Source of the DNA: Castellaniella denitrificans
GTDB lineage: Bacteria; Pseudomonadota; Gammaproteobacteria; Burkholderiales; Burkholderiaceae_B
Assembly: GCF_027214045.1 (NCBI RefSeq)
Contig: NZ_JAPWHE010000002.1
Span: forward strand, 62,001 to 126,000
Reading direction: 5' to 3'
DNA length: 64,000 nucleotides
Below, piece by piece: positions 1 to 64,000 of the stretch. The notes below the pieces were generated by a model. That model had not been told where the DNA came from. It saw only the letters and a program-made list of their open reading frames with translations, and did not search any database. Positions within the stretch are counted from its first letter, which is position 1. Every line of letters begins with the position of its first letter. The translations under genes were made by a program, and so were the position numbers.

Positions 1-1277
1 AAGTCTTCCGGGTTCTTCATGTCGGCGGGTTTCTTGCCGCGCAGGATCGGGAAGTCGACGATGCCCTGATGGTCCTCGGCGCGGAACGTGACCTTGCCCA
101 CCGGGCTGTCGCGCATTTCACCGGCTTCCAGGGCCTTGACGACGTCGACCGGGTAGAAACTCTTGGCGCGTTCCACCGCGTCGGCCCACAAGACCAGGGC
201 CAGGTAGGCGTACATGGCCGAATCCCGCGGTTTGCTGCCGAATTTCTTTTCGTAAGCCGCGACGAAGTCCTTGGCGACGGGGTTCTTGTCCTCCATGGTC
301 CACCAGAAGCCCTGGGCGGCGTAGACGCCTTGCATGATCTCGGCGCCCACTTCCTTTTCCAGGTAGGCGGACATGTAGGGGATCACGATCTTCATCTTGT
401 CGAGCAGGCCGAACTGCTTGGCCTGCTTGATGGCGTTTGCGGCGTCCGCGCCATAGGCCACGACGACCAGCACGTCGGCGTCGGTGTTGGCGATGTTGAT
501 CAGGTAGGAGCTGTAGTCCTTGGCGCCCAGCGGGTGAACCTGATTGGTGATCGTCTTCCAGCCCTCTTTCTCGGTGAACTCCTTCATCGACTGGGTGGTG
601 GTGTGACCGTAGGTATAGTCGGGCGTCAGATAGGCGGCCTTGCGGTTCTTGCCGAGTTCCTTGGCGACCACCGGGGCGATGGCCTTGCAGGCCATGTAGG
701 CGAAATAGCACAGGCGGAAGCCGTAGCGCTGGCAGTCCACGCCGGTCGTCTCGTTGGAACCCGAAATGGCCGTGAAGTACGGAGTGTGCTCGCGGTTGCA
801 GACCTTCTGCAGGGCGATGGCCACCGCGCTGCTGGTGCTGCCGGCGATCATCATGGCCTTGTCGTCATGGATGAAGCGGGTCGCCGCCTGCACGCCGGTA
901 TTGGGCTTGGTTTCGGCGTCGGCGGAGCCAAGCACCAGTTTCTTGCCCAGGATGCCCTTCTTGATGAGCGGGGAGATCTTCTGGACCTGCGGCGCCCCGG
1001 CGTTGATCTGCTCGGCGGCAAGCTCATAGCCGTTCTTCTGCTCGGCGCCCTGGGCCGAGTACGGACCGGTCAGGTCGACGGTCAGGCCGACGAACACGGA
1101 GTCGCCTTCGGCGCCGGCGGGCCAGGCCCCCAGGGGCTTCTTGTCCGCAGCCAGCGCGACCCGTGCGGTGCCGGGCATCAACATGCCGCCGGCCACGCCC
1201 GCCGCGCCGGCCTTCAGCACGGAACGGCGCTTGACCTGCGTCTGCATGGCTTGACCCAAAGTCTTTTTGTCCTTCAT
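1..1277 (-). CDS. LIV-type ABC transporter substrate-binding protein (C-terminus off the window)
   Basis: Periplasmic solute-binding protein of the branched-chain amino acid / amide family (Peripla_BP_6). The start is the ATG at 1277, with GGAGAC upstream; the open frame runs off the left edge, so the last residues are missing. The N-terminus has a twin-arginine-like export signal (KRRSVLK near residue 17, then a hydrophobic stretch ending in ALA). The mature part opens with the family pattern FVGLTVDLTGPYSAQG and continues with a type-I periplasmic binding fold (TPYFTAISGSNETT, YLTPDYTYGHT). About 425 residues are visible. No permease or ATPase is seen on this side; they may lie left of the window. 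Family membership is firm, ligand unknown. Confidence 0.85.
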   Translation of the reverse strand, partial: MKDKKTLGQAMQTQVKRRSVLKAGAAGVAGGMLMPGTARVALAADKKPLGAWPAGAEGDSVFVGLTVDLTGPYSAQGAEQKNGYELAAEQINAGAPQVQKISPLIKKGILGKKLVLGSADAETKPNTGVQAATRFIHDDKAMMIAGSTSSAVAIALQKVCNREHTPYFTAISGSNETTGVDCQRYGFRLCYFAYMACKAIAPVVAKELGKNRKAAYLTPDYTYGHTTTQSMKEFTEKEGWKTITNQVHPLGAKDYSSYLINIANTDADVLVVVAYGADAANAIKQAKQFGLLDKMKIVIPYMSAYLEKEVGAEIMQGVYAAQGFWWTMEDKNPVAKDFVAAYEKKFGSKPRDSAMYAYLALVLWADAVERAKSFYPVDVVKALEAGEMRDSPVGKVTFRAEDHQGIVDFPILRGKKPADMKNPED

Positions 1278-1734
1278 TGGTTTGTCTCCTGTCGAGTGGC
1301 CCCGGGCACCGGATGCGCCCGGCTGAAACACGATAATTCCAGCAAAAACCCCGCGATTTCTTTTTATGCGGAACAGCTTTGTTTTTATCCTTGCAGTCGA
1401 TTCCGGACCGGATCTTGAGTGGGCCGGATTTCTGCGTGATGCTATTAGTAAGATTCGAAGCTTACGCAAAACTTACGCTGCCGGAAGTGGCATGGACACA
1501 GCCCGGTAAAGGCGGGAACGCCCCCCGCACCCCATGAATGCAAGGACACCGCATCCCATTGATTCCTTGCGAAAATCTTCTTTAGGATTGAATGATGCAA
1601 TGCAATATGATCAGGGTTATTGCTTAAGGGAAAACCGCAGTTATGGCTTACCCTTAATATTGCGCCGCACCATGAAAAACGGGACTCGAAAGTCCCGTTC
1701 ATTCAAATCGAAAATATCGGATCCGAAGAAATTC
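1278..1734. other. 457-bp intergenic region upstream of the binding-protein gene
   Basis: No gene is recognised here. It should hold the promoter of the leftward binding-protein gene, but I cannot point to a convincing -35/-10 pair. A 7-bp direct repeat CTTACGC occurs at 1461-1467 and 1472-1478, with copies 11 bp apart (one helical turn). The part from about 1540 to 1680 is visibly richer in A+T than the surroundings. The right end carries the terminator of the HIT gene at 1675-1699. Confidence 0.5.
1675..1699 (-). terminator. Intrinsic terminator of the HIT-family gene
   Basis: A perfect 9-bp stem AACGGGACT/AGTCCCGTT (1678-1686 with 1691-1699) encloses the tetraloop CGAA. On the minus strand it is followed by a run of five T (1675-1679). 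It lies 36 bp downstream of the HIT stop codon. Confidence 0.85.
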
Positions 1735-2139
1735 TCAGTCCAGCCGGATACGCGCGGCATAGGCCCGCAGCACCTCGATGCCCGGGTCCTTGCGTGGCCA
1801 GATCAGGCCCACGCCATCATCCTCGTGCCGCGGCAGCACATGGATGTGGGCATGCGGCACGGTTTGCCAGCCAGCCGGACGGTTGGCCTGCAGCAGCGTC
1901 AGGCCTGCGGGCTGGAATGCGGCCTGGACGGCGCGCGCCACGCGGTGAGCCAGTCGCATCAGTTCGGCCGCCAGATCCTCGTCCATGTCGAGCAGGGTGG
2001 CATAGGGCTCGCAGGTCGCCACCAGCACGTGACCGGGATTCAGTTGGCCGGCGTCCATGAAGGCGAACACGCGGGCGTCGCGGTGGACGATAGCGGCCGG
2101 GATCTCGCCGGCCAGAATGCGGGTGAAGACGGTTTCCAT
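1735..2139 (-). CDS. HIT-family (histidine triad) nucleotide hydrolase
   Basis: A 134-residue cytoplasmic HIT-domain protein. It carries the diagnostic histidine triad HAHIHVLP near residue 97; the central histidine of such triads forms the covalent nucleotidyl intermediate in known family members. The N-terminal FTRILAGEIPAAIVHRD and FMDAGQLNPGHVLV are also typical of the HIT (HinT/Fhit-like) fold, and the length is normal. Members hydrolyse AMP-amidates or dinucleoside polyphosphates; the substrate here cannot be told from sequence. The gene stands alone, with its own terminator at 1675-1699. Confidence 0.9.
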   Translation of the reverse strand: METVFTRILAGEIPAAIVHRDARVFAFMDAGQLNPGHVLVATCEPYATLLDMDEDLAAELMRLAHRVARAVQAAFQPAGLTLLQANRPAGWQTVPHAHIHVLPRHEDDGVGLIWPRKDPGIEVLRAYAARIRLD

Positions 2140-2235
2140 AGGAATGCGCGCTCCGGAAAGACCCGTGGATGAGGTCGGACATGAAAGAGTCCCTGCGGAC
2201 TATTTTATGCCCGATGAACCGGAGCGGCGTGAGGC

Positions 2236-3669
2236 TTACTGGCCGAGGCCGGTCGAATCGCCGAACCGCGCCATGAACTCGGCCGGCGACAGCGTCCGGC
2301 CATTGGCCGTGACCTGGCCGTCGGCGTAGCGGTAGTCGGCCGTGACGACGTCCCCCTGGCGTTGCGCCAGGCCCTTTCGTTCCAGCCGCCCGGCATATTG
2401 GTCGAACAGCATGCTGACCAGCGCCACGGCCATGTCGGGGCCGCCTTCGCCGCGCTGCGTCTGGCGCACGATCTGCAGCAGCATGGGCTTGGACAGGCTC
2501 AGTTGCGCGGACAGTTGCCGGATGGCGCTTTCGATGAGTCCGCCCAGGTCCTGGGACGCGTCCTCGGCCGCCGGCCGGAATTCAGCCAGTGCCTTGAGTT
2601 CGCTCGTGCCCTGGGGAGTTTCCCAGCGCAAGGCGTCGAGCGACAGGCGCGGCCCGGCCGCCAGCACGGGCACCGTCAGGGCGCGCAGGCGCCGCTGATC
2701 CTCATCCGACAGGCCCTCGTCCGGACCGGCGCCCTCGTCCATCCGCTCCAGCGCGCCGGCCAGCGCCTGCAAGGCCGGCACGTCCAGGTGCTCGACCGAC
2801 AGCGTCAGCGCGATCCGCCCCAGGTCCTGGCGCTCGACCTGCAGTTGGCCCAGGTCGTAGGCCAGCCGGCTGTCCAGCAGGCTGCCCGTGCGTGCCGTGT
2901 CCGAATTCAGGGACGGACCGATGAACGCGATGGGAGGCGCGTCGGGCACATCGATCCGGACCTGTCCGAACCGTGCCTGCTGCCGCGACTGCAGATCGGA
3001 CTCGCCGCTGCGGGTGGTGGCGCCTTCGAAATCCAGGCCTTCGAACCGCACCCGGACGCCGGAGTCCGCGTCGAACGCGGCCAGCCGGTCGGCATGTCCC
3101 GAAACGGCCGTCCGGCCCGCCTCGGGGTCATAATCGATTTTCACCAAGGCGCCGCCGAAATCCAGCCGGTCATCGGCCAGCCGGACCGGCTCCAGGCGCC
3201 ACCGGGCGGCGACCCCGCCGTCGAATCCGATCCTGGACCGCAAGGTCCAGGGCGCCATGCCGGCCGGCAGCGCATCGAACCAGGGTTGCCACGGGCCGCC
3301 CGGCAAGGGCTCGATCAGACTCCAGGCTGCCGCGGGACGCCATTCACCTTGTCGCACGGCCGCCCAGGGCCAGGGACCATGGGCCAGGGCGTCGTGCAGA
3401 CCGAGGGTCTGGTCCCGGCCTGCGTCGTCGCGAAACTGGAAACCGTAGCGGATATCCGAGGAAAACACGCCGCGCCGGTAATCCTGGATGGTCAGGACGG
3501 GATGCGGACCGGCGGACGTCCACTGGGCGGCGATTTCCTGGTTGGCCTGCGCCACCCAGGCCTCGACACGGTCCTGGGCCAGGCGCCCGGCGTACCAAGA
3601 GGCCCCCGTGTAAGCGAGGGCCAGGGCGGCCGCCAGGCCGGCGGCTGTCTTCAGGGAGCGTGCGTTCAT
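2236..3669 (-). CDS. DUF945 (YdgA-like) family protein
   Basis: A 477-residue protein with one N-terminal membrane segment (residues 7-25, AAGLAAALALAYTGASWY), then a long region with repeated beta-strand character, as in the YdgA/DUF945 family of Gram-negative bacteria. The RRGVFSSDIRY element near residue 65 (gravity of the 'G.F.S..RY' type) is typical of the family. Members are envelope proteins of poorly known function. The ATG overlaps the stop of the upstream reductase gene by 4 bp (ATGA), so the two are probably co-translated. No lipobox was seen. The family assignment is from pattern memory. Confidence 0.75.
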   Translation of the reverse strand: MNARSLKTAAGLAAALALAYTGASWYAGRLAQDRVEAWVAQANQEIAAQWTSAGPHPVLTIQDYRRGVFSSDIRYGFQFRDDAGRDQTLGLHDALAHGPWPWAAVRQGEWRPAAAWSLIEPLPGGPWQPWFDALPAGMAPWTLRSRIGFDGGVAARWRLEPVRLADDRLDFGGALVKIDYDPEAGRTAVSGHADRLAAFDADSGVRVRFEGLDFEGATTRSGESDLQSRQQARFGQVRIDVPDAPPIAFIGPSLNSDTARTGSLLDSRLAYDLGQLQVERQDLGRIALTLSVEHLDVPALQALAGALERMDEGAGPDEGLSDEDQRRLRALTVPVLAAGPRLSLDALRWETPQGTSELKALAEFRPAAEDASQDLGGLIESAIRQLSAQLSLSKPMLLQIVRQTQRGEGGPDMAVALVSMLFDQYAGRLERKGLAQRQGDVVTADYRYADGQVTANGRTLSPAEFMARFGDSTGLGQ

Positions 3670-4559
3670 CGGGAGTCTTCTCCATCGGTGCGTCCGGAGA
3701 CGCGATCGTACAGCCGGATCAATTGAGAGGCGTCTTCCGCCCCCAGGCCCTGGCGGCTGGCCAGGCGGTAGCTTTGGCCGGCGGCGGCGGCCACGGGCAT
3801 GACGGTGCCTTGAGCGCGCGCCAGCGCCGCCACGGTATCCAGGTCTTTCAGCATGGTGTCCAGGGTGGCCTGGGCGGGTCCGGGCGCCTGGGTCATGCGC
3901 GGCACGAAAATCCGCAGCAGGGTGGAATCGGCCCAGCCGCCGGCCAGGGCCTCGTCCAGGCGGGCGGCATCGACGCCGGCGTCCCGCGCCAGCGCCACCG
4001 ATTCGGCAATGGCGGCGATCGTGGCGGTCACGATGGTCTGATTGCAGAGCTTGGCCACCTGACCGCAGCCCGTCGGCCCCATGTGGGTGACCCGGCTGGC
4101 GTAGGCCATCAGCAGCGGCGCGGCCCGGGCGCAGGCATCGGCCGGGCCGCCCGCCATGATGGCCAGGGTGCCGGCCGCGGCCCCGCCGGTGCCACCGGAC
4201 ACCGGCGCATCCAGCCAGACGGCGCCGTTGGCCCGGGCCAGCCGCTCGGAGAATTCGCGCGTTTCAGCGGGCGGGATGGAAGAATGGTCGATCAGCAGCG
4301 CCAGCGAGCCGGCCTGCGCCAACCCGTCCGCGCCGAACACCACGTCGCGCACCGCCACCGCATCGAACAGGCACAGGGCGACCCAGGCGCACCGCTCGCC
4401 CAGTTCGCGCGGGCTCGCGCAGACCCGGGCGCCGGCCGCCTGGACATCCCGCAGCGGACCAGGAGAACGATTCCAGACGTGAACCTCGTGCCCGGCGCTC
4501 AGCAGACGACTCACCATGGGCACGCCCATGCGGCCCAGTCCGCAGAATCCGATCCGCAT
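3666..4559 (-). CDS. NAD(P)-dependent reductase, 3-hydroxyisobutyrate dehydrogenase family
   Basis: A 297-residue beta-hydroxyacid dehydrogenase. The start ATG at 4559 gives the Rossmann motif at the very N-terminus (MRIGFCGLGRMGVPMV, GxGxMG). The substrate-binding signature follows (LDAPVSGGTGGAAAGTLAIMAGG, about residue 113), then the helix with the conserved catalytic lysine (GQVAKLCNQ, about residue 165). The family reduces or oxidises short 3-hydroxy acids such as 3-hydroxyisobutyrate or tartronate semialdehyde; which one is unresolved. It lies 2 bp after ispH and overlaps the DUF945 gene by 4 bp, so fkpB-ispH-this gene-DUF945 looks like one transcription unit. Confidence 0.9.
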   Translation of the reverse strand: MRIGFCGLGRMGVPMVSRLLSAGHEVHVWNRSPGPLRDVQAAGARVCASPRELGERCAWVALCLFDAVAVRDVVFGADGLAQAGSLALLIDHSSIPPAETREFSERLARANGAVWLDAPVSGGTGGAAAGTLAIMAGGPADACARAAPLLMAYASRVTHMGPTGCGQVAKLCNQTIVTATIAAIAESVALARDAGVDAARLDEALAGGWADSTLLRIFVPRMTQAPGPAQATLDTMLKDLDTVAALARAQGTVMPVAAAAGQSYRLASRQGLGAEDASQLIRLYDRVSGRTDGEDSR

Positions 4560-4561
4560 GA

Positions 4562-5533
4562 TCAGTCCGCCCGCTTGCGGGACAGTTCGCGCGGCAGAGG
4601 AAAGGCGATCTGCTCGCGCACGCCGTCCAGGGGGCGCACGGAACGCGCGCCCAGTTCCTTGAGCCGGTCGATCACCTGTCGCACCAGGATCTCGGGCGCG
4701 GACGCCCCGGCCGTGACCCCGATGCGCCGGGCGTCGCGCAACCATTCGGGATCGATCATGTCGGGATGGTCCAGCAGATAAGCGGTCACGCCCTTGCGTT
4801 CGGCGACCTCGCGCAGGCGGTTGGAATTGGAGCTGTTCGGGCTGCCGACCACCAGCACCAGATCGCACTGCGGCGCCATGACGCGCACCGCGTCCTGGCG
4901 GTTCTGCGTGGCATAGCAGATATCGCTCTTCCTGGGCTCGGAAATACCGGGAAAGCGCGAGCGCAGGGCATCGGCCACCTGGGCGGCGTCGTCGATGGAC
5001 AGCGTGGTCTGGGTCACGAAGGCGAGGTGATCCGGTTGCCGCACCTGGAGCGCCAGGACATCTTCGACCGATTCGACCAGATACATGCCGTCGTCGGCCT
5101 GCCCCAAAGTGCCCTCGACCTCCGGATGGCCTTTGTGGCCGATCATGATGACCTCGCGACCCTCCTTGCGCATGCGGGCGACCTCGACGTGGACCTTGGT
5201 CACCAGCGGGCAGGTGGCGTCGAAAATGCGCTGGCCGCGCCGCTGCGCCTCGTCGCGCACGGCGCGTGAAACACCGTGCGCGGAGAAGATCACGATTGCG
5301 CCCGAGGGAGCGTCCTCCAGTTCGTCGATGAAGATGGCCCCCTTGGCGCGCAGGTCATCGACCACGTAGCGGTTGTGCACGATCTCGTGACGCACGTAGA
5401 TCGGCGCCCCGTGGATTTCCAGAGCGCGCTCGACGATTTCGATGGCCCGGTCCACACCGGCGCAGAAGCCGCGCGGCTGCGCCAGGACGATCTCGGCGCC
5501 CGTGTCGCCGGCTGGTGTGCGCGCGTCGATCAC
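4562..5533 (-). CDS. ispH: 4-hydroxy-3-methylbut-2-enyl diphosphate reductase
   Basis: Last enzyme of the MEP isoprenoid pathway: it reduces HMBPP to IPP and DMAPP with a [4Fe-4S] cluster. The 323 residues carry the three cluster cysteines in their usual settings: [12 protein letters not shown] near the N-terminus, [12 protein letters not shown] in the middle and [10 protein letters not shown] towards the C-terminus. The conserved E/H substrate motifs ([20 protein letters not shown]) are present. Length is normal. The ATG overlaps the fkpB stop by 4 bp (ATGA), the classic fkpB-ispH (slpA-lytB) pairing. Confidence 0.97.
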
Positions 5534-6000
5534 AGCACCCCCAAGATCTTGATCTCGACCTGCAGGTCGATGCCCGCCAGGGGGTGGTTGAAATCGAACA
5601 GGGCGGCGTCCTCCCGCAGGGTCTTGAGCACACCGGAATAGCGGCCGCCGTTGGGGGCCACGAATTCGACCATGTCGCCCGCCTCGAACTCGGTGTCCGG
5701 CGGTGCGTTGCGTGCCATCTCATCGCGTCCGACCCAGCGCAGCAGGTCCGGATTGCGTTCGCCATAGGCCTGCGCGGCCGGCAGGTCCGCCGTGAAGTGC
5801 TCGCCCTCGGGGCGGTCGAGCAACAGCGCCTCGATGCCCGGCGCCCACTGGCCGATGCCCATCTGCAGCGTGGCGGGCCGGTCCAGGAAGGTGTCGACGA
5901 AGACGGTGCCGGCTCCGGGACCGGTCAGAAGCTCGATGCGATAGTGCAGCGTGACATAAGAGTCAGGTCGGACGTGCTGCGCGGCTTGGGTTGAAGTCAA
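5530..6000 (-). CDS. fkpB: FKBP-type peptidyl-prolyl cis-trans isomerase, SlpA-like
   Basis: A 156-residue cytoplasmic FKBP/SlyD-like prolyl isomerase. It shows the family core [22 protein letters not shown], the flap-domain region ([29 protein letters not shown]) and the ending [21 protein letters not shown], which matches SlpA/SlyD proteins (FNHPLAGxxLxFxV). The first usable codon in frame is TTG at 6000, with a GGTGG element upstream; there is no nearer ATG, so the start is less sure than the product. It precedes ispH with a 4-bp overlap and is divergent from radC across only 50 bp. Confidence 0.92.
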
Positions 6001-6050
6001 AATGCCACCGTGAAGGAATCAATGCGAATCTGATCATTTTAGGGCCTATC

Positions 6051-6728
6051 ATGCCACACGACACCCGATCTCCCTGTTCCGAGCGCCCCCGGGAACGCTT
6101 GCTGCGTCATGGCGCCCAGGCGTTGACGTCCGCCGAACTGCTGGCGGTCCTGTTGCGCACCGGCACCCGCGGCCGCAGCGCGGTGGACATGGGGCGCCGG
6201 ATGATCGAGCATTTCGGCGGACTGCGCCGCCTGCTGGCGGCGGAATCCTCGGCCTTGCTGGCCTTTCCGGGCATGGGCGCCGCCAAGACCTGCGAACTGC
6301 TGGCGGTCCAGGAACTCAGCCGCCGCGCGATCGAGGAGCCACTGCGCAACGGCCGCGCCCTGAGCCAGCCCGACCGGGTCAAGCGGTTCTGCGCCCTGCG
6401 CCTGGCGCACCTGCGGGTGGAACACTGCATCGCCCTGTTCCTGGACAGTCAGTTGCAACTGATCGAATGCATCGAAGTTGCGCGCGGCACGCTGTCGCAC
6501 GCCTCGATCTACCCGCGCGAAGTCGTCAAGGCCGCGCTGGAACACCACGCCGCAGCCCTGATCCTGGCCCACAATCACCCCTCGGGCCTGGCCGAACCCA
6601 GCCCGGCCGACGTCACCCTGACGCGCCAGTTGAAGCAGGCGCTGGCCCTGGTCGATGTCCGTCTGCTGGACCACCTGATCGTCGGCGCCACCGAGGTCAC
6701 ATCGCTGGCGGAGAGGGGGCAGGTATGA
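6051..6728 (+). CDS. radC: RadC family protein (MPN/JAMM domain)
   Basis: A 225-residue RadC-like protein. The N-terminal helix-hairpin-helix-like part (RERLLRHGAQALTSAELLAVLLRTGTRG) is followed by a JAMM/MPN metalloprotease-like domain with the signature AHNHPSGLAEPSPADVTLT near residue 180. The name is historical: a direct repair role has not been upheld for the Escherichia coli gene. I chose the ATG at 6051 because the family usually begins just before the ERPRERLL element. In many proteobacteria radC sits directly before rpmB-rpmG, but here those genes are about 10 kb downstream. Confidence 0.93.
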   Translation: MPHDTRSPCSERPRERLLRHGAQALTSAELLAVLLRTGTRGRSAVDMGRRMIEHFGGLRRLLAAESSALLAFPGMGAAKTCELLAVQELSRRAIEEPLRNGRALSQPDRVKRFCALRLAHLRVEHCIALFLDSQLQLIECIEVARGTLSHASIYPREVVKAALEHHAAALILAHNHPSGLAEPSPADVTLTRQLKQALALVDVRLLDHLIVGATEVTSLAERGQV

Positions 6729-6730
6729 CT

Positions 6731-6759
6731 GGACCACCCGGACACACCGTAGTAGAATG
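6731..6759 (+). promoter_or_regulatory. Candidate sigma70 promoter for rpmE2
   Basis: TGGACC (6731-6736) and TAGAAT (6754-6759) are separated by 17 bp. The leader to the rpmE2 ATG at 6873 would then be about 105 nt and holds an imperfect hairpin around 6793-6830 with a run of T in its loop. Confidence 0.4.
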
Positions 6760-6872
6760 GTGGGCTTACTTGGATACGTTGCCAGGATTTTGATGCGGAT
6801 CGCCTCTTTTTTTGAGGAATCGCCGCGTCCGCCCGGCTGGCGGTCCCCCATCATCCACACACGGATTTCACC

Positions 6873-7133
6873 ATGAAAGAAGGCATTCATCCCGAATACC
6901 GCGAGGTCGTGTTCCTCGACCTGCAGACCGGCAACAAGTTCATCTCGCGCTCCTCGCTGAATTCGCGCGAAACGACCGAGATCGACGGCAAGTCCTACCC
7001 GCTCTTCAAGTGCGACGTGACTTCGGAATCGCATCCCTTCTACACCGGCGCCCAGACCCGCATCGTCGAAACCGGCCGCGTGGAAAAATTCCGCGCCCGC
7101 TTCGCCCGCACCAGCGGCACGGTCAAGAAGTAA
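6873..7133 (+). CDS. rpmE2: 50S ribosomal protein bL31, type B
   Basis: An 86-residue ribosomal protein L31 of the zinc-independent type B. It opens with the family pattern MKEGIHPEYREVVFLDL and ends with FRARFARTSGTVKK. The zinc-binding CxxC pair of type A is absent; only one cysteine (in FKCDV) is present. Type B paralogues replace the zinc-containing form under zinc shortage in some bacteria. I saw no clear Zur-type palindrome in the upstream 140 bp, so this could be the only L31 gene. It is monocistronic, with a strong terminator right after it. Confidence 0.96.
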   Translation: MKEGIHPEYREVVFLDLQTGNKFISRSSLNSRETTEIDGKSYPLFKCDVTSESHPFYTGAQTRIVETGRVEKFRARFARTSGTVKK

Positions 7134-7171
7134 TCGCCCCCACGCTGTTTTTCGCAGCGGGCCATCGCGCC

Positions 7172-7198
7172 AAAAGGCAGCCGACAGGCTGCCTTTTT
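7172..7198 (+). terminator. Intrinsic terminator of rpmE2
   Basis: An 11-bp stem AAAAGGCAGCC/GGCTGCCTTTT (7172-7182 with 7187-7197) with loop GACA, running into a T tract. It ends only 8 bp before the ATG assumed for the next gene, which argues that the glycosyltransferase gene relies on another promoter or a later start. Confidence 0.9.
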
Positions 7199-7206
7199 CA
7201 TTTAAC

Positions 7207-8997
7207 ATGGGCGCATCCATCCGCCCCCTTTTTCCTGGTGCTTCCCCGGTGCTGTCCCAAGACCTGCGATCGACGCCCGCCCGCCTGACGGCCACGGCCG
7301 CCGCCAAACTGCCCAGACCGTTCCTGCTGTGCGTGGGTCTGGTCTACATCCTGGCCGGCCTGTTCTATCGCGACCCCTGGAAAACCGACGACGTAACCGG
7401 CCTGGCGACCATGCTCACAGCCCTCTCGGGCCAGGATCACGCGTGGCTGCTGCCCCAGGTCGGCCATCTGGCCCAGGCCCAGGACGGCCCCCTCACCACT
7501 TGGGTCGGCGCCGCCTCCATCTGGGCGTTGCGTCCCTTGTTCGAACTTTTCTTCAGCCCCCTGGACGCGGCCATCATCGCCTCGCGCATGCCCAATTTGC
7601 TGTGGTTCGCCCTGCTCACGGGTTCGATCTGGTACGGCACCTATCTGCTGGGCCGGCGCACGGAAGCCCAGCCGCTGGCCCTGCCCTTCGGCGGCGAGCC
7701 CAACCCCCTCGATTACGGCCGCATGCTGGCCGACGCCGCCCTGCTGCTGATCGTGGCCACGGTCGGTATCGTCTGGCGCATGCACGAGACCTCGGAAGTC
7801 CCTGCCCTGATCGCCTGCCAGGCACTGGCTTTCTATGCCGTAGCCCGCATGCTGGACCACCCGGTGTCGGGCGCGGTCACCTTGGGCATCGCCATCGGAC
7901 TGGCTTTTCTGGCACGCGGCTGGCTCGGCGGACTGCCGCTGATCCTGGCCGCGCCCATCGCCTTCCTGCCCGGCGCCGCCTTGGCGGCCGAGCGCAAATG
8001 GCTGGCCATCAGCGCCTTGATCGCCGCCGCGCTGATCCTGCTCTGGTGGATTCCCGCCCGGACTTTCGGCCCGTACTGGGCCGAAAGCTGGCTGCTCTGG
8101 TCGCGCAACGCCTTCGCCTGGCCCGGCGCGCGCGCCTGGGGCAGCATCCTGCGCGACCTGCCGTGGTTCCTCTGGCCGACCTGGCCGCTGGCCCTGCTGG
8201 CGCTGTGGCGCTGGCGCGGCTGGTTCGGCGCGCCGCACATCGGCATCCCACTGGGCTTCGCCGTCGGCGCGCTGCTGACGCTGCTGGCCAGCGCCGACCC
8301 CTTCGAGCCCGAATACGCCTCCCTGGCCGTGCCTTGCGCCGTCCTGGCGGCCTTCGCCCTGCCGACCCTGCGCCGCGGCGTGGTCAATACACTGGACTGG
8401 TTCGCGGTGATGTGCTTTTCACTGACGACCGCCACCGTTTGGCTGGGGTGGGTGGCCCTGCAGGCAGGCTGGCCCGCCCAGATCGCCGCCAACATCACCC
8501 GCCAGACCAGCGGCTTCGATCCCCACATCGCCTGGCCCGCCACGGCCTTCGCCGTCCTGGGCACCCTGGCATGGATCGCTCTGGTGCGCTGGCGCCTGCG
8601 CAGCCATCCGGCAGGACTCTGGCGCGGCACGGCGCTGTCGGCCGGCGGCCTGATCACCACTTGGCTGCTGCTGGCCACACTGTGGATGCCCGCGCTGGAC
8701 TATGTGCGCAGCTACCGCGACGTCTCGGCCTCGCTGGCGGCCGCCCTGGCGCGCGATCGCCGCCCCGGCGAATGCATCCGCACCCAGGGGCTGGGCAGCG
8801 GACAGCGGGCTTCGTTCCTGGTGTTCAACGGGATCGAGTTCAGCTTCGACGGCAACTGCCCCCTGCTGCTGCAGCAGCTCAGCCCAAGCAGCCTGGAGTC
8901 GGGCGCGGCCAGGCTGGCCGACCATCCCGCGCTCTGGGAAGGCCGCCGCGAACCGGACCGCCATGAAATGTTCCGCCTGTTGCGCCTGAATCCCTAG
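7207..8997 (+). CDS. PMT/ArnT-like membrane glycosyltransferase
   Basis: A 596-residue polytopic inner-membrane protein with about ten or more hydrophobic segments. The first periplasmic loop contains the acidic motif FYRDPWKTDDVTG (about residues 52-64), typical of GT-C fold glycosyltransferases (PMT/ArnT/GT39), where the acidic residues bind metal and polyprenyl-phosphate sugar. A C-terminal soluble domain starts near residue 510. Such enzymes move a sugar from a lipid carrier to lipid A, protein or another acceptor; the acceptor is unknown. The ATG at 7207 has no Shine-Dalgarno sequence and touches a terminator; the GTG at 7249 is an alternative start. Confidence 0.8.
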   Translation: MGASIRPLFPGASPVLSQDLRSTPARLTATAAAKLPRPFLLCVGLVYILAGLFYRDPWKTDDVTGLATMLTALSGQDHAWLLPQVGHLAQAQDGPLTTWVGAASIWALRPLFELFFSPLDAAIIASRMPNLLWFALLTGSIWYGTYLLGRRTEAQPLALPFGGEPNPLDYGRMLADAALLLIVATVGIVWRMHETSEVPALIACQALAFYAVARMLDHPVSGAVTLGIAIGLAFLARGWLGGLPLILAAPIAFLPGAALAAERKWLAISALIAAALILLWWIPARTFGPYWAESWLLWSRNAFAWPGARAWGSILRDLPWFLWPTWPLALLALWRWRGWFGAPHIGIPLGFAVGALLTLLASADPFEPEYASLAVPCAVLAAFALPTLRRGVVNTLDWFAVMCFSLTTATVWLGWVALQAGWPAQIAANITRQTSGFDPHIAWPATAFAVLGTLAWIALVRWRLRSHPAGLWRGTALSAGGLITTWLLLATLWMPALDYVRSYRDVSASLAAALARDRRPGECIRTQGLGSGQRASFLVFNGIEFSFDGNCPLLLQQLSPSSLESGAARLADHPALWEGRREPDRHEMFRLLRLNP

Positions 8998-9026
8998 CGC
9001 CTCCCCTCGACCAGCCCCCGCACCCC

Positions 9027-10418
9027 ATGACCGACGCTCCGCGCGCCGCACCCTGGCGCACCATCCTGCGACAGGCCTGGCCGATCCTGGTCGGTTCCTG
9101 GGCCGGAATCGTCTTCGCCGTGCTGGACACCGCCATGGTGGGTCACGCCAGCGCCGCCGATCTCCAGGCGATGTCGCTGGGCGCATCGGTCTACATCACG
9201 GTCTTCGTCGGCCTGATGGGCGTGGTGCACGCCCTGATCCCGATCATCGCCCAGCACTTCGGCGCCGGACGCCTGCGCGAGGCCGGACGGGCCTGGGGAC
9301 AGGGCATCTGGCTGGCCCTGATCCTGTCGTTCCTGGGTGGCGCCTGCCTGCTGTTCCCCGACGCCTGGCTCAGCCTGTCCGGCGACGTCGAACCTGAAGT
9401 CCGTCAACGGGTGGCGGGCTACCTGATCGCCCTGGCCCTGGCCCTGCCGTCCGCCCTGTTGTTCCGCACGATCTACGCCACTGCGACGGCTATCTCGCAA
9501 ACCCGCGAAGTCATGGCGATCAACGTCGGCAGCATCGCCTTCAAGCTGCTGTTCAACGTCTGGTTCATCTTCGGCGGCCTGGGCCTGCCCGCGATGGGCG
9601 CCGTCGGCGCGGGCATCGCCACACTGGTGGTCGACTGGATGATGCTTGCGGCCGGGCTGTGGATGATCCGTCACCGGCGGGCCTTTCGCGCCCTGGCCCC
9701 GCGGCTGGAGCGCCCACGCTGGGCCGACCAGAAGGAACTGCTGCGCCTGGGGCTGCCCATGGGCGGATCCTACCTGATCGAGGTCTGCGCCTTCAGCTTC
9801 ATGGCGCTGCTGATCGCCCGCGACGGCCTGTACGTCAGCGGCGCCCAGCAGATCCTGGCCAACCTGATCGCCCTGGCCTACATGCTGCCGATGTCCCTCA
9901 GCCTGGCCACCGCTTCGCTCACGGCCCAGGCCGTGGGCGCGCGCGATCCCGCGCTGGCCCGGCGCACGGGCCTGAACGGGATCGGACTGGCTGCCCTGGG
10001 CGCGCTGCTCACCGGCGTGATCCTGGTCACGGGCCGTGACGCCATCGTGCGCACCTACACGGACGAGATCCAGGTGGCCGTGATCGCCCTGGCGCTGCTG
10101 CAGATCGCGCCCTGGTTCCATTTCTGCGACGCCATGCATTGCATCGGCGCGTACATCCTGCGCGCCTACAAGATCGCCCTGGTTCCGTTGATTCTGCAGA
10201 TCACCGCGCTGACCGGGCTGGGCCTGGTGGGCGGCTGGTGGCTGGGCTACGGCCCGGCGGCCGGGGCGCTCGCCCCGGTGGCGCGCCGGCTGATGCCGGG
10301 CGCCCCCGTCGGGGCCGCCACCATGTGGATCATGGCGATGTTCGGGCTGCTGTTGTCGGCCCTGCTGCTGTTCGCCTGGTATGGCCGCGTCCTGCGGCAA
10401 CAGGCGCGCGACGCCTGA
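9027..10418 (+). CDS. MATE-family multidrug/cation efflux pump
   Basis: A 463-residue inner-membrane protein with about 12 hydrophobic helices, arranged as two homologous halves as in the multidrug and toxic compound extrusion family (NorM-like). Family marks include ILVGSWAGIVFAVLDTAMVGHASAADL in helix 1-2 and LGLPMGGSYLIEVCAFSFMALLIA at the start of the second half. These pumps expel cationic compounds using Na+ or H+. It follows the glycosyltransferase by 29 bp and ends 3 bp from the convergent proV. Confidence 0.92.
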   Translation: MTDAPRAAPWRTILRQAWPILVGSWAGIVFAVLDTAMVGHASAADLQAMSLGASVYITVFVGLMGVVHALIPIIAQHFGAGRLREAGRAWGQGIWLALILSFLGGACLLFPDAWLSLSGDVEPEVRQRVAGYLIALALALPSALLFRTIYATATAISQTREVMAINVGSIAFKLLFNVWFIFGGLGLPAMGAVGAGIATLVVDWMMLAAGLWMIRHRRAFRALAPRLERPRWADQKELLRLGLPMGGSYLIEVCAFSFMALLIARDGLYVSGAQQILANLIALAYMLPMSLSLATASLTAQAVGARDPALARRTGLNGIGLAALGALLTGVILVTGRDAIVRTYTDEIQVAVIALALLQIAPWFHFCDAMHCIGAYILRAYKIALVPLILQITALTGLGLVGGWWLGYGPAAGALAPVARRLMPGAPVGAATMWIMAMFGLLLSALLLFAWYGRVLRQQARDA

Positions 10419-10421
10419 CGA

Positions 10422-11663
10422 TCAGACCAGCTGGCCGGATTCGGCCGCCTCTCCAGCCGCCGGCTCCGGCTCCGGCTCGTTCGACCCGGTGGTGGCGGTG
10501 GTCACCAGTTCCACCACCTTGCTGCGCGACAACACGCCGATGAACTCGCCCTGCTCGCCCGTCACCGCCAGCGGCTCGGGCGTACGCAGCAGCCGCGCCA
10601 GCACTTCGTCCAGTCCGGCCGAGGCCGGTACGGACGCCATGTCGCTGAGATGCCTGGAAATGTCGCGCGCGCCCGCCTGCGCGGCGTTCTGGGCGTCGGC
10701 CCGCATCAGCACCCCTGCCAGGCGCTTGCCGTCCAGGACCGCCGCGTAGTCATAGTCCCGTGCCGCCAGACGTTCCAGCGCGCGCGCCGGATTCGTGCGC
10801 ATGGTCAGCGTCAACGGGCGCTCGTTGCAGGCATGGGACGCATTCAGGACCTTGCCCCGGTTGACGTCCTGCAGGAAGGATTCGATGTAGTCGTTGGCAG
10901 GCGACAGCAGAATATCCTCGGGCGTACCTTCCTGGATCAGTTCGCCGTCCTTCAGGATGGCGATCCGGTTGCCCAGGCGCAGCGCCTCGTCCAGGTCGTG
11001 GGTGATGAAGACGATGGTCTTGTTCAGCTTTGCCTGCAGGGCCAGCAACTGGTCCTGCATCTCATGGCGGATGAGCGGATCCAAAGCGGAAAACGCCTCG
11101 TCCATCAGCAGGATCTCGGCATCCGTGGCCAGCGCCCGGGCCAGTCCCACGCGCTGCTGCATGCCGCCGGACAGCTGATGCGGGTACTGGGCCTCGAAGC
11201 CGGACAGGCCGACCTGCTCCAGCCAGTGGCGCGCACGCTCGTCGCGTTCGGCGCGGCGCACGCCCTGGACCGCAAGCCCGTAGGCGGCGTTGTCCAGCAC
11301 CGTACGGTGCGGCAACAGGCCGAAGCGCTGGAACACCATGCTCATCTTGCTCTGGCGGAAGCGCTCCAGTTCGCGCGGCTTCAGGCTGACCACATCCACC
11401 CCGTCGACCAGGATCTGTCCGGCGCTGGGCTCGATCAGCCGGTTGAAGTGCCGGATCAGCGTCGACTTGCCGGACCCCGACAGCCCCATGATCACATGGA
11501 TGTGACCCTCCTCGATGGACAGGCTGATGTCGCGCAGGCCCAGGGTGTGGCCGCTGCGTTCCAGCAGGGCTTCCTTGGACAGGCCCTCGCGGGCGGCGGC
11601 CAGCCAGCGGTCCGGATGCGGGCCGAAGATCTTGTAAATGTTGCGGACTTCGATTTTGCTCAT
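10422..11663 (-). CDS. proV: Glycine betaine/proline ABC transporter ATP-binding protein
   Basis: A 413-residue ATPase of the ProV/OpuA type. The start ATG at 11663 gives MSKIEVRNIYKIFG. It has Walker A (GLSGSGKST), the signature LSGGMQQRVGLARAL, Walker B with the catalytic Glu (ILLMDEAFSALDP), then the C-terminal tandem CBS region (from about residue 280) found in ProV/OpuAA proteins and linked to osmotic sensing. The insertion GPHPDRWLAAAREGLSKEALLERSGHTLGL before Walker A is also typical of ProV. It is the third gene of proX-proW-proV, one base after proW. Confidence 0.95.
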   Translation of the reverse strand: MSKIEVRNIYKIFGPHPDRWLAAAREGLSKEALLERSGHTLGLRDISLSIEEGHIHVIMGLSGSGKSTLIRHFNRLIEPSAGQILVDGVDVVSLKPRELERFRQSKMSMVFQRFGLLPHRTVLDNAAYGLAVQGVRRAERDERARHWLEQVGLSGFEAQYPHQLSGGMQQRVGLARALATDAEILLMDEAFSALDPLIRHEMQDQLLALQAKLNKTIVFITHDLDEALRLGNRIAILKDGELIQEGTPEDILLSPANDYIESFLQDVNRGKVLNASHACNERPLTLTMRTNPARALERLAARDYDYAAVLDGKRLAGVLMRADAQNAAQAGARDISRHLSDMASVPASAGLDEVLARLLRTPEPLAVTGEQGEFIGVLSRSKVVELVTTATTGSNEPEPEPAAGEAAESGQLV

Positions 11664-11664
11664 T

Positions 11665-12519
11665 TCAGTGCCTCCTGACCTGCCAGCGGCGACCGAAGCG
11701 CTGGGTGATGCGGTCGAAGATGATGGCGAGCACCACGATGCCCAGGCCGGCCAGCAGGCCGCGCCCGACCTGCAGCCGATTGATGCCCTGCAGGACCTCG
11801 TAGCCCAGTCCGCGCACACCGATCATGGAGGCGATCACCACCATGGCCAGCGCCATCATGGTGGTCTGGTTGATGCCCGCCATGATGTTGGGCAGCGCCA
11901 GCGGCAGTTGGACGCCGAAGAGCTGGCGGACGCGGCTGGCGCCAAAGGCGCGCGAGGCCTCCAGCACCTCGGCGTCCACCAGGCGGATGCCCAGATCGGT
12001 CAGCCGGATGACGGGCGGCACGGCGTAGATCACCGTGGCGAACAGCGCCGCCAGCTTGCCCAGATTGAACAGCATGACCACCGGGATCAGGTAGACGAAA
12101 CTGGGCATGGTCTGCATGATGTCCAGGATCGGCAGCATGACGGTGCGCACCCAGCGGAAACTGGCCATGGCGATCCCCACGGGGATGCCGATGATCACCG
12201 AAAATGCCACCGCCACGATCATCAGCGACAGCGTCTGCATGGCGGCCTCCCAGAGGCCGATGGCCCCCACCAGGCACAGCAGCGCCCCCATGGCCAGGCT
12301 GAAGCGCCAGGCGCGGCTGCCCAGCCAGGCCAGCCCCATGATGACCGCCACGATCGCCCACCAGGGCGAATGCCGCAGCAGGTTGTCGGACCAGATCAGC
12401 AGATCCAGGAGCGGCTGTGTCAACGCCCGCAGCACGTCGGAATACTGCATCACCAGCCCATTGACGAAATCGTCGATGGGCCGCTGCAGGTCCCGGGCCG
12501 CAATCAGTTCAGGAAACAT
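11665..12519 (-). CDS. proW: Glycine betaine/proline ABC transporter permease
   Basis: A 284-residue inner-membrane permease with six to seven hydrophobic helices. The coupling-loop EAA motif is visible (EASRAFGASRVRQLFGVQLPLALPNIMAGI, about residues 185-215). The front part IIGIPVGIAMA...VMLPILDIMQTMPSFVYLIPVVMLFNLG is typical of ProW/OpuAB. It pairs with ProV and ProX for high-affinity uptake of osmoprotectants. It is separated from proX by 10 bp and from proV by one base. Confidence 0.95.
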   Translation of the reverse strand: MFPELIAARDLQRPIDDFVNGLVMQYSDVLRALTQPLLDLLIWSDNLLRHSPWWAIVAVIMGLAWLGSRAWRFSLAMGALLCLVGAIGLWEAAMQTLSLMIVAVAFSVIIGIPVGIAMASFRWVRTVMLPILDIMQTMPSFVYLIPVVMLFNLGKLAALFATVIYAVPPVIRLTDLGIRLVDAEVLEASRAFGASRVRQLFGVQLPLALPNIMAGINQTTMMALAMVVIASMIGVRGLGYEVLQGINRLQVGRGLLAGLGIVVLAIIFDRITQRFGRRWQVRRH

Positions 12520-12529
12520 AGTGGCCTCC

Positions 12530-13585
12530 TTACAGGGCGGCCTTCACGCGCTCCGTGACGTCGGCGGGCAGCCAGGCGGTCCAGACATCCTGCTTGTTCT
12601 TCAGAAACCACATCGCCGTCGGCTGGGGCTCGGCCTCGTTCTTTTCCATGTAGGCCATGGTCTGGTTCATGACATCCAGAGGCACCTTGACCTTGGACAG
12701 GAACTGGGTCAGTTTCGGGGCGTCCTGGGTGAACTTGGTGGTGACCGCCGTGAACACCGGATTCTCGGGATAGTCGGAGGCCTGGGGCTTTTCACAATTC
12801 GGATTGGTCAGGCATTTCTGCTTGGCGGCGTCGTACGGCGGCAGTTCCAGTTTGACCAGATCCATGGAGCCCACCAGCGGGGTCGGATACCAATAATAGA
12901 AGACGATGTTTTCCTTTCGCTGGTAGGCCGCCGTCAGAGCCGCCTTCTGGGTCGCGCCGGTGCCGGGGGAGAACAGGGTGAAGGTATCGCCCAGGCCCAG
13001 CGCCTTGAACAGATTGGTGCTGACAACCTCGCAGCCCCAGCCTGCGGGACAACCGTAGAAGCGGCCCTTGGACGGCTCTTCAGGATCCTTGAAGGCATCC
13101 TTGAATTTCGGCAGGTCGGCGGCTTTCTTCAGTTCGGGCAGGCGCTCGGCCGTGTATTTGGGGATGAACCAGGCCTCGCCGCCCATGTAGATGTCGCCGA
13201 TGCGCTTGACCTTGCCGGTGGCTTCGGCCTTGGTCCAGGGTTCCAGGGTGCTGTTCAGCCAGATCTCGCTGTTGATGTCCAGGTCGCCGCGCTGGAGCGC
13301 CGCCAGGGCCGGCAGGGTTTCCGTCGGCAGGACTTCGGAATTGCAGCCATAGCCGTGCTTGGCGATGAACCGTTCGATTTCGACCAGGACCAGATTGGAT
13401 TCCCAGTTCATGCCGCCGAAGCGCACGGACCGGTCGAGCTCGCATTGCGGCGCGCCGGCCGCCATGGAGACGGACGGAACCAGGGACAGGCCCGCCAGCG
13501 TCGCCGTCAGGGCAAGACCCAGGGCGGTACGGGACAGACGATTGGAACGGGTCGCGACACGCGACGAGGAAGAAGAAATAGACAT
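12530..13585 (-). CDS. proX: Glycine betaine/proline ABC transporter substrate-binding protein
   Basis: A 351-residue periplasmic binding protein of the OpuAC/ProX family with a Sec signal peptide ending near VSMAAGA (residue 40). The start at 13585 follows a strong AAAGGAGG ribosome-binding site. Features include GMNWESNLVLVEIERFIAKHGYG at the start of the mature domain, two close cysteine pairs (CPAGWGCEVV and CLTNPNCEKP), and the aromatic-rich segments expected of a betaine-binding cage (YYWYPTPLVG). It is the first gene of the operon, so the order is proX-proW-proV rather than the proV-proW-proX order of Escherichia coli. Confidence 0.93.
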   Translation of the reverse strand: MSISSSSSRVATRSNRLSRTALGLALTATLAGLSLVPSVSMAAGAPQCELDRSVRFGGMNWESNLVLVEIERFIAKHGYGCNSEVLPTETLPALAALQRGDLDINSEIWLNSTLEPWTKAEATGKVKRIGDIYMGGEAWFIPKYTAERLPELKKAADLPKFKDAFKDPEEPSKGRFYGCPAGWGCEVVSTNLFKALGLGDTFTLFSPGTGATQKAALTAAYQRKENIVFYYWYPTPLVGSMDLVKLELPPYDAAKQKCLTNPNCEKPQASDYPENPVFTAVTTKFTQDAPKLTQFLSKVKVPLDVMNQTMAYMEKNEAEPQPTAMWFLKNKQDVWTAWLPADVTERVKAAL

Positions 13586-13918
13586 AGATGCCTCCTTTGG
13601 GTTACGGAGACGCCGGGTACGCAATGCGTGGCCGACGCCATAGCTTAGGGGAGGGTGTGCGGAAGACGACCGCGGGCCGCCAATACATACCAGCACTGCA
13701 GGCGCGAAGCGCCCTGGACGAACAGGGCCGTCAAACCAGTGACGGACGCTGCCAGAATTGACAAAAACAAACTACAGAAGAAGATCTATTTTACACGCAA
13801 GATACAAGAAAATAAACCCGATTAATGAAAACAGCCCCGGAAGGGTGCGATGAACACACGGATCGCCGGGCCGTTTGTGCCCAATTCCCGACCGATGGCC
13901 GGGGGCGGAAACGGTGTC
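13586..13918. other. Intergenic region upstream of proX
   Basis: No gene is seen. It contains the leader of the leftward proX operon and the 3' flank of cfa. Two small overlapping hairpins lie at 13701-13713 (GGCGC/GCGCC) and 13711-13728 (GCCCTG/CAGGGC). A TAAAAT element on the minus strand (13788-13793), with an AT-rich stretch upstream (13794-13830), is the best -10 candidate I can see. It would give a leader of about 200 nt, but the matching -35 is poor. Confidence 0.35.
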
Positions 13919-15178
<1,260 letters not shown>

Positions 15179-15287
15179 CTAGAGCCTCCCTCAGTCATAT
15201 ACAGGACCTTGCTATAGTAGAGCGCCCATCCCCGCCGCTTCAAGCATTCCCATCCGGCACCCGCCGCCGACTTTTTCTCCGCACCCC

Positions 15288-16493
15288 ATGGCCTCCCGAT
15301 TTTCCTCGCCGCCGATGCCTCCCTGGCTGATCCTGATGGGCGCCCTGGCCGCGCTCGGACCCCTGGCCATCGACATGTATCTGCCCGCCTTCGGCGCCAT
15401 GGCGCTCGACCTGCGCGTCCATCCGGGCCTGATCGAACGCACGTTGGCCAGCTATCTGCTGGGCCTGGCCCTGGCCCAGCTGGCCTACGGCCCGCTGGCC
15501 GACCGCTACGGCCGCAAACCGCCGCTGCTGGCGGGCCTGACGCTGTTCTCGATCGCCTCCATCGCCTGCGCGCTGAGCCGCGACATCGACCATCTGACCC
15601 TGTGGCGCGTGATCCAGGCCTTCGGCGGCGCCGCCGGCATGGTGATCCCCCGCGCCGTGATCCGCGACCACCTCGACACCCGCGAGGCCGCGCAGGCCCT
15701 GTCCCTGCTGATGCTGGTGATGGGCGTCATGCCCATCCTGGCCCCCCTGCTGGGCGGCCAGGCCGTGACACTGGGGTCCTGGCGGACCGTGTTCTACCTG
15801 ATGAGCCTGGCCGGCCTCGGCCTGTGGCTGGCCGTGGCGCTGCGCATGCGCGAGTCCCTGGACCCCGCGCGACGCTCGCCGCTGGCCGTCGGCGCCATCG
15901 CCGCCAATTTCCGCCTGCTGCTGACCCACAGGCGCTTCATGGGTTACACCTTGGCGGGAGGCTTCGGCTCGGGCGGCCTGTTCGCCTACATTTCCGGCTC
16001 GCCCCAGGTCTTCATCGCGATCTACGGCATCGATCCGCGCTGGTTCGGCCTGCTGTTCGGCCTGAACGCGGCCGCGCTGATCCTGGCCGCCCAGTTCAGC
16101 GCCCGGTTGCTGGAACGCCACCCGCCGCTGCGCCTGCTCAGACGCGCCCAGGGCATGCTGGCGCTGATGACGCTGTGCGCCCTGGCGCTGACACTGATGG
16201 ACTGGATCACCTTGCCCCTGCTGATGTTGTGCCTGATGGGCTTCATGGCCAGCCAGGGCTTCGTCGGCCCGAACGCCGCCGCCCTGGCCCTGTCCGAGCA
16301 GGGGCCGCGCCTGGGCGTGGCCTCGGCCTTGATGGGCGCGCTGCAGATGTTCTGCGGCGCACTGGCCGGCTTCGCCGTCAGCGTCTGGCATACCGGCACC
16401 CCCCTGCCCCTGACGGCCGTGCTGGCGGCCTGCGCGGGCCTGTCGTGGTTTTTCAGCCGCACCGCCATGCGGTCGACTCGGCAACCTGCTTGA
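15288..16493 (+). CDS. Bcr/CflA-family MFS drug efflux transporter
   Basis: A 401-residue inner-membrane protein with 12 predicted helices. The N-terminal helix LMGALAALGPLAIDMYLPAFGAMALDL and the loop motif AYGPLADRYGRKPPLLAGLTLF (MFS motif A) are typical of the Bcr/CflA subfamily of drug:H+ antiporters, as is FGGAAGMVIPRAVIRDHLDTREAAQ. The exact substrate is unknown. The stop codon overlaps the -35 element of the rpmB promoter. Confidence 0.92.
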   Translation: MASRFSSPPMPPWLILMGALAALGPLAIDMYLPAFGAMALDLRVHPGLIERTLASYLLGLALAQLAYGPLADRYGRKPPLLAGLTLFSIASIACALSRDIDHLTLWRVIQAFGGAAGMVIPRAVIRDHLDTREAAQALSLLMLVMGVMPILAPLLGGQAVTLGSWRTVFYLMSLAGLGLWLAVALRMRESLDPARRSPLAVGAIAANFRLLLTHRRFMGYTLAGGFGSGGLFAYISGSPQVFIAIYGIDPRWFGLLFGLNAAALILAAQFSARLLERHPPLRLLRRAQGMLALMTLCALALTLMDWITLPLLMLCLMGFMASQGFVGPNAAALALSEQGPRLGVASALMGALQMFCGALAGFAVSVWHTGTPLPLTAVLAACAGLSWFFSRTAMRSTRQPA

Positions 16494-16519
16494 TTTATCT
16501 AAGCATTTCAGTATAGAAT
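16490..16519 (+). promoter_or_regulatory. Promoter of rpmB-rpmG
   Basis: TTGATT (16490-16495) is followed by TATAGAAT (16512-16519). The -10 hexamer can be read as TATAGA (16-bp spacer) or TAGAAT (18-bp spacer). The short AT-rich leader then runs to the rpmB ribosome-binding site GAGGTGAG. Confidence 0.7.
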
Positions 16520-16555
16520 CCAAGGCTTTCCCGATAGACACAAAGAGGTGAGACC

Positions 16556-16792
16556 ATGGCACGCGTATGCCAAGTAACCGGCAAAGGCCCGATGGTGGGC
16601 AACAACGTCTCGCACGCGAACAACAAAACCAAGCGTCGTTTCCTGCCCAACCTGCAATCGCGCCGGTTCTGGGTCGAGTCCGAAAATCGCTGGGTGCGCC
16701 TGCGCGTATCCACCAAGGCCCTGCGCACCATCGACAAGAACGGCATCGACGCCGTCCTCGCCGACCTGCGTGCCCGTGGCGAACTGGCCTGA
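16556..16792 (+). CDS. rpmB: 50S ribosomal protein bL28
   Basis: A 78-residue large-subunit protein. The whole sequence matches the family: [54 protein letters not shown], ending with [12 protein letters not shown]. An AGAGGTGA ribosome-binding site precedes the ATG. It is followed 23 bp later by rpmG, the usual pair, with a common promoter and terminator. Confidence 0.98.
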
Positions 16793-16815
16793 TCGGCCGC
16801 GCATAGGAGCACATC

Positions 16816-16983
16816 ATGGCTAAAGGCATCCGCGAGAAAATCAAGCTCGAGTCGACCGCCGGCACGGGTCATTTCTACACGACCACCAAGAACAAGCGCA
16901 ACATGCCGGAAAAAATGCTGATCAAGAAATTTGATCCGGTCGCGCGCAAGCACGTCGACTACAAGGAAACCAAGCTGAAATAA
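16816..16983 (+). CDS. rpmG: 50S ribosomal protein bL33
   Basis: A 55-residue protein beginning [28 protein letters not shown] and ending [19 protein letters not shown], the full-length bL33 pattern. It lacks the zinc-binding CxxC pairs, so it is the cysteine-free form. AGGAG lies upstream of the ATG. It is the second gene of rpmB-rpmG. Confidence 0.98.
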
Positions 16984-17024
16984 TCCGGGGCCGCCTCTCC
17001 CGGACCGTCTCACCGGTTTCCAGA

Positions 17025-17052
17025 AAATCCCCGCCTTCGTGCGGGGATTTTT
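17025..17052 (+). terminator. Intrinsic terminator of rpmB-rpmG
   Basis: A 10-bp stem AAATCCCCGC/GCGGGGATTT (17025-17034 with 17041-17050), loop CTTCGT, running into T residues. It lies 41 bp after the rpmG stop. Confidence 0.92.
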
Positions 17053-17108
17053 CTTTGGACGGATCCGGGCGGCACGCGGGCCGCGAGGGAGACGCAAGCC
17101 CCGCTCCG

Positions 17109-17137
17109 TGGGCGCATGATCCACGACCCTCTATAAT
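17109..17137 (+). promoter_or_regulatory. Candidate promoter of leuS-lptE-holA
   Basis: A perfect TATAAT at 17132-17137, 42 bp before the leuS ATG. The -35 at 17-bp spacing (TGGGCG, 17109-17114) is poor, so the -10 carries the call. Confidence 0.5.
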
Positions 17138-17178
17138 GTCGGGCTGGCCCTTTTCACACCCATTTTCCAGACAGATCC

Positions 17179-19830
17179 ATGCAGGAACGCTATCTCCCGA
17201 ACCAGGTCGAAACCGAAGCCCAAGCCCATTGGCGCGCGGGCGACGTCTACCGCGTCACCGAACACGCCAGCCTCCCGGACGGCTCGCCCAAGCCCAAGTT
17301 CTACGCCTGCTCGATGCTGCCCTACCCCAGCGGCAAGCTTCACATGGGTCACGTGCGCAACTACACCATCAATGACATGATGACCCGCCAGTTGCGCATG
17401 CGCGGATACAACGTCCTCATGCCCATGGGCTGGGACGCCTTCGGCATGCCGGCCGAGAACGCCGCCATGAAATCCGGCGTGCCGCCCGCCAAATGGACCT
17501 ACGACAACATCGCCTACATGAAAAAGCAGATGCAGGCGATGGGGCTGGCGATCGACTGGTCGCGCGAAATGTGCGCCTGCGATCCGTCCTACTACAAGTG
17601 GAACCAATGGCTGTTCCTGAAGATGCTCGAAAAAGGCATCGCCTACCGCAAGACCCAGACCGTCAACTGGGATCCGGTCGACCAGACCGTGCTGGCCAAC
17701 GAGCAGGTCATCGACGGCCGCGGCTGGCGTTCGGGCGCGCCGGTGGAAAAGCGCGAGATCCCCGGCTACTACCTGCGCATCACCGACTATGCGGACGAAC
17801 TGCTCGACACGCTGGCGGACGGACTGCCCGGCTGGCCGGAACGCGTGCGGCTCATGCAGGAAAACTGGATCGGCAAGAGCGAAGGCGTGCGCTTCGCATT
17901 CCGCCATGACATCCACGACGCGGAGGGCGCCCTGATCCAGGACGGCCTGATGCACGTCTTCACGACGCGCGCCGACACCATCATGGGCGTCACCTTCTGC
18001 GCCGTGGCGCCGGAACACCCGCTGGCCACCCATGCGGCGCGCGGCAACGCCGAGCTGGCCGCCTTCATCGAATCCTGCCGTCAGGGCGGTACGACCGAGG
18101 CCGAACTGGCCACGCGCGAAAAGGAAGGCATGCCCACCGGCCTGTCCGTCACCCATCCCCTCACCGGCGAGCCCGTCCCCGTCTGGGTCGGCAACTACGT
18201 CCTCATGAGCTATGGCGACGGCGCCGTCATGGGCGTGCCCGCCCACGACGAGCGCGACTTCGCTTTCGCACGCAAATACGGCCTGCCCATCCGCCAGGTC
18301 ATCGCCGCCGCGGACAAGACCTATTCCACGGAAGCCTGGCAAGACTGGTACGGCGACAAGCAGATCGGCCGCACGGTCCAGTCCGGCAAATACGACGGCC
18401 TGACCACGGCCGACGCCATCCAGGCCGTGGCCGCCGACCTGAAGGCCCAGGGCCTGGGTGAACTGCGCACCACCTGGCGTCTGCGCGACTGGGGCATTTC
18501 CCGCCAGCGTTATTGGGGCACGCCGATTCCCATCATCCACTGCGCCGACTGCGGTCCGGTGCCGGTCCCCGAAAAGGACCTGCCCGTGGTGCTGCCCGAA
18601 GACCTGGTGCCCGACGGCACCGGCAACCCGCTGGCCAAACACGAAGGCTTCCTGTCATGCCGGTGTCCGTCCTGCGGCAAGCCGGCACGGCGCGAGACCG
18701 ACACCATGGACACCTTCATCGACTCGTCCTGGTATTTCATGCGCTACACCTCGCCGGGCAACGACCAGGCGATGGTGGACGAGCGCAACGATTACTGGAT
18801 GCCGATGGACCAGTACATCGGCGGCATCGAACACGCCGTGCTGCACCTGCTGTACGCGCGCTTCTGGACACGGGTGATGCGCGACCTGGGCATGGTGAAG
18901 TTCTCCGAGCCCTTCACGAAACTGCTGTGCCAGGGCATGGTGCTCAATCACATCTATTCGCGCAAGAACGAACGGGGCGGCATCGAATACTTCTGGCCCG
19001 ACCAGGTGGAAAATATCACCGATGACAAAGGCGGCATCGTCGGCGCGCGCCTGAAGTCCGACGGCTCGCCCGTGGACTATGGCGGCATCGGCACCATGTC
19101 CAAGTCCAAGAACAACGGGGTCGATCCGCAATCGCTGATCGACGGCCTGGGCGCCGACACCGCGCGCCTGTTCGTCATGTTCGCCAGCCCTCCGGAACAG
19201 ACCCTGGAATGGTCGGACTCTGGCGTCGAGGGCGCACACCGCTTCCTGCGCCGCCTGTGGGCTTTCTGCCATGGTCATCACGAGGGCATCCGCAACCACG
19301 CCGCAACGCCCGTCGACGGAGACACGCTGGACGAGGCCGCCGCCGGGCTGCGCCGCCAGATCCACGGCCTGCTGCGCCAGGCGGACTACGACTACCAGCG
19401 CATCCAGTACAACACCGTGGTCTCCACGGCCATGAAAATGCTCAACACGCTGGAATCGGCCGCCCAGTCGGGAGTTTCCGGACCGGCGCTGGCCGAGTCC
19501 GCTTCCATCCTGCTGCGTGTCCTGTACCCCGTAGTGCCGCACGTCACCTGGCAATTGTGGCGCGAACTGGGCCTGGCCGACGCTCTGGGCGACCTGCTGG
19601 ACGCCCCCTGGCCCCAGGTGGACGAATCCGCCCTGCGCGCCGACACGGTCGAACTGGTGCTGCAGATCAACGGCAAGGTCCGCGGTCATCTCACCGTGCC
19701 CGAAGCAGCCGACAAGCCGGCCATCGAGGCACTGGCCCGCGCGCACGAGTCCGTCGGCCGTTTCCTCGAAGGCCGTGAACCCAAGCGGGTCGTGGTCGTA
19801 CCGGGCCGGCTCGTCAACGTCGTCGGGTGA
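17179..19830 (+). CDS. leuS: Leucyl-tRNA synthetase
   Basis: An 883-residue class I aminoacyl-tRNA synthetase that charges tRNA-Leu. The HIGH-type motif is [15 protein letters not shown] (about residues 46-60) and the KMSKS-type motif is [13 protein letters not shown] (about residue 637). Between them lies the CP1 editing domain, with the threonine-rich stretch [25 protein letters not shown]. The leucine-specific elements [11 protein letters not shown] and [16 protein letters not shown] are present. Length is normal. It starts a plus-strand run with lptE (1-bp overlap) and holA. Confidence 0.98.
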
Positions 19831-20453
19831 TGTTCATGACCCCCTGCACCTTGTTCATACCGCGCCGTCTGCGCCTCGCCCTGGCCGGCCTTGCGCTGTT
19901 GGCGCTGGGCGCCTGCGGCTTCCATCTGAAAGGGGCGACGCCCCTGCCCTTCCGGGCGATCTACACCAACATCAATCTGGACTCCGAGTTCGGCGCCCGG
20001 CTGCGCCGCACCATCACCGCCAATTCGCCGGGCACCCGTTTCACCGACCGCCGCCGCGAGGCCGACGTCTATCTGCACCAGATTTCCGAGTCCCAGGACC
20101 TGCGCCAGCTTGCCCTGGACGCCGATGGCCGGGTCGAGGAATACGAACTGAACCTGGAGTTCCGGTTCGAACTGCTGGACCGCGAGGGGCATGTGCTGCT
20201 GCCCCCCACGACCCTGCTCAGCGTGCGTGAACTGCCTTACAACGACCGCATCGTCCAGGCCAAGGAAGGCGAGATCAACCGTACCTTCAAGGACATGCGC
20301 AACGGCCTGATCGACCAGATCCTGCGCCGCATGAGTTCACCGGAAGTCCGGGCCGCGTATGCCAACGCCAGCGACCGCCCCGTCGTGCCGATGCCGGACG
20401 ACAAGCTGCTCGACACCTCGCCCCCGGCCGGTCCGGCCGCGATCCGGCCCTAG
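19830..20453 (+). CDS. lptE: LPS-assembly lipoprotein LptE
   Basis: An outer-membrane lipoprotein that plugs and supports the LptD barrel during lipopolysaccharide insertion. About 207 residues from the ATG at 19830, which overlaps the leuS stop (TGATG). The signal peptide RRLRLALAGLALLALGAC ends in a lipobox-like LGAC, and the mature protein starts CGFHLKGA, the LptE/RlpB signature (CGFHLRG). A later ATG at 19836 is also possible. Its position between leuS and holA matches the leuS-lptE-holA order conserved across proteobacteria. Confidence 0.93.
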   Translation: MFMTPCTLFIPRRLRLALAGLALLALGACGFHLKGATPLPFRAIYTNINLDSEFGARLRRTITANSPGTRFTDRRREADVYLHQISESQDLRQLALDADGRVEEYELNLEFRFELLDREGHVLLPPTTLLSVRELPYNDRIVQAKEGEINRTFKDMRNGLIDQILRRMSSPEVRAAYANASDRPVVPMPDDKLLDTSPPAGPAAIRP

Positions 20454-20472
20454 CGCGTGGGCAGGCCCTGAC

Positions 20473-21522
20473 ATGGCGCGCGCGTCGGCCGCGGACCGCC
20501 TGACCGAGCACTACGCCGGCGCGCAGGAACTGCCGGCCTGCACGGTCCTGTGCGGCGACGAGATCCTGCTGCTGACCGAGGCGGCCGACGCCTATCGCGC
20601 CGCCGCGGTCCGCCTGGGTTGCGTCGAACGCACCCACCTGGTGATGGACGCCCGCAGCGACTGGAGCGCGGCGCTGGCGGCTTCGCAGAATTCGTCCCTG
20701 TTCGGCGACCTGCGCCTGCTGGAAATCAGCCTGCCCACCGGCAAGCCGGGCAAACCGGGCGCAGAGACCCTGCAGAAACTGGCGACGATGGCCGGCGAAG
20801 GCCATCTGCCCGACGTGCGGCTCCTGATCCGCCTGCCGCAACTGGACCGGACCACCCAACAGGCCAAATGGGTCCAGGCCCTGAAGACCCGCGCCACCTG
20901 GACCGAGATCCCGTCCATCCCGCGCACGTCGCTGGCGGACTGGATCGCCGCCCGCCTGGAACGCCAGGGCCACACGGCGGATGCCGAGACACTGGCCTGG
21001 CTGGCCGACAAGGTCGAGGGCAACCTGCTGGCCGCCCACCAGGAACTGCAGAAGCTCGCCCTGTTGCATCCCGCCGGAGCGCTCGGTCTGGAACAGGTGC
21101 AGGCCGCCGTGCTGAACGTGGCCCGCTACAATCTCTATGATCTGCGCGATGCCATGCTGCTGGGCCAGGCCGACCGGGCGCTGACCGTACTGCGGGGCTT
21201 GCGGGCCGAGGGCGAGGCCCTGTTGCTGGTGCTCTGGGCCGTCGGCGAGGAAATCCGCATCCTGACCCGCCTGGCGCCCCATGCCCACGGCGGCCTGGAC
21301 GCCGCGCTACGATCCCAACGCCTGTTCGGGGCGCGTGAAAAGCTTGCGCGCCAGGCCCTGGCCCGCGTGCCTCCGGCGGCCTGGCCGCCGGCCCTGCGCC
21401 ATGCCCACGAGATCGACCGCATCATCAAGGGGATCCCGGTGGACGGCCTGCTCCAGGATCCCTGGGACGAGCTGGAGCGGCTGGTGATGCGCATCGCCAC
21501 CGCGGGATCCCCCCGACGGTAA
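20473..21522 (+). CDS. holA: DNA polymerase III subunit delta
   Basis: A 349-residue delta subunit of the clamp loader, which opens the beta sliding clamp. The start ATG at 20473 lies 19 bp after lptE. Family features are CTVLCGDEILLLTEAADAYR near the N-terminus, NSSLFGDLRLLEISLPTGKPGKPGAETL, and the collar-domain part with YDLRDAMLLGQADRALTVLRGLRAEGEALLLVLWAVGEEIRIL. The AAA+ fold lacks ATP-binding residues, as is normal for delta. Context and length agree. Confidence 0.93.
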   Translation: MARASAADRLTEHYAGAQELPACTVLCGDEILLLTEAADAYRAAAVRLGCVERTHLVMDARSDWSAALAASQNSSLFGDLRLLEISLPTGKPGKPGAETLQKLATMAGEGHLPDVRLLIRLPQLDRTTQQAKWVQALKTRATWTEIPSIPRTSLADWIAARLERQGHTADAETLAWLADKVEGNLLAAHQELQKLALLHPAGALGLEQVQAAVLNVARYNLYDLRDAMLLGQADRALTVLRGLRAEGEALLLVLWAVGEEIRILTRLAPHAHGGLDAALRSQRLFGAREKLARQALARVPPAAWPPALRHAHEIDRIIKGIPVDGLLQDPWDELERLVMRIATAGSPRR

Positions 21523-21582
21523 ACAAAACACAGCACAATACAGGTTCGACTTGAATGCAAATCGCAGTGTGGGGACTTTGAC

Positions 21583-22848
21583 ATGAGCGACTCCGCCATC
21601 GGCTTTTCCATGCAGGCCCTGGGCCGACAGGCCCGCCAGGCGGCGCGCATCCTGCGTTCGGCCTCCGGGGCCGCCAAGGCCGCGGCCCTGCGGGCCATGG
21701 CCGACGGCCTGCGCGACCGCCGCGCGTGGCTGCAGGCGGAAAACGCACGCGATCTGCGCGCCGCCGCCGAACGCGGGCTGGACGCCCCCATGATGGACAG
21801 GCTGCGTCTGTCCGACCGGGCGCTGGACCTGATGATCGAAGGCCTGCTCCAGATCGCCGCCATGCCCGACCCCATCGGCAGTCTCAGCGAAACCACCACC
21901 CGGCCCAACGGCATGCGCGTGGCCCGCATGCGCGTGCCGCTGGGCGTGATCGGCATCATCTACGAATCCCGGCCGAACGTGACCATCGACGCCGCCGCCC
22001 TGTGCCTGAAGTCCGGCAACGCCACCATCCTGCGCGGCGGCAGCGAAGCATTCCATTCCAACCGCGCCCTGGGCGCGATCATCCAGGCAGGCCTGGAAAC
22101 AGCCGGCCTGCCCCCGCACGCGGTGCAGGTCGTGGACACCACCGACCGTGCCGCCGTGGGCGAGATGATCACCCACCCGGAATGGATCGACGTCATCATT
22201 CCGCGCGGCGGCAAGAGCCTGATCGCCCGTCTGGCCGAAGAATCGCGCGTACCCCTGATCAAGCACCTGGAAGGCAACTGCCACGTCTTCGTCGACAAGG
22301 CGGCCGACCCGGACCGCGCCCTGGACATCGCCATCAATGCCAAGACCTACCGGACAGGCATCTGCGGCGCCATGGAGACCCTGCTGGTGCACGCGGACGT
22401 GGCGGACGCCTGGCTGCCGCGCGCGGGCGCCCGCTTCGCCGAACTGGGCGTCGAACTGCGCGCCTGCCCGCGCGCAGCCGCGCTGCTGCCCGGCTCGGTG
22501 CCGGCCACGGAAGCGGACTGGGCCACGGAATTCCACGCCCCCATCCTGGCCGTGCGGGTGGTGGATTCCCTGGACGCAGCCATGGATCACATCGCCCGCT
22601 ACAGCTCCGAGCACACCGAATCCATCGTCACCGAGGATCTCTCCGCCGCCCAGCGCTTCCAGCGCGAAGTCGATTCCAGCTCGGTCTACGTCAACCTGCC
22701 CACCTGCTTCGCCGACGGGTACGAATACGGCCTGGGCGCGGAAATCGGCATTTCCACCAACCGCCTGCACGCCCGCGGCCCGGTCGGCCTCGAAGGCCTG
22801 ACCATCCAGAAATGGGTGTTGACCGGCGAAGGGCAACTGCGAGGCTGA
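21583..22848 (+). CDS. proA: Gamma-glutamyl phosphate reductase
   Basis: A 421-residue NADPH-dependent enzyme that makes glutamate-5-semialdehyde, the second step of proline synthesis. It belongs to the aldehyde dehydrogenase superfamily. The catalytic cysteine lies in [17 protein letters not shown] (about residue 260). Other family marks are [29 protein letters not shown] and the C-terminal [26 protein letters not shown]. No proB is in the window. It lies 60 bp after holA. Confidence 0.97.
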
Positions 22849-22876
22849 CCCCGCCAACATAAAAAGGACCGCCATC

Positions 22877-23293
22877 ATGCTGTGGGTCAAGGCCTTCCAT
22901 ATCCTGTTCGTCACGTCCTGGTTCGCCGGGCTGTTCTACCTGCCGCGCATCTACGTCAACCTGGCCCAGGCCGGGGATCCGGCCGTGCGCGCCACGCTGC
23001 TGGGCATGGCGCGGCGCCTGTACCGGTTCATGACCCCCTTGGGGGTTCTGGCGCTGGCGCTGGGGCTGTGGCTGTGGCTGGGCTACGGCATCGGCCAGGG
23101 CCAGGGATGGATGCACGCCAAGCTGTTGGCCGTGGCCGGCCTGCTGGCCTTCCACCTTGCCTGCCGGCACCACTTGCGTGCACTGACCGCCGGCACCAGC
23201 CGGCATTCCCACCGCTACTTCCGCTGGTTCAATGAAATCCCGGTCCTGCTGCTGCTGCTGGTCCTGATCCTGGTGGTCGTCAAACCCTTCTGA
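22877..23293 (+). CDS. hemJ: HemJ-like protoporphyrinogen IX oxidase (CopD/UPF0093 family)
   Basis: A 138-residue inner-membrane protein with four predicted helices. It matches HemJ proteins, the oxygen-linked protoporphyrinogen oxidase used by many bacteria that lack HemY/HemG. The first helix MLWVKAFHILFVTSWFAGLFYLPRIYV carries the conserved histidine proposed as a haem ligand. The conserved lysine lies in GWMHAKLLAVAGLLAFH, and the C-terminal RWFNEIPVLLLLLVLILVVVKPF is also typical. It is 28 bp after proA and 6 bp before the methyltransferase gene. Confidence 0.88.
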   Translation: MLWVKAFHILFVTSWFAGLFYLPRIYVNLAQAGDPAVRATLLGMARRLYRFMTPLGVLALALGLWLWLGYGIGQGQGWMHAKLLAVAGLLAFHLACRHHLRALTAGTSRHSHRYFRWFNEIPVLLLLLVLILVVVKPF

Positions 23294-23299
23294 TCGCCG

Positions 23300-24904
23300 A
23301 TGAACGATTCCACGACACGCAAGACCCTCAGCCTGAAAAAAAAGGCCGCGCCCGTCCGCACCGGGACGGACGAAGAACCCCGCAAGCGATCGGGCGCCCG
23401 GGCGCGACAGGCCGCACTGCGGGAACACGCGCGCCAGACGCGCCCGGAAACCGAGACCGGCACAGAAACCAGGGCTGAAACCCCTCGTCCGGCTCGCGCG
23501 GACAAGCCCGGCCGGGCCACGGACACCGGCCGGACCGCCCGCCCGAAATCCGGCGCGCCGGCGCGGGATCGCGCGGACAGGCCCGGCGCCACCCGCGCTC
23601 TTCCGGACGGCCCGCGCAAACCGCGCCCCGACCGCCCGGATGCCCGGCCCGCGCGGCGACCGGCACAGGACGCGCCGGCCTTCCCGCCTCGCGCAGCGGA
23701 CGCCGACGGCCCGCGCATCCAGCGCCTGCCCCGAACCCCGCGCCAACCACGCGGGTCAGAGACGTTCGAGGTCTTCGCCCCATGCCCGCACGGTCTCGAG
23801 GAAGCCCTGTCACTGGAACTGCAGGCCCTGGGCTACGAAGCCGTCCGCGCCGGCCGGGCCGGTTGCCATTTCCAGGCCGACTGGACTGGCGTGCTGCGCG
23901 CCAACCTGTATTCCCGCCTGGCGACCCGGATCCTGGTCCAGGTCGCCCAGACCGACGTTCACGACGAAGACGACATCCTGGCTCTGGCGCGCGACACGGA
24001 ATGGGAGCGCTGGTTCGGACCGGAACAATCCCTGCGCGTGGACACTTCGGCCATCCGCAGTCCCATGCGCAGCCTGCAATACTGCAATCTGCGGGCCAAG
24101 GACGGCATCTGCGACCGCCTGCGCGAACGTGAGGGCGCCCGGCCCGACATCGACACGGTCCGCCCGGACGCGCGCGTCCATCTGTTTCTGGACGAGCGGC
24201 GCGCCACCCTGTACCTGGACGTCTCCGGAGAATCCCTGTTCAAGCGCGGCTGGCGGCTGGACAAAGGCGAAGCGCCGCTGCGGGAGAACCTGGCCGCCGG
24301 CCTGCTGGCGCTGTCCGACTGGCCGCCCGACGCCCCCCTGCTGGACCCTTTTTGCGGCAGCGGCACCCTGCTGATCGAGGCCGCCTGGATCGCCCTGGGC
24401 GTGCCGCCCGGCATCTGGCGCCCGTTCGGCTTCGAGCGGCTGCGCGCCCACGACGCCCGCTTGTGGCGCGACCTGAAAGAAGACGCGCGCGCGCGGATCG
24501 CCCCGCGCCTGGAGCAACCCCTGGTGGGCTGCGACATCGACGCCGGCGCCATCGCGGCGGCGCGCGCCAACGCCGAGCGCGCTCACCTGAGCCCGGACAC
24601 CATCCGCTTCGAGGTCCGCGACGCGCGCGAAATGCCGCCCCCCGCCGAGGCCGGCTGGATCGTCACCAACCCCCCCTACGGGGAACGGCTGGCGGACGAA
24701 GACGCGGACCTTTGGCCGGAATGGGCGAGCTGGCTGAAGCGCCACTACGGCGGCTGGCAGCTCAACATCATCACCAGCGACCTCGACCTGCCGGGCAGAA
24801 TGCGGCTGAAGGCCCGGCGGCGCCACCCCCTGCACAACGGCGCCCTCGACTGCCGCCTGTTCCAATTCGAGCTGGTGGCCGCCGGTTACCGGGACAGGGC
24901 GTAG
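23300..24904 (+). CDS. THUMP-domain class I RNA methyltransferase, RlmL-like, with long basic N-terminal tail
   Basis: A 534-residue protein. Residues 154-270 form the ferredoxin-like/THUMP RNA-binding part (FEVFAPCPHGLEEALSLELQALGYEAV). From about residue 290 comes a UPF0020 methyltransferase fold with SAM motif LLDPFCGSGTLLIEAAW and the catalytic NPPYGERL near residue 455. RlmL makes m2G2445 in 23S rRNA in Escherichia coli; this is the single-domain version without the RlmK half. Residues 1-153 are a low-complexity tail rich in R, P, A, K and E with no visible fold, an unusual extension that inflates the length from the usual ~380-420. Confidence 0.88.
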   Translation: MNDSTTRKTLSLKKKAAPVRTGTDEEPRKRSGARARQAALREHARQTRPETETGTETRAETPRPARADKPGRATDTGRTARPKSGAPARDRADRPGATRALPDGPRKPRPDRPDARPARRPAQDAPAFPPRAADADGPRIQRLPRTPRQPRGSETFEVFAPCPHGLEEALSLELQALGYEAVRAGRAGCHFQADWTGVLRANLYSRLATRILVQVAQTDVHDEDDILALARDTEWERWFGPEQSLRVDTSAIRSPMRSLQYCNLRAKDGICDRLREREGARPDIDTVRPDARVHLFLDERRATLYLDVSGESLFKRGWRLDKGEAPLRENLAAGLLALSDWPPDAPLLDPFCGSGTLLIEAAWIALGVPPGIWRPFGFERLRAHDARLWRDLKEDARARIAPRLEQPLVGCDIDAGAIAAARANAERAHLSPDTIRFEVRDAREMPPPAEAGWIVTNPPYGERLADEDADLWPEWASWLKRHYGGWQLNIITSDLDLPGRMRLKARRRHPLHNGALDCRLFQFELVAAGYRDRA

Positions 24905-24954
24905 GATTTCCGCCACGAAAACACCGGGGGCAGGCACCTGCCCCGCTCAGGGGC

Positions 24955-24995
24955 TTGCATAGCATCTAGGGTTTTCCCTATAATAGGGTTAACCC
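24955..24995 (+). promoter_or_regulatory. Strong sigma70 promoter with overlapping palindromes upstream of the 62-residue gene
   Basis: TTGCAT (24955-24960) and a perfect TATAAT (24979-24984) are 18 bp apart. The spacer ends in the hairpin-like AGGGTTTTCCCT (24968-24979), and the expected start site lies inside the perfect palindrome GGGTTAACCC (24986-24995). The heptamer TAGGGTT recurs at 24967 and 24984, 17 bp apart. This layout suggests a repressor operator; no regulator is known to me. Confidence 0.65.
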
Positions 24996-25031
24996 GAGCG
25001 AAACGCTCTTTCTCAAGCAAAGAGGCTTGCT

Positions 25032-25220
25032 ATGAAGACCCCGCAGAACATCGACATCCGCCTGACCGACGCCCTGGAGCGCCAATTGCTGCAAGAAGCC
25101 ATCGAGGCCCAGCAGGAATACGCCCTGGACCGCGCCATCAAGCGCCTGTTCCAGAAGGTCGCCGGCTTCTTCAAGACCTCCGAAGGCCGCGTGAGCCACA
25201 CGGTCAGCGCCGCCCACTGA
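25032..25220 (+). CDS. Small protein of unknown function (62 residues)
   Basis: I do not recognise this gene. It is supported by a strong promoter (24955-24984), an AGAGG ribosome-binding site 6 bp before the ATG, third-codon-position GC bias like its neighbours, and a dedicated terminator (25241-25267). The product is predicted mostly helical: residues 10-30 (RLTDALERQLLQEAIEAQQE) are charged and amphipathic, and residues 31-48 (YALDRAIKRLFQKVAGFFK) form a basic amphipathic helix. There is no signal peptide, no cysteine and no known motif. It could be a small cytoplasmic or membrane-surface protein; expression is likely, function open. Confidence 0.7.
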   Translation: MKTPQNIDIRLTDALERQLLQEAIEAQQEYALDRAIKRLFQKVAGFFKTSEGRVSHTVSAAH

Positions 25221-25240
25221 CCTCCGTCAGCCGGACCCCG

Positions 25241-25267
25241 GGCCGCCCATCGGGCGGCCTTTGTTTT
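25241..25267 (+). terminator. Intrinsic terminator after the 62-residue gene
   Basis: An 8-bp stem GGCCGCCC/GGGCGGCC (25241-25248 with 25252-25259), loop ATC, then TTTGTTTT. It begins 20 bp after the stop codon. Confidence 0.88.
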
Positions 25268-25368
25268 GCCGCCGGGCAGCCCCAAGGCAAAAGGCGCCCC
25301 CTTGGGGGGCAGCAAGCCGAAGGCGCAGCATGGGGGCATTTTTTGCCGCCGGGCAGCCCCAAGGCAAA
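25264..25368. repeat. Intergenic repeat element with two identical 28-bp ends
   Basis: An identical 28-bp sequence occurs directly repeated at 25264-25291 and 25341-25368 (start-to-start distance 77 bp), beginning TTTTGCCGCCGGGCAG and ending GCCCCAAGGCAAA. Between the copies is a G/C-run inverted repeat (GCCCCC-TT-GGGGGGC, 25296-25310), followed by a G-rich stretch (25331-25336). From memory, similar C-run/G-run elements recur between genes in Burkholderiales genomes; this was not checked. No coding potential is seen. Confidence 0.75.
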
Positions 25369-25408
25369 TTCAGCGATAATGGATGGTTTTCACATCATCC
25401 GCCGCGTC

Positions 25409-25927
25409 ATGTCCGTTTCCGCACCGGCCGTTCCCTCCGCCCCACCCCGCCTGCGACGTTTCGCCTGCATGATGTACGAGGGTGTGCTGCTCTTTGGCGT
25501 CGTATTCCTGGCGGGCTACCTGTTCGACACGCTGACCCAGAGCCGCAGCGGCCTGATGCTGCGCCATGCCCGGCAGGCCTTCCTGTTCCTGGCCATCGGG
25601 ATCTATTTCCTGGCCAGTTGGCGGCGCGGAGGCCAGACCTTGCCGATGAAGACCTGGAACATCCGCGTCACCGATCGGGGCGGACTGCCCCTGCGGGGTT
25701 CGCGCATGCTGCTGCGCTATCTACTGCTGTGGCCGCTGCCGCTGCTCGCGGCCCTGGTCATCGCCGGTCTGTCGCGCGCCACCGGCTGGGCCTCGCTGGA
25801 TCTGCTGATCGTCTGCGCCCCGTTCTCGCTCTTTCTCTGGACCTGGATCGATCCCCAGGGCCAGTTCCTGCACGACCGGCTGCTGGGCACAGAACTGCGC
25901 GATCTGCGCTCCGCCCCAGCCGCCTGA
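25409..25927 (+). CDS. RDD-family membrane protein
   Basis: A 172-residue inner-membrane protein with three to four hydrophobic helices (about residues 20-42, 58-78, 108-130, 138-156). It matches the RDD family: an N-terminal arginine-rich segment (LRRFACMMYEGVLLFGVVFLAGYL), the middle SWRRGGQTLPMKTWNIRVTDRGGLPLRGSRMLLRYLL, and the ending FLHDRLLGTEL. Function is poorly known; some members are linked to ion exchange. I chose the ATG at 25409; an ATG at 25379, just after the repeat, would add ten residues. Confidence 0.82.
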   Translation: MSVSAPAVPSAPPRLRRFACMMYEGVLLFGVVFLAGYLFDTLTQSRSGLMLRHARQAFLFLAIGIYFLASWRRGGQTLPMKTWNIRVTDRGGLPLRGSRMLLRYLLLWPLPLLAALVIAGLSRATGWASLDLLIVCAPFSLFLWTWIDPQGQFLHDRLLGTELRDLRSAPAA

Positions 25928-25961
25928 ACCTCCGCACCCGGCCGCACCCCCGGAATCCAGC

Positions 25962-26894
25962 ATGAGCGACACCCTGAAGAAATACCTGACCGCCGACCGC
26001 GGCACCCGCATCCAGACCCTGCGCCTGACCCAGGCCTGGCGGACTGGCCTGGCCCACCAGAACCTGCCCCCCGTTCTCGTCGGCCTGCTCGGCGAACTGG
26101 CCGCCGCCAGCGCGCTGCTGGCGGGGAACATCAAATTCGACGGTTCGATCGTCCTGCAGTTGCAAGGCAACGGCCCGGTACGGCTCATCATGGTCGAATG
26201 CACCTCGACGCTGGACCTGCGGGCCACGGCACACCTGCGCGAGGACGCCACTCCGGCGTCGGACGCCACGCTGCAGGATCTGCTCAACGCGGACGGGCAA
26301 GGTCGCTTCATGGTGATGCTCGACCCCTCGGGACGTCAGGCCGGCGCCACCGCCTATCAGGGCATCGTGCCGCTGGAAGGCGACACGGTCGCCGCCGTCC
26401 TGGAACACTACATGAAGCACTCGGAACAACTGGACACCCGGCTCTGGCTCGCCGCGGACGCCCAGGCCTGCGCCGGGCTGCTGCTGCAGCGCATGCCGGG
26501 AGAATCGGCTCATTCCGGCGCAACTGAACAGTCCGAGGCCGCCGACGCGGCCTGGACCCATTGCGCGACCCTGGCCGATACACTGGGCACGGATGAACTG
26601 CGCACGACCGACTCCGACACGCTGATCCGCCGGCTGTTCTGGGAAGACGACCTGCTGGTCTTTCCCGAACAGGCGGTGCGCTGGCACTGTCCCTGCAGCC
26701 GCGAGCGGGTCGCCGGCATGCTGCGTACGCTGGGCCGCGAGGAGGTCGAGGACATCCTGGCCGAGCAAGGCCTCGTGCACATCGCCTGCAACTTCTGCGG
26801 CCAGCCCTACGATTTCGACGCGGTGGACTGCGCCGCCCTGTTCACCGGCGATTCCGACGCGTTGCAGGCGCCCGGCTCCGACACGCTGCACTGA
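25962..26894 (+). CDS. hslO: Redox-regulated chaperone Hsp33
   Basis: A 310-residue cytoplasmic holdase activated by oxidation. The C-terminal zinc-binding module CPC-X30-CNFC (about residues 243-278) matches the Hsp33 CXC-X27-32-CXXC switch. The core domain shows LLGELAAASALLAGNIKFDGSIVLQLQGNGPVRLIMVECT and ALLEHY-like AVLEHYMKHSEQLDTRLWLAAD. Length is normal (about 290-300 in relatives). It is 34 bp after the RDD gene. Confidence 0.96.
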   Translation: MSDTLKKYLTADRGTRIQTLRLTQAWRTGLAHQNLPPVLVGLLGELAAASALLAGNIKFDGSIVLQLQGNGPVRLIMVECTSTLDLRATAHLREDATPASDATLQDLLNADGQGRFMVMLDPSGRQAGATAYQGIVPLEGDTVAAVLEHYMKHSEQLDTRLWLAADAQACAGLLLQRMPGESAHSGATEQSEAADAAWTHCATLADTLGTDELRTTDSDTLIRRLFWEDDLLVFPEQAVRWHCPCSRERVAGMLRTLGREEVEDILAEQGLVHIACNFCGQPYDFDAVDCAALFTGDSDALQAPGSDTLH

Positions 26895-26975
26895 CAGCGC
26901 CGGCGGGCTGACATCCGGATCACGGCGTAATCGCCACACTACCCGGACCGGGGCGCGGGCCGCATACTGGCCCGC

Positions 26976-27968
26976 ATGCCAACCCCTCGTCACGCCACGC
27001 CGGGATTGCCGCGCGCACCGGCCTCCCGCCCGCTCTTCATCGCCCGCCCCGTTGGCGCGCTCCGTCGCCAGCGGGGCGCCGGCATGGCGGGTTTCCTGCT
27101 GGCGTCCCTTCCGGTCCTGACATTGGGGCTGGGCGGCATCGAGGCGGCGCACTGGGCGGGCCTGCGCCAGACGCTCAGTCTGGCGCTGATGGAGGCCGCC
27201 CGCGCGGGCGCCACGCGCCAGGCCCGTCCGCAGGCCATCGCCCGGGCCTTCGAGCATGGGTTGCGCATGGTCTACCCCGATCCCCTCGCCACCGCCCGGG
27301 CGCTGCGCGAACGCCGGACGACCCTGGGCACGCCCTGGCGCATCCGGGTCGCGCGGCCGCTCCCCGAGGCGTTTCTGGATCATGCGGATCCCGATCTCCG
27401 GGGGCCACGCGACCACCCCGGCCAGGCACTGATCCGCAACGATTACCAGGCGCGGCAGCAGGCCCTCCGTCTGGCTCAGGGCTGGCCGGCGGGTCGAGGC
27501 CCCCGGTCCGGCCTCACCATCCACGAAGCCAACACGCTGGTCCTGGAACTCTGGTGGCCGCACCGTCCCCTGCTGCCCGGCATGGCGGCGATCGCGCGCG
27601 CCCTGGCGCCCCTGGCCGGGGACCCCGCCCAGTCGCGCCTGATGGCGGCGGGCTATTTGCCATTCCGCCGCCGCGCGGCGGTCGCCATGCAATCGCATCC
27701 GGCCGCCTGGCCCGATATGGCGGACGGGCGGGTCACGCATGGCACGGCCCCTCCACCGGCATGGAACACCAGCCAGCCTGGGCCCGGAGGCACGCCGGAC
27801 ATGAGCGGCCGGCCGTCGCCGGGCGCGGGAGGAACGGTTGAATGGGCGGCGCCGCCCGAGGCCCCGGACACGGCGGAAGACCCTGGCACCGCCACGGAAG
27901 CGGACCGGGAATCGGGCGCGACGGCGGATACCGGGACGGAAGCCGGATCCTGCGGGCCGGCCCCCTGA
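26976..27968 (+). CDS. TadE-like pseudopilin-family protein, orphan
   Basis: A 330-residue protein with one hydrophobic segment (about residues 38-58, MAGFLLASLPVLTLGLGGIEAAHW) preceded by RRQRGAG. This is the arrangement of TadE/TadG-like prepilin proteins, in which a glycine before the hydrophobic helix is the prepilin peptidase site. The following RQTLSLALMEAARAGATRQA also resembles TadE-type sequences. Residues 240-330 are low-complexity (P, G, A, T, E) with no visible fold. No other tad/flp gene is nearby. Codon use is like the neighbours. The family call is from pattern, not search. Confidence 0.55.
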   Translation: MPTPRHATPGLPRAPASRPLFIARPVGALRRQRGAGMAGFLLASLPVLTLGLGGIEAAHWAGLRQTLSLALMEAARAGATRQARPQAIARAFEHGLRMVYPDPLATARALRERRTTLGTPWRIRVARPLPEAFLDHADPDLRGPRDHPGQALIRNDYQARQQALRLAQGWPAGRGPRSGLTIHEANTLVLELWWPHRPLLPGMAAIARALAPLAGDPAQSRLMAAGYLPFRRRAAVAMQSHPAAWPDMADGRVTHGTAPPPAWNTSQPGPGGTPDMSGRPSPGAGGTVEWAAPPEAPDTAEDPGTATEADRESGATADTGTEAGSCGPAP

Positions 27969-27990
27969 GCCACCCGGTATGGCCGGACTG

Positions 27991-28266
27991 CTACTGCCGG
28001 GGCAGGATCTGGACGAAGTACTCGCCTTCGCGGATCATGTTCAATTCGCTGCGGGCGCGCTCCTCGACCGCCGATATGCCGGTCTTGAGATCCTGGACTT
28101 CGGCCTGCAGGGCATTGTTGCGCGCGGTCAGGGCTTCGTTGTTCTCGGTTTCCGACTGGACCTGGGCCTGCAGGCCGCGCAGGCTGAGCCAGCCGCCCTT
28201 GCCCCACCACAGCGGATACTGTGTCGCCAAGGTCAGGGCCAACAGGACGAGACTCAGCAGGCGCAT
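27991..28266 (-). CDS. ftsB: Cell division protein FtsB
   Basis: A 91-residue bitopic inner-membrane protein of the divisome FtsQLB complex. It has one N-terminal membrane helix (residues 3-16), then WWGKGGWLSLRGLQAQVQ, and a coiled coil (about residues 30-70, QSETENNEALTARNNALQAEVQDLK) with the family motif ARNNALQAEV. The ending ARSELNMIREGEYFVQIL matches FtsB (ARxELGMIxxGExFY). It lies 16 bp after eno, the conserved eno-ftsB pair. Confidence 0.95.
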   Translation of the reverse strand: MRLLSLVLLALTLATQYPLWWGKGGWLSLRGLQAQVQSETENNEALTARNNALQAEVQDLKTGISAVEERARSELNMIREGEYFVQILPRQ

Positions 28267-28282
28267 GGGCGGCGGGCGCGGA

Positions 28283-29653
<1,371 letters not shown>

Positions 29654-29712
29654 CTACCCCGGGACTCCGGCCGGCCGCACGCGGCGGTCTTTATAGTGAC
29701 TATTCGCCGGCC

Positions 29713-30567
29713 TCAGAGGCCGCCGTCGCGCAGCGCGCCGGACTCTTTGACGCAGCGGTCCAGTTCGGCCAGGCATTCCAGCAGGCCGCGCATCCGGTCC
29801 AACGGCACCGCATTGGGGCCGTCGGACAGGGCGCGCGCGGGATCCGGGTGGGTTTCCATGAACACACCCGCCACGCCCGCCGCCACGGCCGCGCGTGCCA
29901 GCACCGGCACGAATTCGCGCTGGCCGCCGGAATGGGTGCCCTGCCCGCCGGGCAACTGGACCGAATGGGTGGCGTCGAACACCACCGGGCAACCGGTGCC
30001 GCGCATGATCGCCAGCGAGCGCATGTCCGACACCAGGTTGTGATAGCCGAAGGACGCGCCGCGCTCGCAGACCAGGATGTTGCCGCCGTCCCCGCCGGCC
30101 TCGATGGCCGCCGCGCGCGCCTTGGCCACCACCTGGGTCATGTCTTCCGGCGCCAGGAACTGGCCTTTCTTGATGTTGACGGGCTTGAGCGTCGCTGCGC
30201 AGGTCTGGATGAAATCCGTCTGGCGACACAGGAAAGCCGGCGTCTGCAGCACGTCCACCACGGCCGCGACCTCGCGAACCTGGGCGGTCTCGTGCACGTC
30301 GGTCAGCACCGGCACGCCCAGCTGACGGCGCACGTCGTCCAGGATCTTCAAGCCCTCGTCCATGCCCGGACCGCGGAACGAAGCGCCGGAACTGCGGTTG
30401 GCCTTGTCGAAGGAGCTTTTGTAGATGAAGGGAATCCCCAGCGTCCGGGTCATTTCCTGCAGGATGCCGGCCGTCTCGAAGGCCAGTTCGCGCGACTCGA
30501 TGACGCAAGGGCCGGCGATCAGGAACAGGGGATGTTCGATACCGGCCTGGAAATGACACAGCTGCAT
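29713..30567 (-). CDS. kdsA: 3-deoxy-D-manno-octulosonate 8-phosphate synthase
   Basis: A 284-residue enzyme joining arabinose-5-phosphate and phosphoenolpyruvate to make KDO-8-phosphate for LPS core. The active-site pieces are visible: [42 protein letters not shown] and [14 protein letters not shown]. Cys21 (in AGPCVIES), with the His, Glu and Asp of the later motifs, matches the metal-dependent class II type; class I enzymes such as that of Escherichia coli have Asn at the cysteine position. It lies 28 bp after pyrG, the conserved pyrG-kdsA pair. Confidence 0.97.
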
Positions 30568-30595
30568 GGGGTCTCCTTGGTCGACGCGGGCGGCC

Positions 30596-32308
<1,713 letters not shown>

Positions 32309-32434
32309 TTATAGCCGCTCGCGCAACCGCCCGGCGCAGCGCCCCGCCGCGCATTTCAGCGCTTTACCGCGCCGCCCGTCTCGCCTACCATGATTTCCAC
32401 CCCCATCCATGCTGGATAGCCACCGGAGGATGCC

Positions 32435-33322
32435 ATGACCCGGCTGACCGCCAAGGACTTCGCGCCCGAACTCCTGGAACTCTACGATTTCTACGCGCAC
32501 GGGCTCATCGACCGGCGCGAATTCCTGAGCCGTGCATCCCGCTACGCCGTCGGCACGCTGGGCGCGGCCTCGATCCTGGCCGCGTTGTCCCCCGACTACG
32601 CGCTGGCCGAGCAGGTTTCATTCACCGATCCGGACATCCACGCCGAATATGTGACCTACCCATCGCCCCGGGGCAACGGACCGGTACGCGCCTATCTGGT
32701 CCGGCCGGCCAAGGCGGCCGGGCCGGTGCCCGGCGTCGTGGTCGTCCATGAAAACCGCGGCCTGAATCCCTACATCGAAGACGTGGCCCGACGCCTGGCC
32801 AAGGCGGGCTTCATGGCGCTGGCCCCGGACGGGCTCAGCGCCAAGGGCGGCTACCCCGGCAACGACGACCAGGGCCGCGCATTGCAGCAGCAGGTCGATC
32901 CGGAAAAACTGATGAACGATTTCTTCGCCGCCATCGAGTTCCTGCCGACCGTGGCCGGTTCGACCGGCAAGATCGGCATCATCGGCTTCTGCTATGGAGG
33001 CGGCGTCGCCAACGCGGCCGCCGTCGCCTACCCCGAACTGGCGGCGGCCGTGCCGTTCTACGGCATGCAGCCGCGCCCCGAAGACGTGCCCCGCATCCGG
33101 GCGCCCCTGCTGCTTCACTACGCGGGGCTGGACACCCGGGTCAATGCCGGCTGGCCGGCCTATAAGGCCGCCCTGAAGGCAAACGGCAAAACCTACGAGG
33201 CCCACGTCTACCCGGGCATGAACCACGGTTTCCACAACGATTCGACCCCGCGCTACGATCGGGACGCCGCCGAACTGGCCTGGGGCCGCAGCATCGCCTG
33301 GTTCAAGCGCTGGCTGGCCTGA
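32435..33322 (+). CDS. Dienelactone hydrolase family protein with Tat-like signal
   Basis: A 295-residue alpha/beta hydrolase. The catalytic triad is visible: nucleophile Cys in IGFCYGGGVANAAAV (about residue 188), Asp in YAGLDTRVNAG and His in GMNHGFHNDSTP. A twin-arginine-type segment (DRREFLSRASRYAVGTLGAASILAAL, about residues 27-52) suggests Tat export or membrane tethering after an unusually long n-region. The mature start is near residue 63. Family members hydrolyse dienelactone or other esters; the substrate is unknown. CGGAGG precedes the ATG. It is convergent with the Xaa-Pro aminopeptidase gene. Confidence 0.88.
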   Translation: MTRLTAKDFAPELLELYDFYAHGLIDRREFLSRASRYAVGTLGAASILAALSPDYALAEQVSFTDPDIHAEYVTYPSPRGNGPVRAYLVRPAKAAGPVPGVVVVHENRGLNPYIEDVARRLAKAGFMALAPDGLSAKGGYPGNDDQGRALQQQVDPEKLMNDFFAAIEFLPTVAGSTGKIGIIGFCYGGGVANAAAVAYPELAAAVPFYGMQPRPEDVPRIRAPLLLHYAGLDTRVNAGWPAYKAALKANGKTYEAHVYPGMNHGFHNDSTPRYDRDAAELAWGRSIAWFKRWLA

Positions 33323-33324
33323 TG

Positions 33325-33340
33325 CCGGGACGCGTCCCGG
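33325..33340. terminator. Palindrome between convergent genes, possible terminator
   Basis: A perfect 16-bp palindrome CCGGGACGCGTCCCGG lies 2 bp after the hydrolase stop and 25 bp from the stop of the convergent aminopeptidase gene. There is no T tract on either side, so it is only a possible transcript end. Confidence 0.35.
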
Positions 33341-33365
33341 ATGCGTCCAGCGGCCGGAAACAGGG

Positions 33366-35216
33366 CTACAGCGGCTCGGTCCGCGCCAACAGCCAGTCGC
33401 GCGCCGCGCCGTCCACCAGGGGCAGCAGGCATTCGCGCACACGCGCATGATAGGCGTCCAGCCACGCGATTTCGTCGGCGGACAATTGCGCCCGCACGAC
33501 GCAGCGCGTATCGATGGGACACAGGGTGACGGTCTCGAATTCCAGGAACGCGCCGAATTCCGTCTGTCCGGCCGGCACGGCCAGCACCAGGTTTTCAATG
33601 CGGATGCCCCATTGCCCGTCGCGGTAAAGACCGGGTTCGTTGGAAGTCAGCATGCCGGCCTTCATGCCCTGGTGAGGCCGCGCGTGGCCGCGCACGGAGA
33701 TCGACTGCGGGCCTTCGTGGACGTTCAGGAAATAGCCCACGCCATGACCCGTGCCATGGCCGTAGTCCAGGCCCCGTCGCCACAGCGGCATGCGCGCCAG
33801 GGTATCCAGTGCGGAAGACGGCGTATCCACCGGAAAGCGTGCGCGCGCCAGGGCGATGTGGGCCTGCAGCACGGTGGTGTAGTCGGCGCGCTGCGCGTCC
33901 GAAGGTGTGCCGACAGGCACGACCCGGGTGATGTCGGTGGTGCCGCCCAGGTATTGCCCACCGGAATCGATCAGCAACAGGCCGTCTCCCTGGATGCGCG
34001 CGTGGGATGACTCGGTGGCGCGGTAGTGCGGCATGGCGCCGTTGGCGTTGAAGCCGGCGATGGTGGCGAAGCTGAGACTGACGAAGCCCGGCCGCCGGGC
34101 GCGCGCCGCCGACAAACGGGTATCGACGTCGATTTCCGTGATGCGGTCACCCGTCGCCAGGGCGGCCTCGAACCAGGCGAAGAACTCGCACAGCGCGGCG
34201 CCGTCCTGGGCCATCGCGGCCCGGATGTTGTCGGCCTCGGCCGTGTTCTTGATGGATTTGAGCAGTTGGGATGGATTGATGGCCTCGATCCGTCGCGCCC
34301 GGGGCGCGTGCGACAGCGTGCCCGCCGTGACCCGCGCCGGATCCACCAGCAGTGTGGCGTCCGCCGGCAGGGCCGCCAGATCGGCGGAGAGCTCGGCATA
34401 GTCGCGCAGCACCACCCCATCGGCCGCCAGGCGGTCGGCAAGCACGGCATCGATCTTGCCGGGCGCCACATACAGGCGCGCGCCGTCCGCGCCCAGCAGC
34501 GCATGCGCCAGGAAGACCGGGTTGTAGTCCACATCGGCGCCGCGCAGGTTCAACAGCCAGGCGATGTCGTCCAGCGAGGACAGCAGGTGCCAGGCCGCGC
34601 CGTGGTCGCGCAGGGCGGTCCGCACGGCGGCCAGATTGTCCGCCCGGGCGCGGCAGGCATGCGGCGGCAGGTGCTCGAACACCCGGGCCTGCGGCAGGAC
34701 CGGCCGGTCGGTCCAGATGGCGCCGGCCGGATCCTGGTCCAGCACCAGCGCCATGCCGGATCCTTCCAGCCCGGATCGCCAGCGCCGTTCGGACGCCAGA
34801 TCCATCACCCGGCCATCGACCGCCACCCGGTCGCCGCGCGCCAGATGCGCCAGCGCCCAGTCCAGCGGATCCGGCACGTCCGGGGCGCCGGCCCGCATCA
34901 GTGCGATGCCCGAACCCCGCAGCTGGGATTCGGCCTGGACCCAGTAGCGGCTGTCGGTCCATAGACCGGCGAAATCCGCCGTGACCAGCAGGCTGCCCGC
35001 CGAACCGTCGAAACCCGACAGCCAGGCGCGCGCGGCCCAGTGTTCCGGCAGGTATTCCGAGAGGTGCGGATCGGCGGTGGGCACCAGGCAGGCGGCCAGG
35101 CCGGCGCCCGCCAGTTGCCCGCGCAGGGCGGCGATGCGATCGGCGGGCGCCGCCAGGGGATGTTGCAAGGTCACGGCGGATTCCTTGGGGGAAGCCCTGA
35201 ATGAATCGGGCGGCAT
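33366..35216 (-). CDS. Xaa-Pro aminopeptidase family protein (M24B)
   Basis: A cytoplasmic metallopeptidase of 616 residues, of the long aminopeptidase P type. It has two creatinase-like N-terminal domains (RIAALRGQLAGAGLAACLVPTADPHLSEYLPEHW), then the pita-bread catalytic domain with metal ligands in LLIDSGGQYLGGTTDITRVV (two Asp), GHGTGHGVGYFLNVHEGP (His), SNEPGLYRDGQWGIRIENL (two Glu). It removes an N-terminal residue before proline. I took the ATG at 35216 (AGGA 9 bp upstream, 11 bp after scoB); a GTG at 35174 preceded by AAGGA fits family N-termini equally well. Confidence 0.93.
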   Translation of the reverse strand: MPPDSFRASPKESAVTLQHPLAAPADRIAALRGQLAGAGLAACLVPTADPHLSEYLPEHWAARAWLSGFDGSAGSLLVTADFAGLWTDSRYWVQAESQLRGSGIALMRAGAPDVPDPLDWALAHLARGDRVAVDGRVMDLASERRWRSGLEGSGMALVLDQDPAGAIWTDRPVLPQARVFEHLPPHACRARADNLAAVRTALRDHGAAWHLLSSLDDIAWLLNLRGADVDYNPVFLAHALLGADGARLYVAPGKIDAVLADRLAADGVVLRDYAELSADLAALPADATLLVDPARVTAGTLSHAPRARRIEAINPSQLLKSIKNTAEADNIRAAMAQDGAALCEFFAWFEAALATGDRITEIDVDTRLSAARARRPGFVSLSFATIAGFNANGAMPHYRATESSHARIQGDGLLLIDSGGQYLGGTTDITRVVPVGTPSDAQRADYTTVLQAHIALARARFPVDTPSSALDTLARMPLWRRGLDYGHGTGHGVGYFLNVHEGPQSISVRGHARPHQGMKAGMLTSNEPGLYRDGQWGIRIENLVLAVPAGQTEFGAFLEFETVTLCPIDTRCVVRAQLSADEIAWLDAYHARVRECLLPLVDGAARDWLLARTEPL

Positions 35217-35227
35217 TCAGGCTTTTC

Positions 35228-35881
35228 CTAGGCGACGGCGGACACGTCCAGCCTGGCGGAGGTCTTGGCGCGGATCTCGTCGACCGTCACGCCGGGGGCG
35301 AGCTCGGTCAGCCGCAGACCGTCGTCGGTGACTTCCATCACGCCCAGATCGGTGATGATGAGGTTCACCACCCCCACCCCGGTCAGCGGCAACGTGCATT
35401 CGGGCAGCAGCTTCTGGGACTCGGTGCCGTCCTTGGCTTTCGCGACGTGTTCCATCAGCACCACGACCTTGCCCACGCCGGCGACCAGGTCCATGGCGCC
35501 GCCCATGCCCTTGATCATCTTGCCGGGAATCATCCAGTTGGCCAGGTCGCCCTTTTCGGACACCTGCATGGCCCCCAGGATGGCCAGGTTGATCTTGCCG
35601 CCCCGGATCATGGCGAACGAATCCGCCGAGGCGAAGATCGATGAGCCCGGCAGCGTCGTCACGGTTTGCTTGCCGGCGTTGATCAGATCGGCGTCGACTT
35701 CGTCCTCCGTGGGGAAGGGGCCGATGCCCAGCAGGCCGTTTTCCGATTGCAGCCAGACCTCCATGCCCTGCGGCACGTAGTTGGCGACTTTGGTGGGCAG
35801 GCCGATGCCCAGGTTGACGTAGAAGCCGTCCCGCAGTTCCTGCGCGGCGCGCGCCGCCATCTGTTCGCGATCCCAAGCCAT
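35228..35881 (-). CDS. scoB: 3-oxoacid CoA-transferase subunit B
   Basis: A 217-residue beta subunit of a family I CoA-transferase. It contains the catalytic glutamate in [15 protein letters not shown] (about residue 47) and the family opening [21 protein letters not shown]. With the A subunit it moves CoA from succinyl-CoA to acetoacetate or 3-oxoadipate. No pca or other aromatic genes are nearby, so ketone-body use (SCOT) is the better guess. It follows scoA by 11 bp. Confidence 0.92.
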
Positions 35882-35892
35882 GATCTGCCTCC

Positions 35893-36588
35893 TTATTGAC
35901 GAATGGTGCGTTGTTCGATGCGCTTTTCGGGATGCGCGTTCAGGACGATGCGGTGCACGTAGATGCCCGGCAGGTGGACTTCATCGGGATCGAACGCGCC
36001 GGTGGGCACGATTTCCTCGACCTCGACGATGGTGATGCGGCCCGCCATGGCGACGTTGGGATTGAAGTTGCGCGCCGTGCGGCGGAACTTCAGATTGCCG
36101 CTGCGGTCGGCCTTCCAGGCCTTGACCAGGGACACGTCCGGCACCAGCGCGCGTTCCATGATGTAGGTGCGGCCATCGATCTCGCGGGTTTCCTTGCCTT
36201 CGGCGACCACGGTGCCCACACCGGTGGCGGTGAAGAACGCCGGGATGCCGGCGCCGCCGGCGCGCAGCTTTTCGGCCAGCGTGCCCTGCGGCGTGAATTC
36301 CAGTTCCAGTTCGCCCGCCAGGTACTGGCGTTCGAATTCCTTGTTCTCGCCCACGTAAGAGGCGATCATCTTCGTGATCTGGCGCGTGGACAGGAGTTGT
36401 CCCAGGCCGAAGCCGTCGACCCCCGCGTTGTTGCTGACGCAGGTCAGGTTGCGCACGCCCGAATCCCGCAGTGCGGCGATCAGGGCCTCGGGGATGCCGC
36501 ACAGCCCGAAACCGCCGACGGCGATCATCTGGTTGTCGGTCACGACGCCGCGCAGGGCGGCCTCGGCACTTTCGTAGACTTTATCCAT
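35893..36588 (-). CDS. scoA: 3-oxoacid CoA-transferase subunit A
   Basis: A 231-residue alpha subunit paired with scoB. The oxyanion/CoA-binding glycine loop appears as [17 protein letters not shown] (about residues 24-40). Typical elements follow: [35 protein letters not shown] and [20 protein letters not shown]. scoA-scoB-aminopeptidase are closely spaced on the minus strand, downstream of the thioesterase gene. Confidence 0.92.
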
Positions 36589-36629
36589 ACAACGGTTCCT
36601 TCGTTAGATGAACGGAAATCGGTGGCGCG

Positions 36630-37067
36630 TCAGGCGGCAAAGCAACGGTCAAGCGCCTGCCGGTCTGCATCGGTCCAGGGCAAGGGCCGGCCGGTGGCGG
36701 CATCGGCGCACACCAGCACGTTGCGTCCTCGGGCATGCAATGCCTCGGGGTCCCCGGCATCCGCGATCCAGCAGTCCAGCTCCAGGCTGGTCCGGCCGAC
36801 GCGCGCGAGCCTCATGCCGACGACGACACGGGCAGGATACATCAGCGGTTTGAGAAAATCACACGAGGCATGCGCCAGTACGCCGTAGCGGCCGGCGGCG
36901 GCGTCCAGACCCATCGCGGAGAACAAACGGACACGCGCTTCCTCAAAATAACGGAAGTAGGCGGTGTTGTTGACGTGGCGCAGCGCGTCCATTTCGCCCC
37001 AGCGGACATCGATCGAAATTTCAAACGTTCCGGAAGGTGTTTGAATATCAAGGGGTTCTGACGACAT
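36630..37067 (-). CDS. Acyl-CoA thioesterase, hotdog fold (YbgC/FadM-like)
   Basis: A 145-residue 4-hydroxybenzoyl-CoA thioesterase family protein. The active-site signature VRWGEMDALRHVNNTAYFRYFEEARVRLF (about residues 21-49) has the catalytic Asp and HVNN turn. The ATG at 37067 follows GAGAGGA. It hydrolyses an acyl-CoA thioester, chain length unknown. It is divergent from the ETF-ubiquinone oxidoreductase gene, in keeping with a fatty acid or acyl-CoA context, and lies 41 bp before scoA. Confidence 0.9.
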   Translation of the reverse strand: MSSEPLDIQTPSGTFEISIDVRWGEMDALRHVNNTAYFRYFEEARVRLFSAMGLDAAAGRYGVLAHASCDFLKPLMYPARVVVGMRLARVGRTSLELDCWIADAGDPEALHARGRNVLVCADAATGRPLPWTDADRQALDRCFAA

Positions 37068-37199
37068 GCGAGGATTCCTCTCGTCCGCTCCGGACGGCTG
37101 GCGGCAAAGGTGCAGTATAACGATCTGCAATACAATGGCCCGCAACATGGCGGGGTCCGGCCTCGCCCAACGCTCATCAAGCAACGGGAACTTTGACCC

Positions 37200-38846
37200 A
37201 TGACTGAACGTGAATCGATGGAATACGACGTCGTCGTCGTCGGCGGCGGGCCGGCCGGGCTTTCGGCGGCGATCCGCCTGAAGCAACTGGCCGCCGAGCG
37301 CGGCCAGGACGTCAGCGTCTGTGTGCTGGAAAAGGCCGCCGAGATCGGCGCCCACATCCTCTCGGGCGCCGTGATGGATCCCCAGGCCCTGAGCGAACTC
37401 ATCCCCGACTGGAAGGAACGCGGCGCCCCGCTGGACGTGGCCGTCTCCGAAGACCGGTTCCTGTTCCTGACCGAATCGGGCGCGCGCGCCACGCCGGCCT
37501 GGCTGCTGCCCGACTGTTTCAAGAATCACGGCAACTACATCGTGCGCCTGGGCCATGTCACCCGCTGGCTGGGCGAACAGGCCGAGGCACTGGGCGTGGA
37601 CGTGTTCCCCGGTTTCGCCGCCGCGCAGATCCTCTATACCGAATCCGGCGCCGTACGCGGCGTGCTGACCGGCGACATGGGCGTGGCGCGCGACGGCAGC
37701 CACACCGACGCCTACCAGCCCGGCATGGAACTGCTGGCGCGCTACACGATCTTCGCCGAAGGCTCGCGCGGCCATCTGGGCCGCCAGTTGATCGACAAGT
37801 ACCGCCTCGACGCCGGCCGGGACCCTCAGAGCTACGCCATCGGCATCAAGGAACTCTGGGAAGTCGATCCCGCGCAATCCCGCCCCGGCATGGTCATGCA
37901 CACGGCCGGCTGGCCGCTCGATTCGGACACTTACGGCGGCTCCTTCCTGTACCACTTGAACGACAACCTGGTGGCCGTGGGTCTGGTCGTGGGTCTGGAC
38001 TATGCCAACCCGTGGCTCTCGCCCTTCGAGGAATTCCAGCGCTACAAGACCCATCCGGCGATCCGCGCCACCTTCGAAGGCGGCAAGCGCATCGCCTACG
38101 GCGCGCGCTCGCTGACCGCTGGCGGGCTGCTGTCCCTGCCCAAGCTCTGCTTCCCCGGCGGTGCGCTGGTCGGCTGCGAGGCCGGCATGCTGAACGCCTC
38201 CCGCATCAAGGGCAGCCACTCGGCGATCAAATCCGGCGCCCTGGCCGCCGAGGCCGCCTTCGACGCGCTGGCCGCCGGCCGCAGCCACGATGAACTGACC
38301 GCCTACCCGGCCGCCTTCGAGCGCTCCTGGCTGCACGCCGAACTGAACAAATCGCGCAACTTCAAGCAGTGGTTCAAGAAGGGCCGCACCGTCGGCACGC
38401 TGATGACCGGCATCGAGCAATGGCTGTTCAAAGGCAAGATGCCCTGGACCATCCACCGCACCAAACCCGATCACGCCTGTCTGCAGCCGGCCGCCGAATG
38501 CGCACGCATCGACTACCCGAAGCCCGACGGCAAATTGACCTTCGACCGCCTCAGCTCGGTGTTCATCTCCAACACCAACCACGACGAGAACGAACCCGTC
38601 CACCTCACGCTGAAGGACGAATCCGTGCCGGTCGCCGTCAACCTGGCGAAATTCGGCGGGCCGGAAACGCGTTTCTGTCCGGCCGGGGTCTACGAATTCG
38701 TCAAGACCGGGACCGGCGAGGACCGCCTGCAGATCAATGCCCAGAACTGCGTCCACTGCAAGACCTGCGACATCAAGGATCCGACGCAGAACATCGTCTG
38801 GGTCACGCCCCAGGGCGGCGAAGGGCCGGTCTACAACGGCATGTGA
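37200..38846 (+). CDS. Electron transfer flavoprotein-ubiquinone oxidoreductase
   Basis: A 548-residue membrane-associated flavoprotein that passes electrons from acyl-CoA dehydrogenases via ETF to ubiquinone. The N-terminal FAD motif is VVVVGGGPAGLSAAIRLKQLA. The middle has LSGAVMDPQALSELIPDW and ALVGCEAGMLNASRIKGSHSAIKSG. The C-terminal ferredoxin-like part has the [4Fe-4S] ligands in RFCPAGVYEF and NCVHCKTCDIKDPTQNIVW. Length is normal for the family. No etfAB genes are in the window. Its stop overlaps the MarC start (TGATG). Confidence 0.96.
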   Translation: MTERESMEYDVVVVGGGPAGLSAAIRLKQLAAERGQDVSVCVLEKAAEIGAHILSGAVMDPQALSELIPDWKERGAPLDVAVSEDRFLFLTESGARATPAWLLPDCFKNHGNYIVRLGHVTRWLGEQAEALGVDVFPGFAAAQILYTESGAVRGVLTGDMGVARDGSHTDAYQPGMELLARYTIFAEGSRGHLGRQLIDKYRLDAGRDPQSYAIGIKELWEVDPAQSRPGMVMHTAGWPLDSDTYGGSFLYHLNDNLVAVGLVVGLDYANPWLSPFEEFQRYKTHPAIRATFEGGKRIAYGARSLTAGGLLSLPKLCFPGGALVGCEAGMLNASRIKGSHSAIKSGALAAEAAFDALAAGRSHDELTAYPAAFERSWLHAELNKSRNFKQWFKKGRTVGTLMTGIEQWLFKGKMPWTIHRTKPDHACLQPAAECARIDYPKPDGKLTFDRLSSVFISNTNHDENEPVHLTLKDESVPVAVNLAKFGGPETRFCPAGVYEFVKTGTGEDRLQINAQNCVHCKTCDIKDPTQNIVWVTPQGGEGPVYNGM

Positions 38847-39496
38847 TGGATATCACGTTCGCCACCCGGTTTCTGGGCGCCCTGTTCGCCATCATGAACC
38901 CGTTCATCACCCTGCCCCTGTTCCTGGCGGTGACGGCCAACAAGACCGTCGCCGAGCAGCGCAGCCAGGCGGCGGCGATCCTGGTCTACACCCTGGCGAT
39001 GTGCGTGGTCATCTCGCTGGCCGGCAGCCACATCATCCGCTTCTTCGGCGTCAGCCTGGATGCCTTCCGCGTGGCCGGCGGCGTGGTGCTCGGCGGCATC
39101 GCGCTGACCATGCTCAATGGCCAGCCGATCACGTCGCACGAGCGCGCCACCCAGGAAAAGAACGTCGGCGGCCTGGACGCCCGCGCCGAGGTCGAGGACA
39201 ACCCGGCGTTCTACCCCCTGACCTTTCCCATGATCGTCGGGCCGGGCACCATCGCCACACTGATCATCTATGGGGCCCAGGCTCACCAGTCGAAACAATA
39301 CCTGGCCTTCGGCCTCGTGCTGGCGATCGTCCTGGCCGCCCTGTTCGCGGTCCTGTATTTCGCCGCCTCCATCGGCAAGCTGCTCTCGTCCAAGATGCGC
39401 GTCATCATGGCACGGGTCATGGGCATGATCCTGTCGGCCATCGCCGTGGAAATGACGTTCGCGGGCATCCGGGCGCTGCTGCCGGGACTGGCGTAG
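38846..39496 (+). CDS. MarC-family (NAAT) integral membrane protein
   Basis: A 216-residue inner-membrane protein with six predicted helices in two similar halves. The opening FLGALFAIMNPFITLPLFLAVTANKT and the middle FYPLTFPMIVGPGTIATLII are family signatures (NP and GPG motifs at the start of each half). Some relatives transport amino acids; a drug-resistance role was withdrawn for Escherichia coli MarC. It overlaps the upstream stop by one base, so it is probably translated from the same mRNA. Confidence 0.92.
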   Translation: MDITFATRFLGALFAIMNPFITLPLFLAVTANKTVAEQRSQAAAILVYTLAMCVVISLAGSHIIRFFGVSLDAFRVAGGVVLGGIALTMLNGQPITSHERATQEKNVGGLDARAEVEDNPAFYPLTFPMIVGPGTIATLIIYGAQAHQSKQYLAFGLVLAIVLAALFAVLYFAASIGKLLSSKMRVIMARVMGMILSAIAVEMTFAGIRALLPGLA

Positions 39497-39525
39497 CGGC
39501 GGCGGCCGATCCGGCGCGGCAATGA

Positions 39526-39551
39526 AAAGGGCGGGGAGTCCCCCGCCCTTT
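39526..39551. terminator. Bidirectional terminator between marC-like gene and acs
   Basis: An 11-bp stem AAAGGGCGGGG/CCCCGCCCTTT (39526-39536 with 39541-39551), loop AGTC. A T run follows on both strands (TTT on plus, TTTT on minus). It serves convergent genes. Confidence 0.8.
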
Positions 39552-39560
39552 GGCTGCATG

Positions 39561-39589
39561 CGGCGGGCCGCCTCATGAGCGGCCCGCCG
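39561..39589. terminator. Second GC-rich hairpin, 3' side of acs
   Basis: A perfect 11-bp stem CGGCGGGCCGC/GCGGCCCGCCG (39561-39571 with 39579-39589), loop CTCATGA, 10 bp downstream of the acs stop on the minus strand. It lacks a T tract of its own and probably acts with the adjacent hairpin. Confidence 0.6.
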
Positions 39590-39599
39590 ATGACACTCG

Positions 39600-41579
39600 T
39601 TACCGCACCTGGGCCAGCTGTTCCAGGATGCCGGGATTTTCCAGCGTGGACACATCCTGGGTGATGGGTTCGCCCTTGGCGACCACGCGCAGCAGGCGGC
39701 GCATGATCTTGCCCGAACGCGTCTTGGGCAGATTTTCGCCGAAGCGGATCTCGCGCGGCTTGGCGATGGGGCCGATTTCCTTGGCCACCCAGTCGCGCAA
39801 TTGCTTGGCCACGGCGGCGGCCTGGTCGCCCTGGGGCAAGGGCCCGTTGAGCACCACGAAAGCCACCACAGCCTCGCCGGTCGTATCGTCGGGACGGCCG
39901 ACCACGGCGGCCTCGGCCACCATTTCATGCGCCACCAGTGCCGATTCGACTTCCATCGTGCCCAGGCGATGGCCCGAGACGTTCAGCACGTCGTCGATGC
40001 GGCCCATGATCCAGAAATAACCGTCCTTGTCGCGCTGGGCGCCGTCGCCCGCCAGATAGTAGCCCTTGAGTTCCTCGGGGAAGTAGGTTTTCTTGAAGCG
40101 TTCCGGGTCGCCCCAGATCGTGCGGATCATCGAGGGCCACGGACGACGGATCACCAGGAAACCGCCCTTGCCGCGCTCGACCTCCTCGCCCGTCTCGTCG
40201 ACGATGGCGGCGTCGATGCCCGGCAGCGGCAGCGTGCAGGAACCGGGCTTGAGCGGCGTGACGCCCGGCAACGGCGTGATCATGTGCGCGCCGGTCTCCG
40301 TCTGCCACCAGGTGTCGATCACCGGGCAGCGCTGCCCGCCGACGTTGTTGTAATACCAGACCCAGGCTTCGGGGTTGATGGGCTCGCCCACCGAGCCGAT
40401 GATGCGCAGCGTGCTCAGGTCGAAGGATTTCGGATGGACCTTGGGGTCGGCCTCGGACAGTTTGGTCAGCGACCGGATCGCCGTGGGCGCGGTGTAGAAG
40501 ATCGTGACCTTGTGTTCCTGGATCATCTTCCAGAAACGCCCCGCGTCCGGATACGTGGGCACACCCTCGAAGACCACCTGGGTCACACCGGCCGCGAGCG
40601 GGCCATAGGCGACGTAGGAATGCCCCGTCACCCAACCCACGTCGGCCGTGCACCAGAACACATCCGTCGGCTTGGCGTCGAAGGTCCATTTCATGGTCAT
40701 CAGCGACCACAGCAGGAAGCCGGCGCTGGAATGTTGCACACCCTTGGGTTTGCCGGTGGACCCGGAGGTGTAGAGGATGAACAGCGGATGGTCGGCGTCG
40801 ACGGCCACCGGCGGGCAGTCGGTCGACTGGCCCTGGATGACGTCGTGCCACCACAGGTCGCGGTCGGCGTGCCACTGGACGTCGGAACCGGCTCGCTTGT
40901 AGGTGATGACCTTGCGCACGGCGTCGCAGCCGCCCATGGCGAGGGCCTCGTCCACCGCGTCCTTGAGCGGGATGGACTTGCCGCCGCGCATCTGCGCGTC
41001 GGCGGTGATCACCAGCGAGGCGCCGACGTCCACGGTGCGCTCGTGGATGCTCTTGGACGAGAAGCCGCCGAACACCACGGAATGGATGATGCCCAGGCGG
41101 GCGCAGGCTTGCATGGCGACCACGGCCTCGATGGACATGGGCAGGTAGATGATGGCGCGTTCGCCCGCCTGGTAGCCCAGGGACTTCAAGGCGTTGGCGA
41201 ATTGCGAAACCCGCGCGTGCAGTTCCTTGTAGGTGACCTTGGTCACCTGGCCATCGTCGGCCTCGAAGAGGATGGCGGCGCGGTTCTCGGCCGGCGTCCC
41301 CAGGTGCTTGTCCAGGCAGTTGGCCGAGACGTTCATCCGGCCATCGGGATACCACTTGTAGAACGGCGCCCTGGATTCATCCAGCACCTGGGTGAACGGC
41401 TTGGTCCAGACCAGGTTTTCGTTGGCCAGCCGGGCCCAGAAAGCGTCGGGATCGCGCTTGGCTTCGTCGCACAGGGCCTGGTAGCCCTCCATCCCGGACA
41501 CGTTGGCCTGTTTGACGAGGTCGGCGGGCGGCGGAAACACCCGGTTTTCCACCAATATGGATTCAATCTCCGTGGTCAT
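39600..41579 (-). CDS. acs: Acetyl-CoA synthetase
   Basis: A 659-residue AMP-forming enzyme making acetyl-CoA from acetate, ATP and CoA. Motifs: [21 protein letters not shown] (A3, P-loop), [13 protein letters not shown] (A5), [39 protein letters not shown] (A7-A8), and [14 protein letters not shown] with the lysine that is acetylated to switch off Acs proteins (A10). The N-terminal [21 protein letters not shown] is typical of Acs. Length is normal. A TATAAA box on the minus strand near 41610 may be part of its promoter. Confidence 0.96.
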
Positions 41580-41706
41580 GGCTCGCTCCTGAGTTTAGTG
41601 ATGTGTTCACTTTATATTTGAATTTTGCAACCGTACCGCACGATACTTACTCGACACTGACAAATGCTACTCGCCTCTCTCCAGGCCGCAGGCGGGCGGG
41701 CCCGCC

Positions 41707-42981
41707 TCACCGCTTGCAAGCGGTCCGGATTCGTCGGGCGCGGATGCCGCGTTCGAAATCCAGGCGGCCCAGCAAAGCCAGCCCCGCCAGGAAGAACAGG
41801 CCGGTCGTCAGCAGGGCGGCGCGATGGTTGCCTCCGGTAGCCCAGACCAGCACACCGTAGGACAGCGGCCCGACGACGGCCGCCAGTTGCACGGCGAACG
41901 TCCAGAGCGCGAAGAACTCCGCCGGACGGTCGGCGGGTGCCAACACGCCGACCATGGCCCGGCCCGCGCTCTGGCTGGAGCCCATGCACAGACCCGCCAG
42001 CGCGGCGGCAGACCAGAACACCGGCAGGGACCGGGCCGAGACGGCCAGCAGCACCATGGCGATCCAGCCCAGCAGGGTCAGGGCCAGCGCCCTGCGATGG
42101 CCGATGCGGTCCTGCAGGTAGCCAAAGCCGAAGGCGCCGACGGCGGCGCCGATATTCACCAGAAACACCAGCATCATGGTCTGCCGCATGCCGAAGCCCA
42201 TGACCTCGGTGGCGTAGACAGCCGACAGCGTGATCACCACCGCGATCCCCGCCTGGTAGCAGACGATGCACAACAGCAGGCGGCGAAAGTCGGGAAAGTC
42301 GTGGCGGGTCTCGCGCCACGCCATCCGCAACTGGGCCAGCATCGCGACCGGTTCCCTGTCCGCGCCGGAGGCGGGTTCGCGCAACCACAGGAAGGCCGGC
42401 AGCGCCGCCGCCGCGAACAGGACGGCGGTCAGGCCCATGATCCAGGGAACGTAGGCCTGGGCCGGCAGCCCGTCGGATTCCGCCGCGACCGCGACCCACA
42501 GCGCCAGCCCCAGGGCCAGCATGCCGCCGAAATAACCGAAGCTCCAGCCCCAGCCGGACACGCGCCCCATGGCCTCGGGCCGGGCCAGTCCCGGCAGGAA
42601 AGACGCCACAGCCGATTCGCCGATGCAGTAGCAGACATTGGACAGCGCCAGCCACAGCAGGCCCCAGACAATGTCGCCCGGCCCCACGCTGGCCAGCGCC
42701 GCCGTGGCCAGCACGCAACCGCCGGTGCTGGCGAACAGCAGCCGGCGGTGGCCGGCCCGTGCATCCGCGCGGGCGCCCAGGCCCGGCATCCACAGCATCA
42801 CCGCCAGATAGGACAGCGAAAGGGCCGCCGTCAGCGCCAGCGTACCCCAGCTTTTCCCGGCCGCCACCACGCCGACGAAATACGCGTTGAACACCGTCGT
42901 CAGCACCACGGTGGTGTACCCGGAATTGGCGAAGTCGTACATCGCCCAGGACCAGACTTCGCGCCGTCCCACCCCCGGCAT
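41707..42981 (-). CDS. UMF1-family MFS transporter
   Basis: A 424-residue inner-membrane protein with about 12 helices. The opening RREVWSWAMYDFANSGYTTVVLTTVFNAYFVGVVA is the hallmark of the UMF1 (Atg22-like) branch of MFS permeases. Other marks are WMPGLGARADARAGHRRLLF and ASSQSAGR-type GLCMGSSQSAGRAMVGVLAPADRPAEFFALW. The substrate is not known. The ATG at 42981 is used; a GTG at 43041 overlapping the stop of the upstream synthetase gene is an alternative. It lies between two acyl-CoA synthetase genes. Confidence 0.88.
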   Translation of the reverse strand: MPGVGRREVWSWAMYDFANSGYTTVVLTTVFNAYFVGVVAAGKSWGTLALTAALSLSYLAVMLWMPGLGARADARAGHRRLLFASTGGCVLATAALASVGPGDIVWGLLWLALSNVCYCIGESAVASFLPGLARPEAMGRVSGWGWSFGYFGGMLALGLALWVAVAAESDGLPAQAYVPWIMGLTAVLFAAAALPAFLWLREPASGADREPVAMLAQLRMAWRETRHDFPDFRRLLLCIVCYQAGIAVVITLSAVYATEVMGFGMRQTMMLVFLVNIGAAVGAFGFGYLQDRIGHRRALALTLLGWIAMVLLAVSARSLPVFWSAAALAGLCMGSSQSAGRAMVGVLAPADRPAEFFALWTFAVQLAAVVGPLSYGVLVWATGGNHRAALLTTGLFFLAGLALLGRLDFERGIRARRIRTACKR

Positions 42982-43037
42982 CAGGGGCGAACCGGCGCGC
43001 GCGCCGGGCCGCGGACCGGATGCGCCCCGGCAGCCGC

Positions 43038-44924
43038 TCACAGTGCGTCGCGAATCTGGTCGAGCGCGCCCGGATCCTCGATCGTCGTCAGGTCGCCCGG
43101 ATCGCGGCCTTCGCACAGCGCCACGATGGCCCGGCGCAGCACCTTGCCCGAGCGCGTCTTGGGCAGGCTGTTGACGAACAGGATGCGCGCAGGGCGGGCC
43201 ACGGCGCCGTTGCGCTGCTCGATCACGCGCTTGATCTCGGCTTCGAGGCGGTCGCGGGCGCCGGACTCGTCCAGCACGGCCGGGTTGCGCAGCACGGCGA
43301 AGGCCATGGCTTCCTGGCCCTTGAGTTGATCCGCCACCCCCACCACGGCCGACTCCGCCACGGCCGGGTGCGTGTTGACCGATTCCTCGATTTCGCGTGT
43401 GCCCAGACGATGGCCGGCGACGTTGATCACATCGTCGGTGCGGCCCAGGATGTACCAGTAGCCATCGTCGTCCACCAGCCCCCAGTCCGAGGTCGAATAG
43501 CAGAGGCGTCCGGGAAACGACTGGAAATAGGTGCGCACGAAGCGTTCGTCGTTGCCCCAGATCGTGCTCATCGCGCCCGGCGGCAACGGCGGCTCGATCG
43601 CCACCACGCCCTTCTGGTTCGGACCGCAATCCTGGCCGGTGGCCTCGTCGATCACCCGGGCGTCATAGCCGTAGACCGGAAAGGACGGACTGCCGAAGCG
43701 GGTCGGGACTTCCTCGACCCCGGGCTGGGCCGACAGGATGGGCCAGCCGGTCTCGGTCTGCCAGTAATTGTCGATCACCGGCTTGCCCAGGGCTTCGGAC
43801 AGCCACTGGCCGGTCAGTTCGTCGAGCGGCTCGCCCGCCAGATAGATGCGGTCCAGGCTGGACAGATCGTGACGGTGCAGCAAGGCCGGATCGTGCTTCT
43901 TCAGGACGCGGATCGCCGTCGGCGCGGAGAACAGCGCATTGACGCGATAGGTCTCGATGATGCGCCAGAGAATGGCGGCGTCGGGGCGCACCGGTGTGCC
44001 TTCGTACATGACGGTGGCCTGACCGTTGAGCAGCGGCCCGTAGACCACGTAGGAATGCCCCACCACCCAGCCCACATCGCTGCTGGAAAAGTACACGTCG
44101 CCTGGCTTGCCGCCGTAAATGTATTCCATCGACGCGCACAGGGCCACCGCGTAGCCGCCGACGTCGCGCTGAACGCCCTTGGGGTTGCCGGTCGTCCCCG
44201 AGGTGTACAGGATATAGCTGGGCTCGTTGGATTCCAGCCAGACGACCGGCACCAGGGCGTCCAGGTGCCGCGCCCGCAGGGGCGCATAGTCCAGGTCGCG
44301 GCCCGCCGTCAGGTCCATGGGCGCCAGGCCGCGGTTCACCAGCACGACGCGTTCCGGCGCATGGGACGACTGGGCGATCGCCTGGTCCAGCAGCGGCTTG
44401 TAGGCGATCGGCCGGCCGCCGCGCGAGCCCGCGTCGGTGGATACGATCACCCGGGGCTGGGCGTCGTCGATGCGCTGCGCCAGATTGTGTGCGGCAAAGC
44501 CGCCGAACACCACGGAATGGATGGCCCCGAGCCGGGCGCACGCCAGCATGAAGAAGGCGGCCTGGGGAATCATGGGCAGATAGATCAGCACGCGGTCGCC
44601 CTGGACGACCCCGAGTTCCTGCAAAGTGGCGGCGGCTGCGTTGACCTCGCGCGAGAGGTCGGCGCGGGTATAGACGATTTCCTGATCGACCTCCGTGGAC
44701 ACCCAGATCAGTGCGGGCTGGTCTCCTTGCGTGTCGAGCCAGCGGTCGACGGCGTTGTAACAAAGATTGGTCTTCCCGCCGACGAACCAGCGCGCGAACG
44801 GCGGGCGGGAATAGTCCAGAACCTGCGTGAAGGGGGTCTCCCAGTGGATGCGCTGGGCTTCGTGCGCCCAGAAGGCCTCCCGGTCCTGGATCGACTGGCG
44901 ATGGAACTCGCGGACTTTCTGCAT
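43038..44924 (-). CDS. prpE: Propionyl-CoA synthetase
   Basis: A 628-residue AMP-forming acyl-CoA synthetase. It has SYILYTSGTTGNPKGVQRDVGGYAVAL, NYWQTETGWPI, DWGLVDDDGYWYILGRTDDVINVAGHRLGTREIEESV and PKTRSGKVLRRAI, the same order as Acs. The RDVGGYAVALCASMEYIYGGKPGDVYFSSSDVGWVVGHSY region and the opening EAQRIHWETPFTQVLDYSRPPFARWFVGGKTNLCYNAVDRW match PrpE rather than Acs. It activates propionate; no prpBCD genes are present, so the 2-methylcitrate cycle would be encoded elsewhere. Confidence 0.92.
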   Translation of the reverse strand: MQKVREFHRQSIQDREAFWAHEAQRIHWETPFTQVLDYSRPPFARWFVGGKTNLCYNAVDRWLDTQGDQPALIWVSTEVDQEIVYTRADLSREVNAAAATLQELGVVQGDRVLIYLPMIPQAAFFMLACARLGAIHSVVFGGFAAHNLAQRIDDAQPRVIVSTDAGSRGGRPIAYKPLLDQAIAQSSHAPERVVLVNRGLAPMDLTAGRDLDYAPLRARHLDALVPVVWLESNEPSYILYTSGTTGNPKGVQRDVGGYAVALCASMEYIYGGKPGDVYFSSSDVGWVVGHSYVVYGPLLNGQATVMYEGTPVRPDAAILWRIIETYRVNALFSAPTAIRVLKKHDPALLHRHDLSSLDRIYLAGEPLDELTGQWLSEALGKPVIDNYWQTETGWPILSAQPGVEEVPTRFGSPSFPVYGYDARVIDEATGQDCGPNQKGVVAIEPPLPPGAMSTIWGNDERFVRTYFQSFPGRLCYSTSDWGLVDDDGYWYILGRTDDVINVAGHRLGTREIEESVNTHPAVAESAVVGVADQLKGQEAMAFAVLRNPAVLDESGARDRLEAEIKRVIEQRNGAVARPARILFVNSLPKTRSGKVLRRAIVALCEGRDPGDLTTIEDPGALDQIRDAL

Positions 44925-45328
44925 GGGTTCGTCTCCGGTGCCACCCTGCGGCCCGGACCGGGCCGTGGGTGTTTCTAAGGAAGTGGAATGGGTGACATGC
45001 TACACCCTGGCCGACCATACAACGACAGTCTGACACGAGCCTGACGAGCCGGTCCGTGAGCCCCGCGCCTGCCGGCCGCGCGCAGGCTTGGCGGATTCGC
45101 CGGCATGGCCGCTTTACTGAATACGAACGATCCACTACACTCGAAGAGTTGTCCGCAGGGCGGGCAACTCACAAGATCAACCCGGCGTCCGGTATCCGGC
45201 CAGCCTGCGACCCGTGTTGCGCCCGAGCGCCGCGGCCACGCCAGGCGGTCGCGGACGACGACATCCGCCGCCATCCGCCCATGCCACCGCCTCATTCCCT
45301 CCCGGTACAGCCGAATCAGCCACGTCTT
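44925..45328. other. 404-bp divergent intergenic region (prpE / NlpC-P60 lipoprotein)
   Basis: No gene is assigned here. On the plus strand it holds a promoter candidate (TTTACT 45113-45118, TACACT 45136-45141) followed at once by a 10-bp hairpin (45146-45170) and about 160 nt of leader. An in-frame extension of the lipoprotein frame covers the right half, but its starts lack ribosome-binding sites and would spoil the signal peptide. No clear prpE promoter was found on the minus strand. Confidence 0.5.
45113..45141 (+). promoter_or_regulatory. Candidate promoter of the NlpC/P60 lipoprotein gene
   Basis: TTTACT (45113-45118) and TACACT (45136-45141) with a 17-bp spacer. Each hexamer matches the sigma70 consensus at four positions. 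The predicted start site falls at the base of the hairpin at 45146-45170. Confidence 0.45.
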
Positions 45329-46174
45329 ATGGCGGCCCGTTCCCTGAAACTGCTGTTGTGCGCGGGCCTCGTGGCGCTGGCCGGATGCGCAGCCCAGACC
45401 CGCAAGACGGCCGACGCCGAGCTCACCTCCAATCACCTGCTGCGCGACAGTTATCTGCTCAGCACCCAATCCGATCCGCTGGGCGCCTGGCTCGACAACA
45501 AACGCAGCCTGGCCATCGACTACCCTGGATCGGAAACGTACGGCGCCAGCCAGGCGCCCAAGACCCTGGTGTCCACCGCGATGAAATTCCTCGGGGTCAA
45601 GTATCGCTACGGGGGCGACGCCCCTGGCGAAGGCTTCGACTGCAGTGGCCTGGTCGCCTACGCGGCCGAAAAATCCCTGGGCTTGAAACTGCCCCGGCGA
45701 GCGCGAGAACAGGCTGAACTGGGCATTTCCGTGGATCGCGACGAACTGCGCCGGGGCGACCTGGTGTTCTTCAACACCCTGGGCCACCGGTTCTCGCACG
45801 TCGGCATCTACCTGGGCGACCACAAATTCGTGCACGCACCGCGCACCGGCGCCAACGTCCGGGTTGAAAGCATGGATGTGGCCTATTGGCGCAAACGCTA
45901 CAATGGCGCCCGGCGCCTCCAGGCGCGCGTCGATACCGGTCAGCCCATGTCCGCCGGCCCCTCGGCCGGCCAGCATACGGACGCCAAGCCCTCGGCCGCC
46001 AAACCTGCGGCCACCGGGCGCACGACAGCCAAACACACCGGCGCCAAACACGCAACTGTCAAACACACGACCACCAAACGCGTGACCGTCAAACGCGTGA
46101 CCGCCAAGCCTGTGTCGGCCAAACCCGCGACAACAAAACGCGCGACGACCAAACGCGTGGCAGCCCGACCCTGA
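45329..46174 (+). CDS. NlpC/P60 peptidoglycan endopeptidase lipoprotein with lysine-rich histone-like tail
   Basis: A 281-residue lipoprotein, from the ATG at 45329: MAARSLKLLLCAGLVALAGC is a textbook signal with lipobox LAGC (Cys20). Residues 85-200 form an NlpC/P60 cysteine peptidase domain: GVKYRYGGDAPGEGFDCSGLVAYA (nucleophile Cys), DLVFFNTLGHRFSHVGIYLGDHKFVHAPR (His). Such enzymes cut D-Glu-mDAP links in peptidoglycan stems. Residues 206-281 are a repetitive tail of AKP, TKR, VKH and TAK units resembling bacterial histone-H1-like proteins; the basic repeats may bind anionic wall or LPS. An earlier ATG (45281) is possible but lacks a ribosome-binding site. Confidence 0.85.
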   Translation: MAARSLKLLLCAGLVALAGCAAQTRKTADAELTSNHLLRDSYLLSTQSDPLGAWLDNKRSLAIDYPGSETYGASQAPKTLVSTAMKFLGVKYRYGGDAPGEGFDCSGLVAYAAEKSLGLKLPRRAREQAELGISVDRDELRRGDLVFFNTLGHRFSHVGIYLGDHKFVHAPRTGANVRVESMDVAYWRKRYNGARRLQARVDTGQPMSAGPSAGQHTDAKPSAAKPAATGRTTAKHTGAKHATVKHTTTKRVTVKRVTAKPVSAKPATTKRATTKRVAARP

Positions 46175-46193
46175 GCCGGCCGCACTCGAAATG

Positions 46194-46224
46194 AAGCCCG
46201 GAACCGCAAAGTTCCGGGCTTTTT
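46194..46224 (+). terminator. Intrinsic terminator of the NlpC/P60 gene
   Basis: An 11-bp stem AAGCCCGGAAC/GTTCCGGGCTT (46194-46204 with 46211-46221), loop CGCAAA, ending in TTTTT. It is 19 bp after the stop codon. Confidence 0.92.
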
Positions 46225-46257
46225 CGTCACTGAGCAGGCCTTGCTTTCCGGGATCGG

Positions 46258-46665
46258 CTATATCCCCAGGGTCAGCCCGCCCGGCGAGCCGCGCCGCTTG
46301 CACGACATGCGCGTCTCCGGGCGCGCGGCATCGTTCGCCCTCAGCGGGCATGCTTTACAGTAGCCGCACTGATCCAGCGCCTGCTGCATGCTGCACACCG
46401 ACCGCCGGCATGCCAGCACGCGAATGCCGGCGCGCTGCGCCGCCAGGCGGAACGTCTTCATCACGTTGTGCCCCAGGAAATCCGTCAGCAGGATGACCAG
46501 GTCCGTGCCGGAAGGCAGTGCGGGCGTCTTCTTCTGATGTGCGGAATCGCGGCCGCTGATGTGGTGGCGGATGGCGATATTATGGTCGCGCAGCAGATCC
46601 GGGATGTTGCCCAGCCGGTCCGCGCCGACGATCAATGCACTGACTTGGGGTTGTGGTTGCGCCAT
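46258..46665 (-). CDS. DUF2325 family protein, cysteine-rich, Fur-box controlled
   Basis: A 135-residue DUF2325-type protein, start ATG at 46665 (CAGGAGT upstream). Residues 8-80 have the family's Rossmann-like start (SALIVGADRLGNIPDLLRDHNI) and DLVILLTDFLGHNVMKTFRLAAQRAGI. The C-terminal third holds six cysteines (86, 91, 100, 103, 106, 122), including CGYCKAC, which could bind iron-sulfur or zinc. The upstream region has a 17/19 match to the Fur consensus at 46717-46735, so iron-dependent repression is likely. Function is unknown; a role in iron limitation is inferred from the operator only. Confidence 0.82.
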   Translation of the reverse strand: MAQPQPQVSALIVGADRLGNIPDLLRDHNIAIRHHISGRDSAHQKKTPALPSGTDLVILLTDFLGHNVMKTFRLAAQRAGIRVLACRRSVCSMQQALDQCGYCKACPLRANDAARPETRMSCKRRGSPGGLTLGI

Positions 46666-46716
46666 CGATGGACTCCTGGAGATAGGTCGGTGGTGATCAC
46701 CAATTTTAATACGATG

Positions 46717-46735
46717 GCTAATGATAATCATTACC
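46717..46735. promoter_or_regulatory. Fur box
   Basis: GCTAATGATAATCATTACC matches 17 of 19 positions of the classical Fur consensus GATAATGATAATCATTATC (differences at positions 2 and 18). It lies 52 bp upstream of the DUF2325 start codon, over the likely -35 region of that leftward gene, and 175 bp upstream of the rightward binding-protein gene. Confidence 0.85.
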
Positions 46736-46910
46736 ATTAACAAGCGCAATCCAATCGGATGGATGGCGCGCCGCCACGCCTCCGTATTTACCCTGTCCCC
46801 TGCGTCGCGCGCCAGGCAGATTCAGCCGGTCGTCAATTTCCGTTCAGAATGTTGTTACCGGAGGCGGCGCACAATTTCCGCAGAACAATCTTTCCCAGCG
46901 GAGACACACC

Positions 46911-48128
46911 ATGCATACCTTGTTGCGAGACGGGCTGCCCTGCGCGGCCCTGGCTCTGGCCCTGAGCCTGAACAGCCCCGCCAGCCACGCGGCCGGCAAC
47001 GAGATCGTCCTGGGCGCGTCGGTCCAGCTGACCGGCCCCGTCGCCAACACCGGACGCTATTACAAGGACGCCTACCAGCTGGCGGTCGACCAGATCAACC
47101 GCAAGGGCGGGGTCGATGTCGGAGGCAAGAAATACACACTGGCGCTGAAGATCTACGACAACCAGTCGGATGTGAATCTGAGCGTGCGTCAATACACGCA
47201 ACTGGTTTCCAGGGACAAGGTGAACTTCCTGCTCGGACCTTTCGCCAGCAACTTCGCCCTGGCCGACTCCGCTGTCTCGGAAAAATACCAGATCCCGATG
47301 GTCCAGGGCGGCGGCGCCTCGGACCAGATCTTCTCGCGCGGGTTCAAGTATGTCTTCGGCACCCTGGCGCCGGCCAGCAACTATTTCGGCAGCACGATCG
47401 CCATGCTGAAACAGCTCAAGCCGGTTCCCGCCCAGGTCGCCCTGCTCTATGCGGACGACGCCTTCGACGTGTCGGTGGCCAAGGGCACCCGTCCCCTGCT
47501 GGAAAAAAGCGGCTTGAAAACGACGATCGACGAACGTTACAGCAGCAACGCCAGCGACTTCAATACCCTGCTGTCGCAGATCAAGGCCAAGCAGGCCGAC
47601 GCCGTGCTGGTCGCGGGACACGAAACCGAGATCCTGAACTTCATCCGCCAGGCCAAAAGCCTGGACGTCTCGCCCAAGTTCTATTCCTTCACCGTGGGCG
47701 TACCCAGCGAGGACTTCCGCAAGGCCCTGGGCGCGGACGCCGAATACGCCTTCGGCATGACCGCCTGGCTGCCCAGCGAAACGCTGAAGGACGCGTGGTT
47801 CGGCGACGCCGCCCAGTTCGCCAAAGCCTGGGGCGCCCAGTACCACTATGAGCCCGACTACCACGCCGCTTCGGGCGTGGCCGACGTCGAGGCGATCGTG
47901 AAAGCCATCGAGAAGGCCGGCACGCTCGATCCCAAGGCCGTGCGCGGCGCCCTGGCCGCCAGCGACTTCCAGAGCCTGTACGGGCATATCGCCTTCGCCG
48001 ACAACGGCCAGATCAACCTCGACCAGACGGTGATCCAGGTGCAGAACGGCAAGCCGGCGGCCGTATTCGACGGCAGCAAGTTCCTGCGCGACGCGAAATA
48101 CCCGATGCCCGACTGGTCCAAGCGCTGA
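46911..48128 (+). CDS. LIV-type ABC transporter substrate-binding protein
   Basis: A 405-residue periplasmic binding protein with a Sec signal (cleavage near SHAAG, residue 28). The mature domain starts [46 protein letters not shown], the Peripla_BP_6 pattern, followed by [31 protein letters not shown]. It heads a tight operon with two permeases and two ATPases. The ligand may be an amino acid, amide or small organic acid; it cannot be assigned from sequence. An AGCGGAGA ribosome-binding site lies upstream. Confidence 0.93.
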
Positions 48129-48158
48129 GCCCCGTTCACGATCCAGGGAGAGCCCGTC

Positions 48159-49022
48159 TTGGACCTTCTGCTGCAAGTCCTCGTCAACGGCATCCTGCAG
48201 GGCGGGCTGTACGCCATCATGGCGCTCGGCCTGGCCCTGGTCTGGGGGGTGCTCAACATCGTCAATCTGGCCCACGGCGCCTTCATCATGCTGGGCGCCT
48301 ACATTTCCTGGTACAGCTTCACCTGGCTGGGACTGGATCCATTCCTCGGCCTGCCCGTCACGGCCGCTCTGATGTTCGGCGTCGGCTACGCCGTGCAACG
48401 CGGCATCCTGAACCTGGTCGCGCGGGCGCCCATGTTCAACACGCTGCTGATCACCTTCGGCATGGAGGTCGTCCTGACCTATCTGGCGCAACTGGTGTTC
48501 TCGGCCGACTTCCGCACCATCAACCCATCCTATTCCGGCCGGAACATCGACGTCCTGGGCCTGACCATCCCGATGGTCCGCCTGGCCGCGTCGGGGCTGG
48601 CCATCCTGTTGACGCTGGCCATGTGGCGCTTCCTGCTCCACACCCGGCTGGGCAGGGCGATCCGCGCCACCGCCCAGAACCTGTCGGCGGCGCGTCTGCA
48701 CGGCGTCGAGCCGCGCCACTTGTACGCCGTGACCTTCGGCCTGGGCCTGGCCCTGGCCGGTGCGGCCGGCGGCCTCTACGGCACCGTGTCCCAGATCAAC
48801 CCCTATATCGGCGCGACCCTGACCGCCAAGTCCTTCGCCATCGCCATCATCGGCGGGCTGGACACGCCTCTGGGCGTCATCGCAGGCGGCCTGGTGCTGG
48901 GCCTGATCGAGGCGCTGACCGCCCTGTACGTCGGTCCCACCTTCGCCGACGTGGCCAGTTTCGGCGTCCTGGTCCTGGTGCTCATCGTGCGTCCCAGCGG
49001 CCTGCTCGGGAGAACCGCATGA
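48159..49022 (+). CDS. LIV-type ABC transporter permease, LivH-like
   Basis: A 287-residue inner-membrane permease with about eight helices. The start is a TTG at 48159 behind AGGGAGA. It shows LVNGILQGGLYAIMALGLALVWGVLNIVNLAHGAFIMLGAYISW (family N-terminus) and the later AIRATAQNLSAARLHGVEPRHLYAVTFGLGLALAGAAGGLYG coupling region. Its stop overlaps the LivM-like start by 4 bp (ATGA). Confidence 0.93.
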   Translation: MDLLLQVLVNGILQGGLYAIMALGLALVWGVLNIVNLAHGAFIMLGAYISWYSFTWLGLDPFLGLPVTAALMFGVGYAVQRGILNLVARAPMFNTLLITFGMEVVLTYLAQLVFSADFRTINPSYSGRNIDVLGLTIPMVRLAASGLAILLTLAMWRFLLHTRLGRAIRATAQNLSAARLHGVEPRHLYAVTFGLGLALAGAAGGLYGTVSQINPYIGATLTAKSFAIAIIGGLDTPLGVIAGGLVLGLIEALTALYVGPTFADVASFGVLVLVLIVRPSGLLGRTA

Positions 49023-49966
49023 ACACCTCCCGGATCCTGCTGATCCTGGTCATTCTGGTCGCGCTCGCCCTGCTCCCGCTGTACGGCTCGGACACGATCA
49101 TCCAGTTCGGCATCAGCACCCTGCTGCTGGCCGTGCTGGCCCAGGGCTGGAACATCATCGGCGGCTACGCGGGCTATCCGTCCTTCGGCAATTCCGCCTT
49201 CTACGGCCTGGGCGCCTACGGTGTGGGCATCGCCATGGTGCAATGGCAGATGCCTTTCGCCATGGGGCTGGTCTTCGGCGTGATCCTGGCGGTGGTCTTC
49301 GCCATCTGCCTGGGCATCCCGGTGCTGCGCCTGAAGGGGCATTATTTCGCCATCGCCACCCTGGCCCTGGCACAGGTCATGGCGGCCATCGTCTCCAACG
49401 TGGCGCTGGCCGGGCAGAACATCGGCCTGGTGCTGCCGCCGCTGAACAACGACCCCCTGTTCTACGAACTGTCCCTGGGCCTGCTGGTCGCGGCCACCCT
49501 GACCGTCTGGTGGCTGACCCGCAGCCGCTTCGGCTTCGGCCTGATCGCCATCCGCGAGAACGAGGAAGGCGCCGTCGTGATGGGCGTGGACACGACACGC
49601 TACAAGGTTCTGGCCTTCGCCCTGGCCGGGATATTCAGCGCGCTGGCAGGCGGCATCCACGCCTACTGGATCACCTTTCTCGATCCGGAAAGCGCTTTCG
49701 ACATCACACTGAACGTGAAGATGATCATCATGGCGGTCTTCGGCGGGCCGGGCACGATCCTGGGCCCCATCGTCGGCTCCTTCATCTTGTCGGCCCTCTC
49801 CGAATTCCTGTCCAGCGAGGTCACCAGCATCGCGGGCCTGTTCTTCGGCGCCGTCATCGTGATCGCCGTGGTGCTGATGCCGCGCGGCCTGGCCGACGTG
49901 GCGCGGCGTTTCCGCCAGACGGGCTGGCGCTATTTCATCGAAAACATCCGGATGCATCGGCTATGA
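49019..49966 (+). CDS. LIV-type ABC transporter permease, LivM-like
   Basis: A 315-residue inner-membrane permease with about nine helices. ATG at 49019, overlapping the LivH-like stop. It contains the LivM pattern ISTLLLAVLAQGWNIIGGYAGYPSFGNSAFYGLGAY, YFAIATLALAQVMAAIVSN and the EAA-like AIRENEEGAVVMGVDTTRYKVLAFALAGIFSALAGGIHAYW. The stop overlaps the start of the first ATPase gene by 4 bp. Confidence 0.93.
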   Translation: MNTSRILLILVILVALALLPLYGSDTIIQFGISTLLLAVLAQGWNIIGGYAGYPSFGNSAFYGLGAYGVGIAMVQWQMPFAMGLVFGVILAVVFAICLGIPVLRLKGHYFAIATLALAQVMAAIVSNVALAGQNIGLVLPPLNNDPLFYELSLGLLVAATLTVWWLTRSRFGFGLIAIRENEEGAVVMGVDTTRYKVLAFALAGIFSALAGGIHAYWITFLDPESAFDITLNVKMIIMAVFGGPGTILGPIVGSFILSALSEFLSSEVTSIAGLFFGAVIVIAVVLMPRGLADVARRFRQTGWRYFIENIRMHRL

Positions 49967-50703
49967 GTTCAAGTGCGATCCTAGAGGCTCGCGGCCTGAC
50001 CCGCCGCTTCGCCGGACTGGTGGCCGTGCACGATGTCAGTTTTTCATTGTCGCCCGGAGAGATCCTCGGCTTCATCGGCCCCAATGGCGCGGGCAAGACC
50101 ACGCTGATCAGCCTGCTGAGCGGCACCCTGGCGCCCACCGAGGGCGAGGTCTGGTTCGACGGACGGCGCATCGACCGCATGGCGGCCTTCCGCCGGGCGC
50201 GCCTGGGCATCGGCCGCACCTTCCAGATCATGCAGCCTTTCCCCGGCCTGTCGGTGCTGGACAATGTGGCGGTCGGCGCCCTGTTCGGCCGCGGCCAGGG
50301 CCAGTCCAGGCTGGCGCTGGCGCGCGAAAGCGCCCGCGAATGCCTGCGCTTCGTCGGGCTGGGCAAACACATCGATCACCGCGCCGAGGATCTGGGGGGA
50401 CCCGACCGCAAGCGCCTGGAACTGGCCAAGGCCCTGGCCATGCAGCCGCGCGTGCTGCTGTGCGACGAGGTCATGGCCGGCCTGAACCTGGTGGAGATCG
50501 ACGAGGTCATCGAAATCATCCGCAAGGTGCGCGACACCGGCATCAGCATCATCGTCATCGAACATGTCATCAAGGCGATCCGCACCTTGTCGGACCGCAT
50601 CATGGTGCTGCACCATGGCGAGAAGATCGCCGACGGCGCGCCCGACAGCGTGCTCACCGACAGTCGCGTCGTCGAAGCCTATCTCGGGAAGAAGCGCTCA
50701 TGA
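49963..50703 (+). CDS. LIV-type ABC transporter ATP-binding protein, LivG-like
   Basis: A 246-residue ATPase, ATG at 49963. Walker A is GPNGAGKTT, Walker B is VLLCDEVMAGLN with the catalytic Glu. The signature segment reads DLGGPDRKRLELAKAL rather than LSGGQ; the PDRKRLE form is a variant I recall from other LivG-type proteins. The H-loop is VIEHVIKAI. The insert after Walker A (FDGRRIDRMAAFRRARLGIGRTFQIMQPFPGLSVLDNV) is LivG-like. It overlaps its neighbours by 4 bp on both sides. Confidence 0.93.
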   Translation: MSSSAILEARGLTRRFAGLVAVHDVSFSLSPGEILGFIGPNGAGKTTLISLLSGTLAPTEGEVWFDGRRIDRMAAFRRARLGIGRTFQIMQPFPGLSVLDNVAVGALFGRGQGQSRLALARESARECLRFVGLGKHIDHRAEDLGGPDRKRLELAKALAMQPRVLLCDEVMAGLNLVEIDEVIEIIRKVRDTGISIIVIEHVIKAIRTLSDRIMVLHHGEKIADGAPDSVLTDSRVVEAYLGKKRS

Positions 50704-51434
50704 ACGCCACCCATTCCTCGCAGGACGCGATCCTGCGGATCCGCGACCTGTCGGCGGGCTACGGCCTGGTCCAGGTGCTGCAATCGGTCTCCCTCGATGT
50801 CCGGACGGCCGAATTCCTGGCGCTGGTGGGCGGCAATGGCGCGGGCAAGACCACCCTGCTGCGGACGCTTTCCGGCCTGCTGCCCGTGCAATCGGGAACC
50901 ATCGAATGGAATGGCCGGCCCGTCGGCGGGCTCACGCCTGACACGATCTTCCGCCTGGGGATCGTGCAGGTACCCGAAGGCCGCCAGCTCTTTCCCCGCA
51001 TGTCGGTCCAGGACAATCTGCTGATGGGTGCCTACCGGCGTGACGACAAGGCGGAAGTGCGTGCCGATCTGGACAAGGTCTACGGGCTGTTCCCCCGGAT
51101 GGCGGAACGGCGGCGCCAACTGGCCGGCAGCATGTCCGGCGGCGAACAACAGATGTGCGCCATGGCGCGCGCCCTGATGGCCCGGCCGCGGTTGCTCCTG
51201 GTCGACGAGATGAGCCTGGGGCTGGCGCCGATCATCGTGGACCAGTTGATGGAGAATCTGATCGAGATCCGCGACCAGGGAGTCACCATCCTGCTGGTCG
51301 AGCAGGACATCCACCTGGCGCTGGCGGCGGCTGACCGGGCTTATGTGCTGGAGACCGGCCGCATTGTGCGCGAAGGGCCGGCCCGCGACCTGATCGAAGA
51401 CCCGGAACTGAAACGGGCCTATCTGGGGGTCTAG
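50700..51434 (+). CDS. LIV-type ABC transporter ATP-binding protein, LivF-like
   Basis: A 244-residue ATPase, ATG at 50700 overlapping the LivG-like stop. Walker A GGNGAGKTT (Gly in place of the more usual Pro), signature SMSGGEQQMCAMARALMARPRLLLVDEMSLGLAP with Walker B, and the H-loop VEQDIHLAL. The IVQVPEGRQLFPRMSVQDNLLMGAY element is the LivF hallmark. Last gene of the five-gene transporter operon, 15 bp from the convergent regulator. Confidence 0.94.
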   Translation: MNATHSSQDAILRIRDLSAGYGLVQVLQSVSLDVRTAEFLALVGGNGAGKTTLLRTLSGLLPVQSGTIEWNGRPVGGLTPDTIFRLGIVQVPEGRQLFPRMSVQDNLLMGAYRRDDKAEVRADLDKVYGLFPRMAERRRQLAGSMSGGEQQMCAMARALMARPRLLLVDEMSLGLAPIIVDQLMENLIEIRDQGVTILLVEQDIHLALAAADRAYVLETGRIVREGPARDLIEDPELKRAYLGV

Positions 51435-51449
51435 GCGCCCAGGCCCGGC

Positions 51450-52412
51450 TCAGGCCGCATCGCGGACGGGAGGAGCCGGCTGGGCGACGGCCTCGGCCAC
51501 GACGTCGCGCGACAGTTCCGGCGCCAGCATCTCCATCAGGACATAGACGAAATCGCGCAGGAACACCCCGCGCTTGATCGCCACGCTGGTGGTGTGCCGA
51601 CCGAAGAGATGTCCGGCGGGGAGGCCGACCAGTCCCTTGTCGCGACGCGGGTCGAACGCCATGCCGGCGATGATGCCGATCCCCAGGCCGATGTCGGCGT
51701 AGGTCTTGATCACATCGGCGTCAATGGCCTCCAGCACGATGTCGGGCTCGATCCCCGCCCGCTCGAACGCCGCGTCGATGGCGCGCCGCCCCGAAAACGC
51801 CCGGTCGTAGGTCACGATGGGATACCGGGCCAGGTGCTCCAGCGACAGGTTGCGGGCGGCGCTGGACGTCAGCCCGGTCAGGGGATGATCGGGAGGCACC
51901 ACCAGCGTGTGCTCCCATGCGTACACCGGCAGGGCCACCAGGCCCGGGGTCTGGGCCAGGGTCTCGGTGGCGATCGCCAGGTCCGCCTGCTCGTGCAGGA
52001 CCAGCCTGGCCAGATGTTCCGGATTGCCTTCGGCCAGGGATACATGGACCTTGGGAAAGCGCGCGCGAAACGCCGGGATCACGCGCGGCAGCAGGTAGCG
52101 GGCCTGGGTGTGTGTGCAGGCGATCACCAGTGAGCCTTCGTCGCGCTGGGCGAATTCGTCGCTGACCTTTTTCAGGTTGTCGACTTCGCGCATGATGCGG
52201 TCGATGACTGCGGACACGGCCTGGCCTGGCTTGGTCAGGCCCTTGAGCCGCTTGCCGTGTCGCTCGAAAATCCGCACGCCCAGTTCGTCCTCGAACTCGA
52301 TGATGGCCTTGGACACCCCAGGCTGTGACGTATACAGCGAGCGGGCGGCTTCAGTCAGGTTGAAGTTGCGCCGGATCGTTTCGCGGACAAAGCGGAATTG
52401 CTGCAGGTTCAT
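51450..52412 (-). CDS. CysB-family LysR-type transcriptional regulator
   Basis: A 320-residue regulator. The N-terminal winged helix (residues 1-60) reads MNLQQFRFVRETIRRNFNLTEAARSLYTSQPGVSKAIIEFEDELGVRIFERHGKRLKGLT, very close to CysB and Cbl. The effector domain has the CysB-like ACTHTQARYLLPRVIPAFRARFP with the TxTxAR ligand loop. CysB proteins sense N-acetylserine and control sulfur assimilation; no sulfur gene is adjacent, so the regulon is unknown. The upstream AT-rich segment (52437-52490) has TATAAT on the minus strand at 52437-52442. Confidence 0.92.
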   Translation of the reverse strand: MNLQQFRFVRETIRRNFNLTEAARSLYTSQPGVSKAIIEFEDELGVRIFERHGKRLKGLTKPGQAVSAVIDRIMREVDNLKKVSDEFAQRDEGSLVIACTHTQARYLLPRVIPAFRARFPKVHVSLAEGNPEHLARLVLHEQADLAIATETLAQTPGLVALPVYAWEHTLVVPPDHPLTGLTSSAARNLSLEHLARYPIVTYDRAFSGRRAIDAAFERAGIEPDIVLEAIDADVIKTYADIGLGIGIIAGMAFDPRRDKGLVGLPAGHLFGRHTTSVAIKRGVFLRDFVYVLMEMLAPELSRDVVAEAVAQPAPPVRDAA

Positions 52413-52509
52413 GGCGATGGCCCTATAGGAAGAGCCATTATATGTAATATAGAACCTGTTTAATATTATTTTTTGTTATTTGTTTAGGCGGGCGGCCAGC
52501 CGGAGCATG

Positions 52510-52534
52510 GCCCGCGCCCTTCAGGGGCGCGGGC
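52510..52534 (-). terminator. Hairpin downstream of mmsA, possible terminator
   Basis: A perfect 10-bp stem GCCCGCGCCC/GGGCGCGGGC (52510-52519 with 52525-52534), loop TTCAG, 9 bp after the mmsA stop. No T tract follows on the minus strand, so it may be an RNA-stabilising 3' hairpin rather than a full intrinsic terminator. Confidence 0.5.
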
Positions 52535-52543
52535 GAAGCGTCC

Positions 52544-54037
52544 CTATTTCATCGAGATCGTGGTGTTGACTTCGCGCGAATGCGCCTGCCAGCGGGCGGT
52601 CACCGTCTTAGTCTGGGTCCAGAAGTAGATCGACTGACGGCCGTTGGGGCCCAGGTCGCCCAGCTTCGAGGCCCGCGAGCCCGTGAAGCTGAACCAGGCC
52701 ACCGGCACCGGGATGGGGATGTTGATGCCCACCTGGCCGACGTCGATGTTGTTCTGGAAATATCGGGCATGCCCGCCGTCCTGCGTGAAGATCGAGGTGC
52801 CGTTGCCGTTGGGGTTGGCATTGATGAAGGCCACCGCCTCTTCCAGCGTGTCCACCAGCACCACCGACAACACCGGCCCGAAGATCTCCTCGCGGTAGAT
52901 GCTCATGCCGGCCTTCACGCCGCTGAAGACCGTCGGCCCGACGAAGTTGCCCTTTTCGTAGCCGGCGACCTTGACGCCGCGACCATCGAGCAGCAGTTCG
53001 GCGCCCTCGTCCACGCCCTTCTGGATGAAACCCTCGACGCGCTGCTTGGCGGCGGGCGAGATGAGCGGCCCCAGGTCCGCCTGGCGGTCGGTGCCGACGT
53101 TGATCTTCAGCTTGCGGGCGCGCTCGACGAAGTCGGGCAGCCATTTCTGCGCCTCGCCCACCAGCACCAGCACGGAAATCGCCATGCAGCGTTCACCGGC
53201 CGCGCCGAAGGCCGCGCCCAGCATCGAATTCAGGGCGGCCTCGCGGTCGGCGTCGGGCATGATGACGCTGTGGTTCTTGGCGCCCATCATGGCCTGGCAG
53301 CGCTTGCCGGCGTTCGAGGAGCGTCGGTAGATTTCCGTGCCGACGCGGGTCGAACCGATGAAGGAAACGGCCTTGATGTCGGGATGGTCGCACAGGGCGT
53401 TGGCGACGTCCGGCCCGCCATGCACCACATTCAGCACCCCCGGCGGCAAGCCGGCCTCCAGGGCCAGTTGGGCCACCATCAGCGAAGCCGTGGGATCCTG
53501 TTCGGACGGCTTGTAGACGAAGGTATTGCCGCAGGTCACGGCGATGGGGAACATCCAGCACGGAAGCATCACGGGGAAATTGAAGGCCGTGATCCCGGCG
53601 CAGACGCCCAGGGGCTGGATGACCGAATAGACGTCGATGCCGGTGGCGGCGTTCTCGGCGTAATCGCCCAGTTGCAGGGTGTTGGCCGACACCGCGTGAT
53701 CGACGCCTTCGAGGCCGCGCGCGACTTCGCCCTCGGCGTCGGGCAGGGTCTTGCCATGCTCGCGGGAAATGGCCTCGGCGATCTTCGGGGTATGTTCCCG
53801 CAGCAACTGGGCGAAGTCCACCATGATCTGGCGGCGCTTGGCCTGGCTGGTGTTGCGCCAGGTCTTGAAAGCTTCCTTGGCATTGGCCACCGCCCGCTCG
53901 ACCTCGGCCGGCGTGGCGAAAGGCACCCGGGCGACCACTTCCTGGGTCGCCGGATCGATGACGTCGCGCCATTCCGTGGTTTCGGACTGGACGAGTTCCC
54001 CGCCGATCAGCAGCGGGACGCGTGGGATGTCGCTCAT
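52544..54037 (-). CDS. mmsA: CoA-acylating methylmalonate-semialdehyde dehydrogenase
   Basis: A 497-residue aldehyde dehydrogenase-superfamily enzyme that converts methylmalonate semialdehyde or malonate semialdehyde to propionyl-CoA or acetyl-CoA. The catalytic cysteine lies in GAAGERCMAISVLVLVG (about residue 283). The CoA-dependent subgroup marks NFPVMLPCWMFPIAVTCGNTFVYKPSEQDPTAS and FTGSRASKLGDLGPNGRQSIYFWTQTKTVTARW are present. It acts in valine, beta-alanine, thymine or inositol breakdown. It lies 35 bp after the binding-protein gene and is probably co-transcribed with it. Confidence 0.95.
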   Translation of the reverse strand: MSDIPRVPLLIGGELVQSETTEWRDVIDPATQEVVARVPFATPAEVERAVANAKEAFKTWRNTSQAKRRQIMVDFAQLLREHTPKIAEAISREHGKTLPDAEGEVARGLEGVDHAVSANTLQLGDYAENAATGIDVYSVIQPLGVCAGITAFNFPVMLPCWMFPIAVTCGNTFVYKPSEQDPTASLMVAQLALEAGLPPGVLNVVHGGPDVANALCDHPDIKAVSFIGSTRVGTEIYRRSSNAGKRCQAMMGAKNHSVIMPDADREAALNSMLGAAFGAAGERCMAISVLVLVGEAQKWLPDFVERARKLKINVGTDRQADLGPLISPAAKQRVEGFIQKGVDEGAELLLDGRGVKVAGYEKGNFVGPTVFSGVKAGMSIYREEIFGPVLSVVLVDTLEEAVAFINANPNGNGTSIFTQDGGHARYFQNNIDVGQVGINIPIPVPVAWFSFTGSRASKLGDLGPNGRQSIYFWTQTKTVTARWQAHSREVNTTISMK

Positions 54038-54072
54038 TCAAACCTCCTGGGTAAATTCAGTGAAAGCGGAAA

Positions 54073-55287
54073 TCAGTGCTTGACCAGCGGGCAGGTCGAG
54101 GCCGACAAGGGCTGGAAGGCGTCCTTGGCCGGAATCGTGGCCACCAGCCTGGACAGGTCCCATTCGCCCTTGGACTCGGCGGGCTTCTTGACCTCGTACA
54201 GGTACATGTCGTGGATCACCCGGCCGTCGGGACGGATGGAGGCATTGTGCATGATGGGATCCTGGATCGGGATCTCGCGCATCTTCGCCGCCACCGTATC
54301 TCCCTGGGTGGAGCCGGTGGCCGCCACGGCCTTCAGGTAATGCCGCACGCTGGAATACACCCCGGCCTGCGTCATGGTGGGTTTCTTGCCCTGATAGGCC
54401 TTGGCGAAACGGGCCGACCAGGCGCGCGAAGCATCGTCGAAGTCCCAGTAGAAGCCGTCCACATAGCTCAGGCCCTGGGCGTTTTCCAGGCCCAGCGCGC
54501 GCAGGTCGGAGAGGAACACCAGCAGGGACGCCAGGCGCTGGCCGCCCTTGACGATGCCGAATTCGCGCGCCTGTTTGATCGCGTTGACCGTATCCTGGCC
54601 GCCGTTGGCCAGGGCCACGACCTGCGCGCCGGAACTCTGCGCCTGCAGCAGATAGGAGGCGAAGTCCGGCGCGTTCAGCGGATGCGGGACGGAGCCTTTG
54701 ACCGTGCCGCCCAAGGCCTTGACCATATCGGACGCGCCCTTTTCCAGAGAATGGCCGAAGGCGTAGTCCACCGTGATGAAGAACCAGGACTTGCCGCCCT
54801 TGTCGAACATGGCCTTGACGCCGCCGATGGACTGGGAATAGACGTCGAACATCCAGTGGAAGCCCACCGGAGAGCAGCTCTTGTTGGTCAAGTCCGTGGT
54901 GGCCGGACCGGAAAACATCACGACTTTGTTCTTTTCACGGGCGATGTTCTGCACCGCCAGGGCCACGGCGGAATTGGTCAGGTCGGCGATGGCCGTCACC
55001 CCGTCGCGATCGAACCATTCGCGGGCGCGCGCCGCCCCCACATCCGCCTTGTTCTGATTGTCCGCCGACACCAGATCGATCTTCATGCCCTTGCATTCGG
55101 CCTTCAGGCAGTCGTCGATGGCCAGTTGCGCCGCCGCGACCGATCCCATGCCGCCCATGGACGCGTAAGTGCCCGACATATCGGTCAGCACCCCGATCTT
55201 GACAGGCGGGGTCGCCGCCTGCGAAACGGACATGGACAGCGCGGTGGCGCACAGGGCGGCCGCCAGGGTCGGCGTGAATTTCTGCAT
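54073..55287 (-). CDS. Orphan LIV-type ABC transporter substrate-binding protein
   Basis: A 404-residue periplasmic binding protein with a Sec signal (cleavage after SQAA, residue 25). The mature part starts TPPVKIGVLTDMSGTYASMGGMGSVAAAQLAIDDC, then GVTAIADLTNSAVALAVQNIAREKNKVVMFSGPATTDLTNKSCSPVGFHWMFDVYSQ, typical of the Peripla_BP_6 family. No permease or ATPase follows; the only nearby set is at 48159-51434. It is first in an operon with mmsA, which suggests that the bound solute is broken down through a malonate or methylmalonate semialdehyde. Confidence 0.92.
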   Translation of the reverse strand: MQKFTPTLAAALCATALSMSVSQAATPPVKIGVLTDMSGTYASMGGMGSVAAAQLAIDDCLKAECKGMKIDLVSADNQNKADVGAARAREWFDRDGVTAIADLTNSAVALAVQNIAREKNKVVMFSGPATTDLTNKSCSPVGFHWMFDVYSQSIGGVKAMFDKGGKSWFFITVDYAFGHSLEKGASDMVKALGGTVKGSVPHPLNAPDFASYLLQAQSSGAQVVALANGGQDTVNAIKQAREFGIVKGGQRLASLLVFLSDLRALGLENAQGLSYVDGFYWDFDDASRAWSARFAKAYQGKKPTMTQAGVYSSVRHYLKAVAATGSTQGDTVAAKMREIPIQDPIMHNASIRPDGRVIHDMYLYEVKKPAESKGEWDLSRLVATIPAKDAFQPLSASTCPLVKH

Positions 55288-55392
55288 GGTCTTGTCTCCG
55301 TTGTCGTTCGAGCCCGCCGTCCGTGCGGCAGACCGGGAGAGTCGTTGCTCCCCGGTTCAGTTTAGTTGTGTGAAAAACTTATTACCATCAAA

Positions 55393-55424
55393 ATATTTGC
55401 ACATTCATTGACGATATTTGCACA
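55393..55424. promoter_or_regulatory. Pair of 11-bp direct repeats upstream of the LysR gene
   Basis: ATATTTGCACA occurs at 55393-55403 and 55414-55424, exactly 21 bp apart (two helical turns), in the 146-bp region between the divergent binding-protein and LysR genes. The second copy ends 9 bp before the LysR ATG. The placement fits an autoregulatory operator of the adjacent LysR regulator. Confidence 0.5.
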
Positions 55425-55433
55425 AGAGAAACC

Positions 55434-56423
55434 ATGACCGATTGGGACGCGATCCGCTATTTCCTGGAAGTCGCCCGCACGCAGCGGGCCAGTGCCGCCG
55501 CGCAGCGCCTGGGGGTGCGGCACAGCACCGTCACGCGGCGCATCCGCGCACTGGAACAGGATCTTGGGGTAACGCTGTTCGACAAATCCCGTGCCAGTGG
55601 CTACACGCCGACCGAAGAGGGCCTGCGCTTTTTCGCACACGCCGAGCAAGTGGAGAGCGCGCTGCTGGCGGCCCGCGAATCGCTGTCCGGCGCCGCCCAG
55701 ATGCCGTCCGGTCATCTGCGGATCGGCTCCACGGAAGGTTTCGGCAGCACGATCCTGACCCCCCTGATCGTGGACTTCCAGCGCCGCCACCCGGCGATGA
55801 CCCTGGACATCATGCCGGTACCGCGCTTCATCAGCCTGTCCAAGCGCGAAGCCGACATCGCCATCGCGCTGGAGCGCCCCCAGCGCGGTCCCTACCTGTG
55901 CACCAAGCTGGCCGACTACAGCCTGCGGCTATACGGCACCCGCGACTATCTGGCCCGCCACGCGCCGATCCGGCGCCAGGCCGATCTGGGCGGGCATACC
56001 TTCATCGGCTACGTGGACGAACTGCTGTTCAGCGACCGGCTGCGCTACCTGGACGACCTGGTGCCGCCCTCGCGCGTGGTGTTCCGCAGCACCAGCGTGC
56101 TGGCCCAGTACCAGGCGGCCCTGGGTGGTCAGGCGTTGGCGGTTCTGCCCTGCTTCCTGGCGGCCCAGGACGAGCGCCTGGAGTCCGTGCTGGCCGATTC
56201 GGTCCTGGTCACGCGCAGTTTCTGGATGTACTGCCACGAGGATCTGTACCGCACACGCCGGGTGATGGCCTTGTGGGATTATCTGAAACAGGCCGTGGCG
56301 CTGAACCGCGATCTGCTGGATGGCCGGGCCCGGGAACTGCGCACCCCGGCCGGGGACTGGACGCCGTCCTACGCCCTCCGCCGCCCGGACCCCGGCCCCG
56401 GAAAGCCCCCCGCCCGGGGCTGA
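55434..56423 (+). CDS. LysR-type transcriptional regulator
   Basis: A 329-residue regulator. The N-terminal winged helix is WDAIRYFLEVARTQRASAAAQRLGVRHSTVTRRIRALEQDLGVTLFDKSRASGYTPTEEG. The effector domain starts with SGHLRIGSTEGFGSTILTPLIVDFQRRHP and is of the CbnR/TrpI fold type. It is divergent from the binding-protein/mmsA operon, which it probably controls; this is inferred from position. The last about 30 residues (GRARELRTPAGDWTPSYALRRPDPGPGKPPARG) are an unstructured proline-rich tail. Confidence 0.93.
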   Translation: MTDWDAIRYFLEVARTQRASAAAQRLGVRHSTVTRRIRALEQDLGVTLFDKSRASGYTPTEEGLRFFAHAEQVESALLAARESLSGAAQMPSGHLRIGSTEGFGSTILTPLIVDFQRRHPAMTLDIMPVPRFISLSKREADIAIALERPQRGPYLCTKLADYSLRLYGTRDYLARHAPIRRQADLGGHTFIGYVDELLFSDRLRYLDDLVPPSRVVFRSTSVLAQYQAALGGQALAVLPCFLAAQDERLESVLADSVLVTRSFWMYCHEDLYRTRRVMALWDYLKQAVALNRDLLDGRARELRTPAGDWTPSYALRRPDPGPGKPPARG

Positions 56424-56430
56424 AAAAGGC

Positions 56431-57546
56431 TCAGGCCGGCGGAGCCTTGCGACGCCTGGGCTTGGGCATGCGCACCCGCCGCCACATCAATCCCAGGCCC
56501 AGCGCCAGAAACACGGCATGCACCAGCCACAGGCCGACGCCGAAGGACAGCGTGCCGTTGGCGATCCAGCCGCGCGACAGATTGATCAGGTTCATGTATA
56601 GCAGGGCCAGCAGGCCGGCGATCAGCAGGTCGCCCGATCGGCCCAGGCGCGGATTCACCGCGCCCAGCGGCAGGGCGATGAGCGCCAGGTTCAGGACCGC
56701 CAGCGGCAACGACAGGCGCCACATGAGCTGGGACAGGGACTCGGGATCGCCCTGAGTGATCAGATCCAGGCTCGGGCGCGCCTTGATCTGCTGCAAGGCC
56801 TGTTGCCGCCTGGCTTCCAGTGCCCCGGGATCGCTGCGGCTCTCGATGCGCACGCCGTAATGATCGAAATCGAGCATGCGCATTTCAGGTGAGTCCGGCT
56901 TCAGGTCGTAGCGATGCCCCGGCCCCAGCACCAGGAAGCGGTCGCCGTTGGCCTCGGTGCGGATGGCGGCGCTTTCGGCCGTGACGACGCTGAGCCAGTC
57001 AGGCTCGATGATCCGGGCCACCACCCGGCCCAGTTCATCGTCCGGTCGGGTGGGCGATTCGGCGAAGAAGACCCGCCGTCCATCGTCAGTCTCGATGAAC
57101 TGGCCGGCCGAGACCTTGGACAAGTCGGAACGCTGCTCGAAGCGCTGGCGGTATTCGGCGATCTGGCCATAGGCCCAGGGCGAGGCCGTCAGGGTCAGCA
57201 CCGCCACCACGGCCGCGACCGGCAGGGCGAAGCGCATCACGGGCCACAGCCACTGGCCCAGCGACAGGCCGCTGGCGAACCAGACGGACATTTCCGATTC
57301 GCGATAGCTGCGCGTGACGGTGGTCAGCACCGCCACGAACAAGGTCACGGACAGGATCACCGGCAGCGCGGTGATGCTGGAAAAGGCCGCCAGGCCCAGC
57401 ACCACGTTGGCCCCGATGTCGCCATTGGCCGCCTCGCCCAGCAGACGCACGATGAGCACGCTCAGCCACACCACCAGCAACGTGGAAAACACGATGCCCG
57501 CGTGGCTGGTGATCTCGGAAAAGACGGCGCGCTTGAACAATGACAT
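56431..57546 (-). CDS. lptF: LPS export ABC transporter permease LptF
   Basis: A 371-residue inner-membrane protein of the LptB2FG complex, which lifts lipopolysaccharide out of the inner membrane. It has six helices: three at the N-terminus (VFSEITSHAGIVFSTLLVVWLSVLIVRLL, LAAFSSITALPVILSVTLFVAVLTTVTRSYRESEMSVWFASG with the coupling E-S-E-M segment), a beta-jellyroll periplasmic domain (about residues 130-265), and three at the C-terminus. It is divergent from pepA, the usual lptF neighbour. lptG, normally next, is absent here. Confidence 0.95.
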   Translation of the reverse strand: MSLFKRAVFSEITSHAGIVFSTLLVVWLSVLIVRLLGEAANGDIGANVVLGLAAFSSITALPVILSVTLFVAVLTTVTRSYRESEMSVWFASGLSLGQWLWPVMRFALPVAAVVAVLTLTASPWAYGQIAEYRQRFEQRSDLSKVSAGQFIETDDGRRVFFAESPTRPDDELGRVVARIIEPDWLSVVTAESAAIRTEANGDRFLVLGPGHRYDLKPDSPEMRMLDFDHYGVRIESRSDPGALEARRQQALQQIKARPSLDLITQGDPESLSQLMWRLSLPLAVLNLALIALPLGAVNPRLGRSGDLLIAGLLALLYMNLINLSRGWIANGTLSFGVGLWLVHAVFLALGLGLMWRRVRMPKPRRRKAPPA

Positions 57547-57605
57547 GGGAAAATGCGGAATAATGGACCGTCTGCTCTCGAATCCACCGGACCCAAGGAA
57601 AACGA

Positions 57606-59102
57606 ATGGAATTTAGCACATCGACGTCGGCATCCCTGCACACGCTGAAGACCCAGGCCCTGGCCGTGGGCGTGTTCCAGGACGGCGTCCTGAGCCCTGC
57701 CGCCGAGGCCCTGGATCAGGCGTCCAAAGGCGCGATCCGGGCCATCGTCAAGGCGGAATTCGACGCCGCGCCCGGCGCCATCCTGACGCTGCACGCGCCC
57801 GCCGGCATCACCGCCGAGCGAGTCATTTTACTCGGCCTGGGCGCTCAGGACCGTCTTCCGGCAACCATTCTGGCGCGCGCCCACGAGGCCCTGGCCGCCT
57901 ATTGCGTGCGCGCCGGGCTGGGCCACGCGGTTTCCACTCTGTGCGCCCTGCCTTGCGCGGACGCCGACGTCGCCGATTGCGCCCGCACGGCGGCCCGGCT
58001 GGTCAGCGCGGCCACCTACCGCTACGACGCCACTTTCAGCAAGTCCAAACCCGCGACCAAGCTGCGCGCCTTCGTGCTGCATCTGGGCCGGACCCAGGCC
58101 GCCCGGGCCCGCGCGGGTCTGGACCAGGGCGCGGCCATCGGCGCGGGCATGAACCTGGCCCGCCTGCTGGGCGACCTGCCCCCCAACGTCTGCACCCCGT
58201 CCTACCTGGGCAAGACGGCGCGCGGCCTGGCCAAACAGTTCAAGACCCTGAAAGCCGAGGTCCTGGACCAGAAAAAGATCGAAGCCCTGAAGATGGGCTC
58301 TTTCCTGTCGGTGGCGCGCGGCTCGGCCGAACCGCCGGCCTTCATCGTCCTGCGCCACACCCCGGCCGCAGCCTCGGCCCGCAAGGCCGCCCCCATCGTG
58401 CTGGTGGGCAAGGGCATCACCTTCGACGCCGGCGGCATTTCCCTCAAGCCCGGCCCCGGCATGGATGAAATGAAATTCGACATGTGCGGCGCCGCCAGCG
58501 TGCTGGGCACGATGCGCGCCGTGGCCGAACTGAACCTGCCGCGCGAGGTCATCGGCATCGTCCCCAGTTGCGAAAACCTGCCCAGCGGCACCGCCAACAA
58601 ACCCGGCGACATCGTCACCAGCATGTCGGGCCGCACCATCGAGATCCTCAACACCGACGCCGAAGGCCGCCTGATCCTGTGCGATGCGCTGACCTACGCG
58701 GAACGCTTCAAGCCCGCCGCCGTGATCGACGTCGCCACGCTGACCGGCGCCTGCGTGATCGCCCTGGGCCACGTCAACAGCGGGCTGTTCACCCAGGACG
58801 AGACCCTGGCCGCAGACCTGCTCGCCGCCGGCCGCCAGGCGCTGGACCCGGCCTGGCGCCTGCCCCTTGAGGACGCCTACCAGGATCAGCTCAAATCCAA
58901 TTTCGCCGACATGGCCAACATCGGCGGCCGGCCCGCCGGATCGGTCACCGCCGCCTGCTTCCTGTCCCGTTTCACCGGAAAATATCCCTGGGCGCACCTG
59001 GACATCGCGGGCACGGCCTGGCTCGAAGGCAAACAGAAGGGCGCCACCGGTCGCCCCGTGCCCCTGCTGGTCGGCTACCTGCTGGGGCAATGCCAGGCAT
59101 GA
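57606..59102 (+). CDS. pepA: Leucyl aminopeptidase (cytosol aminopeptidase)
   Basis: A 498-residue M17 metallopeptidase. The metal and catalytic residues lie in VLVGKGITFDAGGISLKPGPGMDEMKFDMCGAASV (about residues 262-297) and the signature NTDAEGRLILCDAL (about residue 350). The N-terminal macro-like domain is present. PepA proteins from Escherichia coli also bind DNA; no statement can be made here. It starts 60 bp from the divergent lptF and is followed by holC. Confidence 0.97.
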   Translation: MEFSTSTSASLHTLKTQALAVGVFQDGVLSPAAEALDQASKGAIRAIVKAEFDAAPGAILTLHAPAGITAERVILLGLGAQDRLPATILARAHEALAAYCVRAGLGHAVSTLCALPCADADVADCARTAARLVSAATYRYDATFSKSKPATKLRAFVLHLGRTQAARARAGLDQGAAIGAGMNLARLLGDLPPNVCTPSYLGKTARGLAKQFKTLKAEVLDQKKIEALKMGSFLSVARGSAEPPAFIVLRHTPAAASARKAAPIVLVGKGITFDAGGISLKPGPGMDEMKFDMCGAASVLGTMRAVAELNLPREVIGIVPSCENLPSGTANKPGDIVTSMSGRTIEILNTDAEGRLILCDALTYAERFKPAAVIDVATLTGACVIALGHVNSGLFTQDETLAADLLAAGRQALDPAWRLPLEDAYQDQLKSNFADMANIGGRPAGSVTAACFLSRFTGKYPWAHLDIAGTAWLEGKQKGATGRPVPLLVGYLLGQCQA

Positions 59103-59160
59103 GCGCGCCGGGCCGCCCCGAGCGCACAGGCCGGATTGCGCGGCACGGGGGCATGATCCG

Positions 59161-59622
59161 GTGAGCCGGGTGGATTTCGCCTACGGCGCGGCCCACCGGC
59201 TACGCATGGCCTGCGGCACGGCGGCGCGCCACGTCGGCGCGGGCCGCCGCCTGCTGGTCTACTGCACCGACGAGCGCCGCCTGCGGCGCTTCGACGCGCT
59301 GCTCTGGGAATTCGAGCCGGCCAGCTTCATTCCGCACGTACTGGCCGATGACCCGCTGGCCGACCAGGCCGATGTGGTCCTGGTCGCCGACGCCGCGACC
59401 CTGAACCGTACACCGCCCCTGGGCTGGTTGCTCAACCTGGACCTGGAGTGCCCGCCCGACGCCGGACGCTTCGAGCGCATCCTGGAAATCGTCTCCGGTC
59501 ACGAAGCCGACATCCAGGCCGCCCGCAGGCGCTGGGCCACGTACCAGCAGGCCGGCCACGATGTGCGGGGACACCGCCTGCCCTCCGACCATCCCGCCAT
59601 CGGGAACCATCGCGGCGCTTGA
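59161..59622 (+). CDS. holC: DNA polymerase III subunit chi
   Basis: A 153-residue subunit linking the clamp loader to single-strand binding protein. The likely start is the GTG at 59161 behind GGGGG; the sequence VDFAYGAAHRLRMACGTAARHVGAGRRLLVYCTDERRLRRFDALLWEFEPASFIPH matches HolC (F-Y, A-KA--L---G-R-LVYC-D---L---D--LW-----SFIPH). PLADQADVVLVAD follows. Its position right after pepA is the conserved pepA-holC order. Length is normal. Confidence 0.9.
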   Translation: MSRVDFAYGAAHRLRMACGTAARHVGAGRRLLVYCTDERRLRRFDALLWEFEPASFIPHVLADDPLADQADVVLVADAATLNRTPPLGWLLNLDLECPPDAGRFERILEIVSGHEADIQAARRRWATYQQAGHDVRGHRLPSDHPAIGNHRGA

Positions 59623-59771
59623 GTGTCTAATGTAATGGACTGCCATGCCGGGCTGCCCGGTATGGCCCGGATCGATGCCGCTCACATGGACGACACCGTT
59701 CAGCTTGTTGTAAGATTAAAGTGATTCCGGCCAGTGCCCCGCACCGGCCCCACGCACCACAGGAAACCGCC

Positions 59772-60473
59772 ATGTCCGACTTCCGCCATACCCTCCCCGA
59801 CACCGGCGCCTATGCCGCTCCGGCCGCCGCCCGCAACCGCGTCCTGCGCAATACCTACTGGCTGCTCGCGCTGTCGCTGATCCCCACGGTCCTGGGGGCC
59901 GCCGTCGGTCTGACCTTCGGCATGAACCAGGTCATGGCCACCAGCCCCGGCATCAGCACACTGGTGTTCCTGGTGGGCGCCATCGGTCTGATGTTCATGA
60001 TCGAGCGCAACAAGAACTCCTCGCTGGGCGTCGCCCTGCTGCTGGGCTTCACTTTCTTCATGGGCCTGATGCTGTCGCGACTGCTGGGCCACGTCCTGGG
60101 CATGGGCAACGGCGCCCAGCTCATCATGCTGGCTTTCGGCGGTACGGCGGCGGTCTTCGGCGTCATGGCCGCAGTCGCCACGACCACCAAACGCGACTTC
60201 ACCCACCTGCAGAAATTCCTGTTCGTGGGCGTGGTGCTGCTGATCGTGGCGTCGCTGGCCAACATGTTCTTCCAGATCCCGGCCCTGATGCTGACGCTGT
60301 CGGTGCTGGCCATCGGCATCTTCTCGGCCTTCCTGCTGGTCGACCTGCAGCGCATCGTCCAGGGCGGCGAAACCAACTACGTCTCCGCCACGCTGGCCGT
60401 CTACCTGGACCTGTACAACATCTTCGCCAACCTGCTGATGCTGCTGGGCATCTTCGGCGGCAACCGCGACTAG
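59772..60473 (+). CDS. Bax inhibitor-1 (YccA/YbhL-like) family membrane protein
   Basis: A 233-residue inner-membrane protein with seven predicted helices. The ATG at 59772 follows ACAGGAAAC. Family marks are RNTYWLLALSLIPTVLGAAVGLTFG near the N-terminus, LLGFTFFMGLMLSRLLGHVLGMGNGAQLIMLAFGGTAAVFG in the middle and the ending ATLAVYLDLYNIFANLLMLLGIFGGNRD. Relatives (YccA) modulate the FtsH protease or act as calcium-leak channels. It is monocistronic, with a terminator at 60499-60523. Confidence 0.92.
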   Translation: MSDFRHTLPDTGAYAAPAAARNRVLRNTYWLLALSLIPTVLGAAVGLTFGMNQVMATSPGISTLVFLVGAIGLMFMIERNKNSSLGVALLLGFTFFMGLMLSRLLGHVLGMGNGAQLIMLAFGGTAAVFGVMAAVATTTKRDFTHLQKFLFVGVVLLIVASLANMFFQIPALMLTLSVLAIGIFSAFLLVDLQRIVQGGETNYVSATLAVYLDLYNIFANLLMLLGIFGGNRD

Positions 60474-60498
60474 CCTTTCCAGGCGATCGAACATCAAG

Positions 60499-60523
60499 GC
60501 GGGCCGAAAGGCCCGCTTTTTTT
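60499..60523 (+). terminator. Intrinsic terminator of the Bax-inhibitor-1 family gene
   Basis: A 7-bp stem GCGGGCC/GGCCCGC (60499-60505 with 60510-60516), tetraloop GAAA, then seven T. It lies between convergent genes; the T run serves the plus strand. Confidence 0.92.
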
Positions 60524-60536
60524 ACACTGGCTGGCG

Positions 60537-61421
60537 TCAGCCCAGTCCTCCGGAACGCATCTTCCTCACCCCCTCGGCCGCCACCAGGCCCACCGCGATC
60601 CAGATCGGCACGTAGGTCAGCCACTGGGCCGGGGCCACGGGTTCCCCCATGAGCAGGAACGCCACCCAGAACAGCAGCATGGGCTCCACGTAGCTCAGCA
60701 ACCCGAACAGGGACAGGGGCAGCATGCGGCTGGCCGCCAGATACATCGACAGCGACACCGCGCTCAGCAGCCCCAGCAGGGGCACCTGCAGGATCAGGCG
60801 CGGGTGGGCGGCGAACAGACGCACGGCCTCGCCGGCCTGGGCCTGGAGGACAATGACGGCAGCCGGCAGCAGGAAGAACATGTCGAACCACAGGCTGGTC
60901 AGCGCGTCGATCCGCAGCCGCCGGCGCAGCATGAAATATGGCGGATAACCCAGCGCCACCAGCAGCGTGGTCCAGGACACCGTCCCCAGCCGCCACCACT
61001 CGTGCCCGACGCCCAATGCGGCGAAAGCCACCGCCCAGGCCTGCCAGGCACTGAGCCGTTCACGATAGAACAGCCGCCCGACCAGCACCATCACCAATGG
61101 CAGCAGGAAATAGCCCATGGACACATTCAGCGCATGGCCATGCAGCGGCGCCCACACGAACAGCCACAGCTGGACCCCCAGCAGGAGCGAGCACACGACC
61201 ATGGCCGCGAGAAAGCGGCCCCGGGATAAATCCCGCGCGACCTGGCGCACCGCCCCCCAGCCGCGCGCGCGCTGCACCACCAGCGCCAGCATCGGCAACC
61301 CCATCAGAATCCGCCAGGCGAACACGATATCGCCATCGAAGGGCCGCATCAGCGTCGCGTAGTAGTACAGGGTGGCGAACAGCGCCGAGGACGCCACCGA
61401 CAGGAGGATGCCTTTTTTCAT
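60537..61421 (-). CDS. EamA-family permease, RarD-like
   Basis: A 294-residue inner-membrane protein with about ten helices (drug/metabolite transporter superfamily). MKKGILLSVASSALFATLYYYATLMRPFDGDIVFAWRILMGLPML matches the RarD opening (G---------FG--P-Y-------E----R---S). The middle NVSMGYFLLPLVMVLVGRLFYRERLSAWQAWAVAFAALGV has the RarD motif (S-GYFI-PL----G---F-ER). The substrate is unknown. It lies 23 bp after recO on the same strand. Confidence 0.87.
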   Translation of the reverse strand: MKKGILLSVASSALFATLYYYATLMRPFDGDIVFAWRILMGLPMLALVVQRARGWGAVRQVARDLSRGRFLAAMVVCSLLLGVQLWLFVWAPLHGHALNVSMGYFLLPLVMVLVGRLFYRERLSAWQAWAVAFAALGVGHEWWRLGTVSWTTLLVALGYPPYFMLRRRLRIDALTSLWFDMFFLLPAAVIVLQAQAGEAVRLFAAHPRLILQVPLLGLLSAVSLSMYLAASRMLPLSLFGLLSYVEPMLLFWVAFLLMGEPVAPAQWLTYVPIWIAVGLVAAEGVRKMRSGGLG

Positions 61422-61444
61422 CGTTTTCGTCGGTTCGCGAGCGC

Positions 61445-62035
61445 TCAGTAGCGCTGCAGCTCCATCAGCACCTGGCGCGTGCGCAGCGGCGCGTCCAGCA
61501 CTTCGTCCAGGCGCTCCCGCAGCGCCTGGCGCAGCGACGGTCCGGCGCCCGCCTGCTCGAAGTCCGGCATCGGGGCGTCCAGCCCGTAGCCGGCCTGCTC
61601 CAGCAACAGCCATTCGAAACGACGCAGCACGGCGGCATGAGGGCGTTCCCGCGACCCCGCCAGCACATCCAGAGCGGCCTCGTACGCATCGAACACGCCC
61701 GGATGCGGATCCTCGCGCGCCAGCAGGCGCAGGATCAGCTCGTTCATGTACCAGCCCGACATCATCGCCCGGCCGTCCAGCAGTCGCACCGGACCGGACT
61801 CGGCGCGCGTCAGCGTGCGGACCTCGGTCGAGCCGGTCCATGACAGCCACAGCGGCTGGAAGCCGACCAGCACCGGACGCAATGCGGAATACGGACGTTT
61901 GGCGCCCTTGGCCACCAGTGCGACGCAACCGTGGTCGCGGGTGAAGGCCTGTACGATCAGGGAAGTTTCACGCCAGGGGCTGGCGTGCAGCACGTAGCCG
62001 CGCGCATCCAGGATGCGCTGGCCGCGTCTACTCAT
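61445..62035 (-). CDS. recO: DNA repair protein RecO (short form)
   Basis: A 196-residue recombination mediator that helps RecA load on gaps. The N-terminal OB-fold is clear: ILDARGYVLHASPWRETSLIVQAFTRDHGCVALVAKGAKRPYSALRPVLVGFQPLWLSWTG. The helical part follows (MSGWYMNELILRLLAREDPHPGVFDAYEAAL). The protein is about 45 residues shorter than Escherichia coli RecO (242): the segment between EWLLLEQAGYGLDAPMPDF and the C-terminal LRTRQVLMELQRY is shrunken. The frame is intact at both ends. It overlaps era by 8 bp, the conserved rnc-era-recO order. Confidence 0.92.
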   Translation of the reverse strand: MSRRGQRILDARGYVLHASPWRETSLIVQAFTRDHGCVALVAKGAKRPYSALRPVLVGFQPLWLSWTGSTEVRTLTRAESGPVRLLDGRAMMSGWYMNELILRLLAREDPHPGVFDAYEAALDVLAGSRERPHAAVLRRFEWLLLEQAGYGLDAPMPDFEQAGAGPSLRQALRERLDEVLDAPLRTRQVLMELQRY

Positions 62036-62921
62036 AGCCCAGTTCCCGCAGGGCCGCCTCTCGATCCGACCAGCCCTTGCGGACCTTGATATAGACGTCC
62101 AGGAAGACCGGCTTTTCGAGCAGTTTGACGATGTCCTGGCGGGCCTCGGTGGCGATGCGCTTCATGTGCTGTCCACCCGCTCCCAGCAGGATGGGCCGAT
62201 GGCTGTCACGCTCGATCACGATGCAGGCCGCGATGCGCGCGCCTTCCGCGTTTTCTTCCCATTGCTCGATCACCACGGTGCAACCATAGGGCAGCTCGTC
62301 GCCGACCAGGCGGAAGATCTTTTCCCGGATCAGTTCGGCCGCCAGGAAACGCAATGGCCGGTCCGTCAGCGTGTCGGCTTCGAACAGATGTTCGCCTTCC
62401 GGCAGATGGCGGGCGATCTCCTGGACCAGGATGTCGAGCTGCACGTCGCGCAGCGCGCTGACCGGCACCACGGCCGCGTAGGGAAATTGTTCCATCAGGC
62501 GGGACACGTAAGCGAACAGTGCGTTCTTGTCCTTGACCGCGTCGACCTTGTTCACCGCCAGGATGACCGGGCGGTTCTTGGGCAGCAGCGGCACCACGCC
62601 CGCATCGCCCGCCGACCACTTTCCTGCCTCGACCACGTGGATCACGACATCGACTTCGGCCAGGGCCTGGGTGACCACCCGGTTCATCATGCGGTTCATG
62701 GCGCCGCCATGCCGCGTCTGGAAACCCGGCGTGTCGACGAAGACGAACTGGTCCCGATCGCGCGTCAGCACGCCGTGGATGCGGTGGCGGGTGGTCTGGG
62801 CCTTGCGCGAGACGATGGACAGTTTCGCCCCGACCAGGGCATTGCCCAAGGTGGACTTGCCCACGTTGGGACGGCCCACGATGGCGACGAAACCGCAACG
62901 GCTGGGGCTGGTAGCGTTCAT
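62028..62921 (-). CDS. era: GTPase Era
   Basis: A 297-residue essential GTPase that helps 30S ribosome assembly. G motifs: GRPNVGKST (G1), TTRHRIHG (G2), DTPGF (G3), NKVD (G4) and SALRD (G5). The C-terminal KH domain has [40 protein letters not shown] (GxxG loop). The ATG at 62921 overlaps the rnc stop by 4 bp. Length is normal (about 300). Confidence 0.98.
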
Positions 62922-63697
62922 TTCTTGTCCTGTTCCTTCTGGCTCTTGGGCGTGTCCTGCGCCACGGCCACGGGCAGGGACAACTGGGCCGGCTTGCGGC
63001 GGCGCGACGCCCGGCGCGCGGGCCCCAGGGCTTCGATGGCGACGATCGCCTGGCCGGCGGCGGCCTGTTCGGCCGCACGGCGGCTGCTGCCCGAAGCCTG
63101 CACCCGGATGCCGAGCGGGGCGATCTCGCACACCACGTCGAACATCTGGTCATGTGCTGCCCCCCGGGTGGCGACGACCTCGTAATGCGGCAAGGGATGG
63201 CCGCGACCCTGGACGAGTTCCTGCAGCAGGGTCTTTGGATCCTTGCCGAATGTGCGCAGATCGATGTGCGCCAGGATCGGGCGGTACAAGCGTTCGATGA
63301 CGCGGCTGATTTCCGGATAGCCGCCATCCAGGTAGACGGCGCCGAAGAGGGCCTCCAGCGCGTCGGCCAGGATCGAGGGTCGGCGAAAGCCGCCGCTTTT
63401 CAGTTCGCCCTCGCCCAGACGCAGGTGGGCCGACAAGGAAAGGTTCTGGGCGATGTCGGCCAGCGCGGACTGCTTGACCAGGTTCGAACGCACCCGCGAC
63501 AGGTCGCCCTCGTCCATTTCGGCGTGCTCGGCGAACAGCAGCGTGGAGACGACGAAATTCAGCACGGAATCCCCCAGAAACTCCAGGCGCTCGTTGTGCG
63601 GCATGCCATGGCTGCGGTGGGTCAGGGCCCGCTCCAGCAGGGCCGCGTCCCGAAAGCGATAGTCCAGGGCGGACTGCAGGGAGTCCAGGGAAGCCAT
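62918..63697 (-). CDS. rnc: Ribonuclease III
   Basis: A 259-residue double-strand-specific endoribonuclease. The catalytic signature [17 protein letters not shown] (about residue 36) and the second acidic motif [18 protein letters not shown] (about residue 112) are present. The dsRNA-binding domain follows ([40 protein letters not shown]... [15 protein letters not shown]). A basic C-terminal tail of about 35 residues ([14 protein letters not shown]...QKEQDKK) is longer than in Escherichia coli (226 residues). The ATG overlaps the lepB stop (TAATG). Confidence 0.97.
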
Positions 63698-64000
63698 TAC
63701 TCGAATCCACCGATCCGGCTCGGCGAGCCGAAGTTCATCCAGATGAAGAAAGCGCGGCCGACGATGTTGCGGTCGGGCACGAAGCCCCAGTAGCGGCTGT
63801 CCAGGCTGTTGTCGCGGTTGTCGCCCATCATGAAGTAATGGCCGGCCGGCACCGTGCAGCGCACCCCGTCGGGCAGATAGGTGCACGCCTGGAAATCCGG
63901 AAAGCGCGTGATCGGCATCAGATCCTGAGGCGCCTGGGTGTTCAACAGGATGCGGTGCGACACGTCGCCCAGCTGTTCGCGGTATTGCCCCACGTAGACC
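63697..64000 (-). CDS. lepB: Signal peptidase I (C-terminal part, start off the window)
   Basis: The visible about 100 C-terminal residues of the membrane-bound leader peptidase. The conserved box [32 protein letters not shown] (boxes D and E of the SPase I family) is near the end. The insert [29 protein letters not shown] has the proteobacterial cysteine pair. The frame runs off the right edge, so the catalytic Ser and Lys are not seen. Its position upstream of rnc-era-recO is the conserved lepB-rnc-era order. Confidence 0.96.

Follow-up and report, generated by a model that had tools for sequence, protein, structure and literature searches.

We identified in Castellaniella denitrificans a MepS/Spr-like NlpC/P60 lipoprotein whose catalytic domain is followed by a basic, repetitive C-terminal tail; tails of this type recur on enzymes of this kind in several families of Burkholderiales. 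The gene is located in the window, the stretch of 64,000 nucleotides analyzed here (contig NZ_JAPWHE010000002.1, positions 62,001 to 126,000), which belongs to a genome of 3.10 Mb. Because the charge of the tail is conserved while its sequence drifts, and because it recurs on one enzyme, the best fit to the data is a tail that would act as a non-specific electrostatic tether to peptidoglycan, a reading to which we assign a probability of about 0.42.

The first-pass annotation had described the gene as a frame of 281 residues at 45329-46174. This frame is open, but the conserved start is most likely ATG 45281, 48 bases further upstream (Table 1), since an ATG-MPP start at this place (MPPPHS... 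in the window) is kept in 9/9 orthologues of the genus, while two of them, G003 and G002, have no ATG, GTG or TTG where the second ATG of the window stands. As a hairpin and a T run follow 3' of the stop codon, the gene probably stands alone. A terminator-like hairpin is likewise found 3' of the gene in G003, and no promoters were found in the DNA scan.

Table 1. Features of the lipoprotein gene and its surroundings; positions are those of the window.
Feature	Position	Strand	Basis or remark
Full CDS of the tailed MepS/Spr-like NlpC/P60 lipoprotein	45281..46174	+	297 residues plus stop; frame open
Predicted lipoprotein signal peptide, 35 residues, ends ...LAG ahead of the lipobox Cys	45281..45385	+	lipobox-like [LV][AV][AG]C in 9/9 genus orthologues
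Cys of the lipobox, putatively lipidated; next residue Ala	45386..45388	+	sequence
Linker of 55 residues between lipobox Cys and domain (net charge -2)	45389..45553	+	tail/linker survey; low pLDDT
NlpC/P60 catalytic domain with Cys121, His173, His185 (297-residue numbering)	45554..45916	+	Pfam, invariance (n=50), model, MepS fold match
Basic extension past the domain (85 residues, net charge +16), disordered by prediction	45917..46171	+	composition, model
Degenerate 15-bp repeats (pentapeptide xxK[HRP]x)	45959..46157	+	Tandem Repeats Finder, G000-G003 alignment, K/R spacing
Hairpin then T run, terminator-like	46193..46222	+	-23.7 kcal/mol, z -4.16; absent from a simple scan
Acyl-CoA synthetase, neighbour	43041-44924	opposite to gene	
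DUF2325 protein, neighbour	46261-46749	-	convergent with gene
Branched-chain-amino-acid-type transporter, neighbour	from 46911		

The assignment as an NlpC/P60 lipoprotein was borne out. Residues 89-196 of the 281-residue frame match NLPC_P60 (Pfam PF00877) with 107.5 bits against a cut-off of 23, and a lipobox, LAGC, is present; the protein is a putative outer-membrane lipoprotein. C121, H173 and H185 (297-residue numbering), which we take to be the residues with a catalytic role in MepS, are invariant among 50 aligned sequences. The nearest solved sequences are those of E. coli Spr/MepS (2k1g, E 9.8e-28; 8xud, E 1.6e-27), and the structure model, with a pLDDT of 94-98 across the domain, has the papain-like NlpC/P60 fold, its best Foldseek matches being 7v6t and the MepS chains in 8xup/8xud (TMt 0.74-0.87 against MepS-type chains among the top ten matches). 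The MepS/Spr equivalog NF008096 (NCBIfam) scored 105.2 bits, below its cut-off of 186, and we therefore name the protein MepS-like rather than MepS. With E. coli MepS (Spr), a murein DD-endopeptidase / LD-carboxypeptidase lipoprotein, it has in common the lipobox, a disordered N-terminal linker and an NlpC/P60 domain that ends in RYN(E/G)ARR. Whereas E. coli MepS stops about 5 residues past ARR (RYNEARRVLSRS; PMC5686067, excerpt), the Castellaniella protein continues with a basic tail of 85 residues. The data support a MepS/Spr-like lipoprotein that would be exported and lipid-anchored, and a predicted peptidoglycan hydrolase.

The tail itself had been placed at residues 206-281. Its character as a lysine-rich repeat holds, but the extension already starts at residue 197, directly behind the NGARR that ends the domain (residue 196 of 281), and its first 20 or so residues are not repetitive. 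The last 85 residues contain 11 K, 7 R and 4 H against 2 D/E; K/R pairs are most frequent five residues apart (12 pairs), and Tandem Repeats Finder reports 15-bp and 30-bp periods inside the repeat interval, with 65-77% matches. In the structure model, whose alignment held few tailed rows, the tail has a pLDDT of about 47-57 and no secondary structure, and is thus predicted to be disordered over its 85 residues. The proposed likeness to histone H1 applies to composition and not to family membership, as evidenced by scores of 19.3 bits against a cut-off of 40 for Histone H1-like HC2 (Pfam PF07382; E 0.0013) and 17.6 against 80 for the Burkholderiales H1-like model NF038053 (NCBIfam hist_H1_lk_Burk). 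No other comparable tail was found in the same genome, where the next protein matches had E values of 0.144 and 0.175. The idea that the tail was copied from an H1-like gene of its own genome was rejected on the first of these values and on the next DNA match, which spans 27 bp with E 0.0039.

Within the genus the orthologue is present in 9/10 genomes, and G005 has a second NlpC/P60 protein only. Counted after NGARR, the tail comprises 85 residues (net +16) in the genome of the window, G000, 87 (+15) in G003, 74 (+10) in G002 and 98 (+15) in G004, 33 residues (+6) in G008, and 14, 10, 10 and 8 residues in G007, G006, G001 and G009, so that four of the nine carry a long basic tail, one an intermediate form, and four stop 8-14 residues past the domain. 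The notion that all orthologues might be tail-less with a conserved stop is hence half true, and because four of nine are tail-less the tail is not essential to the enzyme. The whole protein including the tail aligns without a stop at 89% identity to G003 and 77% to G002. Length variation of the repeats, suggested in the first-pass annotation, is found as in-frame gaps of 15 bp (one pentad) and 21 bp between G000 and G003, that is, between species only. Compared across lineages, the K/R spacing is 5 in G000, G003 and G002, 6 in G004 and 4 in G060; the difference between 5 and the 6 of G004 implies that the repeat was rebuilt on at least one occasion. At 10/10 loci the second NlpC/P60 protein of the genus ends 4 residues past the domain, and the tail is confined to one homologue in the genus.

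Substitution in the tail is far less constrained than in the domain, with dN/dS values of about 0.62 vs 0.035 for G000-G003, 0.56 vs 0.11 for G000-G002 and 0.82 vs 0.18 for G003-G002. When the same substitutions were placed at random along the tail, the mean number of basic sites that stayed basic was 15.7 for G000-G003 and 9.6 for G000-G002, compared to observed values of 19/20 (P 0.035) and 16/20 (P 0.0025). Retention exceeded the null in all four comparisons (P 0.035, 0.0025, 0.032 and 0.014), which are not independent and rest on a protein-guided alignment that favours matches at basic sites and so helps this result. Total amino-acid change was below the null in one of the four (P 0.049; P 0.37-0.40 in the other three), and for net charge no comparison gave a significant excess over the null (P 0.06-0.33). 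We take this as weak evidence that charge may be under selection in a tail that otherwise evolves near neutrality.

To place these tails in a wider context we surveyed 229 best-matching homologues from 227 genomes, two of which contributed two rows each; some rows may be the second homologue, and one locus (G291) was left out as no closed frame was scored. By an alignment-based count, tail length was below 30 residues in 173 sequences, 30-49 in 13 and at least 50 in 43, and 40 of these 43 had a net charge of +5 or higher, the remaining three having -2, -1 and 0. The distribution over families is uneven, with tailed members in 12/12 cases in f4, 12/13 in f27, 5/5 in f51 and 3/3 in f21, in 8/139 in f1 (the 139 sequences opened; 230 of the 268 genomes searched had a match), and in 0/57 across fifteen further families. 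Note that the order-wide query included the tail and is biased toward tailed proteins, and that the values for f51 and f21 rest on this query. With a tail-free query, the domain alone, tails were present at 30/30 loci opened in f4, where all 43 genomes matched, and at 27/30 loci opened in f27 (31 genomes), the three misses having 6, 6 and 37 residues. A quick tree of the domain, about 120 residues long, requires at least 9 changes of tail state, also with branches below 80 or 90 support collapsed, compared to about 37 for shuffled labels; these counts do not separate gain from loss.

The tails differ considerably in their make-up. In all 30 f4 tails opened (L363-L392), two cysteines flank a basic stretch of 18 residues, for example CRKVTTGKGKKKKTVTVC, and likely form a disulfide loop in the periplasm; one member's tail is identical to that of Chitinibacter tainanensis (L051) over the part compared. 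Many f27 tails (L402-L431) have a CRKGRKC-like mini-loop, some of them twice (L416, L420, L425), and in L414 and L422 a 6-residue tail is found instead. In L238 (G496), an enzyme of this kind too, the tail has 373 residues with a tandemly repeated unit containing CPPPKKGLSAKQRKQAEAEC. In genus g30, L141 and L143 have tails that are rich in His besides K/R, alike in two species and unlike the Castellaniella tails in composition, and L170 (G035) has a Thr/Ser/Lys-rich tail of 134 residues, the other 27 g27 sequences opened being tail-less.

Positive charge in a new C-terminus may arise from stop loss alone where the DNA is GC-rich. In the window, non-coding reading frames of more than 150 residues are often Arg-rich with an equally high C-terminal charge, which counts against charge alone as a signal. 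N-terminal linkers of at least 50 residues, taken from the 145/229 sequences with a lipobox pattern, reached +5 or more in 0/80 cases and were negative in 60/80, but were judged the wrong null for new C-termini. We used the 240 bases past the stop instead, in three frames and 172 short-tailed genomes (516 frames). This null has a net charge of 0.096 per residue and a K/(K+R) of 0.237, compared to 0.725 in the 40 tails. A net charge of 0.12 per residue together with K >= R was found in 32/43 tails of at least 50 residues and in 7/516 null frames. Readthrough into GC-rich DNA could thus account for part of the basicity, but the lysine richness is beyond what it gives. The Castellaniella tails are less clear in this respect, with a K/(K+R) of 0.46-0.61; two of the four satisfy K >= R, and the other two fall narrowly short (6 K : 7 R and 10 K : 11 R).

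For the confinement and switching of cross-link-cutting enzymes in Gram-negative bacteria, NlpI and Prc of E. coli are the best-studied case. There, MepS alone is described as inactive on sacculi and as slightly activated by NlpI on muropeptides (PMC7049810, excerpt). NlpI binds the disordered N-terminus of MepS (PMC11211486, excerpt), and the C-terminus is recognised by Prc: according to the consulted part of PMC5686067, the C-terminal peptide RYNEARRVLSRS inhibits degradation by NlpI-Prc, and a model places LSRS in the PDZ domain of Prc. The Castellaniella tail begins right past RYNGARR, the position at which the C-terminus of E. coli MepS is offered to Prc. Among 17 genomes, 16 including G000 have a CTP family protease above the TIGR00225 cut-off, the exception being the tail-less G009 (genome 92% complete). 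An E. coli NlpI query, run without a positive control, gave weak, short TPR-like matches in 17/17 genomes, the best with E 3.0e-8 (G419) and that in G000 with E 3.5e-4, and no clear NlpI.

In our preferred reading, the protein consists of a lipid anchor, predicted to sit in the outer membrane, a flexible, acidic-to-neutral linker, the NlpC/P60 domain, which would cleave cross-link peptides of peptidoglycan, and the polycationic tail, predicted to be disordered. The latter would hold the enzyme on the anionic sacculus via peptide carboxylates, perhaps also via inner-leaflet phospholipids, and would thereby concentrate it on its substrate, against which E. coli MepS has little activity unless the adaptor NlpI is present. 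With charge and flexibility kept but not sequence, the repeat would be free to drift and change length, and as a side effect the C-terminus read by a Prc-type protease would be replaced. The domain is basic by itself, however, with a mean net charge of +6.0 in the 40 tailed proteins and +7.0 in the 189 others, so that the tail fills no obvious charge gap, which argues against a tether. LPS and teichoic-like polymers had also been considered as ligands. LPS lies in the outer leaflet, and is therefore an unlikely partner for a lipoprotein that would face the periplasm, and teichoic-like polymers are, to our knowledge, not expected in the Gram-negative Castellaniella; more plausible ligands are anionic phospholipids or the carboxylates of peptidoglycan.

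The main non-functional rival holds that the tail is mostly neutral, having arisen when a stop was lost and repeats then expanded in GC-rich DNA; an exposed C-terminus would tolerate this, and the tail would have no selected function in Castellaniella. The patchy distribution in the genus (four long, one intermediate, four short; n=9), the tail dN/dS of 0.56-0.82 in three pairs and the slippage-like 15-bp repeats all fit this model, and at 0.096 per residue a readthrough of 50-90 residues would reach about +5 to +9 unaided. It does not readily explain, however, why charge and lysine together single out 32/43 tails but 7/516 null frames, why K/(K+R) is 0.725 instead of 0.237 (although of the four Castellaniella tails two pass and two just miss), or why basic sites are retained beyond the null, and tails at 30/30 loci in f4 and 27/30 in f27 are hard to call neutral. 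We consider this explanation rather unlikely. The simpler artefact, a frameshift in assembly or annotation, has the low complexity of the tail alone in its favour and is refuted: frame and tail are the same in the separate genomes G003 and G002, the gaps are multiples of three, and the terminator-like hairpin past the stop is common to G003.

Turnover control is the main functional rival. Here the tail would alter capture of the C-terminus by a CTP-family periplasmic protease (Prc/CtpA) and so lengthen or tune the lifetime of the enzyme, for which the inhibition of NlpI-Prc by the E. coli RYNEARRVLSRS peptide (PMC5686067, excerpt), the position of the tail right after the homologous RYNGARR and the protease in 16/17 genomes, G000 included, all speak. 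Yet the protease occurs in tailed and tail-less genomes alike, the tail-less G009 is also the one without a match above the cut-off (92% complete), a degron switch needs few residues rather than 70-100 lysine-rich ones, and degradation might just as well start more easily on a long disordered tail; we consider turnover control unlikely. A third option, very improbable in our view, is binding of a polyanion off the wall, be it extracellular DNA, heparin-like glycans or LPS. Composition and pentad repeats resemble chlamydial Hc2 (PMC2848022, excerpt), with the weak HC2 match of E 0.0013, and the repeats of mycobacterial HBHA are reported to bind heparin (PMC3293801, excerpt). Both the HC2 and the H1-like models nevertheless stay far under their cut-offs, and such a lipoprotein is expected to face the periplasm. 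We also know of no obvious host glycan in Castellaniella-type habitats.

Parallels to the tail exist in other systems. Chlamydia Hc2 and the histone H1-like proteins of Burkholderiales share with it K/A/T-rich pentad repeats of changing number, and the size of Hc2 is described to vary by lysine-rich pentamers, but these are cytoplasmic DNA-binding proteins and not exported lipoproteins (PMC2848022, excerpt). HBHA, an envelope protein, likewise ends in lysine-rich repeats (PMC3293801, excerpt), but it is a heparin-binding adhesin with an unrelated domain. In endolysins of Gram-negative phages a peptidoglycan hydrolase is combined with a charged C-terminal element (PMC11929351, excerpt). There, however, a soluble lytic enzyme ends in an amphipathic helix, in contrast to a tail predicted to be disordered on a lipid-anchored host enzyme. 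Lysine-rich repeat expansions also serve as localisation signals in exported Plasmodium proteins (PMC5207086, excerpt).

The kind of enzyme and the variable lysine-rich pentads, as in Hc2, are known, while the recurrent tail on a MepS-like enzyme is unreported; no literature on such tails was found in open PMC. Returning to the tether, a wider and rather doubtful extension would be that polycationic disordered C-terminal tails are a recurrent, adaptor-independent targeting module of Burkholderiales MepS-like endopeptidases, gained several times on one homologue, with selection acting on charge and not on sequence; some families would have developed it further into basic loops with paired cysteines. 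In the absence of a recognisable NlpI, such a tail would tie the enzyme to peptidoglycan while also removing a C-terminal degron. The occurrence of tailed and tail-less versions in a single genus, together with near-universal tails in some families, provides a natural test set for asking if charge by itself suffices to bring an enzyme of this kind to the wall or to determine how long it lasts.
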